Shown here piece by piece: positions 1 through 64,000 of a stretch of 64,000 bases of DNA. Positions within the stretch are counted from its first letter, which is position 1, and every line of letters starts with the position of its first letter. The notes beneath the pieces were generated by a model that ran no database searches, was not told the origin of the DNA, and saw only the letters and a program-made list of their open reading frames with translations. The position numbers and the translations under genes are program-made. Source of the DNA: Victivallis sp. Marseille-Q1083 (GTDB taxonomy: Bacteria > Verrucomicrobiota > Lentisphaeria > Victivallales > Victivallaceae); the NCBI RefSeq assembly GCF_903645315.1, contig NZ_CAHJXL010000001.1, forward strand, positions 2,534,501 through 2,598,500. The letters are read 5' to 3'.

Positions 1-376
1 CATCGTAACTGCCGTCGGCCAGTTCGGCGGTCCGGAAATCGGCCTGGATGATTCGGACCTTGCCGGAGTTTGCCGCTTGAACTCGTTCCTGCGCTTTGAG
101 CAGCATCGGCCGGCTGAGGTCCAGCAGATCGCAATCGATTCCACGCTTCAACTGCAGCAGTTTCAGCGTATTGTTGCCGGCGCCGCAGCCGATGTCCAGC
201 AGTTGCCGGACATCGGGCGTGACGCGGATTGCCGCGGCGGTGATGAGTTCCATCAGCAACGGCGCATCGGCGATCGAAACCTGGGCGGAATCCAGATTGC
301 TGAACCGTTCGACATCATGGTCAAACCGTTCACGAATTTCCTCGACGGAGCTTTTTTGTTCAAGTGGGATATCCAT
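1..376 (-). CDS. Class I SAM-dependent methyltransferase, cut by the window edge
   Basis: The first 125 residues are visible and the C-terminus lies outside the window. Motif I is clear (LLDIGCGAGNNTLKLL, about residues 51-66), followed by the acidic motif II region (DLLDLSRPML) and a motif-III-like stretch IIQADF, so it has a class I Rossmann methyltransferase fold. The substrate cannot be told. The ATG at 376 is chosen because AAGGAGG sits 8 bases upstream; an in-frame ATG at 403 lies upstream of that site and is less likely. It is divergent from an XRE-cupin regulator and shares an AT-rich promoter region with it, which suggests the regulator controls it. Confidence 0.85.
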   Translation of the reverse strand, partial: MDIPLEQKSSVEEIRERFDHDVERFSNLDSAQVSIADAPLLMELITAAAIRVTPDVRQLLDIGCGAGNNTLKLLQLKRGIDCDLLDLSRPMLLKAQERVQAANSGKVRIIQADFRTAELADGSYD

Positions 377-415
377 GGCGGAAGCCTCCTTGGGGTTGTT
401 CATTATTTTTAATTT

Positions 416-480
416 CGTTAAATATATCATTTGAAAAAAACAAAATCAAATATTTCGATTGAAATTAAATATATTTAACG
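416..480. promoter_or_regulatory. Divergent promoter region with a 12-bp inverted repeat (candidate operator)
   Basis: The AT-rich gap between the methyltransferase and the XRE-cupin gene contains a perfect inverted repeat: CGTTAAATATAT at 416-427 and ATATATTTAACG at 469-480, with start points 53 bases apart, close to five helical turns. Spaced half-sites between divergent genes fit an operator for the adjacent HTH regulator. The repeat is seen; its role is inferred. Confidence 0.5.
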
Positions 481-512
481 TTATTGTATAAGGAAAAAAT
501 CGGAGGATAACC

Positions 513-1070
513 GTGTTGCACGCCAGGATCGGCCGCCGGATTGCGGCATTCCGCCGGGAGCGGAATATTTCCATCAAGACATTTTCGGAATGGAGCGGCA
601 TCAGTACCGCCTTGGTTAGCGAACTGGAGCGGGGAATCGGCAATCCGAGTTTATCGGTGCTGCAGCGGCTGGCGGCGACGCTGGAAGTGCCGCTGGCATC
701 GCTGTTTGCCGAAGAGATCGACAACGCCGCCTTGATCTGCCGCAAAGCGGACCGGGTGCGTCTCCACCATCCGAACGAGACGGAAGCCGCCTACGACAAC
801 TTGACGCCGGGACCGTTGCAGTCGAATGTTGAGCTGCTGCTGCTGACGCTGGTGCCGCATGGCGAGACGAACCACGAGTTCTCCCGGCACTTTGAAGAGG
901 AGATCGCCTATGTCGTCGATGGGGAAGCCTGGATGGTTTTTGAACAGGAGGAGTTTCCGTTGTCGGCGGGAGACAGCATCCGGATTCTGCCGTCCCGCCG
1001 CCATAAACTGCGCAATGAGACCGACCGGCCGGTCAAGGTGCTTTTCATCAAGAGCAAGCCGGCCTGGTAG
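513..1070 (+). CDS. XRE-family transcriptional regulator with C-terminal cupin domain
   Basis: 185 residues. Residues about 5-62 form an XRE/Cro-type helix-turn-helix (IGRRIAAFRRERNIS, then WSGISTALVSELERG and NPSLSVLQRLAATLEVPLASLF). Residues about 105-180 form a small cupin barrel (HGETNHEF, EEEIAYVVDGEAWMVF, AGDSIRILPSRRHKLRN). This HTH-cupin layout is that of small-molecule-sensing regulators of the PuuR/SutR kind. The start is a GTG at 513 with GGAGG 6 bases upstream. It is probably autoregulated through the inverted repeat in front of it and may control the divergent methyltransferase. The ligand is unknown. Confidence 0.85.
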   Translation: MLHARIGRRIAAFRRERNISIKTFSEWSGISTALVSELERGIGNPSLSVLQRLAATLEVPLASLFAEEIDNAALICRKADRVRLHHPNETEAAYDNLTPGPLQSNVELLLLTLVPHGETNHEFSRHFEEEIAYVVDGEAWMVFEQEEFPLSAGDSIRILPSRRHKLRNETDRPVKVLFIKSKPAW

Positions 1071-1076
1071 GGGCCG

Positions 1077-1271
1077 TCACTGCTGACCGGCCAGTTCCAA
1101 TTGCCGGACCGCCCAGTGAACCTGGGCCCGGCTGATGTTGAATTGTTTCGCCAGTTCCATCTCGGTCGGCAGGCGGCTGCCGATCTGATATTTGCCGTTG
1201 CCGAGTTCCGACATCAGATGGCTGCGGACGATATATTTATTGGCCTCTCCTTTGGGCGTTCTCTTGCGCAT
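1077..1271 (-). pseudogene. GntR-type winged-helix fragment (truncated regulator)
   Basis: A 64-residue frame consisting only of a GntR DNA-binding domain: an IVRSHLMSELGNGKYQIGSRLP stretch (22 residues; key part GKYQIGSRLPTEMELAKQF) followed by NISRAQVHWAVRQLELAG. The stop comes directly after the recognition helix and the wing, with no effector domain; complete GntR/LacI-like regulators are 230-380 residues. It is most likely the remnant of a regulator, though a stand-alone DNA-binding protein is possible. The ATG has a weak GAAAGGCG upstream. Confidence 0.5.
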
Positions 1272-1365
1272 TTTTCGCCTTTCGCTCCGGTTGATCCCCG
1301 TCCAATATAGCTTTGCCTGGCGAAGATTGCAAAAATTTTACCGGGTCGATCGGCCAGGAAGCGGT

Positions 1366-1397
1366 AAAAAAAGCACCGGGTGTTTCCACTCCGGTGC
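1366..1397 (-). terminator. Intrinsic terminator on the minus strand
   Basis: GCACCGG (1373-1379) pairs with CCGGTGC (1391-1397). Read on the minus strand the hairpin is followed by seven T (1372-1366). It would end a transcript coming from the small exported protein gene at 1668-2039. Confidence 0.75.
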
Positions 1398-1667
1398 CTG
1401 AAAATCATTTCCGGTCACGCCACGACTGCCTTTCTCCTCCGAACCAGCCGCTCCTCTACGCAATTTCTCCCTGCTGCTTCGTACTCCTCGTGACAGTCTT
1501 GAATTTTATCCGTATTTCTCCCGGAAAACGCCTCGCTGCTCCTCTTCCGCGTCCGCCTCGCAAGTCTCCTCCGCTCTCCTCAAGCAACCTGCCGGGCGAC
1601 CTCTTCCAGCCATGCGAATTCCATTACTCCTCCTCGGATGAAATTTCAAGCGCGATTCAGTGACCGG
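1398..1667 (-). other. Purine-rich transcribed spacer without a convincing gene
   Basis: Between the exported protein gene and the terminator, the minus strand is strongly purine-rich with many GGAG/GAGGAG motifs. A 14-codon frame (MEFAWLEEVARQVA) starts at a GGAGGAGTAATG near 1622 and ends in TGA. I see no longer coding frame with family features on either strand. It may be an untranslated 3' region, a small RNA or decayed coding sequence. Confidence 0.35.
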
Positions 1668-2039
1668 TCAGAACTGCGGTCCAGCCCTGACCGGAAAACA
1701 ACAGATGAAAAGTTGCTCCAATATCTCCTCTTCACCGGAGCTGTCGCTCCACTCGATTATCTCCAGAACAACAGGACCCGCCGTACCGTTGAAAAAGGGT
1801 GCCGGCGGCCGGAAGGGATTGAATTTCTTTTTCGCTTCCAACAGCAAATGAAGGGGCTCCTGCGAAACTGCCGTCAGGCAGGCTTCCGGAGTGGCCTGGT
1901 GGATGTGCCAGGATTCCTGCGCATAAGCCTGTAAATCGGCGGCATGGCTGGACGCTCCTGCCAGGATCAGCCAACTGCAGCAAAATGTCAAGCCGACCAG
2001 AATGATGCCGGAAAGAAAAAACTGAAATTTCTTCAACAC
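1668..2039 (-). CDS. Small exported protein of unknown function
   Basis: 123 residues. The N-terminus is a signal peptide: MLKK, a hydrophobic core about residues 7-27, and a likely cleavage after ASSHA near residue 33. The mature part is short and Cys-poor, ending with the sequence PVRAGPQF. The start is a GTG at 2039 with AGGAAG upstream. No family is recognised. Its C-terminus resembles that of another small exported protein at 11305-11736 (PVRAGPARF), which argues that the reading frame is real. A terminator follows about 270 bases downstream, so it is probably monocistronic. Confidence 0.5.
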   Translation of the reverse strand: MLKKFQFFLSGIILVGLTFCCSWLILAGASSHAADLQAYAQESWHIHQATPEACLTAVSQEPLHLLLEAKKKFNPFRPPAPFFNGTAGPVVLEIIEWSDSSGEEEILEQLFICCFPVRAGPQF

Positions 2040-2434
2040 GAACTTCTCTTCCTGATTACTTATTTTACCGTGAAATTATTTTAACGCCGGTTTGGTTGTT
2101 TTGCAAGTTAATATGGTTGTTTTTTTAATGTTTTTTTTACAAAATACGCCATCTGCCAGTTTTTTGCCGTCAAACGGCGAAATCGATTCCTGGAAAACCG
2201 GTGTTTCGCGGCCGCCGGGAATGTTATTTTTAAGCTTTCTCGGATGATTGAAGCGGATGATTGCCGGCAGCCCGATAACGAGTTAAAAAAAAACTTGTAC
2301 GCGGAATCGTTTGAAAATATGGCGTTTCGGAGGTACAGTATAGTATCGTGAGATTAAGTTAGAAACAACTTGCCGATGGTTGCGGAACCTATTTTTTCTC
2401 TTTTCAACAACTGCCTGCATTGAGGAGAATAGGT
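2040..2434. promoter_or_regulatory. AT-rich divergent intergenic region; candidate promoter for the CynX-like gene
   Basis: No gene is seen here. On the plus strand TTGAAA (2311-2316) is followed after 17 bases by TACAGT (2334-2339), a plausible sigma-70 type promoter about 95 bases before the transporter start. The T-rich stretch 2090-2155 probably holds the minus-strand promoter of the exported protein gene, but I cannot place its boxes with confidence. Confidence 0.35.
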
Positions 2435-3625
2435 ATGGTGCCGCAAAAACATTTATTGGCCTTTCTGGGAATAGTCGTCATTTCATTCAGCCTCCGCGGT
2501 CCTTTGACGGGCGTAAGCCCTCTGGTTTCATTGATGAAATCGGAACTGGGACTCAATCATACCCTGATCGGACTGGTTACGACGTTGCCGCTTCTGATGT
2601 TTGCCGTTTGTTCTCCGATGGTCTCCTGGTTCACGCGGCATTTCGGAAGTGCGCGTACCATGTTCGCCGGGCTTCTGTTCCTGGTCGCCGGCGAGTGCCT
2701 CCGCGGTCTTGGCGGTTTAGCCCTGCTGTTCTCCGGAACGGTGCTTGTCGGAATCGGGATTGCGGTGGGCAACGTACTCTGCCCGGTTATCCTGCGGCAG
2801 CGCTTCCCCGATGCTTTTGGCGTGATGATCGGTATTTTCACCCTGGGCATGTCCGTATTCGCCGTGGCGGGGGTGGCGATCGGTGTTCCGCTGGCGGTGA
2901 ACGGCGGCTGGGGATGGCGCGGTACGCTGGCGGTATGGCTGCTGCCCGCCTTGGCCGCGGTGGCGCTGTGGAGCACGCAGTTGTATCGCCCGGCCATTCG
3001 GAAAGAATCCCGTTCGCCGGCCGTGCCGTCGAAAGCCGCTCCCGGGCTCGAAATATGGCATTCTCCGGTTGCGTGGGCAGTCGCCGCGTATACCGGTCTG
3101 CAATCCTTCCTCTTTTATGCGCTGGTCGCCTGGCTGCCGTCCATCGCTGCCGCCAGGGGCTGCGGCGATATGGAAGCGGCCGTGGTGGCAACCGTCTATC
3201 AAGTCTTCGGAATGCTGACGAATTTCATTGCCCCGGTTTTGTTTCAGAAATTCGGGCGGCATCGGGAAATGACGTTTATTTTCACATTTTTGTACCTGGC
3301 GGGGGGAATCGCGCTTTTTTTCGGACAAAGTTTCTCCGCCTTGCTGATTGCCGGCGTGCTGCTGGGATCGGGCGCTACGATCGGGCTGGCGTTTGTCTTT
3401 TTCGGATTGCGATCGGGCAGTCCGGCGGCGGCGGTGGCGGTGGCTCTCTCCGGTATGGCGCAGGGGGCCGGATATCTGCTGGCTGCTTCCGGTCCGGTGA
3501 TTCTCGGGATGATTCACGATGTCAGCCACTCCTGGGAGGCGGTTATTCTGGCGATCGTGGCGGCGATGCTGTGCCTCCTGCCTGCCGGCGACCTCTCGGC
3601 CAGAGCGCGCCGGATTGATATTTGA
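2435..3625 (+). CDS. CynX/NimT-family MFS transporter
   Basis: 396 residues with about 12 hydrophobic segments and no signal peptide. The N-terminal sequence SLRGPLTGVSPLVSLM in the first helix is characteristic of the CynX/NimT (cyanate and nitroimidazole transporter-like) branch of the major facilitator superfamily, and the length matches. It acts in the inner membrane; the substrate cannot be deduced because no cyanase or other enzyme lies next to it. A TTG at 2420 is also in frame, but GAGGAG (2422-2427) lies between it and the ATG at 2435, so the ATG is chosen. The gene stands alone. Confidence 0.8.
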   Translation: MVPQKHLLAFLGIVVISFSLRGPLTGVSPLVSLMKSELGLNHTLIGLVTTLPLLMFAVCSPMVSWFTRHFGSARTMFAGLLFLVAGECLRGLGGLALLFSGTVLVGIGIAVGNVLCPVILRQRFPDAFGVMIGIFTLGMSVFAVAGVAIGVPLAVNGGWGWRGTLAVWLLPALAAVALWSTQLYRPAIRKESRSPAVPSKAAPGLEIWHSPVAWAVAAYTGLQSFLFYALVAWLPSIAAARGCGDMEAAVVATVYQVFGMLTNFIAPVLFQKFGRHREMTFIFTFLYLAGGIALFFGQSFSALLIAGVLLGSGATIGLAFVFFGLRSGSPAAAVAVALSGMAQGAGYLLAASGPVILGMIHDVSHSWEAVILAIVAAMLCLLPAGDLSARARRIDI

Positions 3626-3778
3626 AGGTCTCCGAGGTTCCCTCCCGGGCGCCTGGAAGGTGGATGGCCAGGGAGACCGGGTGGAAACGGCGTCAAATTC
3701 GACATCCGCTTGCGGCGTGGCGGGCCGAGGCCATGGGTGTCGTTTCGAATTGTCTGCGGCGAAAACTGGCTGGATTTC

Positions 3779-4705
3779 TCAGAGATATTGATTCATCAGC
3801 CGGAGCAGCCGCCGGGCGGAGGATGTAAAGCGTTCTTCGTCGTACCAGCCCATATTTTCCAGATGCCGGATGTCATCCCAGAACCAGTAAAAAATTTTCC
3901 TGACCGGAAACAATTCGCTCAGGACTGCCCGGTTCTGATAACGCTCCAGCAGGCTGAAACGGTCGCCGTCGGCATTCTGCAGCTGAAACAGGTCCATTTC
4001 CCGGTCGGCCCATCCGGCGTCACTCGGATCGAGCACCGCGGTAATGGCGGCGCTTGCCGGGTCAACCAGCAGGTTCCATAAATTATAATCGCTGTGGATC
4101 AGCGACGGTACAACCGGTTCGGCGAAAATCCGCCGCAGGTTTTCCAGCGATTTTTCCGCCGCAGCCAGTACCGGCGGCGCCACCCGGCCGGAAAAATCAT
4201 GCCGCAAGATCCGGTAATGATTGTCCAGACGGCTTTGCAGGCAGCTTACCCAGTCCGGAAACCGATCCGCTCCGAACCCGAAAAAATCGTTGGTCGTTTC
4301 ATGCCAGTGCAGCAGGTTGTCGATCAGCGCTTCGGCGAACCGCTCCCGGTGCGGGTGGCCGGTCGGCAGGGCGGAAGCGTTGATGCCGTCGACATATTCC
4401 ATCAGCAGCGCTTCACAGGGAAGGTCGGGCGTGTGATCGTGAACGAAATAGACTTCCGGCAGTTTCAGCAGCGCACGGGGGCGCAGCAGTTCGAGCTGCC
4501 GGTGTTCCGAACGGTGTCTGGCACTGTGCTTGAAACATTTGATCGCCAGCCGGCCGGGATCGGCCGGCAAGACGGCGGCATAGACGGCACCATAGAAGCC
4601 TTCGCCGATTTTGGCCTGCGAAACGGGCCGGCAGTGAAAATAACGCTCGATCAGATTGTTCAGGATATCCGGCCGGCGTTCCAGTTCGGTCAAGTCGTAA
4701 TTCAT
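3779..4705 (-). CDS. Aminoglycoside phosphotransferase-like small-molecule kinase
   Basis: 308 residues with the protein-kinase-like APH fold. A glycine-rich loop (KIGEGFYGAVYAAV, about 32-45) is followed by the ATP-binding lysine in LAIKCFKH, the catalytic loop HSDYNLWN (about 205-212; HxDxxxxN) and the metal-binding DPSDAG. It should transfer phosphate from ATP to a hydroxyl group of a small cytoplasmic molecule such as a sugar, amino alcohol or antibiotic. The sequence does not separate choline/ethanolamine kinase-like, homoserine kinase-like or drug kinases. It is isolated, so context gives no substrate. Confidence 0.75.
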   Translation of the reverse strand: MNYDLTELERRPDILNNLIERYFHCRPVSQAKIGEGFYGAVYAAVLPADPGRLAIKCFKHSARHRSEHRQLELLRPRALLKLPEVYFVHDHTPDLPCEALLMEYVDGINASALPTGHPHRERFAEALIDNLLHWHETTNDFFGFGADRFPDWVSCLQSRLDNHYRILRHDFSGRVAPPVLAAAEKSLENLRRIFAEPVVPSLIHSDYNLWNLLVDPASAAITAVLDPSDAGWADREMDLFQLQNADGDRFSLLERYQNRAVLSELFPVRKIFYWFWDDIRHLENMGWYDEERFTSSARRLLRLMNQYL

Positions 4706-4833
4706 GGGTTCGGATTCCGGGAAAGGTTGACTGTTGCATGCTGTCTTATTTTATCATGCGGCGGAGGTTTGTCAAGGCGCCTTGCCCGGAAGGCGTCCGT
4801 TTCGCCGGTGCTGCGGATGAAAAGGCCGGAAAG

Positions 4834-6159
4834 TTATTTCTCCAGATAGAGTGTCTGGGTCGGAAAGGCCATCGCCAGGTTGTTTTCGGCGAAGCGGCGC
4901 TGGATTTCCAGGTTGATTTCGGTTTTCCACGCTTCGGCCTGCCAGTAATCGCCGGTGTTGAACCAGACATAAATGGTGAAATTCAACGAATAAGCGCCGA
5001 AGTCGGTGAAATCGATTTTCGGCGGGTGGTTTGCCAGATCGAACAGATCGGTCCGGCTCAAAACCTCCTGCAGGATTTCCCGGGCCCGTTTCATCTGCGG
5101 CGCGGTCGTTTCATAAGTCATGCCGATGCAGAACCGGTAGCGGATATAGGGGCGGCGGGCGTAATTCTCGATGACCGAACTGGCCACCTGGCGGTTGGGA
5201 ACGGTGAACAGCTCCCCGTCGAATGCCCGGATCTTGGTCGAGCGCAGGCCCATCGTTTCGACGATGCCTTCGACGCCGCAGGTTTTCACCCAGTCGCCGA
5301 CCCGGAACGAATGGTCGACGATGATCGTCACCGAACCGAAGAAATTGGCGATCGTCTCCTGGGCGGCGAAGGCGACGGCCAGCCCGGCCACCCCGGCGCC
5401 GGCCAGCAGGGAAGTGATGTTCAAGCCCAGAATGTTCTGGCCGATGAAAAAGACCGACAACAGCACCAGCACCACTTTCAGCGTTCGCCGCAGCAGCTCT
5501 TCGAGCAGTTCGTCCATCAGCGATTCCTCCCGGTCCAGGACATCGTGAAGCACCCGGTCCAGCACGTCGATCAGCCGGAACAACCCCCAGATGACGCTGA
5601 CGGCGATCGCCGCGCCCAGCCCGCGCGCCCAGACTTCCAGCAATTCGCCGCCGACGGTCCGGAACAGCGGCAGGACGCTCATGAACGCGCCATTCAGGCA
5701 GAGCAGGAACATCGACGGCGCTTTCAGTTTTTCGCACAATAAATCATCGTATTTGAAATGGGAACGCCGGGCCAGCCGCAACAACGTTTTCCAGAACAGC
5801 GTATTGACGATCCAGGCGACGAAATAGGTGAGCAGCAGCCCGACGACCAGCATCGTCAATTCCACTTTCAAAGCCGTCACTTCATGCCAGGATTTTTTCC
5901 AGAATTGATTGACCTCATGCCAGAATTCGTTGGCGTTTTCCGGCAGATGAATGACTTCCTCCGCCGTTTCGGCGTCCGGCCTGGCGGTCGTTTCCCGGGT
6001 CAATACGTCGGCCAGCTTTTCGGCGAAAGCCGGATCTTTGATGACGATCACTACCGCGTCGGATTGGGCTGCCGCCGGCGCGGCTTCCTCGCCGGTGACC
6101 GGCTGGCCCGTGGCGCACAGTTGCAGCAGAAAGAGAAGAAACAGCAATTTTATTTTCAT
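4834..6159 (-). CDS. MscS-family mechanosensitive ion channel with N-terminal periplasmic segment
   Basis: 441 residues. A signal peptide (MKIKLLFLLFLLQLCATG) is followed by a periplasmic segment of about 75 residues, then transmembrane helices near 100-120, 150-170 and 180-200. The pore-lining TM3 and beta domain are typical of MscS: LLAGAGVAGLAVAFAAQETIAN, FGSVTIIVDHSFRVGDWV, VETMGLRSTKIRAFDGE and VPNR. The C-terminal alpha/beta domain is complete. It should open under membrane tension and release solutes on osmotic downshock. The extra N-terminal part places it with the larger YnaI/YbdG-type relatives rather than minimal MscS (286 residues). Monocistronic. Confidence 0.92.
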   Translation of the reverse strand: MKIKLLFLLFLLQLCATGQPVTGEEAAPAAAQSDAVVIVIKDPAFAEKLADVLTRETTARPDAETAEEVIHLPENANEFWHEVNQFWKKSWHEVTALKVELTMLVVGLLLTYFVAWIVNTLFWKTLLRLARRSHFKYDDLLCEKLKAPSMFLLCLNGAFMSVLPLFRTVGGELLEVWARGLGAAIAVSVIWGLFRLIDVLDRVLHDVLDREESLMDELLEELLRRTLKVVLVLLSVFFIGQNILGLNITSLLAGAGVAGLAVAFAAQETIANFFGSVTIIVDHSFRVGDWVKTCGVEGIVETMGLRSTKIRAFDGELFTVPNRQVASSVIENYARRPYIRYRFCIGMTYETTAPQMKRAREILQEVLSRTDLFDLANHPPKIDFTDFGAYSLNFTIYVWFNTGDYWQAEAWKTEINLEIQRRFAENNLAMAFPTQTLYLEK

Positions 6160-6418
6160 TTTTTTTATTCGTTCCAGTCGAGCGATTCATATGGTTGCAG
6201 AAAAAAGAAAAACCGAAACAACACCCGTAGTGCAGTTTCGGAAGATACTAGTTTACTATATTGCCGAAGAATGATTCCGTCAAATGAAAGTTGCCGCAGG
6301 CATTGCGATTGTCATCGCTTTTTCACCGAAAAAATTGGCAATATGTATACAATGCTGGTATGTTGAACCGTGGTTGGTCGAAAGAAAAATGAAACCGGTA
6401 GTGATTCGGGAGGATAAA

Positions 6419-7435
6419 ATGATTCAGTGGGGAATGGTCGGGTACGGACGGATTGCGACGACGTTTGCCAGGGCGCTGGAAGCCGGCCGGAGCGGCAAAG
6501 CGGTTGCGGTTGCCGGGCGTTCGCCGGCGCGGGCGGCCGAATTTGCCGCATGCTGGAATATTCCGCAAGTGTATGACGGGGTCGACGCGCTGGCGGCGGC
6601 GCCGGAGGTCGAGGCGGTTTATGTGGCCACGCCGCATCCGTTTCATGCTGCGGCGGCGATCGCCGCACTGCGTTGCGGCAAAGCGGTGCTTTGCGAAAAA
6701 CCGCTCGCGATTACTGCGCCGGAGGTTGAGGCGATGCTGCGGGAAGCCGAGACGCGCCGGGTGCTTCTGGCGGAAGCCTATATGTACCGTTTCCATCCGC
6801 AGACGCGGAAATTGGTGGAGTTGCTGGCCGAGGACGCCATCGGCCGGGTGCGGCACTTGGAGTGCTGGTTTGCCTATCAGGCTCCTTATGATCCGCAGAG
6901 CCGGTTGTGCCGGCCGGAATTGGGCGGCGGCGTGATCTGGGACATCGGCGGTTATCCGCTGTCGATGGCGATGCTGGTGGCGGCGGCTGCCGGCGGCAGG
7001 CCGCCGGCGGCGCCGGAGCTGTTGACCGGGTTGGGGTGTCCGACGGTCGACCTGGTGGACTGGCACAGTCTGGCATTGGCCCGCTGGCCGGAAGGCATCA
7101 CCGCGCAGTTGACGGTGAGCTGTGCGGTTTCCGTCGGAGCTGGTCTGCGGGTTTATGGCGAAAAAGGCCGTCTGGAGTTGCCGAATCCCTGGGTGTGCGA
7201 CCGGGTGAAGCCGGAAGATGGCATCATCCGGCTGGAGCGGGAAGGGCGCGGCGAAACGTTGCGCGTGCCGGCCGATTTGACCAGCTTCGGGTACGAGGCG
7301 GCCGGATTTGCCGAATTGCTGCGTTCCAGAGAGGCGTCGGCGCTATTCCCGGCGGTTTCCATCGCGGAGAGCAGACAGTTGAATGCGGCGTTGCAATCGT
7401 GGCAGCGGCAGGTTGAAAATTCTTTCAAAAAATGA
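6419..7435 (+). CDS. Gfo/Idh/MocA-family NAD(P)-dependent oxidoreductase
   Basis: 338 residues. The N-terminal Rossmann fold begins MIQWGMVGYGRIATTFARAL, and VYVATPHPFHAAAA and the family signature CEKPLA (about residue 95) follow. The C-terminal alpha/beta dehydrogenase domain includes GGGVIWDIGGYPLSM, with the D/H region used for substrate binding. The family oxidises or reduces sugars, inositols or related polyols with NAD(P)H. The closest-looking type is the dihydrodiol/xylose dehydrogenase-like branch, which is tentative. The frame is open from 6284, but GGGAGG before the ATG at 6419 and the nucleotide-binding start fix this codon. It is monocistronic and convergent with ygiQ. Confidence 0.88.
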   Translation: MIQWGMVGYGRIATTFARALEAGRSGKAVAVAGRSPARAAEFAACWNIPQVYDGVDALAAAPEVEAVYVATPHPFHAAAAIAALRCGKAVLCEKPLAITAPEVEAMLREAETRRVLLAEAYMYRFHPQTRKLVELLAEDAIGRVRHLECWFAYQAPYDPQSRLCRPELGGGVIWDIGGYPLSMAMLVAAAAGGRPPAAPELLTGLGCPTVDLVDWHSLALARWPEGITAQLTVSCAVSVGAGLRVYGEKGRLELPNPWVCDRVKPEDGIIRLEREGRGETLRVPADLTSFGYEAAGFAELLRSREASALFPAVSIAESRQLNAALQSWQRQVENSFKK

Positions 7436-7459
7436 AAAAACGATGCTCCGGTCCGGGCG

Positions 7460-9229
7460 TTAGCTTTTCTTGTTCCGTCCGGACCGGTTGGGAAATTTTT
7501 TCGGCGGAGCGCCTTTCCTGTCGTATTCCGCTTTGCCCCGCTTGCGTTTCAGCATGGCGATTTGCACCCGTCGTTCTTTCAGGCCGCGGTTGACGGCAAT
7601 CGGCGTGCCATCCGGCGCCTTGCCGGTATAATACATCGCCGCTCCCATCGTCATCGGCAGCGGAATGTAATCCTGAACCTGCTGCGGACTCCAATTGTTA
7701 TCGGCCAGATATTGATCGACGACCGCCATCTCCTTTTTGGTCGAACCGGGAAAATTGGAGATGAACAACGGAATGATATATTGCTCCTTGCCGCATTTGG
7801 CGCTTTCTTCCTCGAAAATCCGGCGGAATTCGTAAAATTCTTCCGCCGTGCTTTTGCGCATCAGCTCCAGAACCTTCGGATGCAGGTGCTCCGGCGCCGC
7901 TTTCAGGTGGCCGGAAACATGGTGGCGGATCAGTTCCCGCAGCAATTCCGGTTGCTTCAACGCCAGATCCAGCCGGATGCCGGAATTGATATAGAGGTGT
8001 TTCACTTCCGGCATCGAACGGATGCAGCGCAGGAGCTCGATCAGCTCCTTGCCGTCGCATTGAAAATTTTTGCACGGCACCGGCACCAGGCAACTGGAAC
8101 GTTTGCAGACGGCGCATTTGGCGGTGTCGAGAATATGGCTGCCGAAGATATTGCCGGCGGCGCCGCCGATGTCGCTGATCGTTCCCCGGAAATGCGGCCG
8201 CGCACTCAGGCGCTTCGCTTCTTTCCGGATCGATTCGCAACTGCGCGACATCACATAGCGCCCCTGGTGCGCCACCAGTCCGCAGAAGGCGCAGCCGCCC
8301 GGACAGCCGCGCACGGCCGGAATGGAATCCTTGATCGTTTCAAAGGCCGGAATCCGGCCTTGATAGGAGGGGTGCGGGACCCCGGAATAAGCCAAATCGT
8401 GCACGGCGTCAAGCTCTTCCCTGGTCAGCGGCAGCGGTGGCGGTTCGATGACCAGCAGCCGGTCGCCGTAGCGCTGGAGCAAACCGCGGCCGCCGAACGG
8501 ATTCATTTCCCGCTCCACCAGCTTCGTCGAAGTCATCAGGGCGTCTTTGTCGGCCAGCATCTCCTCCCAGCTCGGCAATTCCAGATAAGCGTCGCCCGGT
8601 TGAAAGGCCTCTGCCTCTTTTTTGCCCAGCAATACCGCCGTCCCGCGAATGCCGCGCAACGGCTCCCGGCGGTCGAGGCGGCGGAAGATCTCCGGCATCG
8701 GCTTTTCGCCCATGCCGTAACAGAGGATGTCGGCTTTGGAGTCGACCAGCACGCCCGGCCGCAGTTTATCCTGCCAGTAATCGTAATGCGCCACCCGGCG
8801 CAGGCTGGCGCCGACGCCGCCGAGCGTGATCGGCAAACCGGGAAAAGCGCGTTTGGCCAGTTGCGCGTAGACGATCAGAGCGTGCGGCGGCCGCCGCCCC
8901 GGAACGCCGTTTTCGGAAAAGGCGTCTTCCCGGCGCAACCGCCGGCCGGCGGTGTACAAGTTGACCATCGAATCCATATTGCCGGAAGTGACGCCGCAGG
9001 CCAGCCGCGGCCGCCCCATCACCGTCAGGGAATCGACCGTTTTCCAGTCCGGCTGGGCGACGATGCCGACCCGGTAACCGAGGCTGAGCAGTTGCCGGCC
9101 GACGATCGAAACCCCGTAGGAGGGATGGTCGACGTAACAGTCGCCGGTAATCAGTAAAATATCCAACTCCTCCCAGCCGAGACGTTTCATTTCGGTCCGG
9201 GACATCGGCAGGAAATCGACTTTTTGCAA
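7460..9229 (-). CDS. YgiQ-family radical SAM protein
   Basis: 589 residues. The N-terminal domain (FLPMSRTEMKRLGW, LLITGDCYVDHPSYG, VGIVAQPDW) closely follows the YgiQ pattern. The radical SAM cluster motif is GCPGGCAFCG (CxxxCxxC), and further Cys lie in CAVCKRSSC. The C-terminus is basic (KKFPNRSGRNKKS). The function of the family is unknown. The start is probably the TTG at 9229, because GGAG lies 9 bases upstream and the frame then begins MQKVDFLPMSR, matching where known family members align; an ATG at 9205 would cut into the conserved FLPMSR segment. Monocistronic. Confidence 0.9.
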   Translation of the reverse strand: MQKVDFLPMSRTEMKRLGWEELDILLITGDCYVDHPSYGVSIVGRQLLSLGYRVGIVAQPDWKTVDSLTVMGRPRLACGVTSGNMDSMVNLYTAGRRLRREDAFSENGVPGRRPPHALIVYAQLAKRAFPGLPITLGGVGASLRRVAHYDYWQDKLRPGVLVDSKADILCYGMGEKPMPEIFRRLDRREPLRGIRGTAVLLGKKEAEAFQPGDAYLELPSWEEMLADKDALMTSTKLVEREMNPFGGRGLLQRYGDRLLVIEPPPLPLTREELDAVHDLAYSGVPHPSYQGRIPAFETIKDSIPAVRGCPGGCAFCGLVAHQGRYVMSRSCESIRKEAKRLSARPHFRGTISDIGGAAGNIFGSHILDTAKCAVCKRSSCLVPVPCKNFQCDGKELIELLRCIRSMPEVKHLYINSGIRLDLALKQPELLRELIRHHVSGHLKAAPEHLHPKVLELMRKSTAEEFYEFRRIFEEESAKCGKEQYIIPLFISNFPGSTKKEMAVVDQYLADNNWSPQQVQDYIPLPMTMGAAMYYTGKAPDGTPIAVNRGLKERRVQIAMLKRKRGKAEYDRKGAPPKKFPNRSGRNKKS

Positions 9230-9484
9230 AATAATATTCTCCGGACAATTTTCCCCGGCAAGGGAAAATCTGGTTGTAATTGATTGAATTTTCCTCTGTA
9301 ATATATCGCTTGCGGCAGTGAAAAGCAAGACCGGAGCGGCGGAAAAAGCCGGCCGGCCGTTTGATGGCGGAAAATAAAATTTATGACATTATTCATTTTC
9401 TATTTGCAGGATGTCCAGAACCGATTATTTTATGTCTGGAAGATGATCGCATCGGGCGGGCAATCAAGGTTGGAGTGCGGAATT

Positions 9485-10132
9485 TTGAGTTCATTTTTTC
9501 ATTTCGGCGTGTTGAGCAAAGTAAAACAGGCGTTCTGGCGCGGCAATACTTCGGCGAAAAAAGCGGCGCAGGCGGACTTTCTGGTCAAGATGAACCTGGC
9601 GCCGCTGATGGGACGGCGTGACGCCGCTTACGACCGGGCGGCGGAATTGCTCAATTCGGATATTTTCGCCTTGGGCGACGGCGAGCGGCGGATGCTGTAT
9701 GCCAAAATTCTTTTGCTGCTGGACAACGCCATCGTCGATACCGACGCGATCATCATCACGTTGAGCAGTCACGACATCTCGATCCGTGAACGGCGGATGC
9801 AGCATTTTCTGCAGACGCTGCACGGCTTGATGGAGGCGGCGCACAATCTGATCCTGCTGCCGCCGGAAAGCGGCCGGGAAGAACTGGGGTTCTTTTTCGG
9901 CGATTCGCGCTCCGATTCATTTGTACTCGACGAGGATGCTTTCAGCCGCTGTGAAATGAACGTCATCCACAGCATTGCCGAGTTGGTCAAGCGGTCGGCG
10001 AAGTCGTTGAAGCGTTATCGCGGTTATGCGGCCAAAAGTTTCAGCCAGCACAATCTGGAACGTTACAATAGCGCCATCCGGGAATATGAAGGTTTTTTCC
10101 GGGATTTGAAAGTCGGCAATCCGACCCTTTGA
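9485..10132 (+). CDS. Hypothetical helical cytoplasmic protein
   Basis: 215 residues from a TTG at 9485 with GGAG 9 bases upstream; the frame is open further upstream to an ATG at 9383, but that stretch is AT-rich, lacks a ribosome site and looks like promoter. The protein is mostly alpha-helical and charged (AKKAAQADFLVKMNLAP, RRMLYAKILLLLDNAIVDTD, SIAELVKRSAKSLKRYRGY), with no membrane segment or signal peptide. I recognise no family. It is divergent from ygiQ and convergent with the DUF368 gene. Confidence 0.6.
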   Translation: MSSFFHFGVLSKVKQAFWRGNTSAKKAAQADFLVKMNLAPLMGRRDAAYDRAAELLNSDIFALGDGERRMLYAKILLLLDNAIVDTDAIIITLSSHDISIRERRMQHFLQTLHGLMEAAHNLILLPPESGREELGFFFGDSRSDSFVLDEDAFSRCEMNVIHSIAELVKRSAKSLKRYRGYAAKSFSQHNLERYNSAIREYEGFFRDLKVGNPTL

Positions 10133-10143
10133 GCGAAGCCGGA

Positions 10144-10168
10144 GCCGGGCGGCTGACGCTTGCCCGGC
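10144..10168. terminator. Hairpin between convergent genes
   Basis: GCCGGGC (10144-10150) pairs with GCCCGGC (10162-10168) between the converging hypothetical gene and the DUF368 gene. There is no clear T-run on either side, so termination is inferred from position. Confidence 0.45.
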
Positions 10169-10184
10169 TTGAGCCGCCGCCGTT

Positions 10185-11141
10185 TTATTCCGGAAGTTCA
10201 GCCGGTTTTTGCTGTTTTCTCGCCATGTATTCGATCAGCAGGACGAGCAGGAAGCCCGCCAGGCCGAGCAGCAGCGCATACCAGAATTCCGGTTCGGAGC
10301 CGGCCGGCAGAATATTGTGGTTTTCGATGTGGTCTTCGAATTTCCACGGCCAGACTTTGCGCAGCGATCCCAGCATGAAGCCGATCAGCACCGCGATGGT
10401 GATGTCATGGAATTTCCGCAGCAGGTAGCTCAACAGCCGGATGAAACCGGCAATCCCGATGACGATTCCGACGATGAACAGCGTCAGCGTATAGCAATTA
10501 TCGGCGAGATTCAGCCCGCTTTTGAGTTCGTGGACTGCATTCAGCACATCGTCGTATTTGCCCAGCAGCAACAGGATGAAACTGCCGGAGATGCCGGGCA
10601 GAATCATCGCGCAAATCGCCAGCGCACCGCAGAGGACCAGGTAAAACGGCGAATCCGGCGGATTCCGAAGCAACGGCAGTCCGACGATCAGCCAGCCGGC
10701 GGCGGTCCCGCCGATCAGGGCGGCGATCCGGCCGCCGTTCCAGTGTCTGACGCGCGGCAGCACGGTTGCCACCGAGGCCAGAACCAGGCCGAAGAAAAAT
10801 GCGAGAATCAGCGTGAGCCGGTTGGCCAGCATCCATTTGATCGGCGTGGAAAACAGCGCGATGGCGCTCAGGATGCCCAGGCCGAGGCAGAGCAGGAAGG
10901 GCCATGGCAGGGTTTTGAATGCCTGCCGGATCTGGAATCGGAAAACCATCGAAAAGCACTCTTTGCCGGTGAAACGCCGAATCGCTTCGACCAGTTCATC
11001 GTAGATGCCCAGAATGAAGGCCATCGTTCCGCCGGAAACGCCCGGCACGACATCGGCGCCTCCCATGATAAAACCGCATGAAAAGATACGCAAATAATCT
11101 TTGAAGGAACGCTTCGGAGCGAACGGTTGTTCGTCTTGCAT
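10185..11141 (-). CDS. DUF368-family polyprenyl-phosphate transporter (PopT-like)
   Basis: 318 residues, multi-pass membrane protein. The N-terminal signature GFIMGGADVVPGVSGGTMAFILGIYDEL (key part GADVVPGVSGGT) and its inverted partner LPGISGSFILLLLGKYDDV mark the DUF368 family, whose two repeats place P-G-(V/I)-S-G elements in the membrane. Members have been shown to recycle undecaprenyl phosphate across the inner membrane during cell envelope synthesis. The ATG at 11141 is chosen because the family begins shortly before the first signature; an upstream open frame to 11447 has no supporting features. The length fits the family. Confidence 0.88.
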   Translation of the reverse strand: MQDEQPFAPKRSFKDYLRIFSCGFIMGGADVVPGVSGGTMAFILGIYDELVEAIRRFTGKECFSMVFRFQIRQAFKTLPWPFLLCLGLGILSAIALFSTPIKWMLANRLTLILAFFFGLVLASVATVLPRVRHWNGGRIAALIGGTAAGWLIVGLPLLRNPPDSPFYLVLCGALAICAMILPGISGSFILLLLGKYDDVLNAVHELKSGLNLADNCYTLTLFIVGIVIGIAGFIRLLSYLLRKFHDITIAVLIGFMLGSLRKVWPWKFEDHIENHNILPAGSEPEFWYALLLGLAGFLLVLLIEYMARKQQKPAELPE

Positions 11142-11304
11142 GTGAAAAACCTTGAGTTGTGTATTGGTCGAATCGGTCGGGTCGGGACGAAACAATTCCT
11201 GCGGATAAATCAAGGCGTGAAAGGCGGAAAATGGATTTTCGCCGATTGGGAAAACGGAAACGGTCGATATCATCGAAAAACGCGGTAAGGAAGTTTTCGC
11301 CCGG

Positions 11305-11736
11305 TCAGTTCTGGCGGAAGCGCGCCGGTCCGGCCCTGACCGGGGTTGCGGCAGCCAGAATATCCTGAACGGTGAGCAATTCCGGCTTCGGCGCGCCGCC
11401 CGGTACGCCGTCGAAAAGGTGACGAGCGGCAGAAACGGCGGCAACATCGGCTTCGCCGGCCGAATGGACCGACAGGGATTTCTTATATTTATTTTTTACC
11501 GTCGCGACGGTACGGCGGGGACGCCGGCAATCATCCTGAAAGTAGGCCGCCGCCTTGTTTTCGCCGGCGGCTGCAAGGTAACTTTGCCCGATCGGAAAAA
11601 TTGCCGGCGGCGGACAGGATTCGGACGCTTCGGCCCGGAACAGCGAAAAAACAAAAAACGCGACGACGGCGAAAAGCAGGATTTGCCGGATTCTTCTCAA
11701 AATAAATTGCACGGAACCGTTGTCGCTCTGATCCAT
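11305..11736 (-). CDS. Small membrane-anchored or exported protein of unknown function
   Basis: 143 residues from an ATG at 11736. A basic N-terminus (ILRRIRQ) precedes one hydrophobic helix (ILLFAVVAFFVFSLF, about residues 19-33), followed by AEASES, a possible signal-peptidase site. The rest is hydrophilic, with a basic patch (RRPRRTVATVKNKYKK). The last residues, TPVRAGPARFRQN, resemble the C-terminus of the exported protein at 1668-2039. The ribosome site is weak. No known family is recognised; a reading frame shifted by one base at 11531-11905 overlaps it and looks less protein-like. Confidence 0.45.
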   Translation of the reverse strand: MDQSDNGSVQFILRRIRQILLFAVVAFFVFSLFRAEASESCPPPAIFPIGQSYLAAAGENKAAAYFQDDCRRPRRTVATVKNKYKKSLSVHSAGEADVAAVSAARHLFDGVPGGAPKPELLTVQDILAAATPVRAGPARFRQN

Positions 11737-11825
11737 TCTCGAATGACTTTTGTTTTGATACCGGGATAATATAACGTCGTTCGGGAACTTTACAAGCGGC
11801 GTCCAGCCGGTCCGGGCCGCGGCGG

Positions 11826-12953
11826 CTATTTGCCCGGCGGCAAAGGCCGCCGCGGCTGTCTGCCGAGATAGGAGAGGTAGGCGCGCCAACCGTGCTTTTT
11901 GACATATTCGGCCGCCTGCCGGTAGCCGTCGCCGTAAACCGGATCCGGGTTCAATTCGAAACGGATGTTCTGCCCGGGACGCTTCAACAGCGTGTTGACC
12001 CTGGCCGCCACGTATTCGCAGGTGCCTTCCTCCAGCTTCTGATCTTCAAAAGTCCCGTAACGGTGGCGGAGATAATCGTGAGTCAGCTCATGGGCGAATA
12101 CTTCGCTGAGCCGTTTCTCCGGCAGCAGGTTCAGCACATAAATGCTGCAGCGCTCATCGTCGAGATATTGCCGCTCTTCCGGCTGGCCGGCGACCGATAC
12201 CGTTTTGGTGTACAACGTGGCACTGAAGACATAGCTGCCGACCTCCGATCCGAGGTTGTCGGCGGCGGCGTTTTGCTTCAACGTCGGCAGGTCGACCGAA
12301 TACAATTCGATGACATGATCGAATTCGAAGGATAGTTTCTTTTCGAGCAATTCCCTGGTTTTTTCGAAAATCCTGGCGATTTCGTCCGGATCGGTGACGG
12401 CGGATTCGTAACATTGCCGGCAAAGGAAACGGCCGTCCGCCAGCGTTTTTCCCGGCTGCGGCAACTGGCAGGCGTAGCAGAGCGGCAGCCGGGCGCATTT
12501 TTCACAGAAGTCGAAGGATCCGTACAAACCGGTGATCCGATAGTAGGTTTTCATCGCGGCGCCGCAAGAGTGACAATGCGGCAGCCGCTGGTTCAGGCAG
12601 GCCTGCGAACAATAAAAGTCATTGCCCGATTGAAAACTGTCGGCCAGGCAGGGTTGACGGCAGATGGTGCAGCGCGGCGCCTGGCTGGCCAGACAGGTTT
12701 CCGAACAGTACATCCTGCCGAGCGCCGGAGAGAAAAATTGCCGCCGGCAGGCGCCGCCGCAGGCGGCGCATTTGGCGAGTGTCGCCTCGAAACAGCGTTC
12801 GGAGCAATAGATCCGGCCCTGCTGGTCGAGCAGATATTCATCGGCAATTGCCTGCCGGCAGGTCTGGCACAGATAGTCCATCGCCGCTGCCGGCAGCAGC
12901 AGACTCAACAGGACGCCGACGATCAACGCGCGCCGGAATATCTGGAAACTCAT
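11826..12953 (-). CDS. Secreted DA1-like zinc metallopeptidase with multiple zinc-ribbon (LIM-like) modules
   Basis: 375 residues. A signal peptide (about residues 1-24) precedes a Cys-rich region (about 28-190) with repeated CxxC...CxxxC units such as CQTCRQAI, CAACGGAC, CTICRQPC and CHSCGAAM, each recalling a LIM or zinc-ribbon finger. The C-terminal domain has HELTH (His288, Glu289, His292), followed by LEEG (Glu308/309). This matches the layout of the plant DA1 ubiquitin-activated peptidases (LIM, then HExxH...EEG), here in an exported bacterial form. It should be a periplasmic or secreted protease; the target is unknown. The start overlaps the stop of the upstream gene by ATGA, so the two are translationally coupled. 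Confidence 0.8.
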   Translation of the reverse strand: MSFQIFRRALIVGVLLSLLLPAAAMDYLCQTCRQAIADEYLLDQQGRIYCSERCFEATLAKCAACGGACRRQFFSPALGRMYCSETCLASQAPRCTICRQPCLADSFQSGNDFYCSQACLNQRLPHCHSCGAAMKTYYRITGLYGSFDFCEKCARLPLCYACQLPQPGKTLADGRFLCRQCYESAVTDPDEIARIFEKTRELLEKKLSFEFDHVIELYSVDLPTLKQNAAADNLGSEVGSYVFSATLYTKTVSVAGQPEERQYLDDERCSIYVLNLLPEKRLSEVFAHELTHDYLRHRYGTFEDQKLEEGTCEYVAARVNTLLKRPGQNIRFELNPDPVYGDGYRQAAEYVKKHGWRAYLSYLGRQPRRPLPPGK

Positions 12954-13774
12954 GATTCCTCCGGTTGCGCCCCATACGGATAGGGCAGAAATTCCAGCAG
13001 TTCGTCATCGGCCATGCCGCACAGCGCGTGACCGACGGTGTGGATGTAGCGGAAACTGTCGGAGCTGACGGCATACAAAAACAACATGCTCGCCAGGAAT
13101 TTCAGCACTTTGCGCGGGTCGTCCCAGAATTCGCAATTGGCCGGATCGGTCGGCGCCAGCACCTGCCAGCCGTTTTTGGGCGAAAGAATCCGGCCGCGCC
13201 GGTCGATCAGCGCGAAATTGCCGTACAACCGCACGATGCACAATTCCAAATTGCACTCCAACGCCAGTTCCAGAGCGACGGCGCACAGCAGAATATCGGC
13301 GCCGATGCGGTCGTCGAGCACCGGGCCGAGGCAATAGTAATCGGGGGACGGCACTTCATTGTCCGGCGGCAGCGTGAACGAACACTTGCGCATGAAATAC
13401 GCGACCTGTTCCAGGTTGTACAGATCGAATTTTTCCGCTGCGCCGGAAAAATTCTGCCAGAGGTCCACCAACGCCGGCGCCGAATCGTTGTCATACCATT
13501 GCAGGTGAACTTCAATCAGCCCTTCCAGCAAGTTGATGTTGCGATTTTTCAGCAGTGCGGCAAACATCCGGCGGCGGCGGCGCAGCAGTTGGATGGCCTG
13601 CAACTGGTGGATGCGCCGCCGGACATTCGGGTTGTCGCACTCCTGCAATTCCGCCAGATGGGCATCCAGCGCCGGCCCGAGCTTCAACAACTCGGTGATG
13701 GCGGTGCGGCCGATCTGCTCGTTGTCGTCGTCGAGCAGCCGGAGCAGGCTTTCAATCCGGCCGGCATTGCTCAT
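12950..13774 (-). CDS. SirB1-like/transglutaminase-core protein with HEAT-like N-terminus
   Basis: 274 residues, cytoplasmic. The first 60 residues look like HEAT-type helical pairs (RIESLLRLLDDDNEQIGRTA, then LLKLGPALDAHLAEL). The middle part (NINLLEGLIEVHLQWYDNDS, then GPVLDDRIGADILLCAVALELAL) recalls the SirB1_N/transglutaminase-core-2 family, but I see no clear Cys-His-Asp triad. It lies between an exonuclease gene (23-base overlap upstream) and the DA1-like peptidase (4-base overlap downstream), so the three form one operon. Its role is unknown; the assignment to SirB1 is moderate. Confidence 0.6.
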   Translation of the reverse strand: MSNAGRIESLLRLLDDDNEQIGRTAITELLKLGPALDAHLAELQECDNPNVRRRIHQLQAIQLLRRRRRMFAALLKNRNINLLEGLIEVHLQWYDNDSAPALVDLWQNFSGAAEKFDLYNLEQVAYFMRKCSFTLPPDNEVPSPDYYCLGPVLDDRIGADILLCAVALELALECNLELCIVRLYGNFALIDRRGRILSPKNGWQVLAPTDPANCEFWDDPRKVLKFLASMLFLYAVSSDSFRYIHTVGHALCGMADDELLEFLPYPYGAQPEES

Positions 13775-14552
13775 TTTTTCGCTCCGGAAATTTGCCGGCC
13801 AGCGCGTTGCTGGCGATCGCCTTCACATCATCGGCGAAATCGGCCCGCAGGATCCAGCGCAGGAAACCCGGATCGTTTGCCGCCAGATGGCGCAGCGTCT
13901 GCCCGTAGTTCTTGCCGAAATTGACGATCACTTCGCTGCCGGACCATTTGAATCGGTTCGAGGCGTCGATGGCGTCCGGATCGCGCAAGTCGCAGAATTT
14001 GTGCAGTTCGTCCAGATCGCGCGGCAACTCCGGATGTTTCTCCAACTGGCCGAGGAAAACTTCGACGGTGGCCATCGTGTCGGCTTCGGCGCTGTGGGCA
14101 TCTTCGAGCTCCTTGCCGCAAAACAGCCTGTAGGCGGCGGTCAGCGTCCGGGGATACAGCTTGCAGAAAATCCGGAACGAATCGATGACCCGGCGGCCTT
14201 CCAGCGAAAACTCCAGTCCGGCGCGGCGGAACTCCTCGACCAGCAGCGGAATGTCGAACCCGACGATGTTATAGCCGGCCAGATCGCAGCCTTCCAGGTA
14301 ATGATGGAGATTCTGGGCGATGATCGCAAAGGTCGGCGCGTTGGCGACGTCGGCGTCATAGATGCCGTGGATTTTGCTGGCCGCTTCCGGGATCGCCATC
14401 TCCGGGTTGAGCCGCCTGGTGGTGCACTCCCGGCTGCCGTCCGGCAGAAATTTGATGACGGAGAGTTCGACGATGCGGTCCCGGGTGACGACGGTGCCGG
14501 TGCTTTCGATGTCGAAGAAGACCAGCGGCCGGTCCAATTGCATATTCAACAT
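13752..14552 (-). CDS. DEDDh 3'-5' exonuclease (DNA polymerase III epsilon-like)
   Basis: 266 residues. The exonuclease motifs are in order: ExoI FFDIESTGT (about 11-19, Asp and Glu), ExoII YNIVGFDIPLL (about 92-102) and ExoIII HSAEADTMAT (HxAxxD, about 148-157). These make a DnaQ-like 3'-5' exonuclease that degrades single-stranded DNA or RNA ends using two metal ions. The C-terminal 90 residues (SGSEVIVNFGKNYGQTLRHL and on) resemble the small domain often appended to exonucleases of this group (a DUF3820-like element). It is the first gene of a three-gene overlapping operon. The ATG at 14552 has AGAGGG upstream. Confidence 0.85.
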   Translation of the reverse strand: MLNMQLDRPLVFFDIESTGTVVTRDRIVELSVIKFLPDGSRECTTRRLNPEMAIPEAASKIHGIYDADVANAPTFAIIAQNLHHYLEGCDLAGYNIVGFDIPLLVEEFRRAGLEFSLEGRRVIDSFRIFCKLYPRTLTAAYRLFCGKELEDAHSAEADTMATVEVFLGQLEKHPELPRDLDELHKFCDLRDPDAIDASNRFKWSGSEVIVNFGKNYGQTLRHLAANDPGFLRWILRADFADDVKAIASNALAGKFPERKNEQCRPD

Positions 14553-14760
14553 GATGATTGATTTCCCTCTTGAAAGTTTCATTTGTTATAAGTTACCACG
14601 GCAAAGACGGCAGCACAAGTTTTTTTGCTGTTTCCTGGAAAATTCTGCTGTTTTTATTGACCGCCAGCTGCTAAAATAGTTGCAAAAAATAATTTGCCTT
14701 GCTATTGTTATCATTCGTGGCTGAAGAGCGAATCCGGAATCATACAACGGAGGCATTGGA

Positions 14761-15996
14761 ATGAAACGATATTGGCGGCTGAACTTGGGCGCGGCGGTCT
14801 TTTTGCTGGCGGGGCTGGCATTCTGCCGGACTGCGGCGGTAAAAGCCGAGACCAACGAAACGGAGGGAAAACAGGTGAAAATCGAAGAACTCGACCCGAA
14901 TATGGCCGATAAGCCGGTGGACGAAAACGGCATGATCTGGTTCACACCGGACGAAAAGCCGTTCGAACTGCTCGGGTTTTACTGGTATGACCAGGATAAA
15001 GTGTTCCGCCGGCTGCCGGTCAAGCCGGATGTCGAAATCAGCGAAGGGGTGGATTATCTGGCCAACCATACCGCCGGCGGCCAGATTCGTTTCCGCTCCG
15101 ACTGCCGCAAGCTGGTGCTCAAGGCCGATTTGGGAATTTCCGAATTCATGCCGCATATGGCGCCGACCGGCAGCAGCGGCTTCGATTTCTACATTGGCGG
15201 ACCGTATCAGCAGCGCTTCAGTACGACGGCCCGGCCGCCGATGGAGCCGGACAATCATATCGTGATCGGTTATTTCCTCGACGAGCAGGGTGAGCGTCCG
15301 GCCGAAATGCGCGACTTCACGATCAATCTGCCATTGTACAACCAGGTCAAATCGATCCGGATCGGCCTGGATGCCGGCAGCCGGGTGATGGCGCCGCAGC
15401 CGTATGTCAGCGACCGGCCGGTCATCGTCTACGGCACTTCGATCACCCAGGGCGGCTGCGCCTCCCGGCCGGGCAGTTGCTATACGAACATCCTCAGCCG
15501 GAAACTCAACCGGCCGTTCCTCAATTACGGCTTTTCCGGCAACGGCAAGGGGGAGCCGGAGATGGCGCAGTTGCTGGCCGAGATCGCCGATCCGGCGATG
15601 CTGATTCTGGATTATCAGGCCAATTGTGTCGATATGATCGACCGGACTTTACCGGAGTTCATCCGGATTTACCGGGAAAAACATCCCGAGGTGCCGATCT
15701 TGGTCGTTTCCGGCATCCGTTTCAGCGGCGAAGCGGTCGGCCAGCGGCGCGAAGAGGGCAATTCGCTGAGTGACTGGATGATCCGCTACCGGGATATCCA
15801 GAAAAATACCGTCGAAGCCTGCCGGGCGGCCGGCGACCGGAATATCTATTTTCTCGACGGCAGCGAACTGCTCGACCCGTTGATCTATGACGAAGCCACC
15901 GTCGACGGCGTGCATCCGACCGACTTGGGCTTCACGATGATGGCCGACGGGATGGCGCCGGTGATCCGGAAGATTCTCGACGGCGAAGCAAAATGA
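14761..15996 (+). CDS. Secreted SGNH/GDSL-type hydrolase (probable carbohydrate esterase)
   Basis: 411 residues. A signal peptide spans residues 1 to about 29. A beta-sandwich-like N-terminal domain (about 50-205) is followed by the SGNH hydrolase domain (about 218-408). Block I is VIVYGTSITQGG with the nucleophile Ser, the Asn block is NYGFSGNGKG, and block V is DGVHPTDLG with the catalytic Asp and His. Proteins of this layout are deacetylases or esterases acting on plant or host polysaccharides. GGAGG lies 8 bases before the ATG. A terminator follows directly, so it is monocistronic; nagA starts beyond it. Confidence 0.87.
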   Translation: MKRYWRLNLGAAVFLLAGLAFCRTAAVKAETNETEGKQVKIEELDPNMADKPVDENGMIWFTPDEKPFELLGFYWYDQDKVFRRLPVKPDVEISEGVDYLANHTAGGQIRFRSDCRKLVLKADLGISEFMPHMAPTGSSGFDFYIGGPYQQRFSTTARPPMEPDNHIVIGYFLDEQGERPAEMRDFTINLPLYNQVKSIRIGLDAGSRVMAPQPYVSDRPVIVYGTSITQGGCASRPGSCYTNILSRKLNRPFLNYGFSGNGKGEPEMAQLLAEIADPAMLILDYQANCVDMIDRTLPEFIRIYREKHPEVPILVVSGIRFSGEAVGQRREEGNSLSDWMIRYRDIQKNTVEACRAAGDRNIYFLDGSELLDPLIYDEATVDGVHPTDLGFTMMADGMAPVIRKILDGEAK

Positions 15997-16017
15997 CGGT
16001 GCCCTGACGGCAAAGGG

Positions 16018-16050
16018 AACCCGGCGGTCGTTTCGGCTGTCGGGTTTTTT
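16018..16050 (+). terminator. Intrinsic terminator after the SGNH hydrolase
   Basis: AACCCGGC (from 16018) pairs with GTCGGGTT (to about 16046), including one G-T pair, and a run of T follows (16045-16050). Confidence 0.75.
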
Positions 16051-16148
16051 ACTGCATAATTGCGTCGGAAAATTTGGAAAAATACGGAAAAACGCCTAAA
16101 TTACTTGCATCGTAAAAGAATTGCTGAACGGATCGGAGCTCTGAGGGA

Positions 16149-17360
16149 ATGAAAAAAAAACGCCGTTTGTATATGACCGATTACGGCTTGGTGCCGACCC
16201 GGCGGATCGATCAATGTGCGATCCTGTGCGAAGACGAACGAATCCTGTCGATCGGCTCCCGTTCCGCTTTTGTCCTGGAGCCGAAGCTGGAAATCTTTGA
16301 ATTGCCGAATGCTTATGTGACGCCCGGTTTCGTCGATACCCATATTCACGGCGCCGGCGGTTTCGACTCCTCCTCGGCTTTTCTGCCGGACGCGTCGATC
16401 GAACTGATGAGCCGGATTCTGGTGGAACGCGGTGTGACCACGTTCGTGCCGACGGTGGTCAGCGCGCCGCGGGAAGAGATGCTGCGCAATCTGTCGGCGC
16501 TGGCCGATATGCTCGACCGGCCGATGGCCGGCGCCGAAGCGGTCGGCATCCATATCGAGGGGCCGTTTCTGAACCTGGCCAAGCGCGGCGCCCAGATCGA
16601 GGCGTGTTTGCGCCCGATCGATCTGGGATATGCCCGCGAGCTGCTGGCGGCGGCGCGCGGCAAGGTGAAGCGGATGACCTTCGCGCCGGAATTGCCGGGC
16701 GGCGTCGAATTGACCGAATTGCTGTGCGCCGAGCACGTGGCCCCATCGATGGGACACAGCCTGGCCGATGAAGCGGCGACCCTGCGGGCGATCGATGCCG
16801 GCGCCTGCTACTGCACCCATCTGTTCAACGGCATGCCGCCGCTGCAGCAGCGGACGATCACGCTGACGTCGATCGCCTTGACCGATTCGCGGGTGACGGT
16901 GGAAATGATCATCGACGGCCGCCATATCCATCCCCGGATGGTCGACCTGGCCTGCCGCTGCAAACCGTCCGACAAAGTGGTCGGCATCAGCGACGCGACG
17001 ATGGCGGCCGGCATGGCCAACGGCGAATACCGGCTGGGGCCGTCGCTGATCAAAGTGGAGGACGGTTATTCCCATACCGGCGACGGGTTGCTGGCCGGGA
17101 CGACGACGCTGCTGGACACCGGCTGGCACAGCCTGATGAGTTACAGCCATATGTCCGAGACGTATGCCGCCAGCGCCGTCAGCCGCAACGCGGCGCTGTC
17201 GCTCGGCTTGACCGACCGTGGCGAGCTGCTGCCGGGCAAACTGGCGGATCTGGCTTTTTTCGAACACGGCACCAACCGCCCGCTGCTGACGGTGCGGCGC
17301 GGTGAAATCGTCTACAAAGTCGAAGGCGCTTATCGGTTCCAGCCGGCGAATCCGGCTTGA
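16149..17360 (+). CDS. nagA: N-acetylglucosamine-6-phosphate deacetylase
   Basis: 403 residues, full length for the family. It belongs to the amidohydrolase superfamily: VTPGFVDTHIHGAGGFD (metal-binding HxH, about 57-66), the signature GIHIEGPFL with the catalytic-site Glu, MGHS, THLFNGM, the metal-ligand Asp in GISDATMAAG, and DGLLAG. It removes the acetyl group from GlcNAc-6-phosphate, giving glucosamine-6-phosphate for glycolysis or cell wall recycling. nagB is not next to it. The open N-terminus (KKKRRLYM) is short and basic. The following methyltransferase gene starts 36 bases downstream and may be cotranscribed. Confidence 0.92.
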   Translation: MKKKRRLYMTDYGLVPTRRIDQCAILCEDERILSIGSRSAFVLEPKLEIFELPNAYVTPGFVDTHIHGAGGFDSSSAFLPDASIELMSRILVERGVTTFVPTVVSAPREEMLRNLSALADMLDRPMAGAEAVGIHIEGPFLNLAKRGAQIEACLRPIDLGYARELLAAARGKVKRMTFAPELPGGVELTELLCAEHVAPSMGHSLADEAATLRAIDAGACYCTHLFNGMPPLQQRTITLTSIALTDSRVTVEMIIDGRHIHPRMVDLACRCKPSDKVVGISDATMAAGMANGEYRLGPSLIKVEDGYSHTGDGLLAGTTTLLDTGWHSLMSYSHMSETYAASAVSRNAALSLGLTDRGELLPGKLADLAFFEHGTNRPLLTVRRGEIVYKVEGAYRFQPANPA

Positions 17361-17396
17361 GCGAGAGCTTCAATTGTCACTTTTTGAAAGAATTTT

Positions 17397-18260
17397 ATGC
17401 ATTATCAATTGCTCGATACCGGCAACCGGCAGAAGCTGGAACAGGCCGGTCCTTATCGTTTGATCCGGCCGGCCTTGAATGCTTTCTGGGCGCCGTCGCT
17501 GCCGGATTCGGAGTGGAAAAAAGCCGATGCCGTTTACAGGCGCGACAGTTCCGGCGGCGGCGCCTGGCAGTACCGGAACCGGCTGCCGGAACAGTGGTCG
17601 CTGGAATGGGGCACCTATACCCTGACCGTCAAGCCGACCGGTTTCGGGCACTTGGGGTTTTTCGCCGAACAGTATGCCAACTGGGCGTGGTTCCGGCAGC
17701 TCATTCCGACGATGGGCGACGCAGTCAGGACGTTGAATCTTTTCGGCTATTCCGGCGTCGGTTCGATGGCGATGGCGGAAGCCGGCGCCAGGGTGACGCA
17801 CCTGGACGCGGCCCGCGGCATGATCGAGTGGGGGCAGGAAAATCAGCGGAGCAATCCGCAGGTGCCGGATGCCATCCGCTGGATCGTCGATGATGTCAAC
17901 AAATTTTGCGCCCGGGAATTGCGGCGCGGCGTCAAATACAACGGCATTGCACTGGACCCGCCGACGTTCGGCCGCGGCAGCAAAGGACAGGTATGGAAAA
18001 TCGAGGAGGATATCCGGAAGCTGCTTGAAATGTGCCGGGAGCTGCTGGATCTGGAACGACCGTATTTCATCGTGCTGAGCAGCCATTCGCCGGGCTTTTC
18101 CCCGCTGGTGATGGGACGGCTGCTGCAGGAGATCCTGCCGGATGGCGTGGTGGAGAATCGTGAAATGAGCATTCCGGAAAGTACCGGCAAGGTGTTGCCG
18201 GCCGGCATGGCTTCCCGGCTTGTCGGCGGGAAAAAGATGGCCTTTTCGTTGCAAAATTGA
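17397..18260 (+). CDS. Class I SAM-dependent methyltransferase, RlmI/RlmK-like
   Basis: 287 residues. The SAM-binding motif is RTLNLFGYSGVGSMAMAEAGA (key part LNLFGYSGVGSM, about 113-124), with motif II VTHLDAARG and the catalytic-type motif LDPPTFGRGSKG (about 182-193). The LDPPxFxxG form is typical of the 23S rRNA methyltransferase group around RlmI and RlmK. The upstream part (WGTYTLTVKPTGFGHLGFFAEQ, key part FGHLGFFAEQ) is the conserved lead-in strand. The enzyme probably modifies rRNA; the target base cannot be fixed from the sequence. It follows nagA by 36 bases. Confidence 0.85.
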   Translation: MHYQLLDTGNRQKLEQAGPYRLIRPALNAFWAPSLPDSEWKKADAVYRRDSSGGGAWQYRNRLPEQWSLEWGTYTLTVKPTGFGHLGFFAEQYANWAWFRQLIPTMGDAVRTLNLFGYSGVGSMAMAEAGARVTHLDAARGMIEWGQENQRSNPQVPDAIRWIVDDVNKFCARELRRGVKYNGIALDPPTFGRGSKGQVWKIEEDIRKLLEMCRELLDLERPYFIVLSSHSPGFSPLVMGRLLQEILPDGVVENREMSIPESTGKVLPAGMASRLVGGKKMAFSLQN

Positions 18261-18575
18261 TGTCATGGGCCAAGCGGTGTCCGCCCGGCCGGACCGCGTC
18301 CGGGGACTGTCCGCGACGCGGCAGCAAAATACCGGCGGCTCCGGTTTTATCGGAGTGACCGACGCTTTCTCTATCTTGAAGGGAAGCGCGGTTTCATAAG
18401 ACTTTTCAGCACCAGTGGTTTTTTATGCAAAGGAACGAATTCGCAGCCGCAATCGGGTTGTAGAAAGGGAGCGCCGGAGGTTCCGGCGCTTCCCGAAAAC
18501 GGCATCGCCCGCTGGATACGGACCGGCCGGCGGATTCTGACAGGCCGCATCCGGGAGGTTCGCTTTCTTAGATTT
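18261..18575. other. Intergenic region between convergent genes with two hairpins
   Basis: No gene is seen. CCGCGTC (18294-18300) can pair with GACGCGG (near 18315-18321). A stronger hairpin is GGGAGCGCCGG (18467-18477) with CCGGCGCTTCCC (18483-18494), with one bulge and a 5-base loop; on the minus strand it is followed by TTTCT. It probably ends the minus-strand ADP-ribosylglycohydrolase transcript and perhaps the plus-strand one. Confidence 0.5.
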
Positions 18576-20012
18576 TTAGTCGAAGGCGTCTGTGAGCCAT
18601 TGCTTGGTGGCGACATCGCCGATGCCCATGACCCATTCCAGTTCCTCCATGCCCGCCAGCGGCGACAGGACGATTTTCAACTCATATTCGCCGGGAAGCA
18701 ATTTCCGGTCGAGCCATTGGTTGAGCGGCGCCCGGTGGAAGGACGGCACCATGGCGCCGCCGTCCCGTCCGAATATGAATTCATCGTCCAGATAAACCCG
18801 GGAAATGGCCGAAGAGTTGACCATCAGCCGATAATTGTCGCTCCGCCGAATCTTGAATTGGCGCCGGACGATGACTTGATAATCCGGCGTCAGCCCGGTT
18901 GCCGGATAACGGCACCACAGCCCGGGAAATTCCATCGGCTGATAATGGGGCGTCAAACCGTTTTTCTTGTTGCCGAGGTTGACGACGGCGATTTCAACTT
19001 TGTTGGCCAGTTTCGGCCACTCCGGTTCCGGGTCGGCGCTGGCGGCATCCCGCAGGCGGATCCGTTTGCGCAACCGGTTGATCATGGCGCAAAAATCATC
19101 GAGCGTGGCCGGCGGCGTGATTCCGACGATGCCGTCGTTGAGCACCAGTTTGTTGCCGATCGGTTTCAGCCATTCCGCCCCGATGGCGTTCGGGTTCCGC
19201 AGGCCGAGGATGGCGCCAACGCTGGCCGCCGTGCAATCGGTGTCCTGCCCCATGTTGGCGGCCAGACAGATGCTGCGGCTGAAATCGCCTTTGCCGAGCA
19301 GCAGGCCGGCGACAATGAATGGCAGGTTCATGACTACCGAGGTAAAGTTTTCACAGTAATACGTTTCCATGATCTGCCGGCGGATGACGGCCGGATCCTC
19401 ACTCCGGGCGCACCAGTTGCAGGTGTCGGTCAAAGCGCGGTGCAGCACGGAAGTTGCCGGAATGTAATGCAGTGCGGAAGTGACCAGGCTGTCAAGATCG
19501 GATTCGAGGAAAGCCATGCTTTCCAGCGCCGCCAGATAGATTTCCGCCCACAAACCGTCGCCGTCGTGGTCGACGCAGGCGTCCTCGTAGGCGAATTTGG
19601 CCGCCAGTTCCGGATTGCCCGGCGCCAGCGAAGCCCACAGTTCACTGCGGATGGCCGCACCGAGGCCGTCGATGAAAAAGTTGTCGTAGCGGCCGGAATG
19701 GGGCGGGCGGATGCCGCGCCGGAGATTGCGGATGGCCATGCCGTATTCGTCCCAGGGGAAATTGACGTTGGCCAGCCAGCCGTCGGCCAGCGTTTGCCGG
19801 TCCACCACCGGCGTTTCCATCCGGTCGAGCAGACAGGCCCATAACACCTGCAAATCGATGTCGTCGTTCGGGACCATGTCGGTCGGCACCGGGTCGTAAA
19901 AGGTCAGGCGCAGCGGTCCGGACAAGCCTTCATAAGGCTGTCCCAGCGTGCCGCCGACCGCTTTTCCGAACCAGCAGCCGCGCAGCTTTCGCAAGTAAAG
20001 TTGTTCGTCCAT
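18576..20012 (-). CDS. ADP-ribosylglycohydrolase-family protein with extra C-terminal domain
   Basis: 478 residues. The N-terminal ~320 residues follow the ADP-ribosylglycohydrolase (DraG-like) family: GCWFGKAVGGTLGQPYEG near the start, a first metal-binding block NDDIDLQVLW (about 49-58) in place of the usual TDDT type, DGLGAAIRSE, ANMGQDTDC with the second metal site, and AASVGAILG. A further ~150 residues form a beta-rich C-terminal domain of unknown role. The family removes ADP-ribose from proteins or acts on related nucleosides; the altered first block makes substrate prediction unsafe. AAAGGAA precedes the ATG. serS lies 77 bases upstream on the same strand. Confidence 0.82.
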   Translation of the reverse strand: MDEQLYLRKLRGCWFGKAVGGTLGQPYEGLSGPLRLTFYDPVPTDMVPNDDIDLQVLWACLLDRMETPVVDRQTLADGWLANVNFPWDEYGMAIRNLRRGIRPPHSGRYDNFFIDGLGAAIRSELWASLAPGNPELAAKFAYEDACVDHDGDGLWAEIYLAALESMAFLESDLDSLVTSALHYIPATSVLHRALTDTCNWCARSEDPAVIRRQIMETYYCENFTSVVMNLPFIVAGLLLGKGDFSRSICLAANMGQDTDCTAASVGAILGLRNPNAIGAEWLKPIGNKLVLNDGIVGITPPATLDDFCAMINRLRKRIRLRDAASADPEPEWPKLANKVEIAVVNLGNKKNGLTPHYQPMEFPGLWCRYPATGLTPDYQVIVRRQFKIRRSDNYRLMVNSSAISRVYLDDEFIFGRDGGAMVPSFHRAPLNQWLDRKLLPGEYELKIVLSPLAGMEELEWVMGIGDVATKQWLTDAFD

Positions 20013-20089
20013 GAGGTTCCTTTCAAGGTTCTTGGAAAAATAATTACTCCGGAACAACCGTTTGAACGGCTGCTCCGGAACGGATTCCT

Positions 20090-21337
20090 TTATCTGGCCG
20101 GTTCGATCCGGTCGAAGCCGACCAGCGGCCGCAGCACTTCCGGCACGAGGACCGAGCCGTCCGGCTGCTGGTTGTTTTCCAGGATGGCGATCAACGCCCG
20201 GTCGGTCATCGCGGTGGCGCTGATGGTATGGACGAAATCGCGCTTGCCGTCGCTGTCCTTGTAACGGATGTTCAGCCGGCGGCTCTGGAAGTCGGTCAGG
20301 TTGGTGTTGCTGGTCACTTCGCGGTAGGTGCCGAAACCGGCGAACCAGGCTTCGATGTCGTATTTTTTGTATCCGGGCGCGCCGAGGTCGCCGACGCAGA
20401 CGTTGACGACATGATACGGCAGTCCGAGCTGCTGGAGCAGATATTCCTCGTTGGCCAGGCAGAATTCGTGATATTTGACCGAATCTTCCGGCTTGCAGAA
20501 AATGATCTGCTCGACTTTGTGGAACTGGTGCACCCGGAAAATTCCGCGGCTGGCTTTGCCGTAACTGCCGGATTCGGTTCGGAAGCAGGGTGAAAAGGCG
20601 GTGTAGCACAACGGCAGTTTGCCGCCGTCGAGCACCTCGTCGGCATGATAACCGACCAGCGTCTGCTCCGAAGTGCCGATCAACGCCAGGTCTTCTTTTT
20701 CCAGTTTGTAGGTCTGGTCGGCGAAAAATGGCAGATACCCGGTGCCGAACAGCGTTTTTTCCTTGGCGGCGCACGGCGTCATGAAAAGCGTGAAACCGCG
20801 GTTGATCAATTCGCGCTGCGTCCAGAAGAACAGCGCCTGCGCCAGTTGGGCGCCTTTGCCTTTCCAGTAATAGAAGCCGGACTGCGCCACCTTGGCGCCG
20901 CGCTGGGTGTCGATGATGTCCAGCAGTTCGCCGAGTTCCTGGTGATCGCGCACTTTGAAGTCGAAGCTCGGAATGACGCCGACTTTGCGCAATTCGACGT
21001 TGTCGGCGTCGTCTCTGCCGTCCGGCACATCGCCGGCGAGCAGGTTCGGCAACCAGGAAAGCTGTTCGTTGATCTTGCTCTGGAGCGCATCCAATTCCGG
21101 TTCCGCCGCCGCCAGTTTTTCCTTGAGCTCTTTCACCTGGTCGCGGGCTGCCGGGTTGTCGCGGCACTCCTTGCTCAGCGCGTTCCGCTCCGCCCGCATC
21201 GTTTCGACTTTCGTGGTCAGTTCGCGATATTGTCTGTCCAACGCGGCGAGCGCATCGATATCGACGTTGCAGCCGCGCCGCGCGGCATTGGCTTTGACCA
21301 GTTCGATGTTGTCGCGGATCAATTTGATATCAATCAT
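20090..21337 (-). CDS. serS: Seryl-tRNA synthetase
   Basis: 415 residues, normal length. The N-terminal coiled-coil arm that holds tRNA-Ser spans about residues 27-100 (LDRQYRELTTKVETMRAERN and onward). The class II catalytic core follows, with motif 2 around PCFRTESGSYGKASRGIFRVHQF (key part FRTESGSYGK) and motif 3 near HTISATAMTDRALIAILEN (about 376-394). It charges tRNA-Ser with serine in the cytoplasm. It is 20 bases downstream of the rpiB-glyA fusion on the same strand; GlyA makes or uses serine, so the pairing is metabolically sensible. Confidence 0.95.
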   Translation of the reverse strand: MIDIKLIRDNIELVKANAARRGCNVDIDALAALDRQYRELTTKVETMRAERNALSKECRDNPAARDQVKELKEKLAAAEPELDALQSKINEQLSWLPNLLAGDVPDGRDDADNVELRKVGVIPSFDFKVRDHQELGELLDIIDTQRGAKVAQSGFYYWKGKGAQLAQALFFWTQRELINRGFTLFMTPCAAKEKTLFGTGYLPFFADQTYKLEKEDLALIGTSEQTLVGYHADEVLDGGKLPLCYTAFSPCFRTESGSYGKASRGIFRVHQFHKVEQIIFCKPEDSVKYHEFCLANEEYLLQQLGLPYHVVNVCVGDLGAPGYKKYDIEAWFAGFGTYREVTSNTNLTDFQSRRLNIRYKDSDGKRDFVHTISATAMTDRALIAILENNQQPDGSVLVPEVLRPLVGFDRIEPAR

Positions 21338-21357
21338 TCTACCAGTTCCCTTATTGC

Positions 21358-23076
<1,719 letters not shown>

Positions 23077-23103
23077 CTGATTGTTCCTCCAGTCAATAAT
23101 ATT

Positions 23104-23553
23104 TCAGGTCGAAAATGATACAGTCAGTTGTTCGAATAACGCATCCAGCGCCGGCTGCATTGCCAGAAAGCATTGTTCATAACAGGCGACCGAGCCGCCG
23201 AAGGGGTCCGGAATGTCGCCGTTCGGGAGCAGGGTGCGCACTTTACCGCTGCAGTCCGGCCAGGCGGCCAGCAACGCCGCCCGGTGCGACCGGGTCATCG
23301 TCACCACCCATTCGGCTTCCGCCAGCAGAACTGCGGTCAGGCGGCGGCTGTGGAAACGGCTCAGGTCCAGGGCGCGATTGGCCATCACCGTCAGCGCTTG
23401 AGCGGATGCCGGCGCTCCGTCGGCGGCATACAAGCCGGCGGAGCCGACCCGGATGTCATCGCGCCCGGCGGCGCGGCAGCGGGCGGCAAAATAGGCTTCG
23501 GCCATCGGGCTGCGGCAACTGTTGCCGGTACAGACGAACAGGATGGTTTTCAT
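23104..23553 (-). CDS. Low-molecular-weight protein tyrosine/arginine phosphatase
   Basis: 149 residues. The phosphate loop is at the N-terminus (VCTGNSCRSPMAEA, Cys8 as nucleophile, form CxxxxxRS), and the catalytic Asp lies in DIPDPFGG near residue 116. This is the LMW-PTP fold, whose members dephosphorylate tyrosine or arginine on proteins. The second residue in the loop is T, as in the arginine phosphatase YwlE, a weak hint of arginine specificity. The frame stays open to 23754, but similarity starts at the ATG at 23553. It lies 27 bases upstream of rpiB-glyA and is probably cotranscribed with it. Confidence 0.88.
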   Translation of the reverse strand: MKTILFVCTGNSCRSPMAEAYFAARCRAAGRDDIRVGSAGLYAADGAPASAQALTVMANRALDLSRFHSRRLTAVLLAEAEWVVTMTRSHRAALLAAWPDCSGKVRTLLPNGDIPDPFGGSVACYEQCFLAMQPALDALFEQLTVSFST

Positions 23554-23854
23554 TGCTTCTCTTGACTCTCCCGTTTCGAGGCTTTTTCGTGCCGGAAGGC
23601 GTTGCGGGCGTTCCGGGCGGCGGATGTTTCGTGAAAACATAATATAGCACTGTCGCCGGAGAATGAAAACTTTTGAAATGTTTTTTTGCCGGGATGACCG
23701 CGGGCCGATTTTTAAGTGAGATTTTTGTTGAAAACCGGAAAATCGGCTTTGCACAATGCCGTGGAAGCGTTTATAATATAGATTTATAATTTGAAACGTC
23801 TGTAATATATATCCCGGAAAATTTTTTAAAACAATCTATTATTTATTTTAATTT

Positions 23855-24487
23855 ATGATGGAATCGAAAGCAGAGGATCGCCATATCACCATTTTGACCG
23901 ATGTCTACACCGTGCTGCCGGTGGCGGCGCTGGCGCGCGGCAGACGGCGGGTCGAACTCGATTTGGGGTGCGGCAAAGGTTCATTTACCACCCGGTTGGC
24001 CCAACGGGACGCTGAAACGCTGGTATTGGCGGCGGATGTGATGATCGGCCGCCTGCGCAAGCTGGTGAAACGCAATGAACGGGAACAGGTCGACAACATC
24101 GTGGCGCTGCGGGTGGAAGCCCGGATGCTGCTCGGCATCATGCTGCCGGACCGGTGCCTGGACCGGCTGCACATTCTCTGCCCGGATCCCTGGCCGAAAG
24201 GGCGGCATCGCGGCAACCGTTTGCTGTGTTCCGATTTTTTGACCCAGGTGCACCGGGTGCTGAAAAGCGGCGGCCACTGGCATTTTTCGACGGATGACAT
24301 GAATTACCTGGAGCAGGTGCGGCAGGTGGTGGCGGCTTCCGGTTTGTTCGAGGAACGCCCGGAACAGCTTGCCGCGCTCGCCGATTTGAAAAGCGATTTC
24401 GAGGAACGCTGGGAGTCGGAGGGCAAGACGGTCCATCATCATCTCTGGGTTGGCGTGGAGCCGCCGCCGGTCACGATCGGACATTGA
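23855..24487 (+). CDS. trmB: tRNA (guanine-N7)-methyltransferase
   Basis: 210 residues. SAM-binding motif VELDLGCGKGSFTTRLA (about 31-47) and the TrmB signature ILCPDPWPKGRHRGNRLL (PDPWPKxRHxxxRL, about 109-126). It methylates G46 in the variable loop of tRNAs. The C-terminal SDFEERWESEGKTVHHHLW matches the TrmB pattern TxFExrfxxxG. Two tandem ATGs exist at 23855 and 23858. The upstream 100 bases are AT-rich and shared with the divergent phosphatase gene. It heads a compact group with the next three genes. Confidence 0.92.
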   Translation: MMESKAEDRHITILTDVYTVLPVAALARGRRRVELDLGCGKGSFTTRLAQRDAETLVLAADVMIGRLRKLVKRNEREQVDNIVALRVEARMLLGIMLPDRCLDRLHILCPDPWPKGRHRGNRLLCSDFLTQVHRVLKSGGHWHFSTDDMNYLEQVRQVVAASGLFEERPEQLAALADLKSDFEERWESEGKTVHHHLWVGVEPPPVTIGH

Positions 24488-24490
24488 GCG

Positions 24491-24814
24491 ATGAAAAATA
24501 CTGTTTTCAAATTGGAAGTTTATGTGCCGGCTTCGCATGCGGAGGAGCTTAAAGCGGCTTTGTTCGCGGCCGGCGCCGGCCGGTTGGGCAATTACGACTG
24601 CTGCTGCTGGCAGACCGTCGGCCGGGGGCAGTTCCGTCCATTGGATGGCAGCAATCCGTTTCTCGGCCGGCCCGGCGTGGCCGAATCCGTCGAAGAAGTC
24701 AAGCTGGAATTGTTGATGACTGCCGGGGTGCGGGTGGCGGTGCTGGAGGCGTTGCGTCGCGCCCATCCGTATGAAACGCCGGCATTTTATTGCTGGCCGG
24801 TGGACGTGGAATAA
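24491..24814 (+). CDS. YqfO-family (NIF3 insert-like) protein
   Basis: 107 residues. The pattern (KLEVYVPASHAEELKAALFA, AGRLGNYDCCCWQTVGRGQF, RPLDGSNPFLG, RRAHPYETPAFYCW) is that of the stand-alone YqfO-type domain, a CutA1-like ferredoxin fold otherwise found inserted in NIF3-like proteins. The HPYETPA motif near the C-terminus is diagnostic. Its function is unknown; it is predicted to bind a metal or nucleotide. It starts 3 bases after the trmB stop, so both are cotranscribed. Confidence 0.85.
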   Translation: MKNTVFKLEVYVPASHAEELKAALFAAGAGRLGNYDCCCWQTVGRGQFRPLDGSNPFLGRPGVAESVEEVKLELLMTAGVRVAVLEALRRAHPYETPAFYCWPVDVE

Positions 24815-24834
24815 ACGAATGGAGAGTCGGCGCG

Positions 24835-25485
24835 ATGTTTTTTATTCACAATCTGTTTGACGATCCGTATTATTTTTTCTCTTCTCTGCTGTTGGTGGTA
24901 TTTTCGATCTGTACCCACGAGTTCGTCCATGCCTGGGCGGCGCTGAGGGAGGGGGATACGACTGCGGCGGATGCCGGCCACTTGACCTTCAATCCGTTTG
25001 TCCAGATGGGAGTCTGGTCGCTGATCATGTTTCTGCTGTGCGGAATTGCCTGGGGGCAGGTGCCGGTCAATCCGTCGCGTATGCGGCATGGCCGGCGCAG
25101 CGCGGCCTGGGTGGCTTTGTCCGGGCCGTTGAGCAATTTTGGATTGTTCCTGATTTTTTCGTCGGTCGCGGCGGTTGGCTATTATTTTGAATCCGAAGGG
25201 CTGTGGCAGCTGATGGCCAGGGGCGCGGTGCTCAATGTGATCCTGGCTGTCTTGAATTTGCTGCCGATTCCCGGATTGGACGGCTGGGCCGTCGTCGTCA
25301 ATTATTTTCCCCGGTTGCTGGCGAAAGTCAACAATGAAGTGCTTGCCGGCGTGACCATCGGGTTGGTGCTGCTGCTTTTTATCAAGGGGTTTGTCTGGTT
25401 GGAATACCTGGGCTATTGGGGAACGGGGCTGGCGGTTTGGGGCTGGACCTACGGCATCGACTGGATTGCCCGGTTTTTTTTCTGA
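24835..25485 (+). CDS. Site-2 protease-family membrane metallopeptidase
   Basis: 216 residues with about five or six membrane helices. The zinc site is HEFVHAW (HExxH, about residues 25-31), and the third ligand lies in LNLLPIPGLDGW (LDG motif, about 144-155). GQVPVNPSRMR is the usual loop between the core helices. It is the short type without PDZ or CBS domains, and may cleave a membrane-bound regulator; no partner is evident. The start is the ATG at 24835 with GGAG 10 bases upstream. It follows the YqfO-type gene by 20 bases. Confidence 0.87.
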   Translation: MFFIHNLFDDPYYFFSSLLLVVFSICTHEFVHAWAALREGDTTAADAGHLTFNPFVQMGVWSLIMFLLCGIAWGQVPVNPSRMRHGRRSAAWVALSGPLSNFGLFLIFSSVAAVGYYFESEGLWQLMARGAVLNVILAVLNLLPIPGLDGWAVVVNYFPRLLAKVNNEVLAGVTIGLVLLLFIKGFVWLEYLGYWGTGLAVWGWTYGIDWIARFFF

Positions 25486-25584
25486 AGAATCAGGCATTCG
25501 GTGAAAATAATTCGATACGGGTTGCCGTTTTTTGGTTTGGCGGGAAATGTAAATGTGCGGGAAGGGTTGTTGCAGGAGGAGGCG

Positions 25585-26787
25585 ATGAGCGAAGAACCGG
25601 TTTGGAGTGTCAGTGAAGTCAATGCTGCGGTCAGGGACCTGATTGAGAACAGCCTGATGCCTTTCTGGATTCGGGCGGAAGTCGGCACGTTGACGATTCA
25701 TCGTTCCGGTCACGTCTATTTGACGCTGAAAGACCATGCCTGCCAGTTGCGGGCGGCTTATTTTGGCGGCGCGACACTCTGCCGGTCGATGAATCTGGCC
25801 GTCGGCATGTCGCTGGAGGTGTTCGGCAAATTGACCGTTTATCCGCCGCGCGGCGAGTACCAGTTCACGATCCGGACCTTGCGGCCGGTCGGGCAGGGGG
25901 AGCTGCAGCGTCGTTTCGAGGAGTTGAAGCGGAAGCTGGCGGCGGAAGGTTTGTTCGACGAAGGCCGCAAAAAACCGATTCCGCAGTTGCCGCGCCGGAT
26001 CGGGGTGATCACTTCGGCCGACGGGGCCGCATTGCGGGATTTTTTGCAGATTGTCGAGCGTCGTTTTCCCAATTTGTTCATTCGTATTTACCCGGCGGCG
26101 GTACAGGGTGTCAACGCCGCCGCCGAAGTGGCCGCCGGCATTGCATTTTTCAACCGGACCGCCGGTGCCGACGTTCTGGTGGTGACCCGCGGCGGCGGCA
26201 GCATGGAAGATTTGTGGCCGTTCAATGAAGAACGCCTGGCCCGGGCGGTGGCTGCCAGCCGCATCCCGGTGATCAGTGCGGTCGGCCATGAGATCGACTT
26301 TACGATCTGTGATTTTGCCGCCGATCTGCGGGTGCCGACCCCTTCGGCGGCGGCGGAGCTGGTCATCGGGCGGCGCGAAGAGTTTTTGACCCGGCTGCAA
26401 CGGTTTGAAAAGGATTTGAAACAGGCGCTGCGGTGGTGCTGGCAGCAGGCGCAGCAGCGCCTGAAACGGGCCGAACAAAGTTACGTGTTCCGTGAGCCGG
26501 TACACCTGGTTCAGATCAAAATGCAGCAGGTGGATGAACGGTATGAACGGCTGCAGCGGGTGCTGGGCCGCCGGCTGGAGATGAATCTGCGGCGGCTGAC
26601 GGCGGCGGAAAATCGTCTGGAGGCGATGGACCCGCAAGCGGTGCTGAAACGCGGTTATGCCCTGCTGGAGCATGGAAGCGGCGGATTGATCACCCGGCCG
26701 GAGATGGTGCGTCCGGGGGAAACGGTGCGGGCGCAATTGGCCGATTTCGCTTTGGATATGACGGTGGAGCGCATCATAACGACATAA
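25585..26787 (+). CDS. xseA: Exodeoxyribonuclease VII large subunit
   Basis: 400 residues. An N-terminal OB-fold (WSVSEVNAAVRDLIENSL, then FWIRAEVG and HVYLTLKD) is followed by the XseA core (GVITSADGAALRDFLQI, VQGVNAAAEVAAGI, VVTRGGGSMEDLWPFNEE, AVGHEIDFTICDFAADLR, PTPSAAAEL) and a C-terminal coiled coil (about 280-370) that recruits XseB. It degrades single-stranded DNA. The small subunit gene xseB is not next to it. GGAGGAGG precedes the ATG at 25585; upstream in-frame codons from 25501 are rejected for lack of similarity. Confidence 0.94.
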   Translation: MSEEPVWSVSEVNAAVRDLIENSLMPFWIRAEVGTLTIHRSGHVYLTLKDHACQLRAAYFGGATLCRSMNLAVGMSLEVFGKLTVYPPRGEYQFTIRTLRPVGQGELQRRFEELKRKLAAEGLFDEGRKKPIPQLPRRIGVITSADGAALRDFLQIVERRFPNLFIRIYPAAVQGVNAAAEVAAGIAFFNRTAGADVLVVTRGGGSMEDLWPFNEERLARAVAASRIPVISAVGHEIDFTICDFAADLRVPTPSAAAELVIGRREEFLTRLQRFEKDLKQALRWCWQQAQQRLKRAEQSYVFREPVHLVQIKMQQVDERYERLQRVLGRRLEMNLRRLTAAENRLEAMDPQAVLKRGYALLEHGSGGLITRPEMVRPGETVRAQLADFALDMTVERIITT

Positions 26788-26855
26788 ATTTCTTGCTGAA
26801 AGCGAGAAAAAAAGCAAAAAAAGTTAAAATTTTGATAACCATTACGAAAAACGGC

Positions 26856-26884
26856 TTGTCATTAAGCTCAGGGTTAACTATATT
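26856..26884 (+). promoter_or_regulatory. Sigma-70-type promoter for the two-HTH regulator operon
   Basis: TTGTCA (26856-26861), a 17-base spacer, then TATATT (26879-26884). It lies about 75 bases before the start codon in an AT-rich gap. Confidence 0.65.
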
Positions 26885-26959
26885 AGTTGACAGAAGAACG
26901 CAACTGAGGAGTAAGTTGCGCGAGGGTTAAACAATATTTGCTATGAAGGGTAAATGCTG

Positions 26960-28000
26960 ATGGCTATAACTCCATTGAAGAAAATGTTTGGGGAGCGCAT
27001 TCGGATGTATCTGGTCACCAATAAAATCCGCCAGCAGGAATTGGCACGCAAGTTGTCGGTTTCCAGTTCGGCGGTTTCCCAGATGCTCACTGGAAAAATT
27101 GTTCCCAGTATGCAGCAGTTGGATAAAATTTGTGAGGTTTTATCATTGGAATGCAGTCAATCTCTGGAATTAAGAGATTGGTTGACTCGTATCCGGATCG
27201 GCATTGACAACATCAAATCGCCGTTCAATGAATTGCTGCGGTTGTATCGGACCCGCCGCGGTCTGTCGATCGGGCAGCTTTCAAAGCGGACCGGCATTAC
27301 CGTCGCCCGGCTCAACGCGTTGGAAAATAGCGGTGAAAGCCGGCCGACGGCGGATGAAGCGCTGCGGTTGAGCGCCGTATTGGAGTGTGAGAGCGCCGAA
27401 TTGATGGAGGTGGCGCCGTTGTTGTGGCAGGCGCCCGGCGCCTATTCGGTGGCGCCGGGCTATCAGCCGGCGTTGAGCTATGCGCCGCCGAGCGTGACGC
27501 CGATGGTGGAAATCGGCGAAGAGGCGATTGCCTACGATCAGAGCGGCCGGCCGGTGGCGCTGATGGGGGCGCAGGAACTGTTCGAATACTGGGAGCAGCC
27601 GGACTGGATCGACAAAATCGCCAATGCCGAAAAGCACATTCAACTGGAAAAAATGCCGATGGGAACGATCGGGGTGCTGGTGATCGATGGAATGTCGGTC
27701 GGGATGGCGGTCGGCCTGGAGGTTACCATCCTGCTCGGTCACCCGGATCAGCAGGTCGAAGGCGGCATCGTGCTGCGGGCGCTGGACGGCGGCAAGTTCG
27801 AATTGCGCCTGAAATCGCGCAACGGCCTGACCGGCTGCGTGCAGCCGCTGGATCTGGTCGCCAGCGATGCCCGGCGTTTTCTGCCGGTGCTGGAAGTGAC
27901 CATCCGTCCGGTGGTGACGCCGCATCCGGCGATTGATCCGGTCCCGGAGATCGAATTGGACCCGGAGATCGAATCGGAACCGGAGGCCGACGAGGAATAA
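26960..28000 (+). CDS. Transcriptional regulator with two XRE helix-turn-helix domains
   Basis: 346 residues. The first HTH is at about 8-58 (GERIRMYLVTNKIRQQELAR, SVSSSAVSQMLTGK), the second at about 86-136 (LLRLYRTRRGLSIGQLSKRTG, TVARLNALENSG). A Pro-rich linker follows, then a beta-rich domain (about 195-320; GTIGVLVIDGMSVGMAVGLE) that may be a degenerate LexA/CI-type C-terminal domain without visible catalytic residues. The tail is acidic with repeated PE units (PVPEIELDPEIESEPEADEE). ATG 26960 is preferred to 26954 because AAGGG is 9 bases upstream of it. It is followed after 6 bases by a membrane protein gene. Regulon unknown. Confidence 0.7.
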   Translation: MAITPLKKMFGERIRMYLVTNKIRQQELARKLSVSSSAVSQMLTGKIVPSMQQLDKICEVLSLECSQSLELRDWLTRIRIGIDNIKSPFNELLRLYRTRRGLSIGQLSKRTGITVARLNALENSGESRPTADEALRLSAVLECESAELMEVAPLLWQAPGAYSVAPGYQPALSYAPPSVTPMVEIGEEAIAYDQSGRPVALMGAQELFEYWEQPDWIDKIANAEKHIQLEKMPMGTIGVLVIDGMSVGMAVGLEVTILLGHPDQQVEGGIVLRALDGGKFELRLKSRNGLTGCVQPLDLVASDARRFLPVLEVTIRPVVTPHPAIDPVPEIELDPEIESEPEADEE

Positions 28001-28006
28001 CGGTTC

Positions 28007-28492
28007 ATGGAAGAAAACAAACCACCGGAAAACGGTTCCGGGCCGCTGAAACTCAGTCAGCGGCTCGGATGTTTGATTTTACTGATTGCGGTGTTGCTGA
28101 TCCTCTTCTGGTTTCTCTGCATGCCGGCGCTTGAACGGCAGGGCGTGGATATGTCCGGGGTGCGCGGTACGGTCGACCATTGGCTGCAGCAGGGAACCGG
28201 TAAGGTCAATGAAGCGATCGGGGCGGCGACCGGGCGGGTGACGGAGCTGACCGGAACGGCGGAGGACGGCGGTGAGCCGGAAGTGACGGCAGCGGAGGAG
28301 GATGGCGTGGTCGACATTTCCGACTCGGTACCGGAAATGCCGCCGGAAGAGAAAATCGCCGAACCGGAGATTACGCCGGAAAATGGTTCGCCGGGCGAGC
28401 CGGACAATGCGGAAAATGAAACGGCCGGCGAGTGGATGGATCCCGATGGCGGCGTGCTGGATTACGGCGCGTATCAGTTGATCGAAGAGTGA
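28007..28492 (+). CDS. Single-pass membrane protein with acidic tail, unknown function
   Basis: 161 residues. A short cytoplasmic N-terminus precedes one membrane helix (CLILLIAVLLILFWFLCMPAL, about 22-42; 21 hydrophobic positions). The outside part starts with an amphipathic region (VRGTVDHWLQQGTGKVNEAI) and ends in an acidic, Pro- and Glu-rich tail. No family is recognised. The 6-base gap to the two-HTH regulator and the similar PE-rich acidic ends suggest the two are made together and may interact. Confidence 0.65.
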   Translation: MEENKPPENGSGPLKLSQRLGCLILLIAVLLILFWFLCMPALERQGVDMSGVRGTVDHWLQQGTGKVNEAIGAATGRVTELTGTAEDGGEPEVTAAEEDGVVDISDSVPEMPPEEKIAEPEITPENGSPGEPDNAENETAGEWMDPDGGVLDYGAYQLIEE

Positions 28493-28525
28493 GGCCACGA
28501 TATTTTTTTGAAGATTTTTTCAATT

Positions 28526-28560
28526 CGGCGATTTGTATTTTACGCCGATATGTTTATATT
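28526..28560 (+). promoter_or_regulatory. trp operon promoter with overlapping inverted repeat
   Basis: TTGTAT (28533-28538) and TATATT (28555-28560) are 16 bases apart, placing the transcript start near 28567, some 14 bases before the first leader ATG. An inverted repeat CGGCG (28526-28530) / CGCCG (28543-28547) brackets the -35 box and could be a repressor operator. Boxes and repeat are seen; their use is inferred. Confidence 0.55.
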
Positions 28561-28580
28561 GAAAACAATCTGAAGAAGAA

Positions 28581-28655
28581 ATGAAAGATTGGAATTGAAT
28601 GAATTCGGTTTCGGTAAAATTTTGGCGCTGGTGGCATCAGGAGGCAATCCGTTGA
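28581..28655 (+). CDS. trpL: trp leader peptide 1 (two adjoining small frames)
   Basis: The main frame, 28599-28655, encodes 18 residues: MNSVSVKFWRWWHQEAIR, with three Trp codons in four positions. Directly before it and in the same frame lies a 5-codon frame MKDWN (28581-28598) whose TGA abuts the next ATG. A peptide rich in Trp codons upstream of trpE and before a terminator is the hallmark of ribosome-mediated attenuation: stalling at Trp codons when charged tRNA-Trp is scarce changes the RNA fold. The bases CAATCCG at 28645-28651, within the last codons, are complementary to CGGATTG in the terminator stem (28693-28699), so they can form the antiterminator. Confidence 0.8.
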
Positions 28656-28691
28656 GGCCGCTGTGAGTTTTTGCCGTTTGGTTGGAGTTTC

Positions 28692-28726
28692 GCGGATTGA
28701 ATGAAGTATTCAATCCGCTTTTTTTT
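28692..28726 (+). terminator. trp attenuator terminator 1
   Basis: GCGGATTGAAT (28692-28702) pairs perfectly with ATTCAATCCGC (28708-28718), 11 bp with a 5-base loop, followed by eight T. It lies 36 bases after leader peptide 1. Its 5' arm can alternatively pair with CAATCCG at 28645-28651. Confidence 0.88.
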
Positions 28727-28754
28727 ATTTTGAAAGATATGGAATATTGAGAAG

Positions 28755-28853
28755 ATGAATTGCAGTTTGAACAACTTTTTTGGATGGTGGCAACGCGTTC
28801 GACATGATTCGCGGCGCTCGGCCGCGTCGCGGCCGCCCGGCGCGACGGACTGA
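28755..28853 (+). CDS. trp leader peptide 2
   Basis: 32 codons, starting MNCSLNNFFGWWQRV, with tandem Trp codons at 28785-28790 and a TGA at 28851-28853. It resembles leader 1: both start ATGAATT and carry TGGTGGCA at the Trp codons, which suggests duplication. TTCGCGGCGCT (28808-28818), just after the Trp codons, can pair with the 5' arm of terminator 2 (10 of 11 positions including one G-U). A strong hairpin (28819-28825 with 28829-28835) follows in the frame. The ribosome site is poor (GAGAAG next to the ATG), so the true start is less sure than the frame. Confidence 0.72.
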   Translation: MNCSLNNFFGWWQRVRHDSRRSAASRPPGATD

Positions 28854-28870
28854 GGATTTCGAAAACGTGC

Positions 28871-28907
28871 AAGCCCCGTGAATCAGCAAGGTTCACGGGG
28901 CTTTTTT
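28871..28907 (+). terminator. trp attenuator terminator 2
   Basis: AAGCCCCGTGAA (28871-28882) pairs perfectly with TTCACGGGGCTT (28892-28903), followed by a run of T to 28907. It stands 41 bases before the trpE start, so it must be read through for the operon to be expressed. Confidence 0.9.
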
Positions 28908-28947
28908 ATGGCAATTGATCAACAGGAAATGAAGGATTGAAAACAAG

Positions 28948-30426
28948 ATGAATACCAAACCGGATTTCAAAGAATTCGAAAAACTTTATCGGCCGCATTG
29001 CATCATCCCGCTGTATCGGGAGTTGCTGGCCGATCTGGAGACGCCGGTGTCGATTCTGAGCAAACTGGCCGGCCGCGATCAAATTTTTCTATTGGAAAGC
29101 GTCGAGGGCGGCGAACGCCACGGCCGTTACTCGTTTATCGCGTTGAATCCCTATGCGACCTTTACGGTCGAAGCGGGCCGGCCGTATTTGACCGACCGCG
29201 CCGGGCGGCGGCCGCTGGCGGGGGCGGCGAATGGTTTTGCGGCGTTGCGGCAGGTGCTCGGCGACGCGGTGATGGTGCGGCAGCCGGGTTTGCCGCCGCT
29301 GGCCGGCGGGGCGATCGGTTGTTTGAATTTCGAAGCGGCCGGCCTGTTTGAAGAGTTGCCGCCGCCCAAAGACCATCCGGAACGCCCGGTGGCGCAATTC
29401 ATGCTGACCGACGAGATGATCACTTTCGACAACATGCGTCACACTTTGCTGTTGTCGGTGGCGTTGCACAGTGACGATTATCCGTCGGCCCGGGCCGCTT
29501 ACGATACCGGTTTGGAACGATTGAAAGCGTTGGCCGGACAACTGGGCGGCGCCGGTCATCCGGCGCCGGCTGTAACCGATATGGTTCAATTTCAAGCCAA
29601 TATGAGCAAGGAGGAATTTTGCCGGATGGTGGAGCGCGGCAAAGCGGAAATTGCCGCCGGCGAGGCGATTCAATTGGTTTTGTCGCAACGTTTCCAGGCG
29701 CCGCTTACCGTCGACCCGGTTTGCCTGTACCGGGCGTTGCGGCTGGTCAATCCGTCGCCGTACATGTATTTCTGCAAGAATTTTGACCGATATCTGATCG
29801 GCTCTTCGCCGGAAACGATGGTGAAACTGCAGCAGCGGACTGCCGGTTTGCGGCCGATTGCCGGTACCCGACGGCGCAGCGGCGACGAAGCGACCGACCG
29901 GCAGTTGGCCGATGAACTGCTGCGCGACGAGAAAGAACGGGCGGAACACCTGATGCTGGTCGACCTGGGCCGCAACGATCTCGGCCGGGTGGCGGCGCCG
30001 GGCAGCGTCCAGGTGCGGGATTTTATGCAGGTGGAACGTTATTCGCATGTCATGCACCTGGTGTCGAATCTGGAAGCGCAGTTGGACGACTCCTTCGACG
30101 CTTTCGATCTGGTCCGGTCGGCGTTTCCGGCCGGAACGCTTTCCGGCGCGCCGAAAATCCGGGCGATGGAGCTGATCCGCGAGTTGGAACCGGAGTCGCG
30201 CGGCGCCTACGGCGGTGCGGTCGGCTACATCAGTTACGACGGCAACCTGGATCTGGCGATCACCATCCGGACGATGCTGATTGAGGACGGGGTGTTGTCG
30301 ATCCAGGCCGGCGCCGGCATCGTCGCCGACTCGGTGCCGGAAACGGAATATCAGGAAACGCTGAACAAAGCGATGGCGATGTTCAAAGCGGTGGAACTGG
30401 CCGCCAACGGCTTGAAATTGAATTGA
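28948..30426 (+). CDS. trpE: Anthranilate synthase component I
   Basis: 492 residues, full length. It converts chorismate and ammonia (from TrpG) to anthranilate, the first step of tryptophan synthesis. The N-terminal part has the LLESVEGGERHGRYSFI region (key part LLES), part of the tryptophan feedback site. The chorismate-binding domain shows IQLVLSQRF, PSPYMYF, IAGTRRRSGDEATD, HLMLVDLGRNDLGRV, FPAGTLSGAPKIRAMELI and GAYGGAVGY. It is the first structural gene of a seven-gene operon, preceded by a tandem attenuator. AAGGA lies 11 bases before the ATG. Confidence 0.97.
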   Translation: MNTKPDFKEFEKLYRPHCIIPLYRELLADLETPVSILSKLAGRDQIFLLESVEGGERHGRYSFIALNPYATFTVEAGRPYLTDRAGRRPLAGAANGFAALRQVLGDAVMVRQPGLPPLAGGAIGCLNFEAAGLFEELPPPKDHPERPVAQFMLTDEMITFDNMRHTLLLSVALHSDDYPSARAAYDTGLERLKALAGQLGGAGHPAPAVTDMVQFQANMSKEEFCRMVERGKAEIAAGEAIQLVLSQRFQAPLTVDPVCLYRALRLVNPSPYMYFCKNFDRYLIGSSPETMVKLQQRTAGLRPIAGTRRRSGDEATDRQLADELLRDEKERAEHLMLVDLGRNDLGRVAAPGSVQVRDFMQVERYSHVMHLVSNLEAQLDDSFDAFDLVRSAFPAGTLSGAPKIRAMELIRELEPESRGAYGGAVGYISYDGNLDLAITIRTMLIEDGVLSIQAGAGIVADSVPETEYQETLNKAMAMFKAVELAANGLKLN

Positions 30427-30446
30427 AACATTTGCGAGGTTGAAAA

Positions 30447-31034
30447 ATGGTGCTGCTGATCGATAATTTTGACTCTTTTACTTACAATCTGGCCCAATAT
30501 CTCTATCAACTGGACGTCGAGCTGCTGGTGCGGCGCAACAATGCGATCACGCTGGAGGAAATCGCCGCGTTGGAGAATCTCGACGCGATCGTTCTGTCGC
30601 CGGGCCCCGGCCGTCCGGAGAATGCCGGCATCATGGTGCCGCTGATCCGGCATTTTGCCGGCCGTGTGCCGATGCTCGGCGTCTGCCTCGGGCATCAGGC
30701 GATCGGCTGTGCGTTCGGCGGCGAGGTCGTCCGGGCCAGACGGTTGATGCACGGCAAGCTCTCCAGTATTTCGCACGACGGCCAAGGGCTGTTCGCCGGT
30801 TTGAAGCAAAATTTTGCGGCGGTCCGTTACCACTCGCTGGCGCTGAATGAAACGACCCTGCCTCCGGAATTGATGGTTACCGCCCGCAGCGAGGACGGTG
30901 AAGTGATGGGCGTCCGCCACCGCGAATTCGTGCTGGAAGGCATTCAGTACCATCCGGAGTCGATCCTGAGCGCCAACGGCAAACGGCAACTGGCCAATTT
31001 CCTGGCGCTGGCAGCGGAACGGAAAGGAGTTTGA
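30447..31034 (+). CDS. trpG: Anthranilate synthase component II (glutamine amidotransferase)
   Basis: 195 residues. Class I glutamine amidotransferase: IDNFDSFTYNLAQYL at the start, the oxyanion strand LSPGPGRPENAG, the nucleophile Cys in MLGVCLGHQAIG (about residue 79), and His and Glu of the triad in GIQYHPESILS (about 170). It hydrolyses glutamine and feeds ammonia to TrpE. It lacks any fused TrpD domain. It starts 20 bases after trpE and ends 4 bases before trpD. Confidence 0.95.
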   Translation: MVLLIDNFDSFTYNLAQYLYQLDVELLVRRNNAITLEEIAALENLDAIVLSPGPGRPENAGIMVPLIRHFAGRVPMLGVCLGHQAIGCAFGGEVVRARRLMHGKLSSISHDGQGLFAGLKQNFAAVRYHSLALNETTLPPELMVTARSEDGEVMGVRHREFVLEGIQYHPESILSANGKRQLANFLALAAERKGV

Positions 31035-31038
31035 AGCG

Positions 31039-32052
31039 ATGCTGGAACAATATTTGAACCGGGTGGTCGACGGACAGTCGTTGACGGCGGCGGAAGCCGC
31101 GGCGGTGATTGACGGCATGATGGACGGCAAGTTGACGCCGGCGCAAAGCGGCGCTTTGCTGGCCGCGCTGAAAATCAAAGGGGAAAGCTGCGAGGAGATC
31201 GTCGGCGGCGCCCGGGCGATGCGGCGCCATGCCCGGTTCATCGATTCCGGCAATCTGCCGGTCATCGACACCTGCGGGACCGGCGGCGACCACCTGAATA
31301 CCTTCAATATTTCGACGACGGTGAGCTTCGTTGCCGCCGCCGCCGGCGTGCCGGTCGCCAAGCACGGCAACCGCAGCGCTTCGAGCTTATGCGGTTCGGC
31401 CGATGTGCTGGCTGAGCTCGGTTTCAACCTGGATGCTGATCCGCTGCGGATGGAGGAGTGTCTGCTCGAACACGGCATCGGCTTTTTCTTTGCGCCGAAG
31501 GTTCATCCGGCGATGCGCCAGGTGGCGGCGGTCCGCCGGGAGTTGAAATTCCGGACTTTGTTCAATCTGCTGGGGCCATTGTGCAATCCGGCCGGGGCTC
31601 GCGGCCAGTTGCTCGGCGTTTTCAAGCCGGAATTGACGGAGCTTTTCGCCAACGCGCTGCGTGAGCTGGGATCCTCCCGGGTGATGGTGGTGCACGGCCA
31701 CGACGGCCTGGATGAGATCAGTTGCGATGTGCCGACCCGGATTTCCGAATTGCGCGACGGAGCGGTTCGTACCTACGATCTGTATCCGGAACTGATTCTG
31801 GGGGAGTCCTATCCGCTGAGCAGCGTCAAAGGTGGCGACGCCAAAGTCAATGCGGCGATCCTGACCGCGGTGCTGGCGGGCCGCGGGCAGGGGGGGCCGC
31901 GGGCGATCACGCTGTTGAATGCGGCGGCGGCGATCGTCGTCGGCGGCCGGGCCGAAACTTTGCAGGCTGGAATGCAGTTGGCGGCCGAAGCGGTGGATTC
32001 CGGCGCCGCGTTGGAAAAGCTGGAACGATTGCTGGAAGCGAGCCGGGGATGA
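31039..32052 (+). CDS. trpD: Anthranilate phosphoribosyltransferase
   Basis: 337 residues. It joins anthranilate to phosphoribosyl pyrophosphate. Visible family motifs are DTCGTGGDHLNTFNIST (PRPP binding; CGTGGD, about residues 76-81), AKHGNRSASSLCGSADVLAELG, and the catalytic-region segments FFFAPKVHPAMR and FNLLGPLCNPAG, then VHGHDGLDE. The stop overlaps the trpC start as ATGA, so translation is coupled. Confidence 0.96.
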   Translation: MLEQYLNRVVDGQSLTAAEAAAVIDGMMDGKLTPAQSGALLAALKIKGESCEEIVGGARAMRRHARFIDSGNLPVIDTCGTGGDHLNTFNISTTVSFVAAAAGVPVAKHGNRSASSLCGSADVLAELGFNLDADPLRMEECLLEHGIGFFFAPKVHPAMRQVAAVRRELKFRTLFNLLGPLCNPAGARGQLLGVFKPELTELFANALRELGSSRVMVVHGHDGLDEISCDVPTRISELRDGAVRTYDLYPELILGESYPLSSVKGGDAKVNAAILTAVLAGRGQGGPRAITLLNAAAAIVVGGRAETLQAGMQLAAEAVDSGAALEKLERLLEASRG

Positions 32053-32837
32053 AAAGTTTGATGGATTATTTGAATATGATCGTCGATCACAATCAGTTGA
32101 TCGTCCGTAACGACCGGCGTTCCAAGCCGTTGAGCCATTTGAAACGAACGATTGCCGGATTGCCGCCGCCGCGGGATTTTCTGGCACCGTTCCGGGACTG
32201 TCGCCGGGTACGAGTCATCGCCGAGCTGAAAAAGGCGTCGCCATCCAAAGGATTGATCCGCGACGATTTTCCGGTGGAGGCGTTGGCCGGGGCATTGGCG
32301 GAGGCGGGCGCCGCCGCTTTGTCGGTGCTGACCGAACCGTATTATTTCCGCGGTTCGACCGAAAATTTGCAATTGGCGGCCCGGACGGTCGATATCCCGC
32401 TGCTGCGCAAGGATTTCATTTTCGATCCTTACCAGATTTATCAGGCGCGGGCGCTGGGGGCCGACGCGGTGCTGCTGATTGCGGCGATCCTCAACCCGGC
32501 CCGTTTCGATTTCCTGCTGAAATTGACCCACGAACTGGGGATGACCGCCCTGTGCGAAATCCATACCGAGAGTGAATTGGAAACCGTGTTGAACAGCGGA
32601 GCCGAATTGATCGGCATCAATTGCCGCAATTTGCGCAGTTTCGTCACTGATTTGGAAATCGTCCGGCATCTGCTGGATTTGATTCCGGACGACAAACTGG
32701 TCATCGCCGAAAGCGGCATCCACAACCGCCGCGATCTCAATCGGCTGCGCGACGCCGGCGCCGACGGTTTTCTGATCGGCGAAGCGTTGATGCGGGCGGA
32801 GAAGCCGGGTGAAAAATTGCGGGAATTCATCCGATGA
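32049..32837 (+). CDS. trpC: Indole-3-glycerol-phosphate synthase
   Basis: 262 residues, a TIM barrel that closes the indole ring from CdRP. Motifs: VIAELKKASPSKGLI with the substrate-binding Lys (about 58-72), ALSVLTEPYYFRGS, LLRKDFIFDPYQIYQAR with the catalytic Lys, GINCRNLRSF, and VIAESGIHNRRDL. The frame is open upstream into trpD, but the ATG at 32049 overlapping the trpD stop fits both family length and the coupling seen throughout the operon. Confidence 0.96.
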   Translation: MKSLMDYLNMIVDHNQLIVRNDRRSKPLSHLKRTIAGLPPPRDFLAPFRDCRRVRVIAELKKASPSKGLIRDDFPVEALAGALAEAGAAALSVLTEPYYFRGSTENLQLAARTVDIPLLRKDFIFDPYQIYQARALGADAVLLIAAILNPARFDFLLKLTHELGMTALCEIHTESELETVLNSGAELIGINCRNLRSFVTDLEIVRHLLDLIPDDKLVIAESGIHNRRDLNRLRDAGADGFLIGEALMRAEKPGEKLREFIR

Positions 32838-33448
32838 AGAAACTGGAAGTCAAAATTTGCGGCCTGACGCGCCGGGAAGATGCGCTGAAAGCTCTGGCGT
32901 GCGGCGCCGATTATCTGGGTTTTGTACTGCATCCGGCTTCGCCGCGTTATATTGCGCCGGACGCATTGCGCCGGCTGGTCGCCGGCCTGCCGCCGGAAAC
33001 CCGTACCGTCGGGGTTTTCGTTGACCGGCCGGCGGCGGAAATGCTGGAAATCATGGCGTTCTGTCATTTGAAAATCGTTCAACTGCATGGTCGGGAGACG
33101 GTCGAAGTGGCCGGGCAATTGGCCGGCTATCCGGTCTGGAAAGCGGTTCATTTGGGCGCGGCCGAAGATTTGGCGGCGGCCGCCGCCTTTCCGGCCGAGC
33201 GCCTGGTGGCCGACAGCCGCCGGGGCGGTTCCGGCGAACTTTGCGACTGGACTTTGGCGGCGCAGTTGGCGCGACGGCGGCCGGTCATGCTGGCCGGCGG
33301 GTTGACCCCCGTGAATATCCGGTCGGCCGCGGCGGCGGTGCAGCCGGCCGGCGTCGACCTGGCCGGCGGGGTGGAAGCGGCTCCCGGCGTCAAATCCGCT
33401 TATTTGATCGAACAATTTTTTCAACGGTTGAAAGGAATAGAACGATGA
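32834..33448 (+). CDS. trpF: Phosphoribosylanthranilate isomerase
   Basis: 204 residues, a TIM barrel acting between TrpD and Trp[16 protein letters not shown] carries the catalytic Cys at residue 8, and [23 protein letters not shown] and the phosphate-binding [10 protein letters not shown] follow; the catalytic Asp-type strand reads [16 protein letters not shown] where families usually have LLD. It is a separate gene, not fused to trpC. ATGA overlaps at both ends. Confidence 0.95.
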
Positions 33449-34644
33449 AACCGATTCCCACTTATTTCGGCAATTACGGCGGCCAGTTTGTCGCTGAAAC
33501 CCTGATGGCGGCGCTTGAAGCGTTGCGGGAAGAATATGACGCCTGCCGCCGCGATCCGGCTTTTCAGGCGGAATTGCAGGCGCTGCAGCATGATTACATC
33601 GGCCGGGAGTCGCCGCTTTACTATGCGGCGAATCTGAGCAATGCGCTCGGCGGCGCCCGGATTTTCCTGAAACGGGAAGACCTCAACCATACCGGCGCCC
33701 ACAAGATCAACAACACCGTCGGGCAGGCGCTGATCGCCAAGCGGATGGGAAAAAAGCGGCTGATCGCCGAAACCGGCGCCGGCATGCACGGCGTGGCGAC
33801 CGCGACGGTGGCGGCGTTGTTCAATTTCGATTGCGAAGTGTTCATGGGGGCGGTCGATGTCGCCCGGCAGCAGCCGAACGTCGAACGGATGCGGGCGCTC
33901 GGGGCCGAAGTGACCGCAGTGTCCAGCGGTTCGGCCACGCTGAAGGACGCGATGAATGAGGCGATCCGCAACTGGGTAGCCACTGTCGACGATACCTTTT
34001 ACGTCATCGGTACGGTGGCCGGACCGGCGCCGTATCCGGCGATGGTGCGCGACTTCCAGTCGGTGATCGGCACCGAGACGCGCCGGCAGTTTCTGGAACG
34101 CACCGGCCGGTTGCCGGATCAGGTGATCGCCTGCGTTGGCGGCGGCAGCAATGCGATGGGAATGTTCAGCGGTTTCCTGGAAGATTCCGGCGTGGAATTG
34201 ATCGGCGTCGAGGCCGGCGGCCGGGGGTTGGCAACCGGTCGTCATGCCGCCAGCATCTGCGGCGGCCGGGTCGGGGTGCTGCACGGCTGCAAGACCTATC
34301 TGCTGCAGACCGACGACGGACAGATCGTCGAAACCACTTCGGTGTCGGCCGGGCTGGACTATCCCGGCGTCGGCCCGGAACATGCGATGCTGCACGACTG
34401 CGGCAGGGTTAATTACGTGGCGGTCAACGATGATGAGGCGGTCGCCGCCTTCGACCTGCTGTCGCGCCGGGAAGGCATCATTCCGGCTTTGGAATCCAGC
34501 CATGCGCTGGCCGAAGCGATCAAGCGGGCGCCGACGCTGCCGCCGGAACAGAATATCGTCGTCTGTCTTTCCGGCCGCGGCGACAAGGACATGGACAATC
34601 TCAAACAATATCACGTTTCACGAAAAGAGGAGTTTTACCGATGA
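33445..34644 (+). CDS. trpB: Tryptophan synthase beta chain
   Basis: 399 residues, TrpB1 type. It condenses indole with serine using [17 protein letters not shown] opens the protein; the PLP lysine is in [15 protein letters not shown]; the catalytic Glu in [13 protein letters not shown]; the phosphate clamp in [12 protein letters not shown]; and [14 protein letters not shown] is conserved. The ATG at 33445 overlaps the trpF stop; an upstream open frame is a shadow of trpF. Confidence 0.97.
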
Positions 34645-35414
34645 ACCGCATTGCCGCTGTTTTCGAACATTGCCGTACCGCCGAGCGTGCCGCTTTGACG
34701 CTGTATGCGACGGTAGGTTATCCGACGCTGGCCGACAGCATTGAAGCTTTGAAGGCGATGATCGCCGCCGGCGCCGATATGATTGAACTGGGGGTGCCAT
34801 TTTCCGATCCGATGGCCGATGGGCCGGTCATCCAGGCTGCCGGGCAGGAAGCGCTGCGGCAGGGAGTCACTTTGGGCGATATCCTGTCGGTTGCTGTCGC
34901 CATCCGGAAAGAATCGTCAGTGCCGCTGATACTTTTCTCTTATTACAATGTCCTGCTGCGTTACGGCCTGGAACAACTGGCGCGGGATGCCGCCGCCGCC
35001 GGCATCGACGGGATATTGGTCGTTGATTTGCCGCTGGAAGAACAGAAAGAGCTGGTGCAGGCGCTGGAACCGGCCGGCCTGGCGTTGATTCAATTGATCG
35101 CGCCAACCACGCCGCCGGACCGGGCGGAACGGATTCTGCGGCACGCTTCCGGTTTCGTCTATTACATCACCGTCAAAGGTGTTACCGGCGAACAGAGCGT
35201 ATTTCCGGCCGATCTGGCCGGGCAGCTGCAGCGCCTGCGCCGGCAGTCGCCGGTCCCGGTCGTGGCCGGATTCGGCATTGCCACGCCGGAACAGGCGAAG
35301 ATGATTGCCGGCCACGCCGACGGGATTGTCATCGGCAGCGCGGTGGTGCGCCGCCAGAAGGAGCCGGAAAAGTTGCGGGAGTTCGTCGCTTCGATGGCGT
35401 CTGCCTTGCGATGA
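34641..35414 (+). CDS. trpA: Tryptophan synthase alpha chain
   Basis: 257 residues, a TIM barrel that splits indole-3-glycerol phosphate and passes indole to TrpB. Catalytic Glu in [19 protein letters not shown] ([16 protein letters not shown], about 47-63), catalytic Asp in [11 protein letters not shown], and phosphate-binding elements in [10 protein letters not shown] and [10 protein letters not shown] and GIVIGSAVV. Last gene of the operon; ATGA overlap with trpB. A hairpin follows about 105 bases later. Confidence 0.96.
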
Positions 35415-35435
35415 ATATCATAAAATAAAAGTTAA

Positions 35436-35660
35436 CGCTCCGGGTCGTACCCGGCCGCAGTCCAGCGGGCGGAATCCGCTGGTCGTCCGTATCCAACGGG
35501 CGAAGCTACTCCCCTGAAAGCGCCGGGCATTTCCGGCGCTTACGTCAAGGCCATCGGCCGGTTGGCGACCGTTTCCGGCGGTACCGCAAGATTTCAGCGA
35601 TGAGCTGAAATCGAGAAGCTGTAGTCGGGTCTTTCGCCGAAAAACACTGCTCCGGGTCGC
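35436..35660. repeat. Hairpin-rich region after trpA with a short direct repeat
   Basis: GCTCCGGGTCG occurs at about 35436 and again at about 35650. Perfect hairpins lie between: CCAGCGG (35462-35468)/CCGCTGG (35476-35482), AGCGCCGG (35519-35526)/CCGGCGCT (35533-35540) and GATTTCAGC (35590-35598)/GCTGAAATC (35604-35612). None has a good T-run. The second hairpin may end the trp transcript. The region separates the trp operon from a convergent polysaccharide operon; a structured RNA or decayed element is also possible. Confidence 0.4.
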
Positions 35661-35677
35661 GCTCGGGGCGGTGGTGT

Positions 35678-36766
35678 TTATTTTGCCGGCTGAAGTTGAT
35701 CGATGAATTGACGGATCTCCTGCCGGAAACGTTCGGCATTGAAGCGCTTGGCGTTTTGCTGCAGTTCGGCTTGATTGAATGTCGCCGTCTCGAATTCCAG
35801 CAACGCGCCGATCAAGGATTCCACCGTCGGTTCGGCGAAAAACAGTCCGGTCCGGCCGGCGATGACGGTTTCCAGCGCGCCGCCGCGGCCCAGCGCGATC
35901 ACCGGCGTGCCGGCGGCCTGAGCTTCCAGCGGCACGATGCCGAAATCTTCGACGCCGGGGAAAATCAGCGCGCGCGCTTCGGCGTAGAGCCGTCTGAGCT
36001 GCTCATCGGCGGCGCGCCCGGCAAACTGGGCGGTGTCGCCGAATTCGGCACTCAATGCGGAGCGCAGCTCACCGTCGCCGACCACGACCAGCGGCCGCTT
36101 GAGTTTGCGGCAGGCCGCCAGCGCCAGTTGGGGTTGCTTGTAGGCGATCAATTGGCCGACGAACAGATAATATTCCTTCTTCTGATAATTACCGCCGGCG
36201 AAAAAGGTGGTGTCGACCGGCGGATAGATGACCGTCGATTCGCGGTGGTAGGTGCGGCGGATGCGTTCGGCGACGAATTTGCTGTTGGCGATGAAAGCGT
36301 CGACACTGTCGGCCGATTTCAGATCGTAATGCCGCAAATAATGCTTGCAGAGGCTCATCGCCAGTTTGGCCGGCAGCGAGGAGTGACGGTAATAGTCGGC
36401 GTACATGTCCCAGAGATAGCGCATCGGCGTGTGGCAGTAACAGACATGCCGGCAGCGCTTCGGCTTCCGGATACCCTTGACCGGACCGGATTCGCTGGAG
36501 AGAATCAAATCGTAATCGTCGAAATTCCAGCCTTGCAGTGCCCGGGGCATCAGCGGCAGGTATTTCTGACAGCCGTTCCGGGCGCCCGGCAGCCGGGCGA
36601 TGAAGGATTCCCGGATCGGATGGGCGGTAATCGTCTCCGGCATTTTCGCCGGATTGCAGGCATGGGTGTAGATGTCCGCGTCCGGATAGAGTTTGCAGAA
36701 TTCGGCCAGCACGTTTTCGCCGCCGCGCATGTTGGTCAGCCAGTAATGCAGGAGTGCGGTTTTCAT
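35678..36766 (-). CDS. Glycosyltransferase family 4
   Basis: 362 residues, GT-B fold. The N-terminus reads ALLHYWLTNMRGGENVLAEF with the usual glycine-rich acceptor-side loop, and CYCHTPMRYLWDMY is typical of the WbaZ-like mannosyl/galactosyl transferase group. The C-terminal half holds VIYPPVDT, YYLFVGQLIAYKQPQLALAA, and the donor-binding ARALIFPGVEDFGIVPLEAQAAGTPVIALGRGGALE (key part EDFGIVPLEAQAAG, an EX7E motif). It adds a sugar to the lipid-linked repeat unit on the cytoplasmic face. Last gene of the operon, overlapping the preceding GT4 gene by ATGA. Confidence 0.9.
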   Translation of the reverse strand: MKTALLHYWLTNMRGGENVLAEFCKLYPDADIYTHACNPAKMPETITAHPIRESFIARLPGARNGCQKYLPLMPRALQGWNFDDYDLILSSESGPVKGIRKPKRCRHVCYCHTPMRYLWDMYADYYRHSSLPAKLAMSLCKHYLRHYDLKSADSVDAFIANSKFVAERIRRTYHRESTVIYPPVDTTFFAGGNYQKKEYYLFVGQLIAYKQPQLALAACRKLKRPLVVVGDGELRSALSAEFGDTAQFAGRAADEQLRRLYAEARALIFPGVEDFGIVPLEAQAAGTPVIALGRGGALETVIAGRTGLFFAEPTVESLIGALLEFETATFNQAELQQNAKRFNAERFRQEIRQFIDQLQPAK

Positions 36767-37869
36767 GGGATGTTTTCTCCGTGGTTGTCCGGAAGTTTGC
36801 CGGTTTGGGAAACGGTTTCGTAAAGCCGGCGCAGGCGTTCGGCCATGCGTTCGACGGTGTAATGCTGCCGCACTTCCTGCTGCCAGTTCCGGCCGAGTTC
36901 CGGCAGTTTTTCATACGTTTCCGGCCGGGTCAGCAGCGTTGCCAGCGCAACGTCGTCGCCGGAAGGGAAAACCCAGCCGGTATGGCCGGACTCGAACAGC
37001 GAACCGACGCCGGGGGCGTCCGAACCGATCACCGGAATGCCGCACATGCCGGCTTCGAGGGCGATCAGCGGCAGTCCTTCCCAGCGTGACGGCAGCAACA
37101 GCGCCTCGGCCAGCGGCAGGAAGCGTTTGGCCTCCGGAATGGCGCCGGCGAAGTGGACGATGTCGTCGAGCCGGTAGCCGCAGCTCTTGCGGCGGCACTC
37201 TTCCAGATCCCGGCCGGACCCGATCAACACCACCTGACGGCCGGAATCGCGCAGAAAACCGGCCGCCTGGCGCAGCGCCTCCAACAGGATATCGTAGCCT
37301 TTGAAGAACGCATCGACGCGGGCGATCATCATCAGCACTCCGGCTGCCGGCGGCAGTTGGAGTTCGGCGGCCAGTGCCCGGCGTTCCGCGGCGGAACAGA
37401 CTGCCGTTGCCGGGACGCCGTTCGGGATGAGCACCATATTGGACAGGCGGTAATGCCGCGCCAGCCAGCGGCGGTCGTCTTCGGTCAGCACGATGCTGGC
37501 GGCGGTCCGGCGGTAGAGAAAACCTTCCAGCCGCTGCCGGCAGAAATATTTGAACCGGGCGGCGCAGCCGTCCTGATATTCGTATTGACGCACGTGAATG
37601 CCGTGAACGGTGTGCAGAACCGGAACGGTTTGCCGGCCGCGCAGCCGCAGCAGGGCTTTCAGGTGGTGGCAGTGAATCAGGTCGAACGGTTCCGTCGGCA
37701 AGCCGCCGTCGGCCTGAATCCGGACGTTCGGCAGCGCTTCCAGCGCCGGAAAACTGCCGCCGCGCGCCGAGACGGTGAAGGTGAAGTCCGGCAGCTGGCG
37801 GGCAATCTGATGAATACATTCACAGCCGCCGCCGAGCCCCAGATGATCGGTTGACATGACGATATGCAT
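36763..37869 (-). CDS. Glycosyltransferase family 4
   Basis: 368 residues, GT-B fold. The N-terminal loop is LGLGGGCECIHQIARQL; the middle has VLHTVHGIHVRQYEYQ, and the donor site shows VLIPNGVP, MMIARVDAFFKGYDILLEAL and LLPSRWEGLPLIALEAGMCG (key part EGLPLIALEAG, EX7E). It is cytoplasmic and builds the polysaccharide repeat unit; the sugar transferred is not known. The start overlaps the glf stop by one base (TGATG), and its stop overlaps the next GT4 start by four. Confidence 0.9.
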   Translation of the reverse strand: MHIVMSTDHLGLGGGCECIHQIARQLPDFTFTVSARGGSFPALEALPNVRIQADGGLPTEPFDLIHCHHLKALLRLRGRQTVPVLHTVHGIHVRQYEYQDGCAARFKYFCRQRLEGFLYRRTAASIVLTEDDRRWLARHYRLSNMVLIPNGVPATAVCSAAERRALAAELQLPPAAGVLMMIARVDAFFKGYDILLEALRQAAGFLRDSGRQVVLIGSGRDLEECRRKSCGYRLDDIVHFAGAIPEAKRFLPLAEALLLPSRWEGLPLIALEAGMCGIPVIGSDAPGVGSLFESGHTGWVFPSGDDVALATLLTRPETYEKLPELGRNWQQEVRQHYTVERMAERLRRLYETVSQTGKLPDNHGENIP

Positions 37870-39017
37870 CAGGAGGTCTCTCTTTCCGCCAGCAGGTACG
37901 GTTTGAGATTCGTTTCGTATTCCCGCAAGGCGTCGGCGATGGTGTCGTCCATGTCGAAATAGCGGTAATTGCCGAGGCGGCCGCCGATGAACAGGCCGGG
38001 CGTTTGCGCGGCCAGTTGCCGGTATTCGGCCGCTTTGCGGCGGTTGTCCGGCGTATCCACCGGATAATACGGCTCGTCCTCCGGGCCGGTGGTTTGCGAG
38101 TATTCCTTATAGATGACCGTTCGGCCGGTATCCGGCCGTTCCGGGTGATAATGCTTGAATTCATGGATTCTGGTATAGGGAATTTCGGCATCGGCGTAAT
38201 TCATCACACTGCAGCCCTGGTAATCGGCGGTGTCCGGGTGTTCGATCTCGAAACGGACGGTACGCCACTCCAGGCGGCCGAAACGGTAATCGAAATAGGC
38301 ATCCAGCCGCCCGCTGTAACAGATGATTGCGTCGGGCGGCAGCGAATCGCGCCGTTCCCGGAAGTCGGTGTTGAGTTCAAGCTCGATCAGCGGATTGGCC
38401 AGCAGCTGCCGGAACAATGCCGCATAACCGTCCAAAGGAATCCCTTCATAACAGTCGGCAAAATAACGGTCCTGGTAATGGAAGCGCAACGGCAGCCGGG
38501 AGATCAGTTCCGCCGGCAGTTCACGCGGGTCGCGCTGCCACTGTTTCAGGGTATAGCCGCGGAAAAACGCTTCGTACAACGGCCGGCCGACCAGTGAAAC
38601 CGCTTTTTCCTCGAAATTGCGCGGCGGGTGACCGGTATCCCGGGCCGCTTCGGAGGCGAGCAGGGCGCGCGCCGCGTCCGGCGACAGGTTTTTCCGGTAG
38701 AACTGGTTGATGGTCATCAGGTTGATCGGCAACGGATAGACCTGCTGCCGGAACGAGGTCAGCACCCGGTGGCGGTAGTCGTTGAAGGCGGTGAAACGCC
38801 GGATATAACGCCAGACCGTTTCATCCGAGGTATGAAAGATGTGCGAGCCGTAGCAATGGCATTCGACGCCGGAGTCCGGATCGACCGCCGAATGGCAGTT
38901 GCCGCCGCTCTGCGGACGCTTTTCGATCAGACGGACCGGTCGCGCCAGTTCCGAACTGATGCGCTCGGCGATCACGGCGCCCCACAGGCCGGCGCCGACA
39001 ACGTAGATGGGTTTCAT
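37869..39017 (-). CDS. glf: UDP-galactopyranose mutase
   Basis: 382 residues, full length. FAD-binding VVGAGLWGAVIAERI at residues 6-20, then IEKRPQSGGNCHS, the substrate-loop signature GSHIFHTSD, YPLPINLMTINQFY, and the C-terminal IGGRLGNYRYFDMDD, all typical of Glf. It converts UDP-galactopyranose to UDP-galactofuranose, so the polysaccharide made here should contain galactofuranose. It overlaps the GlfT-like gene upstream by ATGA, which supports direct use of its product by that enzyme. Confidence 0.96.
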   Translation of the reverse strand: MKPIYVVGAGLWGAVIAERISSELARPVRLIEKRPQSGGNCHSAVDPDSGVECHCYGSHIFHTSDETVWRYIRRFTAFNDYRHRVLTSFRQQVYPLPINLMTINQFYRKNLSPDAARALLASEAARDTGHPPRNFEEKAVSLVGRPLYEAFFRGYTLKQWQRDPRELPAELISRLPLRFHYQDRYFADCYEGIPLDGYAALFRQLLANPLIELELNTDFRERRDSLPPDAIICYSGRLDAYFDYRFGRLEWRTVRFEIEHPDTADYQGCSVMNYADAEIPYTRIHEFKHYHPERPDTGRTVIYKEYSQTTGPEDEPYYPVDTPDNRRKAAEYRQLAAQTPGLFIGGRLGNYRYFDMDDTIADALREYETNLKPYLLAERETS

Positions 39018-39961
39018 GGTTTTGCCCCGTTGAAAAAGATTTGCCGGTAACTATCGACATCGCCGCGGCGGCCGTGACGGATGGCGGCAAGCAGAATGCC
39101 GGCTCCCTTCCAGTCGCGTTCGAAGAGGAGCGTCAGCGCCAGCGCTTTGGCGCTCTCGTAACTGTAAGTCAGATAGGCGAGCGCCGACAATTTGCGGCGT
39201 TTCTTCAAATAGTTCATGACGAACCAGTAATTGCGCAGATGGAAGTAACGGCCGAATAAGCTGGAGGAGTAAAAACGGCGTTTGCCCAGCGCCAGGCGTT
39301 CCTTTTCGAACTGTTTCCGCAGCAGCCACTCTTTGATATAAATGAATTTGAAAAATTCCGAAATTTTAAAACCGTAAAAGAGGTCGTCCAATCCGATGAA
39401 GAATTCCCGGTCCGGCGGCCCGAGTTTTTCGACGACCCGCCGGTGGAAGAACAACCCCTCGAAGGTGGCGCAATTGCACGGGACATAACCGCCATCCGCC
39501 AGCTCCGACCGGTAGATGAACCGGCGCCGCATCGTCCGGGGATCGAGCCGACCTTCGAACGGCACTTCCGAGCCGTCATGAAACTGTTTGGCTCCTTGAA
39601 TGCAGTCGGCGCAATCGGCGTACCGCAGCAGCGTTTCCAACGCGCCGGGCAGCGGAATGACGTCGTCGTCCATGATCCACAGCCATTCGAAGCCGGCCTC
39701 GTAAGCCGCTTTGACTCCGGCGTGAAAACCACCGGCCCCGCCGCTGTTCTCCGGCAGCCGGAGCACCCGGTAATTGGCATGGCCGGCGGCCTGTTCATTC
39801 AGGTAGGCGGCGGTGCCGTCGGTGGAGGCGTTGTCGACCAGAAAGAAGGTCGGCTCCCGGTATTCCGGCATGGACAGAAAGGCATTCAGCAGGGTTTGCA
39901 GATTGGCCAGCCGGTTGTAGGTGACGATGACGATCGCCACTTGTTTGCTGTCATGATTCAT
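39014..39961 (-). CDS. Glycosyltransferase family 2, GlfT-like (probable galactofuranosyltransferase)
   Basis: 315 residues, GT-A fold. AIVIVTYNRLANLQTLL opens the domain, VDNASTDGT and PENSGGAGGFHAG follow, and the metal site is WIMDDDVIPLPGALE (DDD, as in GlfT enzymes). FIGLDDLFYGFKI holds the second acidic pair. The motif type and its coupling to glf point to transfer of galactofuranose from UDP-Galf; this is inference. It overlaps the upstream polymerase/ligase-like gene by 11 bases. Confidence 0.87.
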   Translation of the reverse strand: MNHDSKQVAIVIVTYNRLANLQTLLNAFLSMPEYREPTFFLVDNASTDGTAAYLNEQAAGHANYRVLRLPENSGGAGGFHAGVKAAYEAGFEWLWIMDDDVIPLPGALETLLRYADCADCIQGAKQFHDGSEVPFEGRLDPRTMRRRFIYRSELADGGYVPCNCATFEGLFFHRRVVEKLGPPDREFFIGLDDLFYGFKISEFFKFIYIKEWLLRKQFEKERLALGKRRFYSSSLFGRYFHLRNYWFVMNYLKKRRKLSALAYLTYSYESAKALALTLLFERDWKGAGILLAAIRHGRRGDVDSYRQIFFNGAKP

Positions 39962-41396
39962 CGGTGATCTGTTTCCTTTGACTTGAGAGTTCGTGAAGAC
40001 CGGCGGCGGCTGTCATGCCCCAGAACAGGAAAAAAACGAATTGCAGCATTTCGGTGGCGTTCAAGCCGATCAGCAGCGTGCAATAGCCGGCGGCGACCGC
40101 CGCCGTTTCCAGCCGGATCCCCCGGCGCAGCGACCAGAGCACCGGCCCCAGCGGCATGGCCAGAAAGACGAGCAGCAGCAGCAGCCCGACCGGGCCGGAT
40201 TCGATCCAACTGCCGGTGTAGACGTTCAAGCGCGAGTAATTGTGATATTGATACCACAGTGCCACTTCCGGCGGCAGTTGCTGCCGGCCGGCCAGCCGGC
40301 CGGCGATTGCGGCGCTGTAGCCGTCGAGGCCGTGGCCTTCGACCGGCGTGTCGGCGATGATGGCCAGTTCCAGTTCCAGCATGTAACGGCGGGTGACCAG
40401 CGAACCGCCGTTCGGCAGTTTCGTCTGGAATGTCTGCTCCACCAGGCCCGGCTGCACCGTCGGCTCCGATGAAGGAGCGGAGGAATCGGACAGCCGGAGA
40501 ATCGCCAGGAATGCCAGGAATGCCAATGCCGCGGCAGTCAGTATGGAGGCCGGCAGGCGCCAGCGGTGCGTTTTCCAGCCTGTCAGGAACAGTTTCGGAG
40601 CCAGCAGCAGCAAACCCGCCGCCAGCATGAGGTAGCCGAGCCGGCTGAAGGTCAGGAAGAGCAGCAGCAGAACCCAACCTGCCAATAAAATGCCGATCAC
40701 CTTGTGACGGCGGACCGGCAGTGCCGGCAGCAGCGCCAGCCACATCGGTACGGCGGCAAACGCGAAAAAGGACGGTTCGGCGAAAAAGGTGCGTACCCGG
40801 CCGGACTCCCATAGCAGGGGCGGCCACCAGCCGTGCTGGGTTGCCACTGCCCGGAAGCAGGGCGTCCAGAATTCCAGAAATCTGGTGGCAGCCGGACAGT
40901 GGCAGATCCAGAGAATTTCGACCAGGCCATACAGGCTGCAGCCGATCAGACAGCACAGCAGCGCGGCGGAAAAAACCCGGCGGGCCGTTTGAAAGGGCAC
41001 GATAAAGAAGAGGGCGGCGAAAAAGAATCCGGAGCTGAAGAAAAAACCGCGGCCCAGCAGAAATTTGCCGATGGCGCACCAGGTGCCGCCGTCCAGCCGG
41101 GCCGGCCCGGCGGCGACCAGGCTTACCGCGATTGTCCAGCCGAAGTAGACGGCCGCAACGATTACCGGAATCCGGAACGCCCATTGCCGGCGGATGAGCC
41201 GCCACAAGGACGGCAGCGCCAGCAGCAGGCCGAACAACAGCGGATAACAGCTCGCTTTGCGCAGCAGGTAACTGTCGATGCCGGGCAGGGTGTCGAACGG
41301 CAGCAGCAGTACGGCGGCAAAACCGCAGCTCAGCAGCAGTCGCGGCTGGAGCGGCAGCCGGCGCCAGCGGCGATACCAGTTTCGCATCCGGTTCAT
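39951..41396 (-). CDS. O-antigen polymerase/ligase-like membrane protein (Wzy/WaaL type)
   Basis: 481 residues with about 11 or 12 membrane helices and a large periplasmic loop (about 310-395) between the later helices, the usual layout of the Wzy_C/WaaL family. Conserved-looking parts are FFAEPSFFAFAAVPMW, LLFLTFSRLGYLMLAAG and, in the loop region, GHGLDGYSAAI. It either polymerises lipid-linked repeat units or ligates the polymer to a lipid; the presence of one such gene with wzx favours a polymerase. The ATG at 41396 overlaps the flippase stop by ATGA; the longer frame upstream to 41501 runs over the flippase and is rejected. Confidence 0.85.
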   Translation of the reverse strand: MNRMRNWYRRWRRLPLQPRLLLSCGFAAVLLLPFDTLPGIDSYLLRKASCYPLLFGLLLALPSLWRLIRRQWAFRIPVIVAAVYFGWTIAVSLVAAGPARLDGGTWCAIGKFLLGRGFFFSSGFFFAALFFIVPFQTARRVFSAALLCCLIGCSLYGLVEILWICHCPAATRFLEFWTPCFRAVATQHGWWPPLLWESGRVRTFFAEPSFFAFAAVPMWLALLPALPVRRHKVIGILLAGWVLLLLFLTFSRLGYLMLAAGLLLLAPKLFLTGWKTHRWRLPASILTAAALAFLAFLAILRLSDSSAPSSEPTVQPGLVEQTFQTKLPNGGSLVTRRYMLELELAIIADTPVEGHGLDGYSAAIAGRLAGRQQLPPEVALWYQYHNYSRLNVYTGSWIESGPVGLLLLLVFLAMPLGPVLWSLRRGIRLETAAVAAGYCTLLIGLNATEMLQFVFFLFWGMTAAAGLHELSSQRKQITDES

Positions 41397-42685
41397 GGCA
41401 ACCTCCCGGCGAGCCGCCGCCGCGCGGCGGCGTACATCAGGATCGTCACCAGGATTTCGGCGCCGAGCGCAGCGGCGGCGGCACCGTATTCTCCCCAGCA
41501 ATAAGTCAGCAGGATACTGGCGGCGAGCCCGAACAGCCCGGTGATCAGCATCGCATTGCGGTAATCCCGGTACCAGCCGCCGGCCACCAGGGTCAGCGTG
41601 CCGAGAATGCCGTTTTGAGAGATGACCAGCGGAATCAGCACCAGCAGCATGAAAAGAAGGATCGTCGGGCGGTCGCTGTTGGCGGCCAGCAATTTGACGG
41701 CGAACGGCGCCAGCAGCCAGAGGACGGCGGTCACCAGCAGCATGATGCCGAGGCTGCCCAGGTGGACGAATTTGAGAAAGTGTGCCGCCCGGCGGGTGGA
41801 TTCGGTCAGCAGCACGCAGAGACGCGGGTAGGCCGCCTGGTAGAACGGCAGAAACAAGTTGCTCAGCATGGTGACGAAGCGGTACAGCACGCCGAAAATG
41901 CCGGCGCTGGCTTCGCCGAGCAGCAAGCCGACGATCAGCGGCGGCGACGAAGCGTAGAAGGAGGTGGTCAGCGAGGCGGTGAAGAAATTCCAGTCAGTCG
42001 TCAGCCGTTGACGCAATTGCGCCAGGGAGAACGGCGCGAAACGAATCTTTTCGCGCCGGATGAGATACCACCAGCCCGGCAGCGCCGCCAGCAGAAACAC
42101 CGACGACAGCCAGAACGCCGCCAGGCTGGTATCCGCGGCCGAACGGGTCATCAGCAGGATGAACAGGATTGAAATGAGGCGGCTGGCGATCATGAAGATG
42201 GCGAACAGAAAACTTTTTTCCAGCGCCAGGTACAGCCAGGTCGGATTGACCGCCTGGCCGATCGCCTGGACCAGGCAGGCCAGATAAAGCCAGAACGCCG
42301 CCGCCGAAACGCCGCCGAGCAGCAAGCCGGCTCCGGTCAAAGCTCCGAGTAGCAACGCGGCCAGCAGCCGCCAACCGGTGATCAGGGTTGCCAGTTGCGA
42401 CAGTTGGCGGCGGTCGCCGCGGCACAGGGCCGCGAGGCGGACTGCCGTGGTCGAAAAACCATAGTCGGAAAACAGGTAAATATAGTTGACGACGGTCTGC
42501 ATCATGATCAACAGGCCGAGCTGCCGGTCGCCGACGATGCGCAGCAGCCACGGCAGGATGAGCACCGGGATGATGGCGCCCATCAACTGCTGGAGATAGA
42601 TCGCCAGCGAATTCCAGGTCAGTTTCGAATACAGCAGCCGGCGGCTTTGAACACCGGCCCAATTCCTCCATTGACTATTTGGCAC
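41393..42685 (-). CDS. Wzx-type oligosaccharide flippase (MATE-like polysaccharide transporter)
   Basis: 430 residues with about 12 to 14 membrane helices. LTWNSLAIYLQQLMGAIIPVLILPWLLRIVGDRQLGLL (key part LPWLLRIVGDRQLG) and IYLFSDYGFSTTAVR are typical of the polysaccharide_synt/RfbX family. It moves the undecaprenyl-linked repeat unit from the cytoplasmic to the periplasmic side. The start is a GTG at 42685, overlapping the end of the wbaP-like gene by 11 bases. Confidence 0.9.
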   Translation of the reverse strand: MPNSQWRNWAGVQSRRLLYSKLTWNSLAIYLQQLMGAIIPVLILPWLLRIVGDRQLGLLIMMQTVVNYIYLFSDYGFSTTAVRLAALCRGDRRQLSQLATLITGWRLLAALLLGALTGAGLLLGGVSAAAFWLYLACLVQAIGQAVNPTWLYLALEKSFLFAIFMIASRLISILFILLMTRSAADTSLAAFWLSSVFLLAALPGWWYLIRREKIRFAPFSLAQLRQRLTTDWNFFTASLTTSFYASSPPLIVGLLLGEASAGIFGVLYRFVTMLSNLFLPFYQAAYPRLCVLLTESTRRAAHFLKFVHLGSLGIMLLVTAVLWLLAPFAVKLLAANSDRPTILLFMLLVLIPLVISQNGILGTLTLVAGGWYRDYRNAMLITGLFGLAASILLTYCWGEYGAAAAALGAEILVTILMYAAARRRLAGRLP

Positions 42686-44075
42686 CGCGACACCTGAATA
42701 CTTCCAGAACCGTCTTCAGCAGGATGTAAAAATCCAGCCAGACCGACCAGTTCATCACATAGTGCATATCCAGATCCACCCGCCGCTCGTAAGTCGTGTC
42801 GCTGCGGCCGGAAACCTGCCACAGACCGGTAATGCCGGGTTTGACGCGGGCGAATACTTCGTAATTGTTGCCGTAATAGACCTTTTCCGCTTCGACAATC
42901 GGGCGGGGGCCGATGACCGCCATTTCCCCGTGGAGGACGTTGAAAAATTGCGGCAGTTCGTCCAAGCTGCTCTTGCGCAGGAATTTGCCGAGCGGCGTGA
43001 TGCGCGGATCATGGTCGAGCTTGAACCGCAGCCGCCATTGCCGCGCCAGTTCCGGATCTTCGGCCAGAATGCTTTCCAGCCGGTCGTCGGCGTCCTCGTA
43101 CATCGTCCGGAATTTCCAGACCCGCATCGTCCTGCCGTCCAGTCCCAGCCGACGGGCGCGGTAAAAAATCGGCCCGGGACTGCTCAGTTTGACCAGCAGC
43201 GCCAGCAGCAGGAACAGCGGCAGCAGCAGAACGATGGCCGTCAGCGACAGACTCAGCTCCAGGAGCCGTTTCATCAGCCGCGGGCCGGGCAATTGCAGTT
43301 GGTTGCGCAGCTCGACGCCGGCGATGCCGTGCAGATTGAGCGGGTAAGACCAGGAAATCGGCAGCGTCTGGGTGTCGGAGACGATCAGGATATGCCGGAA
43401 ATAGCCGGCGAAGTCCCGCAGTTTGCTCTGCAGGAGCGGCAGCGGCAGGCAGCAGATCAGGTAATTGATGTTTTCCCGGCGGGCAACGGCGATGGCGTCG
43501 TCGACTTTGCCGCGGAGCAGCGAAGTCTCGACCGTCGTTCGGGCGGCGTCGTCGACGAAGCCGGCGACCCGGAAGCCGAAGTGGCAATCTTCTTCCAGCA
43601 TTGCCGCCACCTTGCTGCCGGTGTGCCCGGCGCCGGCGATCAGCACCCGGCCCTGCGCCCACGGGTATTTTTTCAGCCAGGCCCGCGCCAGCCAGCGGCC
43701 CGGCGGCAGCAACAGACCAGTCGCCGCCCAACTGGCCAGCAGCACCAGACGCGAGTATTCGGTATTGCGTACGATGGTCAGATAGGCCAGCAGCAGCAGG
43801 TAAGTCAGAGTGATCGAGAAAAACAATCGCCGCAACTCCTCCACCGGACCGAGCGCGGCGCCCGGATAGAAGAAATTGCCGTGGTAGAGGCGGACGAAAC
43901 CGTTGCAGATGACGAACACCAGCAGCAGCGGCCACAGCCGGCAGTAGAGCGAAAGTTCGTAATTGCCGCCCAGCCAGCGGTAAATCAACGCGGTCAGCAG
44001 CAGAATGCCGCCCAGCGCGATACAGTCGCCGAGCGCTAGCAGCCAGACTCGAATTCTCATTTCATTCATAATCAT
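42675..44075 (-). CDS. Undecaprenyl-phosphate sugar phosphotransferase, WbaP type
   Basis: 466 residues. Four or five N-terminal membrane helices and a nucleotide-binding-like domain (RVLIAGAGHTGSKVAAML, about 143-160) precede the catalytic domain of about 200 residues: a re-entrant helix, then RARRLGLDGRTMRVWKFRTMYEDAD, PLGKFLRKSSLDELPQFFNVLHGEMAVIGPRPI (key part SLDELPQFFNVLHG) and KPGITGLWQVSGRS. It transfers a sugar-1-phosphate, galactose-1-P in the classic WbaP, to undecaprenyl phosphate, starting the repeat unit. The first ATG at 44075 overlaps the upstream gene by 14 bases; ATGs at 44069 and 44060 are alternatives. Confidence 0.92.
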   Translation of the reverse strand: MIMNEMRIRVWLLALGDCIALGGILLLTALIYRWLGGNYELSLYCRLWPLLLVFVICNGFVRLYHGNFFYPGAALGPVEELRRLFFSITLTYLLLLAYLTIVRNTEYSRLVLLASWAATGLLLPPGRWLARAWLKKYPWAQGRVLIAGAGHTGSKVAAMLEEDCHFGFRVAGFVDDAARTTVETSLLRGKVDDAIAVARRENINYLICCLPLPLLQSKLRDFAGYFRHILIVSDTQTLPISWSYPLNLHGIAGVELRNQLQLPGPRLMKRLLELSLSLTAIVLLLPLFLLLALLVKLSSPGPIFYRARRLGLDGRTMRVWKFRTMYEDADDRLESILAEDPELARQWRLRFKLDHDPRITPLGKFLRKSSLDELPQFFNVLHGEMAVIGPRPIVEAEKVYYGNNYEVFARVKPGITGLWQVSGRSDTTYERRVDLDMHYVMNWSVWLDFYILLKTVLEVFRCRGAK

Positions 44076-45639
44076 TTACCGTGCCGTTGCCCGGCGCCTT
44101 CCGTCGGAGTACATAGCGGCCGTTGTGGCCGGGGAGGATTTTTACCACTGCAAAGCCGGGAATTTCGGCCGGCGGCCGGTCGGCCGGTTCCTCGTCGATT
44201 TGATAATCGGCGTTCGGCGAAAACGTTTCGACCGCTTCGCCGCCGGCCAGATAACCGAGTTCCGGCAACGCCGGCCCGGTGACCAGCGGCCGCCGGTTGG
44301 AGCGGTAGCAGCGCAGATCAAACGAGCCGCAATCGTTCCGTTGCGGTCCCCGGTAGTCGTCGCGGATCCAGGCGGCCAGCGTCAGCACCGCCTGCCGGTG
44401 GAGGCAGTGTTTCGGATCGACGCGCTGTTTCCATTGCGGCAACAGCGCGTCGGCATACAAACCGACCAAAAGGATCGTATAACCGACGGCGATGGTCCGG
44501 CGGGCGGTTCGCGGCGTCAGGCGGCGGCGCAGCCAGCCGGCGAACGTCAGCAGGCCGACTGCCGTCCAGATGAAAAAGAGGCCGGAAACCGGCAGAAGGT
44601 AACGCCTGGAGACGTACAAATAACGGTCGAAGAGCAGAATTTGCAGACACAGCAGCAACGCATGGCCGAGGACCGCCGCCAGCAGCAGCGTTTCTTCCGG
44701 CTGCCAGCGGCGGCGGCGAATCCGGAAAACGATGACCGGCAGCGCGATGACGGCATAGAGCGGAAAGAAGCCGTTGAGCAGGCCGTCGGCGAAATCGAGC
44801 GATTCCTCCAGCCCGGTGGCGGCGAATTGGCTGGGAATCACCGCCGGCGGTGGAACGCTCGGCAGGTTTTCTCCGGTTACCAGCGATGGCGCGGGTTTTT
44901 GAAAGTGCATGACCAAAGCGGCGAACCGGCCGCCGGGCACCGGATAACCGACCGTCCGGTAGTTGTAAACCAGATAAGGCAGCACCAGCAGCAGCGACAG
45001 GAACAGGCCGGCGACCGCCTTTGGCCAGCTCCGGCGGCTGCCGGAGTCGGCCAGCAGCAGAATGAGTGCCGCCAGCCAGAAGACGGCGGCATACAACACA
45101 CAGTCTTCTTTGATCAGCATCAACAGTCCGGCGGCGAGGCCGAGCAGCAGATAGCCGGCGAACCGGCGGCGTTCCCGGTAGATGACCAGCAGTCCGTAGA
45201 CCGCCAGTGCGAAGGCGAAACCTTTGCCGCTTTCGCGCAGGCCCGAAGAGGCCAGCCGAAGCAACTGGCTGCAGAAGACGAACAACAACAGTCCGAACAG
45301 TACAATCCGGTGAGGGAAGATTTGCCGCCAGATGCCGTAAAGCGGCAGCAGCGTCGCGACGAAAAACAGAGTGCTGGCCAGTTTGACCGCCAGAAAACCA
45401 TTGCAGCCGGTCGACCAGGCCAGCAAGCCGCCGGCGGTCTGCTGCAACGGCGGAATGCGGGGATGCAGGACTTCCTGCCAGCGTCCTTCGCCGAACGCCT
45501 GCGCCATCGGCGCATAACGCGACAGAACATCGCGCAGCGGTAGATCGGTCAAGTAAATCAACGGCAATGACAACGCCAGCGCCAATAACATCATCCCGGC
45601 CAGCTCGAGCCACTCCCGGCGATTTCGACAGCAATTCAC
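44062..45639 (-). CDS. GT-C-type membrane glycosyltransferase (ArnT/PMT-like)
   Basis: 525 residues with about 10 to 12 membrane helices. The first periplasmic loop has the acidic segment TDLPLRDVLSRYAPM, as expected of the catalytic Asp near the first helix in GT-C enzymes using lipid-linked donors. A soluble C-terminal domain (about 400-525) follows. It probably adds a sugar from a polyprenyl-phosphate donor in the periplasm. The start is a GTG at 45639; no strong ribosome site is seen. First gene of the eight-gene polysaccharide operon. Confidence 0.72.
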   Translation of the reverse strand: MNCCRNRREWLELAGMMLLALALSLPLIYLTDLPLRDVLSRYAPMAQAFGEGRWQEVLHPRIPPLQQTAGGLLAWSTGCNGFLAVKLASTLFFVATLLPLYGIWRQIFPHRIVLFGLLLFVFCSQLLRLASSGLRESGKGFAFALAVYGLLVIYRERRRFAGYLLLGLAAGLLMLIKEDCVLYAAVFWLAALILLLADSGSRRSWPKAVAGLFLSLLLVLPYLVYNYRTVGYPVPGGRFAALVMHFQKPAPSLVTGENLPSVPPPAVIPSQFAATGLEESLDFADGLLNGFFPLYAVIALPVIVFRIRRRRWQPEETLLLAAVLGHALLLCLQILLFDRYLYVSRRYLLPVSGLFFIWTAVGLLTFAGWLRRRLTPRTARRTIAVGYTILLVGLYADALLPQWKQRVDPKHCLHRQAVLTLAAWIRDDYRGPQRNDCGSFDLRCYRSNRRPLVTGPALPELGYLAGGEAVETFSPNADYQIDEEPADRPPAEIPGFAVVKILPGHNGRYVLRRKAPGNGTVNDYE

Positions 45640-45785
45640 ATTTGCACCATTTTGTTAAAACAGAGTAAAGGTTTTTCCCCCGGCCCGGCCGGATGACAAG
45701 CCCGTTATTTTCCCATTCCCTCTTCAGTAGAAGCATCCGTAATTTAATGTTGCTGTCCGGGTTTTTCAACTCCGGTTGAGTGGTC

Positions 45786-45815
45786 ATCCGGGAAAAACCG
45801 GCGTTTTTCCCGGAT
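45786..45815. repeat. Perfect 13-bp hairpin in divergent intergenic region
   Basis: ATCCGGGAAAAAC (45786-45798) and GTTTTTCCCGGAT (45803-45815) with a 4-base loop, in the 390-base gap 45640-46029 between the divergent polysaccharide and MFS operons. No gene is seen in that gap. The T-run is inside the stem, so it is not a normal terminator. It could be an operator or an RNA leader structure. Confidence 0.5.
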
Positions 45816-45906
45816 GGAAGAAGGCGGCGCCGAAGAGAGCGGCCGGCGCGGATTGTATGGATTGCCGTTTTTTCCGGTTGCGCCGTCGATTTTTCACCGG
45901 CTTCTC

Positions 45907-45937
45907 TTGACAAAGTAATTTCGCCGCCTCATATTAT
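45907..45937 (+). promoter_or_regulatory. Candidate promoter for the MFS-GT2 pair
   Basis: TTGACA (45907-45912), a perfect -35 box, followed after 17 bases by CATATT (45930-45935) or after 19 by TATTAT (45932-45937). About 95 bases lie between it and the start codon. Confidence 0.5.
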
Positions 45938-46029
45938 TTCTGAACGGTCCGGCCGGCGGCGTCAGCGGTTGCCGCGGCGCGATGGTCGGGCGGGGTCGCG
46001 CAATCAATCATCGAAACGAAGGCAGGGGA

Positions 46030-47856
46030 ATGAATCGATCGTTGTGGAGCTGGGTGCCGTCGCTGTACTTTACCGAGGGGGTGCCGTATATGATCGTCAC
46101 CACCGTCTCGCTGGTGATGTTCAAAAATCTGGGCATGAGCAATGCGCAACTGGCGACCTGGACCAGTTTTCTGACGCTGCCGTGGATGCTGAAGCCGCTG
46201 TGGACGCCGCTGGTCGATTTGACCTGGACGAAAAAACGCTGGGTGCTGTTGACCCAGTTGGCGATGGCCGTCGCCTTCGCTTTCGTCGCGTTTGCGTTGC
46301 CGTTTCAACTGGCGACGCAGGCGATCATCGCCGTCTTTATGTTTCTGGCTTTCTGTTCGGCCACCCATGACGCCGCCGCCGACGGTTTCTATGTCATCGC
46401 GCTCAACGAACATGAACAGGCGATGTTCACCGGTATCCGGAGTTCGTTCTACCGGCTGGCGATGATCGCCGCCCAGGGCGGGCTGGTGATGCTGGCCGGC
46501 TTCGTCGAGCGCAGCACCGGGCTGGAGCCGGTTCGGCTGGAGGTGAAGGCCGCACCGGCCGCCCAGGCGGAAGGCTTCGGGGCCACAATGGTGGAATCGG
46601 CGGATTTGAGCTGCCGGCTGTCGAGTGCCGTGCTCGGGGCGGTGCCGGCGCCGCTGGAGAGCGGTGAAGCGTCGCGCCGGGCCGAAGCGTTGCGGCATTA
46701 TCTGGCGACGCTGCAGGCCTGGAATGCCGGGCAGGCGGAAGCGGCTGCCGCCTTTGCCGAAGGCCGTCCGGTGCCGCCGGCGGCACCGGCGGCGTTGCGG
46801 GATTTGCCGGTGCCGCCGGGGACGATGCTGGTGGAGATCGGTTTGAAAGGCGAATTGCCGTCCGGCGAGACCAGGTTGGCGACTTTCGGCCGGGTGGGCG
46901 GCAGCAAGAATATTTCGCTGCTGGCCGGCGATTTGTTCCGGTTCAATCCGGGAAACGCCGACCGGGTGCAATATGCGCTGATCAAGGCCGACGGCAATTT
47001 GAAGGAGGCCTGTCAGGCGGTGTTTGAACTGCGCGCCGGCAACGTCCGGATGGCCTGGTCGATCTGTCTGTGGGTGGCGGGCGTTTTCATGGCGCTGATC
47101 TTCTGTTATCATTATTTCGCGATTCCCCGTTTGCAGGCCGATGCGCCAAGCCAAAGCGCGTCGCAGCATTTTCTGCGCAATTTCGGGGAGGCGCTGATCA
47201 GTTTTTTCCGCAAGAAAAATGTCGTCAGCGCCCTGATCTTTCTGCTTTTCTATCGCTTTGCCGAATCCCAGTTGGTCAAGCTGGCCACGCCGTTTATCCT
47301 TGACGCCCAGGAAAAAGGCGGGCTGGCGCTGACCACCGGCGACCAGGGCTTGATTTATGGAACGATCGGCATCGTATTTCTGGTCATCGGCGGCTTGATC
47401 GGCGGGTTCGTCGTCGCCAGGGACGGTTTCGGCAAGTGGTTGTGGCCGATGGTGCTGGCTTTGAACCTGCCCAATTTTGTTTATGTTTATCTGGCGTTTC
47501 TGCAGCCGGACAGTCTGTGGACGGTGGCCGGCTGCGTCGCGGTGGAGCAACTGGGGTACGGGTTCGGCTTTTCCAGCTATATGCTCTTTATCGTCTATTT
47601 TGCCGAGGACAGCGGCGTTTACAAGACCAGCCATATCGCGATTATGACCGGGTTGATGGCGCTCGGCATGATGCTGCCCGGCCTGTGGTCCGGCGTCTTG
47701 CAGGAAGCTCTCGCCGCCGCTTTTGCCGGCAGCGGTTACCGGTATTTCTTCGTCTGGGTGATGCTGTGCACCTTGCCGAGTTTCCTGGCCGTCGCGGTTG
47801 CCAGGCGGATTATCCGGCCGACTTTCGGAATGCGTTCGGAATCGGTCGTCAAGTGA
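46030..47856 (+). CDS. MFS transporter with large central insert (AmpG-like)
   Basis: 608 residues; a plain MFS protein has about 400-450. The N-terminal half (LYFTEGVPYMIVTTVSLVMF, LPWMLKPLWTPLVDLTWTKK, SATHDAAADGFYV) follows the AmpG/PAT subgroup pattern. Between helix 5 or 6 and helix 7, about residues 165-340, lies a hydrophilic insert rich in Ala, Glu and Pro, beginning LEPVRLEVKAAPAAQAEGFG (20 residues). The second half has normal helices. The subgroup carries muropeptides, acetyl-CoA or sugars; the substrate is unknown here. Its stop overlaps the start of the next gene as GTGA. Confidence 0.8.
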   Translation: MNRSLWSWVPSLYFTEGVPYMIVTTVSLVMFKNLGMSNAQLATWTSFLTLPWMLKPLWTPLVDLTWTKKRWVLLTQLAMAVAFAFVAFALPFQLATQAIIAVFMFLAFCSATHDAAADGFYVIALNEHEQAMFTGIRSSFYRLAMIAAQGGLVMLAGFVERSTGLEPVRLEVKAAPAAQAEGFGATMVESADLSCRLSSAVLGAVPAPLESGEASRRAEALRHYLATLQAWNAGQAEAAAAFAEGRPVPPAAPAALRDLPVPPGTMLVEIGLKGELPSGETRLATFGRVGGSKNISLLAGDLFRFNPGNADRVQYALIKADGNLKEACQAVFELRAGNVRMAWSICLWVAGVFMALIFCYHYFAIPRLQADAPSQSASQHFLRNFGEALISFFRKKNVVSALIFLLFYRFAESQLVKLATPFILDAQEKGGLALTTGDQGLIYGTIGIVFLVIGGLIGGFVVARDGFGKWLWPMVLALNLPNFVYVYLAFLQPDSLWTVAGCVAVEQLGYGFGFSSYMLFIVYFAEDSGVYKTSHIAIMTGLMALGMMLPGLWSGVLQEALAAAFAGSGYRYFFVWVMLCTLPSFLAVAVARRIIRPTFGMRSESVVK

Positions 47857-49046
47857 ATCGGCGGCTTTTCGACAAGTATCTGCGCCGGCAAACCTTCCCC
47901 GCTGTTTTCGAACCGGCTTTGCCGCCGGCCGGGCGTTTCCGGCATGCGGTGGTCATTCCGGTGCTCGACGAGGAGCAGACGCTGCCGGCCGCGTTGCGGT
48001 CGCTGCCGGCGGCGGATGAGGTGCTGGTTTTGCTGGTCGTCAACAATCAGTCCACGACGCCGCCGGCAAAAATTGCCGCCAATCTGCGTTTGCTGGCCGC
48101 CTTGCGGCAGCGGAGTCTGCCGCTGCCGGCGGCGGTTTGGGCTCGGTTGTTCTGGCTGGATGCCGCTTCGCCCGGCCGGGAGCTGCCCGGCGGCGGAGTC
48201 GGCATGGCCCGGAAAATCGGCTGCGATAGCATCCTGCCGTTCATTGCGTCGCCGGTTGCGGCGGCGGAATCGCTGTTGTTCATGCTGGATGCCGATACGC
48301 TGGTGGAGCCGGACTACTTTGCGGTCGTTTGCGCTGAAATGGCGCGCCGGCCGCAGTGGGCGGGGGCTACGCTGGAAGTTGCCCATCAACCGGCGGCCAA
48401 CCCGGCTGAACAACGGGCGATCGATGCGTATGAGGATTATCTGGCCTATTATGCCGCCGGGTTGGCCTGGGCCGGGTCGCCCTACGCACAAATTGCCATC
48501 GGTTCGGCATTGGTGGCGCGGGTCGACTCCTATATCGCCTGCGGCGGCATGCGGCCGCGGGCCGCCGGCGAAGATTTCTATTTTGCCCAGGCGCTGCGAA
48601 AGATCGGCCCGTTGGGCCGGATTGCCGCGACGCGGGTCCATCCGTCGAGCCGGCCGTCCGACCGGGTGCCGTTCGGAACCGGGCCGCGCATCCGGGCGTT
48701 GGCCGGCGGGGAAGCGCTGCGGTTTCATCATCCGCGGATTTTCGGTCTGCTCAAAGAGTTGTATGAGGCGTTGGCCGGCGGCGATTGGCAGAAGGCGCCG
48801 GTGATGCCGCCGCCGGTCGCCGCTTTTCTGGAAGCCGAACAATTCGAAAAAACCTGGCAAACCATTTTAAAGAATACCGCGCCGTCGCCGGCGGCGAGAA
48901 AAGCGGCTTTCGATTGCTGGTTCGACGGTTTGAAGACGCTGCGTTTGGTTCATTTTTGCGAAAACAACGATCGGACGCTGGCGCCGCTGGCTGCCGAAGA
49001 CGCCTGGAACGGCTTGCGAAAAATGGGCTATCAAGGCCCGAAATGA
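47853..49046 (+). CDS. Glycosyltransferase family 2-like protein
   Basis: 397 residues. HAVVIPVLDEEQTLPAALRSL opens a GT-A domain, and LLFMLDADTLVEPDYF holds the metal-binding DAD. Later SALVARVDSYIACGGMR and GEDFYFAQALRKIG match the family's acceptor and ED motifs. It has no membrane helix, so it is cytoplasmic. The start is a GTG at 47853 overlapping the transporter stop, so the two are translationally coupled, a rare pairing. Sugar and acceptor are unknown. Confidence 0.82.
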   Translation: MNRRLFDKYLRRQTFPAVFEPALPPAGRFRHAVVIPVLDEEQTLPAALRSLPAADEVLVLLVVNNQSTTPPAKIAANLRLLAALRQRSLPLPAAVWARLFWLDAASPGRELPGGGVGMARKIGCDSILPFIASPVAAAESLLFMLDADTLVEPDYFAVVCAEMARRPQWAGATLEVAHQPAANPAEQRAIDAYEDYLAYYAAGLAWAGSPYAQIAIGSALVARVDSYIACGGMRPRAAGEDFYFAQALRKIGPLGRIAATRVHPSSRPSDRVPFGTGPRIRALAGGEALRFHHPRIFGLLKELYEALAGGDWQKAPVMPPPVAAFLEAEQFEKTWQTILKNTAPSPAARKAAFDCWFDGLKTLRLVHFCENNDRTLAPLAAEDAWNGLRKMGYQGPK

Positions 49047-49175
49047 CGGTTGGGGAGCGATTTTTCCAATTTTTCTATGAAATAATTGGCAAAAAGTTGC
49101 TTTTCCCTGTTGTCAAATCGTATAATGTCCGCTATAATTAGCATAGGCACAAAATCCTAACTTGAGGAGGGCTCC

Positions 49176-49352
49176 ATGAAACATACTTTTTATGACGTGA
49201 AGGCGAAAGCGAAAGTGGAAGCTGAAGTTACCGAGAAGGTGACCTACGGGGATTCCGGCAATGAGCGTTACGCGTTCAAAGGTAAAACGGCGGACGGCCG
49301 CAGTTTGACTGCGTTTGTCAGCAAAGCGATTTGGGATGCTGCCAAGATCTGA
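49176..49352 (+). CDS. 58-residue conserved-looking small protein
   Basis: MKHTFYDVKAKAKVEAEVTE is the start; it continues with KVTYGDSGNERYAFKGKT and ends SKAIWDAAKI. AGGAGG lies 8 bases upstream of the ATG, and a strong terminator follows, which together with the codon choice supports a real gene. It is charged, soluble and predicted to form beta strands plus a C-terminal helix. I do not recognise a family. It is monocistronic, with its own likely promoter in the AT-rich bases 49080-49140. Confidence 0.75.
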   Translation: MKHTFYDVKAKAKVEAEVTEKVTYGDSGNERYAFKGKTADGRSLTAFVSKAIWDAAKI

Positions 49353-49400
49353 CTTTTTCGCCGGCTTTCGTCGTCCTCCGGGGCGATGAGAACAGCAATG

Positions 49401-49444
49401 ACTCCATGATCGGTGCGTCGGCACTGATTTATGGAGTTTTTTTT
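49401..49444 (+). terminator. Intrinsic terminator after the 58-residue protein gene
   Basis: ACTCCAT (49401-49407) pairs with ATGGAGT (49431-49437); the inside also pairs (GATCGGTGC with GCACTGATT, with one G-T) around a GTCG loop, and eight T follow. Confidence 0.88.
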
Positions 49445-49559
49445 GTTTTTCAGGCCGTTGGCGCAGAAATGGTTGCCGCATGGCCGGTTGACAGCTTGCC
49501 GGGACGTTGAGGACCGCCGAACGGTTCGTCGGTTTCAACGGAAAGGAAGAGTTGTCGCG

Positions 49560-50951
49560 ATGAGCACCGATTTTTATTTGCCGGTTGCCGAAAGCGCCGC
49601 CGGCGTCGCACTGCGTACCGGCCTGAACTGCACCGGGGTGGAAAATGCGCTGAAAAAATTACTGATTCCCTATTGTCCGGCTTCCCTGGCGGTTCGGGTG
49701 CGGCGATTGCCGGACGGAATTGACGGACTGTGTGTCCGGGTCACTGAAATTCAGCCTTATCAGGAAAATGGACCGGCGCAATGGCGCTGCACGGCGGAAG
49801 TCATTGGCCGGGCTGAAGCGGAACGGGAGCTGCTCAACACGCTGGCGGTTCTGGCGCAGCGTTGCCCGCTGGCCGGCGGTGCGGTGACGACGCCGGACGG
49901 TTCGACCGTCTGCTTCAACCGGATCACCGCCGGGACGGCGACACTCGATGAAGTGGAACATGGCGGGGTGCGCAAAGCGTCCGGCCGTTTTCCGTTGTTC
50001 CTGACTGTCGATATGCGGCGATCGCATTTCGTCCCGGCTGCCGCCGGCGAGGAGGCGGGACGCTTGTTGTTGGCGCACCGCCGCTGGGCGGCATTGCCGG
50101 TTTCGCAGGTGGAACTGGCCTGTGTCGAATTGTTCGAGCTGCAACGGATTTTTCCGGCCGGCTGCCGAATCGGACACGGCAGTCTGCCGGATTACCGGGA
50201 TGGAGTTTGCGTTCAGGTGATCCGGCAATTTCCGCGGTCCGAGGTTTCCCGGCGGGAATTCGAAGTGAAAATTCATGGGCGCGGCACGCCGGAGAGCGGT
50301 TTCCTCGATTGCTTCAGCCGCTTGGCTGCCGGCTTGCCTCTGGCGGACCGGCCGGTTCTCTGCGACGGCGCCCGGACCGTTTTTTCGCTGGCATATCAAA
50401 TCGGGCCGCTGCATATCCGGCCGGTGCGGATTTTCGGCCGTGAAAAGGTGGAGGTGGATTTCAGTTGCCGGCTGGGGGTGAATGTGGACGAATGCGTGAT
50501 GATGGCGGCCGATTTGCCTTCGGCGCGGCCGCCGGACCGGAACTGCGGAACTCTGGCGGTCGACCGGGTGGAACGGGCCTTGAACAAGTATGTCGCCGAC
50601 CGATTGGCTTTGACGGTCGACCGGGAGGTCTGTCGCGGCGAATTTCCGGTTACCTGGCAATCCGGTCCGGTCAAGGTGGTGACGCGGTTCGTCCGGTTGG
50701 CGCCGTTGAATGCCGAATCCGGCTGGGATGTGCAGTTCGAACTCGTCGTCCGGGAGAGTGAGCGCGATGAAATGCTGCAGTGGCTGTCGCGGCTGGATGG
50801 CTTGTTTCCGGTTTATGATCTGGAGCTGACCGACGGCGAATGGCGTCTGCCGGCGCTGGCTATTCTCAAGGAACAGCAGCGGCTGGCCGAAGCGACTGAA
50901 CGCGGCAGGCGGTATTATACGGCAATTCTGCAATTGGCGGTGAAAGTTTGA
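49560..50951 (+). CDS. Unrecognised protein with internal repeats
   Basis: 463 residues, soluble, no signal peptide. It appears to consist of three units of roughly 130-150 residues. Units 1 and 2 share RRLPDGIDGLCVRVTEI and GSLPDYRDGVCVQVIRQF, each followed by a strand-helix part (ERELLNTLAVLAQRCPLAGG against FLDCFSRLAAGLPLADRP). All three start with a V-E-x-A-L-like helix (VENALKKLL, VELACVELF, VERALNKYV). The unit recalls phage tail-terminator or minor capsid folds, but no phage genes lie nearby, so no function is assigned. GGAAGAG precedes the ATG at 49560. Confidence 0.65.
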   Translation: MSTDFYLPVAESAAGVALRTGLNCTGVENALKKLLIPYCPASLAVRVRRLPDGIDGLCVRVTEIQPYQENGPAQWRCTAEVIGRAEAERELLNTLAVLAQRCPLAGGAVTTPDGSTVCFNRITAGTATLDEVEHGGVRKASGRFPLFLTVDMRRSHFVPAAAGEEAGRLLLAHRRWAALPVSQVELACVELFELQRIFPAGCRIGHGSLPDYRDGVCVQVIRQFPRSEVSRREFEVKIHGRGTPESGFLDCFSRLAAGLPLADRPVLCDGARTVFSLAYQIGPLHIRPVRIFGREKVEVDFSCRLGVNVDECVMMAADLPSARPPDRNCGTLAVDRVERALNKYVADRLALTVDREVCRGEFPVTWQSGPVKVVTRFVRLAPLNAESGWDVQFELVVRESERDEMLQWLSRLDGLFPVYDLELTDGEWRLPALAILKEQQRLAEATERGRRYYTAILQLAVKV

Positions 50952-51089
50952 CTGTTGGCGGGAATGGCGAAGGATATTCGGGCGATGAAAAATCAAAAAA
51001 ATATAGTAACAAAAAGGTGAACAAATAATCAAAAGTGGAATTTTGTATTATTTTCTGGTGGTTTTTTTGTGATTTTTTTTGATCAGATA

Positions 51090-51118
51090 TTGACAATTTA
51101 ATCGTTTTATACTATAAC
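51090..51118 (+). promoter_or_regulatory. Sigma-70-type promoter for the TPR protein
   Basis: TTGACA (51090-51095), 17-base spacer, TATAAC (51113-51118), in the AT-rich gap 50952-51249. The leader of about 125 bases contains the palindrome CTCCGGCCGGAG near 51177-51188. Confidence 0.65.
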
Positions 51119-51249
51119 TCTCAAATAAGATATCTTTATTGACGGATTTGCCGTGTTCCGACGTCGGCGTTTTTCCTCTCCGGCCGGAGAAGGGGCGAAG
51201 GTGAAACCGGGAACTTTTCGCGGCTGCGCAGCAGCCGGGAGGTGGTAAA

Positions 51250-51726
51250 GTGACGGAGAATCGTAAACAACTGTGCCTGGCGTTGCTGGTGGGCATGCTG
51301 TTGGGCGGCGGTTTTATCAGCCTGCTTGAATCGTATGAGGATTATCGGCGGGAACAGTTCATTCGTCGTGAAATTGCGGAAAATCCGACCGCTGCATTGC
51401 CGCAGGTGATGCTGGCCAAACTGCAATTTCAGCGCGGTCACTATGAGATGGGATTGATGACATTGCAGCGGGCGATCGAATTGGAGCCGGAGAATCTCGA
51501 TCCTTATTTTTCGATCCTCGATTTCTATATCGATATCAAACAGGATTATATCACTTGCCGTCAGTATTTGAATACGGCCCGGCAAATTGCCGAGCGCAAC
51601 CGGGAAAAACGGCCGGAAGAGTATTATCTGGTCAAACGGTATGAGGAGATTGTCTCGATGCTGCTGAAGGAGCGTTCCAGCATGGTCGCCGAAGCAAAAG
51701 CCGAGATGCGTTCCGAAGGAATTTGA
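51250..51726 (+). CDS. Membrane-anchored TPR-like protein
   Basis: 158 residues. One N-terminal membrane helix (LCLALLVGMLLGGGFISLL, about 8-26) anchors a helical domain with tetratricopeptide-like pairs (LPQVMLAKLQFQRGHYEMGL, then MTLQRAIELEPENLDPYFSI) and an amphipathic C-terminal helix. It likely faces the periplasm and mediates protein contacts. No further family can be named. The start is a GTG with GGAGG upstream. Confidence 0.7.
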   Translation: MTENRKQLCLALLVGMLLGGGFISLLESYEDYRREQFIRREIAENPTAALPQVMLAKLQFQRGHYEMGLMTLQRAIELEPENLDPYFSILDFYIDIKQDYITCRQYLNTARQIAERNREKRPEEYYLVKRYEEIVSMLLKERSSMVAEAKAEMRSEGI

Positions 51727-51740
51727 GTCATCTTCAAGGG

Positions 51741-51819
51741 GTGACTTATCTGCGCAACTGTTTTTTTTGAGGTTTTTCACGACCCCCTCGTTTTGGACGG
51801 TTGCAGGTAGATAAGTCAC
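51741..51819 (+). other. Long-range stem-loop, probable structured RNA or terminator
   Basis: GTGACTTATCT (51741-51751) pairs perfectly with AGATAAGTCAC (51809-51819). CAAC (51755-51758) can pair with GTTG (51800-51803), and GAGG with CCTC inside the loop. T-rich sequence follows (51820-51834). It starts 14 bases after the TPR gene stop and precedes the membrane fusion gene. Confidence 0.5.
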
Positions 51820-51987
51820 TTCTTGCTTTTTTTATTCACGGCATCTGGCGGCCGAATCGATTTTGACCGGCCCGATTCCGGCGATTCGGCGGAAATCGAT
51901 TTGGCTTTTACCGGAAACTCTCTATATTAATTCCGGAGAGAACGGCGATGCCTGTACGCGTGGAGAAAAAGTTCGAGGAGGCGGAAA

Positions 51988-53424
51988 ATGACTGCGACGG
52001 TTTGGAAATTGCTGGGATTGACGGTTCTGTCGTGGAGCGTTGCCGGCTTATCGGCGGCGGAACAGTATGATTGGTTTGCTTTGAAAAGCCACTTTCCGGA
52101 GGATCTGGTTTTTACCGGTTCGGTGGAATATCCGCGCCGGGCGAAAATTTCCTTTGAAGAGAAAGGGCGGATCACTTTTATTGCGCCGGCGGGTAAATTT
52201 CTGAGGGGGAGGATCCTCAACGACATCGGGCAGGTGGTGAAACAGGGCGACGTCATCGCCCAGCAGGATACGGCGGTCCCGCAGCACAATCTGGAGTTGG
52301 CGAAGCTGCGTTTGAGCGAGGCGCAGGCGTCGTTGACTGAGAGTGAAGCGGATTATCAGCGCGACTTGTCGCTGCACAAGACCGAAGTGATCAGCACCAA
52401 ACAGTACCTGCAGACGAAATTGAAGTACGATACCGCTCAGGTGGAGTTTGAAAAAGCCCGGGTGGAATTGGAGAAGGCCCGGTATGTGCTGGATTCCTGT
52501 ACGGTCGCCGCGCCGTTCAACTGTATGATCAGCGAAATTTACTATTATCCGGGGACGGTGGTGGACAATGCGCAGGATGTCCTGGAAATTGTCCTGCTTT
52601 CGCCGATGAAAGTGGTGGTGCCGCTGTCGGAACAGTTGACCAGCCAGATCGATTTGACGACGTCGGTCAAGGTTTTTCCGGTGGGTGCGGAGACGCCGGT
52701 GGCCGCCTGGTTCGATCAGAAAGATGTGCTGACCGACCGTTTGAACTGTTATGTCGAGAATCCGTTGCTGCCGATCGGCACCCTGACGGCCGAAGAGCGG
52801 CAGTTGCCGCGGATCGATGAACTGAGTTTCGTCAACGAATCGGAACCGGAACCGGGCCGGCCGGTTTTCTGGATTGATCCGCCGGCGCTTCACCGCGATA
52901 CAGCCGGCGAATTCGTCTGGAAAGTGACCGATGCCGCCGCCTACGACGACAAACGGCCCGTCACGCGGAGCATGACGCTGAAACGGGTGCCGGTCCGGTC
53001 GATCAACATGCTGACGGTGCAGGGCGTCTACCGGATGCAGGCGATTGAACCGGCGCCGGAGTTGAGCAAATTCGATCTGCTGGCCAATCAGGTTCCGGCG
53101 GCGTTGACCGGCGATGCGGCGAAGGTGGCTTACCAGGCGCAGATGCGTCAATTCCGGCCCGGGGAGCAGTTACAGGTCAATCTCCGGGGAAATTTCGAAC
53201 TGGAAGGCTTTTACCTGCCGAAGAAGGCCTTGCTGTACAACGAGGACGATGCGGAATACTTCTTGTTGGCGGCTGCCGGCGGAAAAGCCGAAAAAATTTC
53301 CGTTGCGAAGCTGGGTGAATCGATGAATTACGTCCGGGTCAACGCGCCGCAACTGAAAGACGGCCTGCAGATCATCGTGCCGCGGCTCGGCCAGAAAATA
53401 GAAGCCGGCCAGGTGGTTCAATAA
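51988..53424 (+). CDS. Periplasmic adaptor (HlyD/RND membrane fusion-type) protein
   Basis: 478 residues. A signal peptide (to about residue 24, VAGLSAAEQ) precedes a split lipoyl-like domain (GRILNDIGQVVKQGDVIAQQ and CTVAAPFNCMISEIYYYPG), a coiled-coil hairpin (about 95-170) and beta-barrel parts with insertions. The layout is that of the adaptor of a tripartite efflux pump. No inner-membrane pump or outer-membrane channel gene lies beside it, which is unusual. GGAGG lies 8 bases before the ATG. Confidence 0.8.
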   Translation: MTATVWKLLGLTVLSWSVAGLSAAEQYDWFALKSHFPEDLVFTGSVEYPRRAKISFEEKGRITFIAPAGKFLRGRILNDIGQVVKQGDVIAQQDTAVPQHNLELAKLRLSEAQASLTESEADYQRDLSLHKTEVISTKQYLQTKLKYDTAQVEFEKARVELEKARYVLDSCTVAAPFNCMISEIYYYPGTVVDNAQDVLEIVLLSPMKVVVPLSEQLTSQIDLTTSVKVFPVGAETPVAAWFDQKDVLTDRLNCYVENPLLPIGTLTAEERQLPRIDELSFVNESEPEPGRPVFWIDPPALHRDTAGEFVWKVTDAAAYDDKRPVTRSMTLKRVPVRSINMLTVQGVYRMQAIEPAPELSKFDLLANQVPAALTGDAAKVAYQAQMRQFRPGEQLQVNLRGNFELEGFYLPKKALLYNEDDAEYFLLAAAGGKAEKISVAKLGESMNYVRVNAPQLKDGLQIIVPRLGQKIEAGQVVQ

Positions 53425-53542
53425 ATAAAAATGGAAAAGTTCCGGCCGTTGAGCGTCCGGCAGATCCGCCGGGGCCGCCGGGGTATGTCGACGGAAAATC
53501 GCCGATCGCTTCGGCGTTGCCGGCGGCAAAGTTGAGGGAAAT

Positions 53543-53568
53543 GATGGATGGCGGTTGCGCCATCCATC
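53543..53568. terminator. Hairpin between convergent genes
   Basis: GATGGATGGCG (53543-53553) and CGCCATCCATC (53558-53568), a perfect 11-bp stem with a GTTG loop, between the adaptor gene and the small membrane protein. No T-run, so bidirectional termination is inferred from place and stability. Confidence 0.55.
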
Positions 53569-53583
53569 GCTTGACGGCTGTCT

Positions 53584-53952
53584 CTAGCGAAACAGGACAA
53601 TGCCGGCCGGAACTGCAGTGGTGGTCGCGGCAGTGTCGGACAGACCGAAAAAAGTAACTCCCGTAATCAGTCCGATCACCAAGAGCATGGCAATCGCCAG
53701 CGCGTAGGTGAGCAAAACCGTCAGAATGGCGGCGCCCCAGGACATCTCCCCCCAGTTCACCAGCAAAAACAGAACGACGATCAAACTGATGGGAAAACCG
53801 ATGAATGGAACCAGGGCACACAGCGAACCAATCAGGGCGATCTGGAACAACACTTTGTAAGGCGTCGGGTTGCCGGTTAGCCGGACGGCCACATAGAACA
53901 ACGCCGCCTGTACCAGCAAAGATACGATAAAAATGAATAACACCATCAACAT
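53584..53952 (-). CDS. Small four-helix membrane protein, unknown function
   Basis: 122 residues, almost wholly hydrophobic, with about four membrane helices (near 3-20, 35-52, 53-66, 76-98). There are few charged residues and no recognisable motif. GGAAAGGGAAATG sequence upstream gives a plausible ribosome site for the ATG at 53952. It stands alone between the adaptor gene and the CoA-disulfide reductase operon. Confidence 0.6.
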   Translation of the reverse strand: MLMVLFIFIVSLLVQAALFYVAVRLTGNPTPYKVLFQIALIGSLCALVPFIGFPISLIVVLFLLVNWGEMSWGAAILTVLLTYALAIAMLLVIGLITGVTFFGLSDTAATTTAVPAGIVLFR

Positions 53953-54390
53953 AGCTCATTTCCCTTTCCTGATTTTGGGTTGAGGTGAAAAAACATATCC
54001 CCCGCGTGAATTGCTATTTTTTTCAAAAACACTGATGTAAAACGGCTCAATCCTTATTATATTAGTATAAATATCGCTGATCTCGGCAATATCAAGTGAA
54101 AATTAATTTTTTTTACTGTAATGATGGAAGCCATTTTTTTTCATCATCCGGCAGAACTTGAAACAAGGAACATCCGGACTGCACTTCGCAATTTCAGCCT
54201 GCCGCCGGCGCCGGCCGATCATCGCCTGGCCGGCTGAGCTGTTTATGAAAAAACTGCATATGGCGTATTTATAGCTGTTCCAGCCGGGAGTGAAGCCGTA
54301 TTGTTTTTAGGGGCTCCAAAGTTGATCCGTCGATTTGAAATATCAAAATATCATGATATCTTAATATAAAAGTCAACTCGGGAGAAAGTC
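53953..54390. promoter_or_regulatory. AT-rich divergent gap with a palindromic candidate operator
   Basis: No gene is seen in these 438 bases. ATATCATGATAT (54348-54359) is a perfect 12-bp palindrome 31 bases before the ATG of the CoA-disulfide reductase gene, flanked by TTGAAA (54335-54340) and AT-rich -10-like sequence. Such palindromes are typical ArsR-family sites, and an ArsR gene closes this operon, so autoregulation is likely. Confidence 0.5.
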
Positions 54391-56799
54391 ATGAAAGTTC
54401 TGATTATCGGCGGAGTCGCCGGCGGCGCAAGTGCGGCGGCCCGGCTGCGGCGGCTGGATGAAAATTGTGAAATCGTGCTGGTGGAGCGCGGCGAAAACAT
54501 TTCCTATGCGAATTGCGGTTTGCCGTATCACCTGGGTGGAATCATTGCCGGGCGCGACGCGTTGCTGGTGATGACGCCGGAGAAATTCCGGGCCCGTTTC
54601 CGGGTCGATGTCCGGGTGCGTTGCGAAGCGACGGCGATCGACCGGGCCGGCCGGCAGGTGAAGTTGCGCGACCTGTCCACCGGGCGGGAGGTGATGGAGT
54701 CCTACGATAAATTGATTCTGGCGCCCGGCGCATCGCCGGCGCCGGTCACGATGCCGGGGGCGGAGTTGCCCGGCGTCTATCACCTCTGGACACTGGCGGA
54801 TATGGACCGGCTGGCGGCGGCGCTGGAAGCCGGCGCGAAAACGGCATTGGTGATCGGCGGCGGTTTTGTCGGGCTTGAGCTGGCGGAGAATCTGCAGCGG
54901 CGCGGTTTGGCGGTGACGCTGGTTCAGCGGGGACGCCAATTGCTGCCGACACTGGATTTTGAAATGGGCAACCTGCTGGTAACCGAATTGCGCCGCGGCG
55001 GGATCGACGTGGTGCTGGAAGCGCAGTTGACCGGCTTCCGGCCGGCTGAAGCCGGTTTGACGGCGACACTGGCGGATGGCCGCTGCCTGACGGCCGATCT
55101 GGCCGTTTTGAGCATCGGGGTACGGCCGAATTCGGAATTGGCGGCGGCGGCCGGTTTGAAGCTTGGCGCGCGCGGCCACATCGTTACCAATGACGAATTG
55201 CAGACGGCCGATCCGGATATCTATGCGGTCGGCGATGCGATCGAGGTGATCGATCCGATTCTGGGACAGCCGACCGCGATTGCCCTGGCCGGGCCGGCCA
55301 ACCGGCAGGGACGGCTGGCGGCGGCCAATGTGCTGGGGCAGCATCGGCGTTATCGCGGTACCATCGGCACCTCGGTGATCAAGGTTGGCGGCCTGACCGC
55401 CGGTTCGACCGGCCATTCCGAACGGTGGCTGCAGGCGGCCGAAATACCCTACCGGAAGATTTATTTGCATCCCAACTCCAACGCTTCCTATTATCCCGGC
55501 GGCGCGCCGCTGCATATGAAGCTGTTGTTCGGGGACGGCGGCAAATTGTTTGGCGCTCAGATCGTCGGCGCCAAAGGGGTGGATAAGCGGATTGACGTGA
55601 TCTCTTCCGCCATCTGGAACGGTCTGCCCATTCAGGCGCTGGCCGATTTGGAATTGGCGTATGCCCCGCCGTACGGCGCGGCGAAGGATCCGGTCAATCT
55701 GGCCGGCATGATCGGCGAAAACGTCATCGAAGGTTTGACGACGGCGGCCTATTTCGAAGCGTTGCCGGCCGACGCCTGGCTGCTCGATGTCCGCGAGCCG
55801 GCGGAGTTCGAACTCGGTTCGTTGCCGGGGGCGCACCATATTCCGCTCGGCGCGTTGCGGCGGCAGCTGGCCGAATTGCCGAAAGACCGCCGGATTTTCA
55901 TCTTCTGCCAATCGGGTTTGCGCGGGTATGTGGCGGAACGCATCCTGGTGCAGCACGGTTTCGACGCGGTCAATCTTTCGGGCGGTTATCTGACCTGGAA
56001 GCAGTTGCAGCCGCCGGCCGATAACCTGACGAAACCGTCGCCGGTTCAACCGCCGCCGCCGAAAGCCGCCGCCGACCGGCCGGTGGTCGACGCCCGGGCG
56101 TTGGCTTGTCCCGGCCCGGTGGTCCGGCTGAAGCAGGCGGTCGATGCTTTGGCGGACGGCGGAGAAGTGGAATTGCTGGCGCCGCTCTCTTTCGAGGTCG
56201 ATCTGGCCAATTGGCTGCGTTCCAGCGGCAATTCGCTGGTCGGGGAAGAAAAGCTGGCCGATCATCTCCGGGCGGTCATCCGCAAGGGCGGCGTGGCTCC
56301 GTCCGGGGCGGCTTGGTCCGGACGGTCGGCGAATGGCGGTGCTATCGTGCTGTTCAGCAATGATCTGGATAAGGCGATGGCGGCATTGATCATCGCCTGC
56401 GGCATGGCGGCGGCCGGCAAACCGGTCGGTATTTTCTTCACCTTCTGGGGCTTGACCGTGCTGCGCCGCGATCCGGCGCCGCCGGTCGCCAAACGCGGCC
56501 TGGCGCGCCTGTTCGGCTGGATGCTGCCGAAAGGCGCCGGTCGCCTGAAGCTGTCGAAGCTGAATATGGCCGGCCTGGGCACGCAAATGATGAAACAGGT
56601 GATGGCGGACCGCCAGGTGACGGCGCTGCCGGAGTTGCTGCAGCAGGCGCGGGCGCTCGGGGTCCGGTTCATCGCCTGCGAAATGGCGATGGATATCATG
56701 GGAATTCGCCGGGAGGAATTGATTGAAGTCGACGAAGTGGCCGGCGTTGCCAGCTTTGTCGAGATGGCCCAGTCCAGCAACAACACTTTGTTTATCTGA
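54391..56799 (+). CDS. CoA-disulfide reductase-like flavoprotein fused to rhodanese, TusA and DsrE domains
   Basis: 802 residues in four modules. Residues 1-450: FAD/NAD-dependent reductase with IIGGVAGGASAAARLRR, the redox Cys42 in SYANCGLPYH, and NAD-binding VIGGGFVGLELAE. About 460-545: rhodanese with DVREPAEFELGSLPGAHHIP and active Cys506 in FCQSGLRG. About 568-640: TusA-like with CPGP (Cys573). About 650-802: DsrE/peroxiredoxin-like domain with Cys763 in ACEMAMD. Such proteins handle persulfide sulfur, passing it between cysteines while reducing CoA or protein disulfides. All four cysteines are present. It is cotranscribed with an ArsR regulator that starts 1 base after its stop. Confidence 0.9.
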   Translation: MKVLIIGGVAGGASAAARLRRLDENCEIVLVERGENISYANCGLPYHLGGIIAGRDALLVMTPEKFRARFRVDVRVRCEATAIDRAGRQVKLRDLSTGREVMESYDKLILAPGASPAPVTMPGAELPGVYHLWTLADMDRLAAALEAGAKTALVIGGGFVGLELAENLQRRGLAVTLVQRGRQLLPTLDFEMGNLLVTELRRGGIDVVLEAQLTGFRPAEAGLTATLADGRCLTADLAVLSIGVRPNSELAAAAGLKLGARGHIVTNDELQTADPDIYAVGDAIEVIDPILGQPTAIALAGPANRQGRLAAANVLGQHRRYRGTIGTSVIKVGGLTAGSTGHSERWLQAAEIPYRKIYLHPNSNASYYPGGAPLHMKLLFGDGGKLFGAQIVGAKGVDKRIDVISSAIWNGLPIQALADLELAYAPPYGAAKDPVNLAGMIGENVIEGLTTAAYFEALPADAWLLDVREPAEFELGSLPGAHHIPLGALRRQLAELPKDRRIFIFCQSGLRGYVAERILVQHGFDAVNLSGGYLTWKQLQPPADNLTKPSPVQPPPPKAAADRPVVDARALACPGPVVRLKQAVDALADGGEVELLAPLSFEVDLANWLRSSGNSLVGEEKLADHLRAVIRKGGVAPSGAAWSGRSANGGAIVLFSNDLDKAMAALIIACGMAAAGKPVGIFFTFWGLTVLRRDPAPPVAKRGLARLFGWMLPKGAGRLKLSKLNMAGLGTQMMKQVMADRQVTALPELLQQARALGVRFIACEMAMDIMGIRREELIEVDEVAGVASFVEMAQSSNNTLFI

Positions 56800-56800
56800 T

Positions 56801-57124
56801 ATGATGAATGAAGAACGACTGCCGGAGGAATTCCTCCGGCCGATGGCCGAGGTGATCAGGCTGATGGGCCATCCGCAGCGGCTGCAAATTCTGGACTATC
56901 TGGATATTCACGGCGAATCCTCGGTCAACGCGGTTGTCGAAGGAATCGACGGGCAGCAGGGCGCCGTGTCGCAGCATCTCAACAAGATGCGCGTCGCCGG
57001 GCTGATCGCCTGCCGCCGCGACCGCCGTCAGGTATTGTACCGGATCGCGGCGGAAAATCCGGTGACCATCCTGCATTGTTTGCGCCGGAAATACCAGGCG
57101 GTCAAGGCGGCCGGGGGAAAATAG
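56801..57124 (+). CDS. ArsR-family transcriptional regulator
   Basis: 107 residues. Winged helix-turn-helix with the usual entry PMAEVIRLMGHPQRLQILDYL, recognition helix region GQQGAVSQHLNKMRVAGLI, and wing RRDRRQVLYRI. No metal-binding ELCVCDL-type Cys pair is present; one Cys lies at CRRDRR and another at LHCLRRK, so it could sense reactive sulfur as BigR/SqrR do, which is inference from the operon. Two ATGs at 56801 and 56804 are possible. Confidence 0.85.
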   Translation: MMNEERLPEEFLRPMAEVIRLMGHPQRLQILDYLDIHGESSVNAVVEGIDGQQGAVSQHLNKMRVAGLIACRRDRRQVLYRIAAENPVTILHCLRRKYQAVKAAGGK

Positions 57125-57188
57125 CTTCGTTCCGGCTCCTCCGGGGTGGTCCGGGCGATATTTTCATAGCGTCCAATGATTCGGATCG

Positions 57189-58073
57189 TCACACGACCGA
57201 TACGGCGATGCCGTGTCGGTCCAGCCCGACGCGCCACCGTTCGAGCAGCTCCGGCGAAGGAGCGGCCAGCGCCGGCCAATCCGGTTCCGGCAGTCCGGCC
57301 ATCGTGGCTTTGCCGCGTCCCATATCGTGATACGGCAACAGGTCGACGCCTTCGACGCCGGGCAGGGCGGCCAGTTCGGCCAGCCAGCGCAGCAGGGCCG
57401 GTTCGGCGTTGACGCCGGCCACCAGCGGGACGCGGAGCCGCAGCCGGGCGCCGGCGGCCGATAAACGCCGCAGGTTCTTTTCGACCGTTTCGCCGTCGGC
57501 GCCGGTCAGTTCCCGGTAACGCGGCCGGGCCGCTTTGAGGTCGAACAGGATCAATTCACTGCATTCCGCCAAAATCTCCACCGGTTCCGGCAGGCGGATG
57601 CCGGCGGTTTCCACAGCGGTATGGATTCCCTCCTGCCGGGCAAGCCTCAACAGTTCCAGCGCAAATTCCAGTTGTGACAGTGGTTCGCCGCCGGAGAGCG
57701 TCAGGCCGCCGCCGCTCTGATCGTAGTAAAACCGGTCGCGGCGGACGACGGCGAGCACCGCCTCGGCGCTCATCGGCCGTCCGAGCAGCGTCAACGCGCC
57801 GCCGGGACATTCGGCGGCACATCTTCCGCAACCGGTACAGGCGGTGGCGGCGGTCCGGCGGCAAGCCGGGGGAATTGCCCCGGGCCGGCAGCGTCCGCAG
57901 CCGAGGCAGTGGGCCGGATTGACCGAGACGCGCGGCGCGAATTCCCGCGATTCCGGGTTGTGGCACCAGCGGCAGCGCAGCGGACAACCCTGCAGGAACA
58001 CCGTCGTGCGGATGCCGGGACCGTCCTTGACGCAGAAGCGTTGGATGCGCAGGATATTTCCTTCAGCAGCCAT
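57189..58073 (-). CDS. Glycyl radical enzyme activating protein
   Basis: 294 residues. N-terminal [21 protein letters not shown], then the radical SAM cluster [11 protein letters not shown] (CxxxCxxC), and an inserted ferredoxin-like part with two further Cys clusters ([16 protein letters not shown] and [11 protein letters not shown]). [11 protein letters not shown] is the SAM-binding GGE motif. It cleaves S-adenosylmethionine to place the radical on the glycine of the enzyme encoded just upstream, with which it overlaps by 11 bases. The ATG at 58073 starts just before the conserved segment. Confidence 0.93.
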
Positions 58074-60102
58074 GCGCCCGCCTCCGCATGATGTCGCGCT
58101 GCACCAGCGGGTCGAGCTGGGTGAAAAATGCCGAAAAGCCGCTGACCCGGACGATGAGGTCGGCATATTTTTCCGGTTCGGCGATCGCTTGGGCCAGCGT
58201 GGCGTTGTCGGTCACGTTGAACTGCATCTCGTGGCCGCGCCCGGAGATGAAGCGGCGCAGCAGTACGAGCAGCCGGCCCGGGTCGTCGAACATCTCCGGC
58301 AGAAACCGCATGTTGACCACCGTGCAGTTCGCCTGCGAGTAATCGGGACGAATGATCGAATTGACGAAAGCGGTCGGGCCTTCCCGGTCGAGCCCGGCGT
58401 CGGGCGAGGCCGCGTCGGACAGCGCGACGCCGGCGTGGCGGCCGTCGGCGGTGGCCATCGTTTCGGCGCCGGCCGGAATGTTGCTGGTATTCGAGGCCAT
58501 GCAGCTCTGGAAACAGCCGCCGTCGGCCATGGTCAGCCGGCCGGCTTCGGCGGCGCAGAGTTCGACGATGCGTGCCGCCAGTTCGTCGCAGTACGGTTCG
58601 TCATTGCCGTATTTGGGCGCGCAGTGGATCAGCGTCTGCCGCAACTCTTCGTCGCCCTGAAAGTCGCGCCGGAGCGCTTCGACCAGCCGAATCGGTTCGA
58701 TACGCTTTTCTTCGTAGACCAGTTTTTTCACCGCCGCCAGGCTGTTGGCCAGCGTGGCCAGGCCCATCATGCCGATACCGTGGAAGCGCGGAAATTCGCT
58801 GCCGCCGGCGTTGATGTCGCAGCCGCGGTTGAGACAGTCGCGCGTCACGGCGGAGAGTACCGGATCGGGAAAAATCGCCGGATCGAAAGCCGCCAGTTCG
58901 GCGTTGTAACGCCGGGCGTGTTCTTCCAGGCCGCAACGCACGCCGGCGGCGAAGGCTTCCCACAGGGCTTCGAAGGTTGGAAATTCCGGCAGGTGCAGCA
59001 TGGTTTCAGTGAAGATTTTCGGCAGATTGAACCGGCTGTCGCCCCAGGCGCACTGCCGGCCGGCGAGCTGCACTTCGACGCAGCCGACCAGCGCGTAATC
59101 CCGCGCCGCTGCCAGCGGAATCCCGAAATGCTGCAGCATCCGGATGTTCACTTCGTCGTTGAATACCGCCGGAAAACCGATGCCGCTGCCGATCAGCCGG
59201 ATGCAGGCCAGTAAAAATGCGTCGCTGCTCGCGTCGTGCAGCCGGGCGGACAAATTGGTGTGCGCCGAACGGACAAGGCCGGTCGCTTCCAGCATCAGGA
59301 AACTCAAGGGGTTGGCCGCATCTCTGCCGTCCGGCGTGACGCCGCCGATGCAGAGGTTGGTCACCTCCTGGAAGCCGTCGATTTTGCTCCAGAGCTGGCA
59401 GAGAAAATCGAGCGTCGGCTCGCGGTCGAGCTGGTCATGCCGCCAGAATGGCAGCAGATACTGGTCGATCCGGCCGAGCGCATTGTGGGCGCGGCCTTCC
59501 ATTTCCAGGGCGACGAACAGCGCCCAGACCAGTTGGATGGCTTCGTCGAAATGCCGCGGCGGCTCGACGGCGATCCGGCGCAGCCGCTCCGCCGCGGCCG
59601 GCCGGGAGGCGGCGAGGACATCGGCGGCATGTTGCAGCCAGTCGCGCAGCGCTTCCAGGGCCTGGCGCATCGCGACGGCGATCGGCGTTTGAAAATGCCG
59701 TTCCGCCAGCCGGGCCCGTTCGATCATTCGTCCGAGTCCTTCGGTCAGAACGGTTTCAAAATCGAGTACCGTGTGGGAACTGCCGATTTCAAACGGCCGT
59801 AACGGATGCCGGTCCGCATAACGGATCGCCTCGGCGTAATCGGCCGCTTCGATTTCCGGCGGCAGTTCGGCGCGCCGGAACAGTTCGACGCCGCCGTAAA
59901 ATTCCTGTTCTTCCGCCAGCAAGACCGGAATGGTCAGCAAAGCGTGGCGAAAGGCTTCGACCCGCCGGATCGCTTCCGGCGTTTCGGCGCCGTCATGGGT
60001 CCGGTAGTAGACTCCCTGCCGGTAACGGAAGAGATCGACCGGCGGCTGGGCCGGATATTGTCCGGAACGTTCCCGCTTTAAAACTTCCCGCCAATTTTTC
60101 AT
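58063..60102 (-). CDS. Glycyl radical enzyme (pyruvate formate-lyase/dehydratase family), substrate unknown
   Basis: 679 residues; most relatives have 760-850. The active-site thiyl motif is [10 protein letters not shown] (Cys341, Glu343), the GCVE form found in dehydratase and lyase members such as glycerol dehydratase and CutC. The radical loop is [10 protein letters not shown] (Gly655). The N-terminus is about 100 residues shorter than usual, starting [20 protein letters not shown]. Neighbours (zinc alcohol dehydrogenase, alpha/beta hydrolase, activase) suggest a pathway that hydrolyses, oxidises and then eliminates or cleaves a hydroxylated compound. The start at 60102 overlaps the hydrolase stop. 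Confidence 0.9.
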
Positions 60103-60824
60103 GGTTGTGTCCTTTCCAGTTTCTTCAACATGTCCCGCAGATCTTCGAGCCCGAAGGCGAGCGGCGAGTCGTGGTCGCCATCGGGAATTTCCCGGTAATC
60201 GAAGTTCGTCCGCCCGGCCAGCCGCTTTGCCAGCGCCCTGGCCTGTTCCACCGGGATGATTTGGTCGGCGCCGCCGTGCCGGAAGCGAATCGGCATCGTC
60301 AACCGGTCCGCCCGGTCGACAGCACTGTGCGCCCGGCAGGAACTGCCGGCATAGGCGGCCATGATCGCCCGGTGAATTTCGGCCGGGATTGCGGCCGGCT
60401 GGCGGCCGCACCAGTCGCGGTAGCGGCCGAGGTCGGTAGCGGCGCCCATGACGACCAGTGCGTCGACCAGTTCGGGATGAAGCACCGCAAAAATCAGTGC
60501 GCCGGTGCCGCCCATCGAGCCGGCCCAGAGGACGATTTTCGAGCGGCGTTGGGGTACGGTCGAAAGGAGCCAGGCGAGGTCGGCGGCGGCGGCCGGCGAC
60601 ATCCAGGCGTTGTCGCGCAGGTTCGGCAGCAGCAGGCTGATTTGCAGCGCCGCCAGTTCCGGCAGCCACCGGGCCAGGTCCGGGCGGGTCAACAATTGAT
60701 CGCCGTGCGCGCCGTGGCCGTGCAGCATGACGACGCAGGGGCGGTTCGGGGCGCCGTCGTGCTGCAGGTACCAGTCGGGAGCGTTGTCGACCGGGCTGGC
60801 ATAATCGACTCGCCGAAATAACAT
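60099..60824 (-). CDS. Alpha/beta hydrolase-fold esterase
   Basis: 241 residues. VVMLHGHGAHGDQLL forms the oxyanion region, the nucleophile Ser lies in WAGSMGGTGAL (GxSxG, about residue 98), the acid Asp in RHGGADQIIPV and the His in IPDGDHDSPL. No signal peptide, so cytoplasmic. It probably frees the substrate of the radical enzyme from an ester or acts on its product. It is 4 bases downstream of the dehydrogenase gene and overlaps the glycyl radical enzyme gene by ATGA. Confidence 0.85.
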   Translation of the reverse strand: MLFRRVDYASPVDNAPDWYLQHDGAPNRPCVVMLHGHGAHGDQLLTRPDLARWLPELAALQISLLLPNLRDNAWMSPAAAADLAWLLSTVPQRRSKIVLWAGSMGGTGALIFAVLHPELVDALVVMGAATDLGRYRDWCGRQPAAIPAEIHRAIMAAYAGSSCRAHSAVDRADRLTMPIRFRHGGADQIIPVEQARALAKRLAGRTNFDYREIPDGDHDSPLAFGLEDLRDMLKKLERTQP

Positions 60825-60828
60825 TGTT

Positions 60829-61938
60829 TCATTCCTCCGGCACGAATACCGCCTTGATCGCCCGGCCGGCTTCGGCGTCGGCCATCGCCTGATTGACCTG
60901 GGCGACCGGATACCTGGTTACCAGCCGGCTGAACAGTTTCTGCAGTTCGGGATGGGCGGCCAGAAATTCCAAATACCGGCCGATATCGGCGATGGTATAT
61001 TGCCCGCTGCCGATGATGCGCAGCGCCCGGAAGGTGATCTGCTGCGGTTCGATCGCCACCGCGCCCCGGTTGGAATACTGCCCCGGTACGAAATAACGGC
61101 CGCGGGTGCGCAGCAGCGACAGCCCGAACGTGAAGGCGTCCGGCGCGCCGCTGGTTTCGATGACGACGTCGGCGCCGTCGCCGCGGTCGAGACGTCTGGC
61201 TTCGGCCAGCAGGGCCTGACGAATGTCGTCGTTCGTTGACTGGCGGTAATCGAAAAACCGGTCGGGAGCCAATGCTTCAGTCAACGCGAGGCGGGCCGGA
61301 TTGGCGGCCGAACCGATCAGCGCGGTACGGCAGCGGTGCGCCTTGGCCCAGGCCAGCGCGAACAAACCGAGCGAACCGTTGCCCTGAATGGCGATTAATT
61401 CGTCCGCTTCGAGTCCGCCGCCGTATTCACAGGCGCGGATGACCGTCGGACCGCCGCAGGGAAAAGCGGCGGCGGCGAAGGTGTCGACCTGCTCCGGCAG
61501 TTTTACCAGGTTGGTCAGCGGACTGTAGAGATATTCGGCGAAGCCGCCGTGAAAATGCGGCGGGTCCGACGCCGGCTGGGCGTAGGTGACGCCGAAGGCG
61601 AGGCAACTGGCCGTTTCGCCTTTGCGGCAGTTGAAACAGTTGCCGCACGGGACGGCGACGCTGGCAATCACCCGGTCGCCGACTGCCAGCGGCCGGCCCA
61701 GTGCGTCGACCGCCGGCCCGGCGCCGAGCATATCGATTCGTCCGATGAATTCGTGGCCGATGATCAGCGGGAAGTCCGGCATCGCCAGTTTGCCGGCCGC
61801 GATGTGGACATCGGTGCCGCAGATGCCGCTGGAGAGCAGCGCCAGGCCGGCGAGGCCGGGACCGGGCTGGACGGTTGGATATTCCCGTACCTGGAATGGT
61901 TGGCCGGGACCTTGGAAAATTGCCGCTTTTCTTTTCAT
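60829..61938 (-). CDS. Zinc-dependent alcohol/polyol dehydrogenase (MDR family)
   Basis: 369 residues. The catalytic zinc ligands are in SGICGTDVHIA (Cys) and GHEFIG (His, Glu); the structural zinc lobe reads CGNCFNCRKGETASC with four Cys. The cofactor domain has IAIQGNGSLGLFALA. It oxidises a secondary alcohol or polyol with NAD(P). First gene of the four-gene glycyl radical operon, divergent from an AraC regulator with 137 bases between. Confidence 0.88.
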   Translation of the reverse strand: MKRKAAIFQGPGQPFQVREYPTVQPGPGLAGLALLSSGICGTDVHIAAGKLAMPDFPLIIGHEFIGRIDMLGAGPAVDALGRPLAVGDRVIASVAVPCGNCFNCRKGETASCLAFGVTYAQPASDPPHFHGGFAEYLYSPLTNLVKLPEQVDTFAAAAFPCGGPTVIRACEYGGGLEADELIAIQGNGSLGLFALAWAKAHRCRTALIGSAANPARLALTEALAPDRFFDYRQSTNDDIRQALLAEARRLDRGDGADVVIETSGAPDAFTFGLSLLRTRGRYFVPGQYSNRGAVAIEPQQITFRALRIIGSGQYTIADIGRYLEFLAAHPELQKLFSRLVTRYPVAQVNQAMADAEAGRAIKAVFVPEE

Positions 61939-62075
61939 TTCGTTGCTTGCTCCACTGCTGAATGGTTGTATTTGAAAGAATCGGATTTTATATTTAGTAT
62001 AGTATGAAACCGACGGAAAAAGAATGTCTGATTGTGGAAAAACATATCCGATTCTGCAAATCTGGAGAATGAGCC

Positions 62076-62903
62076 ATGCCGGGATTTTATTTTAGCGAAG
62101 CGCCGCGGATCGCGCTCCATACCGCCCAGCGCCAGCAGTCGGTCTGCGGCAGCGATCGAACCAATGAAAATCGCCACGGCCACTGGGTGTTCGATTATTC
62201 CATCGCCGCCTGCGGCCGGGTGCAGGCCGGGGAAGGGCCGTGGCTGGAACGGCCGGCCAACGTCGGACATCTCTATCCGCCGGAATTCTTCTATCGTGAG
62301 GAATATTGTGCCGGCGAACCGGTCCGGTCGGCTTATGTGGTGTTTGACGCGGAGGGGGGCGCGTTGTGGCGTCTGGCGGACAATCCGGCCGGGTTTGCCC
62401 GTTTCCTCGATCCGCAGCATCGGATCGAGTCGCTGCTTTTTGAGACGATCGATACGGCGGCCGCCGGCGGCAGCGCCGGATATTTCCGCAGTTGCGGGGC
62501 GCTGGCGAAACTGCTCGATTTCCTGGTTGCCCGTTCCTGGCCGTGCCGGGAGGGCTTTATCCGTTCGGTGGATGAACGGGAATTGCCGCCCCGGCCGTTG
62601 GCGACCCGGGTGCGTGAATATTTCGAACGTCACTATATGGAAAAAATCACCCAGATTCAGTTGGCCCGTGAACTCGGCATCGGTCTTTCCACACTGGCGC
62701 ACCGCTATCGGCTTGAGAGCGGCGAAACGCTGCTTGAGACTTTGCAGCGGATTCGGATTGAACAGTCGCTGCCGCTGCTGGCGCGCGGCATGCGGCTCAA
62801 AACAGTGGCCGAGGCGACCGGTTTCGCCAATGAGTTCCACTATTCAAGGGTATTCCGGCGGCTGCGCGGCCGGCCGCCGAAAGAGTGCCGGACGAGCTGC
62901 TAG
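62076..62903 (+). CDS. AraC-family transcriptional regulator
   Basis: 275 residues. An N-terminal sensing domain (about 1-165; HGHWVFDYSIAACGRVQAG, YPPEFFYREEY) is joined to a C-terminal AraC DNA-binding domain with two HTHs: ITQIQLARELGIGLSTLAHR and the signature VAEATGFANEFHYSRVFRRLRGRPPKE (key part FANEFHYSRVFRRLRG). It is divergent from the glycyl radical operon and likely its activator, responding to that pathway's substrate. GGAG lies 8 bases before the ATG. Confidence 0.88.
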   Translation: MPGFYFSEAPRIALHTAQRQQSVCGSDRTNENRHGHWVFDYSIAACGRVQAGEGPWLERPANVGHLYPPEFFYREEYCAGEPVRSAYVVFDAEGGALWRLADNPAGFARFLDPQHRIESLLFETIDTAAAGGSAGYFRSCGALAKLLDFLVARSWPCREGFIRSVDERELPPRPLATRVREYFERHYMEKITQIQLARELGIGLSTLAHRYRLESGETLLETLQRIRIEQSLPLLARGMRLKTVAEATGFANEFHYSRVFRRLRGRPPKECRTSC

Positions 62904-62982
62904 TATTCCGTTTTTAAAACGATCTACAAATTTTTTGCATCGATGCTGATTATTGAATGATCTTATGAGGGAGTATCTGGAT

Positions 62983-63241
62983 ATGAAGTGGTTGCCGGTG
63001 TCCGGCGCCCTGGCCGGAAGTCTGCTGCTGAACGATTGCGGCAATGGAAATGCGGGGAACAATCCGGTGCCGGAAGCGGTGGAGAATTTTTATGTCGAAG
63101 TACAGCGGCGGCTGCCGGATACAGGCCGGCGCCATCGCCTATGCCGGTAATTTCATGAATGCGATGGGAATCTCCAACAGGACGCCGTACATCTGCCACT
63201 CCTCGACGGGGGATGCAGACGACCGCGTTCCGGCACAATGA
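62983..63241 (+). pseudogene. Possible remnant of a small exported protein gene
   Basis: A frame from ATG 62983 begins MKWLPVSGALAGSLLLNDCG, like a lipoprotein signal, and runs 55 codons to 63150. A second frame shifted by one base continues with AIAYAGNFMNAMGISNRTPY and stops at 63241. The two may be one gene broken by a frameshift. GGGAG lies upstream of the first ATG. No family is recognised, and the remaining gap (62904-63332) shows nothing else. Confidence 0.3.
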
Positions 63242-63332
63242 CTTTGCCAATGTCGTCCGGGGGGACGGGCACGCTTCGGCAGAGCCGTTCAACGCCTGAG
63301 CCGTTCGTGCGGTTGGAGGGGCGGATCAGGAT

Positions 63333-63370
63333 GAAAAAAAAGCAGATCGCTCCGGCCGGGCCGGAGCGAT
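63333..63370 (-). terminator. Intrinsic terminator of the alpha-galactosidase-like gene
   Basis: ATCGCTCCGGC (63346-63356) pairs with GCCGGAGCGAT (63360-63370), an 11-bp stem. On the minus strand it is followed by eight T (63341-63334), 11 bases after the stop codon. Confidence 0.88.
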
Positions 63371-63380
63371 TGGATTTTTA

Positions 63381-64000
63381 TCAATAGCGGAAAAATTTCA
63401 CCTCCATGACCGGTTCGAAATCGATGACCAATTGGCCGTTCCGATCCGGAAGATAACTCTTGTTCTCCCAGATGCTGAACAGCCGCTCCGGCCACCGTTC
63501 GAAGCCGAAATCGGCCGGCTGAAAGGTGCATTGCCAGGGCGTTGCGTGGCGGTTGAAGATGCCGAACCAGCCGTGGCCGGCGTTGCCCTGTTCCGGCGCT
63601 TTGCGGACATCCAGTTGATAACGGGCATATACCTTGCGTCCGACCACGAAGTTGCGGCAGCAGGCCAGTATTTCCGGGTGCGTCGCCAGGGCGATATCCT
63701 CGTCGTCGGTCAGCGTCAGGTCGCCGCCGAAGAGCAGCGGTGACGCGGCCAGCGCCCGCTGGGTGATGAAGAAGCGTTTTTCCGCGGCGGACAGTTCGCT
63801 CATCCGGCTGTGCCCGACACCGCTCAGGGCGGCATTGTCCGAAGAGTTCCGGGATTTCGAGTAGACCTGCAGCGCACCGAACGGAATCATGTCCAGATCG
63901 AGGCAGCAACTGCGGTCGCCGCAATTTTCCCACTGTTCCCAGCGATCCAGAATCCGGGTCAGGTCGTTCGGGCGGTCCCAGATGTCGCCGGAAATCCGGA
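63381..64000 (-). CDS. Alpha-galactosidase-like glycoside hydrolase (GH27 type), C-terminal part
   Basis: The last 206 codons are in the window; the start lies beyond 64000. RISGDIWDRPNDL followed by LDLDMIPFG matches the end of the TIM barrel in GH27/GH36 alpha-galactosidases, where the R-x-S-x-D element holds the acid/base Asp. FFITQRALAASPLLFGGDLT is the next conserved strand-helix. The C-terminal part (ending VKFFRY) is the beta-sandwich. It should release alpha-linked galactose or a related sugar. Whether it is secreted cannot be seen. Confidence 0.82.
   Translation of the reverse strand, partial: RISGDIWDRPNDLTRILDRWEQWENCGDRSCCLDLDMIPFGALQVYSKSRNSSDNAALSGVGHSRMSELSAAEKRFFITQRALAASPLLFGGDLTLTDDEDIALATHPEILACCRNFVVGRKVYARYQLDVRKAPEQGNAGHGWFGIFNRHATPWQCTFQPADFGFERWPERLFSIWENKSYLPDRNGQLVIDFEPVMEVKFFRY

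Follow-up and report, generated by a model that had tools for sequence, protein, structure and literature searches.

Two tryptophan leader units in series upstream of trpEGDCFBA in Victivallis sp. Marseille-Q1083, a probable pair of attenuators

Analysis of a 64,000-nucleotide stretch of the Victivallis sp. Marseille-Q1083 genome (the window) confirmed that two complete leader units lie upstream of the trpEGDCFBA operon. Attenuation of trp operons through a leader peptide is classical, and we consider it probable that this trpE leader is a series of two transcription attenuators that are ribosome-mediated and respond to the same signal, charged tRNA-Trp. The units were read directly in the intergenic stretch at 28493-28947, between an ORF of 161 aa with no Pfam match and trpE. 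Each is composed of a Trp-rich short ORF, an antiterminator strand and a perfect hairpin with a U-tract, in that order, and on rereading the sequence the coordinates claimed for both in the original prediction were borne out. Pfam matches placed trpE, G, D, C, F, B and A in this order after the leader region. The features are as follows.

28533..28560, plus strand: candidate promoter, TTGTAT, 16 bases, TATATT, picked by eye
28599-28655, plus strand: leader peptide 1, MNSVSVKFWRWWHQEAIR, with Trp codons at 28623-28625 and 28629-28634
28645-28651, plus strand: antiterminator strand 1, CAATCCG, at the end of leader 1
28692..28726, plus strand: terminator 1, a 12-pair stem (28692-28718) and T8
28755-28853, plus strand: leader peptide 2, MNCSLNNFFGWWQRVRHDSRRSAASRPPGATD, with WW codons at 28785-28790
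28805-28818, plus strand: antiterminator strand 2, TGATTCGCGG, a mismatch and GCT, inside leader 2
28819..28835, plus strand: GC-rich hairpin within leader 2
28871..28907, plus strand: terminator 2, a 14-pair stem (28871-28903) and U-tract
28948..30426, plus strand: trpE, first gene of trpEGDCFBA (28948-35414)

Both leaders carry clustered codons for the end product of the operon downstream, three Trp codons in 18 in leader 1 and the WW pair in leader 2. The pairing proposed between CAATCCG and the 5' arm of terminator 1 held when compared with 500 shuffles (best duplex -12.2 versus -8.1, sd 1.8, p 0.030). Terminator 1 with its tail folded at -16.3 kcal/mol versus -3.5 for shuffles (z -6.8); it was correctly located and has the eight T originally described, with a stem of 12 pairs and not 11. 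It had no copy elsewhere in the genome. The second strand also pairs with its terminator arm as had been proposed (-19.9 versus -14.1 in shuffles, sd 2.3, p 0.018), and the duplex, 13 pairs around one mismatch, extends beyond the 28808-28818 first given for it, to 28805-28818. In the MFE structures, the unit 2 antiterminator fold encloses the GC-rich hairpin. We asked whether the GC-rich part of leader 2 is a dispersed repeat and rejected this, the genome yielding eight weak partial matches (best E 0.008). Terminator 2 folded at -24.6 versus -7.7 for shuffles (z -7.8) and ends 44 bases before trpE. Thus, as judged from sequence only, each unit has an intrinsic terminator ahead of the first gene.

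The improbability of these parts was established with 2000 dinucleotide shuffles of 28493-28947. A leader with its terminator occurred in none of the shuffles, versus two in the real stretch; a strong terminator occurred in 19 and two terminators in none. ORFs with a Trp pair, considered without regard to a terminator, were not rare (at least one in 344 of the 2000 shuffles, at least two in 40), and we therefore placed weight on the combination of leader and terminator. When both strands of the window were scanned under criteria similar to those of the shuffle test, with at least five GC pairs, four strong terminators were found, of which two were terminators 1 and 2. It is conceivable that these are ordinary terminators beside Trp ORFs that arose by chance, and the frequency of such bare ORFs in the shuffles would allow it. 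However, with no shuffle combining the two elements and the layout conserved across the class (see below), we regard this explanation as extremely improbable.

The candidate promoter at 28533..28560 has a good -10 and a weak -35 and was not among the sites returned by a consensus promoter scan; we infer that transcription would start from it or elsewhere upstream of leader 1. Between this candidate and leader 1 we observed a mini-ORF, MKDWN, with one Trp codon (28581..28598, plus strand), which is preceded by GAAGAAGAA and ends directly at the leader 1 start codon (TGAATG). This ORF could provide for coupling or re-initiation of leader 1 translation. At the gathering score, Rfam release 15 had no matches in the window. 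A permissive search of 28480-28960 gave nine sub-threshold names, no amino-acid operon leader among them; the best, BcKCsr2 (23.5 bits versus a cut-off of 40, E 0.003), was dismissed as chance or composition.

To place the units in a wider context, we collected TrpE matches from 118 of the 197 genomes of the class (E up to 1e-120) and 77 of the 137 of the order (1e-100). Their upstream stretches represented 113 distinct loci (L048 being the same place as L003), and 109 entered the census once four with fewer than 250 bases upstream (L030, L047, L050 and L082) had been left out. Ten distant loci from a scan of genome contigs, by title nine actinobacterial and one from an uncultured bacterium, were excluded from the comparisons, and the window's genus was represented by one genome only. 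The script identified at least one unit of Trp leader and terminator in 76 of the 109 upstream regions, the 33 script-negative loci including the two-leader L018, the one-Trp leader of L021 and Trp leaders in at least L092, L105 and L112. Among 545 shuffled upstreams, one unit occurred in two and two units in none. No unit was present in any of the 12 loci examined from families f3-f6 (L053, L072-L081 and L083), and the script found no Trp leader unit in L119-L124.

Across these relatives, the antiterminator strands were complementary to their own terminator arms, and specifically so. Own strand-arm duplexes averaged -13.96 kcal/mol versus -11.04 when permuted, none of 2000 permutations being as low; the set comprised 67 units from 31 genera with one drawn per genus tag (32 tags because g79 was split in two). 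Alignment of the 56 units with a CCG/CGG anchor showed a common CCG:CGG core flanked by C-G, T-A, T-G and A-T exchanges, and in two g11 species (L068_1 and L069_1) one unit 1 antiterminator pair changed between T-A and C-G on both sides, with an adjacent pair lost. Some single units gave no signal in duplex energy (L091 unit 2, p 0.91; the four units of L085 and L086, p 0.23-0.40). In the window, 48 of 65 arms from other genera fitted the unit 1 strand as well as or better than its own arm did, because the CCG:CGG core is common to them; for the unit 2 strand only 13 of 65 did so. Absence of Trp codons and complementary arms in relatives had been named as grounds for abandoning the original prediction, and both are conserved in many of them.

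The two-leader layout itself was found at ten loci in four families and eight genera, the window's genus included (the window; G010, G026; G033; G052; G096; G080; G184, G187; G163). Four were called by script (L001, L051, L068 and L069) and six were read by eye (L004, L018, L046, L085, L086 and L091) because their hairpins or starts fell below the script cut-offs. All 20 units have two to four clustered Trp codons, the last of which lies 47-96 bases before the hairpin. With one locus for each of the eight genera, 140 of 40320 permutations were as low as the own-arm fit of the first units and 4 of 40320 as low as that of the second units; together with the p of 0.018 in the window, the latter indicates that the unit 2 strand is specific to its own terminator. 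In G033 the two units share 86% identity over 177 bases, and in G184 87% over 162; these are therefore recent tandem duplications. Each of the two genomes examined in the neighbouring genus g74 has a single unit. On a TrpE tree with 66 rows, the two-leader label had five changes, four of them forced by well-supported branches, in a count that omits two unlabelled rows and the mislabelled G083, does not distinguish gains from losses and includes a long-branched row for the window. The terminator 2 arms CCGTGAATC and GGTTCACGG are common to the window and G080, which may reflect common descent. G052 (f1) groups with G096 (f8) and G050 has two trpE places, which points to possible transfer or draft-genome contamination.

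The spacing of the units bears on whether they act in series. An additional transcription start between the terminators would put the units on different promoters, and by eye there is an AATATT hexamer in AT-rich surroundings at 28743-28748. Against this, the U-tract of terminator 1 is 28 bases from the leader 2 ATG, so that a -35 element would land in the U-tract itself, and the promoter scan gave no site in that gap. In addition, terminator 1 lies 57-88 bases from the last Trp codon of leader 2 in eight of the ten two-leader loci (154 in L085 and L086). We consider such a start very unlikely and a single serial leader the better reading.

A possible second form of double gating was noted in relatives with one leader. 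The script found a single Trp leader followed by at least two terminators at 27 of the 109 loci (e.g., L088, L095 and L020). In 16 loci analyzed (a seventeenth, L118, was left out for lack of a defined second arm), the strand after the Trp codons contains two adjoining or overlapping segments, of which one, CCGCC or CCGTC, matches terminator 1 and the other terminator 2. The matches exceeded those of shuffles (Fisher p 5e-6 and 4e-5, a calculation that treats related genera as independent), and own pairs exceeded crossed pairs across the 16 loci (Wilcoxon 0.0055 and 0.0021); individually, 5 of 16 and 4 of 16 were below p 0.05. These matches suggest that one stalled ribosome would open two gates. 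Double gating of the trp operon may thus be recurrent across the class and reached by two routes, tandem whole units or one leader with a bipartite post-Trp strand, a generalization to which we give slightly less than even weight.

Many of these relatives with one leader and two terminators also have, by eye, a promoter of the TTGACA-17-TATATT type with its end about 10 bases upstream of the leader ATG (CATTATG or CATCATG; e.g., L003, L010, L020, L025, L042-L045 and L056). Their leader mRNA would therefore be nearly leaderless, like that of Sinorhizobium meliloti trpL, reported in part of PMC7298713 to have its 5' end at its own ATG. Leader 1 of the window is unlike these relatives and trpL, and trpL as described there has one attenuator.

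To model the switch, we folded transcripts that ended in the terminator loop with the ribosome footprint masked, and read out pairing of the terminator arm. For unit 1 without a ribosome, the last Trp codons formed a separate hairpin in the MFE structure and the arm of the terminator was largely unpaired, with an ensemble pairing of 0.51. With a ribosome stalled at each of the three Trp codons the arm was paired at 0.77, 0.76 and 0.73, the antiterminator being the MFE structure in both stalled states displayed; once the ribosome was placed at the stop codon, arm pairing was 0.39. The unit 1 antiterminator is thus predicted to be present on stalling and lost at the stop codon, a drop of 0.34 that 7 of 40 shuffles matched. 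The unit 2 antiterminator was the MFE structure without a ribosome (0.72), with a stalled ribosome (0.79 and 0.84) and at the stop codon (0.83), where it persists because the ORF continues for about 33 bases beyond the strand. Its arm pairing fell to about 0.5 only during ribosome passage over approximately 28797-28835, and the stall-to-stop drop was 0.01, which 26 of 40 shuffles equalled.

The same procedure was applied to the 20 units of the ten two-leader loci, with the stretch from Trp codon to terminator shuffled 40 times for each and the stall set at the last Trp codon. As a group, the first units had a drop of 0.25 versus 0.02 in shuffles (p 0.042). In L004, unit 1 had almost no arm pairing in any scored state. 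For the second units, no stop-codon release was predicted (mean drop -0.04 versus 0.01, p 0.96). Static folding therefore supports a textbook switch for the first units taken together but not for the second units, in which termination would have to be kinetic, with the ribosome close behind the polymerase, or be unregulated. As modelled, then, unit 2 departs from the textbook attenuator in that its ORF overruns the strand and no stop-codon release is predicted; serial Trp attenuators remain the best reading, and in that part the original prediction stands.

These folds are also what would be expected if only unit 1 sensed Trp, with terminator 2 acting constitutively as a backstop of partial efficiency and leader 2 being a decaying copy or a ribosome loader, and the existence of single leaders with at least two terminators among the relatives points the same way. 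Nevertheless, leader 2 has kept its WW, its strand pairs with the terminator 2 arm beyond chance, the second units of eight genera fit their own arms, and Trp codons are clustered in both leaders at all ten two-leader loci. On balance, we believe that a second gate without Trp sensing is unlikely.

We infer the following mechanism for two serial Trp attenuators, in which promoter use, translation and its stalling, termination, and a kinetic block in unit 2 are all conditional. With plentiful Trp, a ribosome would traverse leader 1 and cover CAATCCG, and terminator 1 would form. On stalling at the Trp codons, CAATCCG would sequester the 5' arm of terminator 1 by pairing, and the polymerase would continue to leader 2, where a stall at WW would keep 28805-28818 available to do the same with the 5' arm of terminator 2. 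Termination in unit 2 would require a ribosome still moving over 28805-28818 while the polymerase makes the hairpin. The polymerase would reach trpE only with both gates open, and readthrough probabilities would therefore multiply and logarithmic gains add, giving multiplied repression and a steeper response to Trp.

The enteric (E. coli) trp attenuator, as outlined in parts of PMC3641672, has clustered Trp codons in a short leader and an antiterminator that competes with an intrinsic terminator before trpE; it is one unit, whereas the window has two with the same three elements. The same source describes tandem leader-ORF attenuators on the Salmonella mgtCBR operon, called by its authors a singular example. 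As in the window, two short leader ORFs lie in one leader mRNA of one operon, but they respond to two signals, ATP and proline, and their stem-loops are unlike intrinsic terminators, whereas the window would have one signal and two intrinsic terminators. The original remark that no description of serial ribosome-dependent attenuators was known is corrected by mgtCBR. For one amino acid, serial complete attenuators were absent from the literature matches listed, from a search with most subscription journals outside it, and those matches held nothing in point on attenuation in Lentisphaerae and related groups. What may be new here is therefore the probable serial gating for one amino acid, with intrinsic terminators.

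Other partial parallels were found. Actinobacterial trp genes are preceded by attenuators with a double or triple UGG and a terminator, like each unit of the window; these are single, and the word tandem is absent from the source (PMC1262725, seen as excerpts). The rimP leader, like that of the window, has two tandem terminators, and a potential antiterminator accompanies them; it belongs to another gene, and the passage concerned names no amino-acid leader peptide (PMC2965389). Two pT181 attenuators placed artificially in series, the arrangement proposed for the window, are said in an excerpt of PMC3753616 to improve dynamic range. In attenuation theory, as excerpted from PMC1183508, sensitivity is the logarithmic gain of the leader readthrough probability, and two gates on one signal would by our reasoning add gains and multiply dynamic ranges. 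Serial gates could thus give a tighter, sharper off-switch, and the related lineages, some with a single unit, some with two and some pairing one leader with two terminators, constitute a natural experiment on tuning regulatory steepness.

Two minor observations were made among the relatives. The leaders of g8 and g13 (L006, L011, L012, L015, L017, L018 and L019) apparently start at TTG. In g4, the long spacer between terminator and trpE contains tandem GGAGTCA or GGAGTTA repeats, located relative to trpE at about -290 to -207 in L014 and about -400 to -357 in L016.
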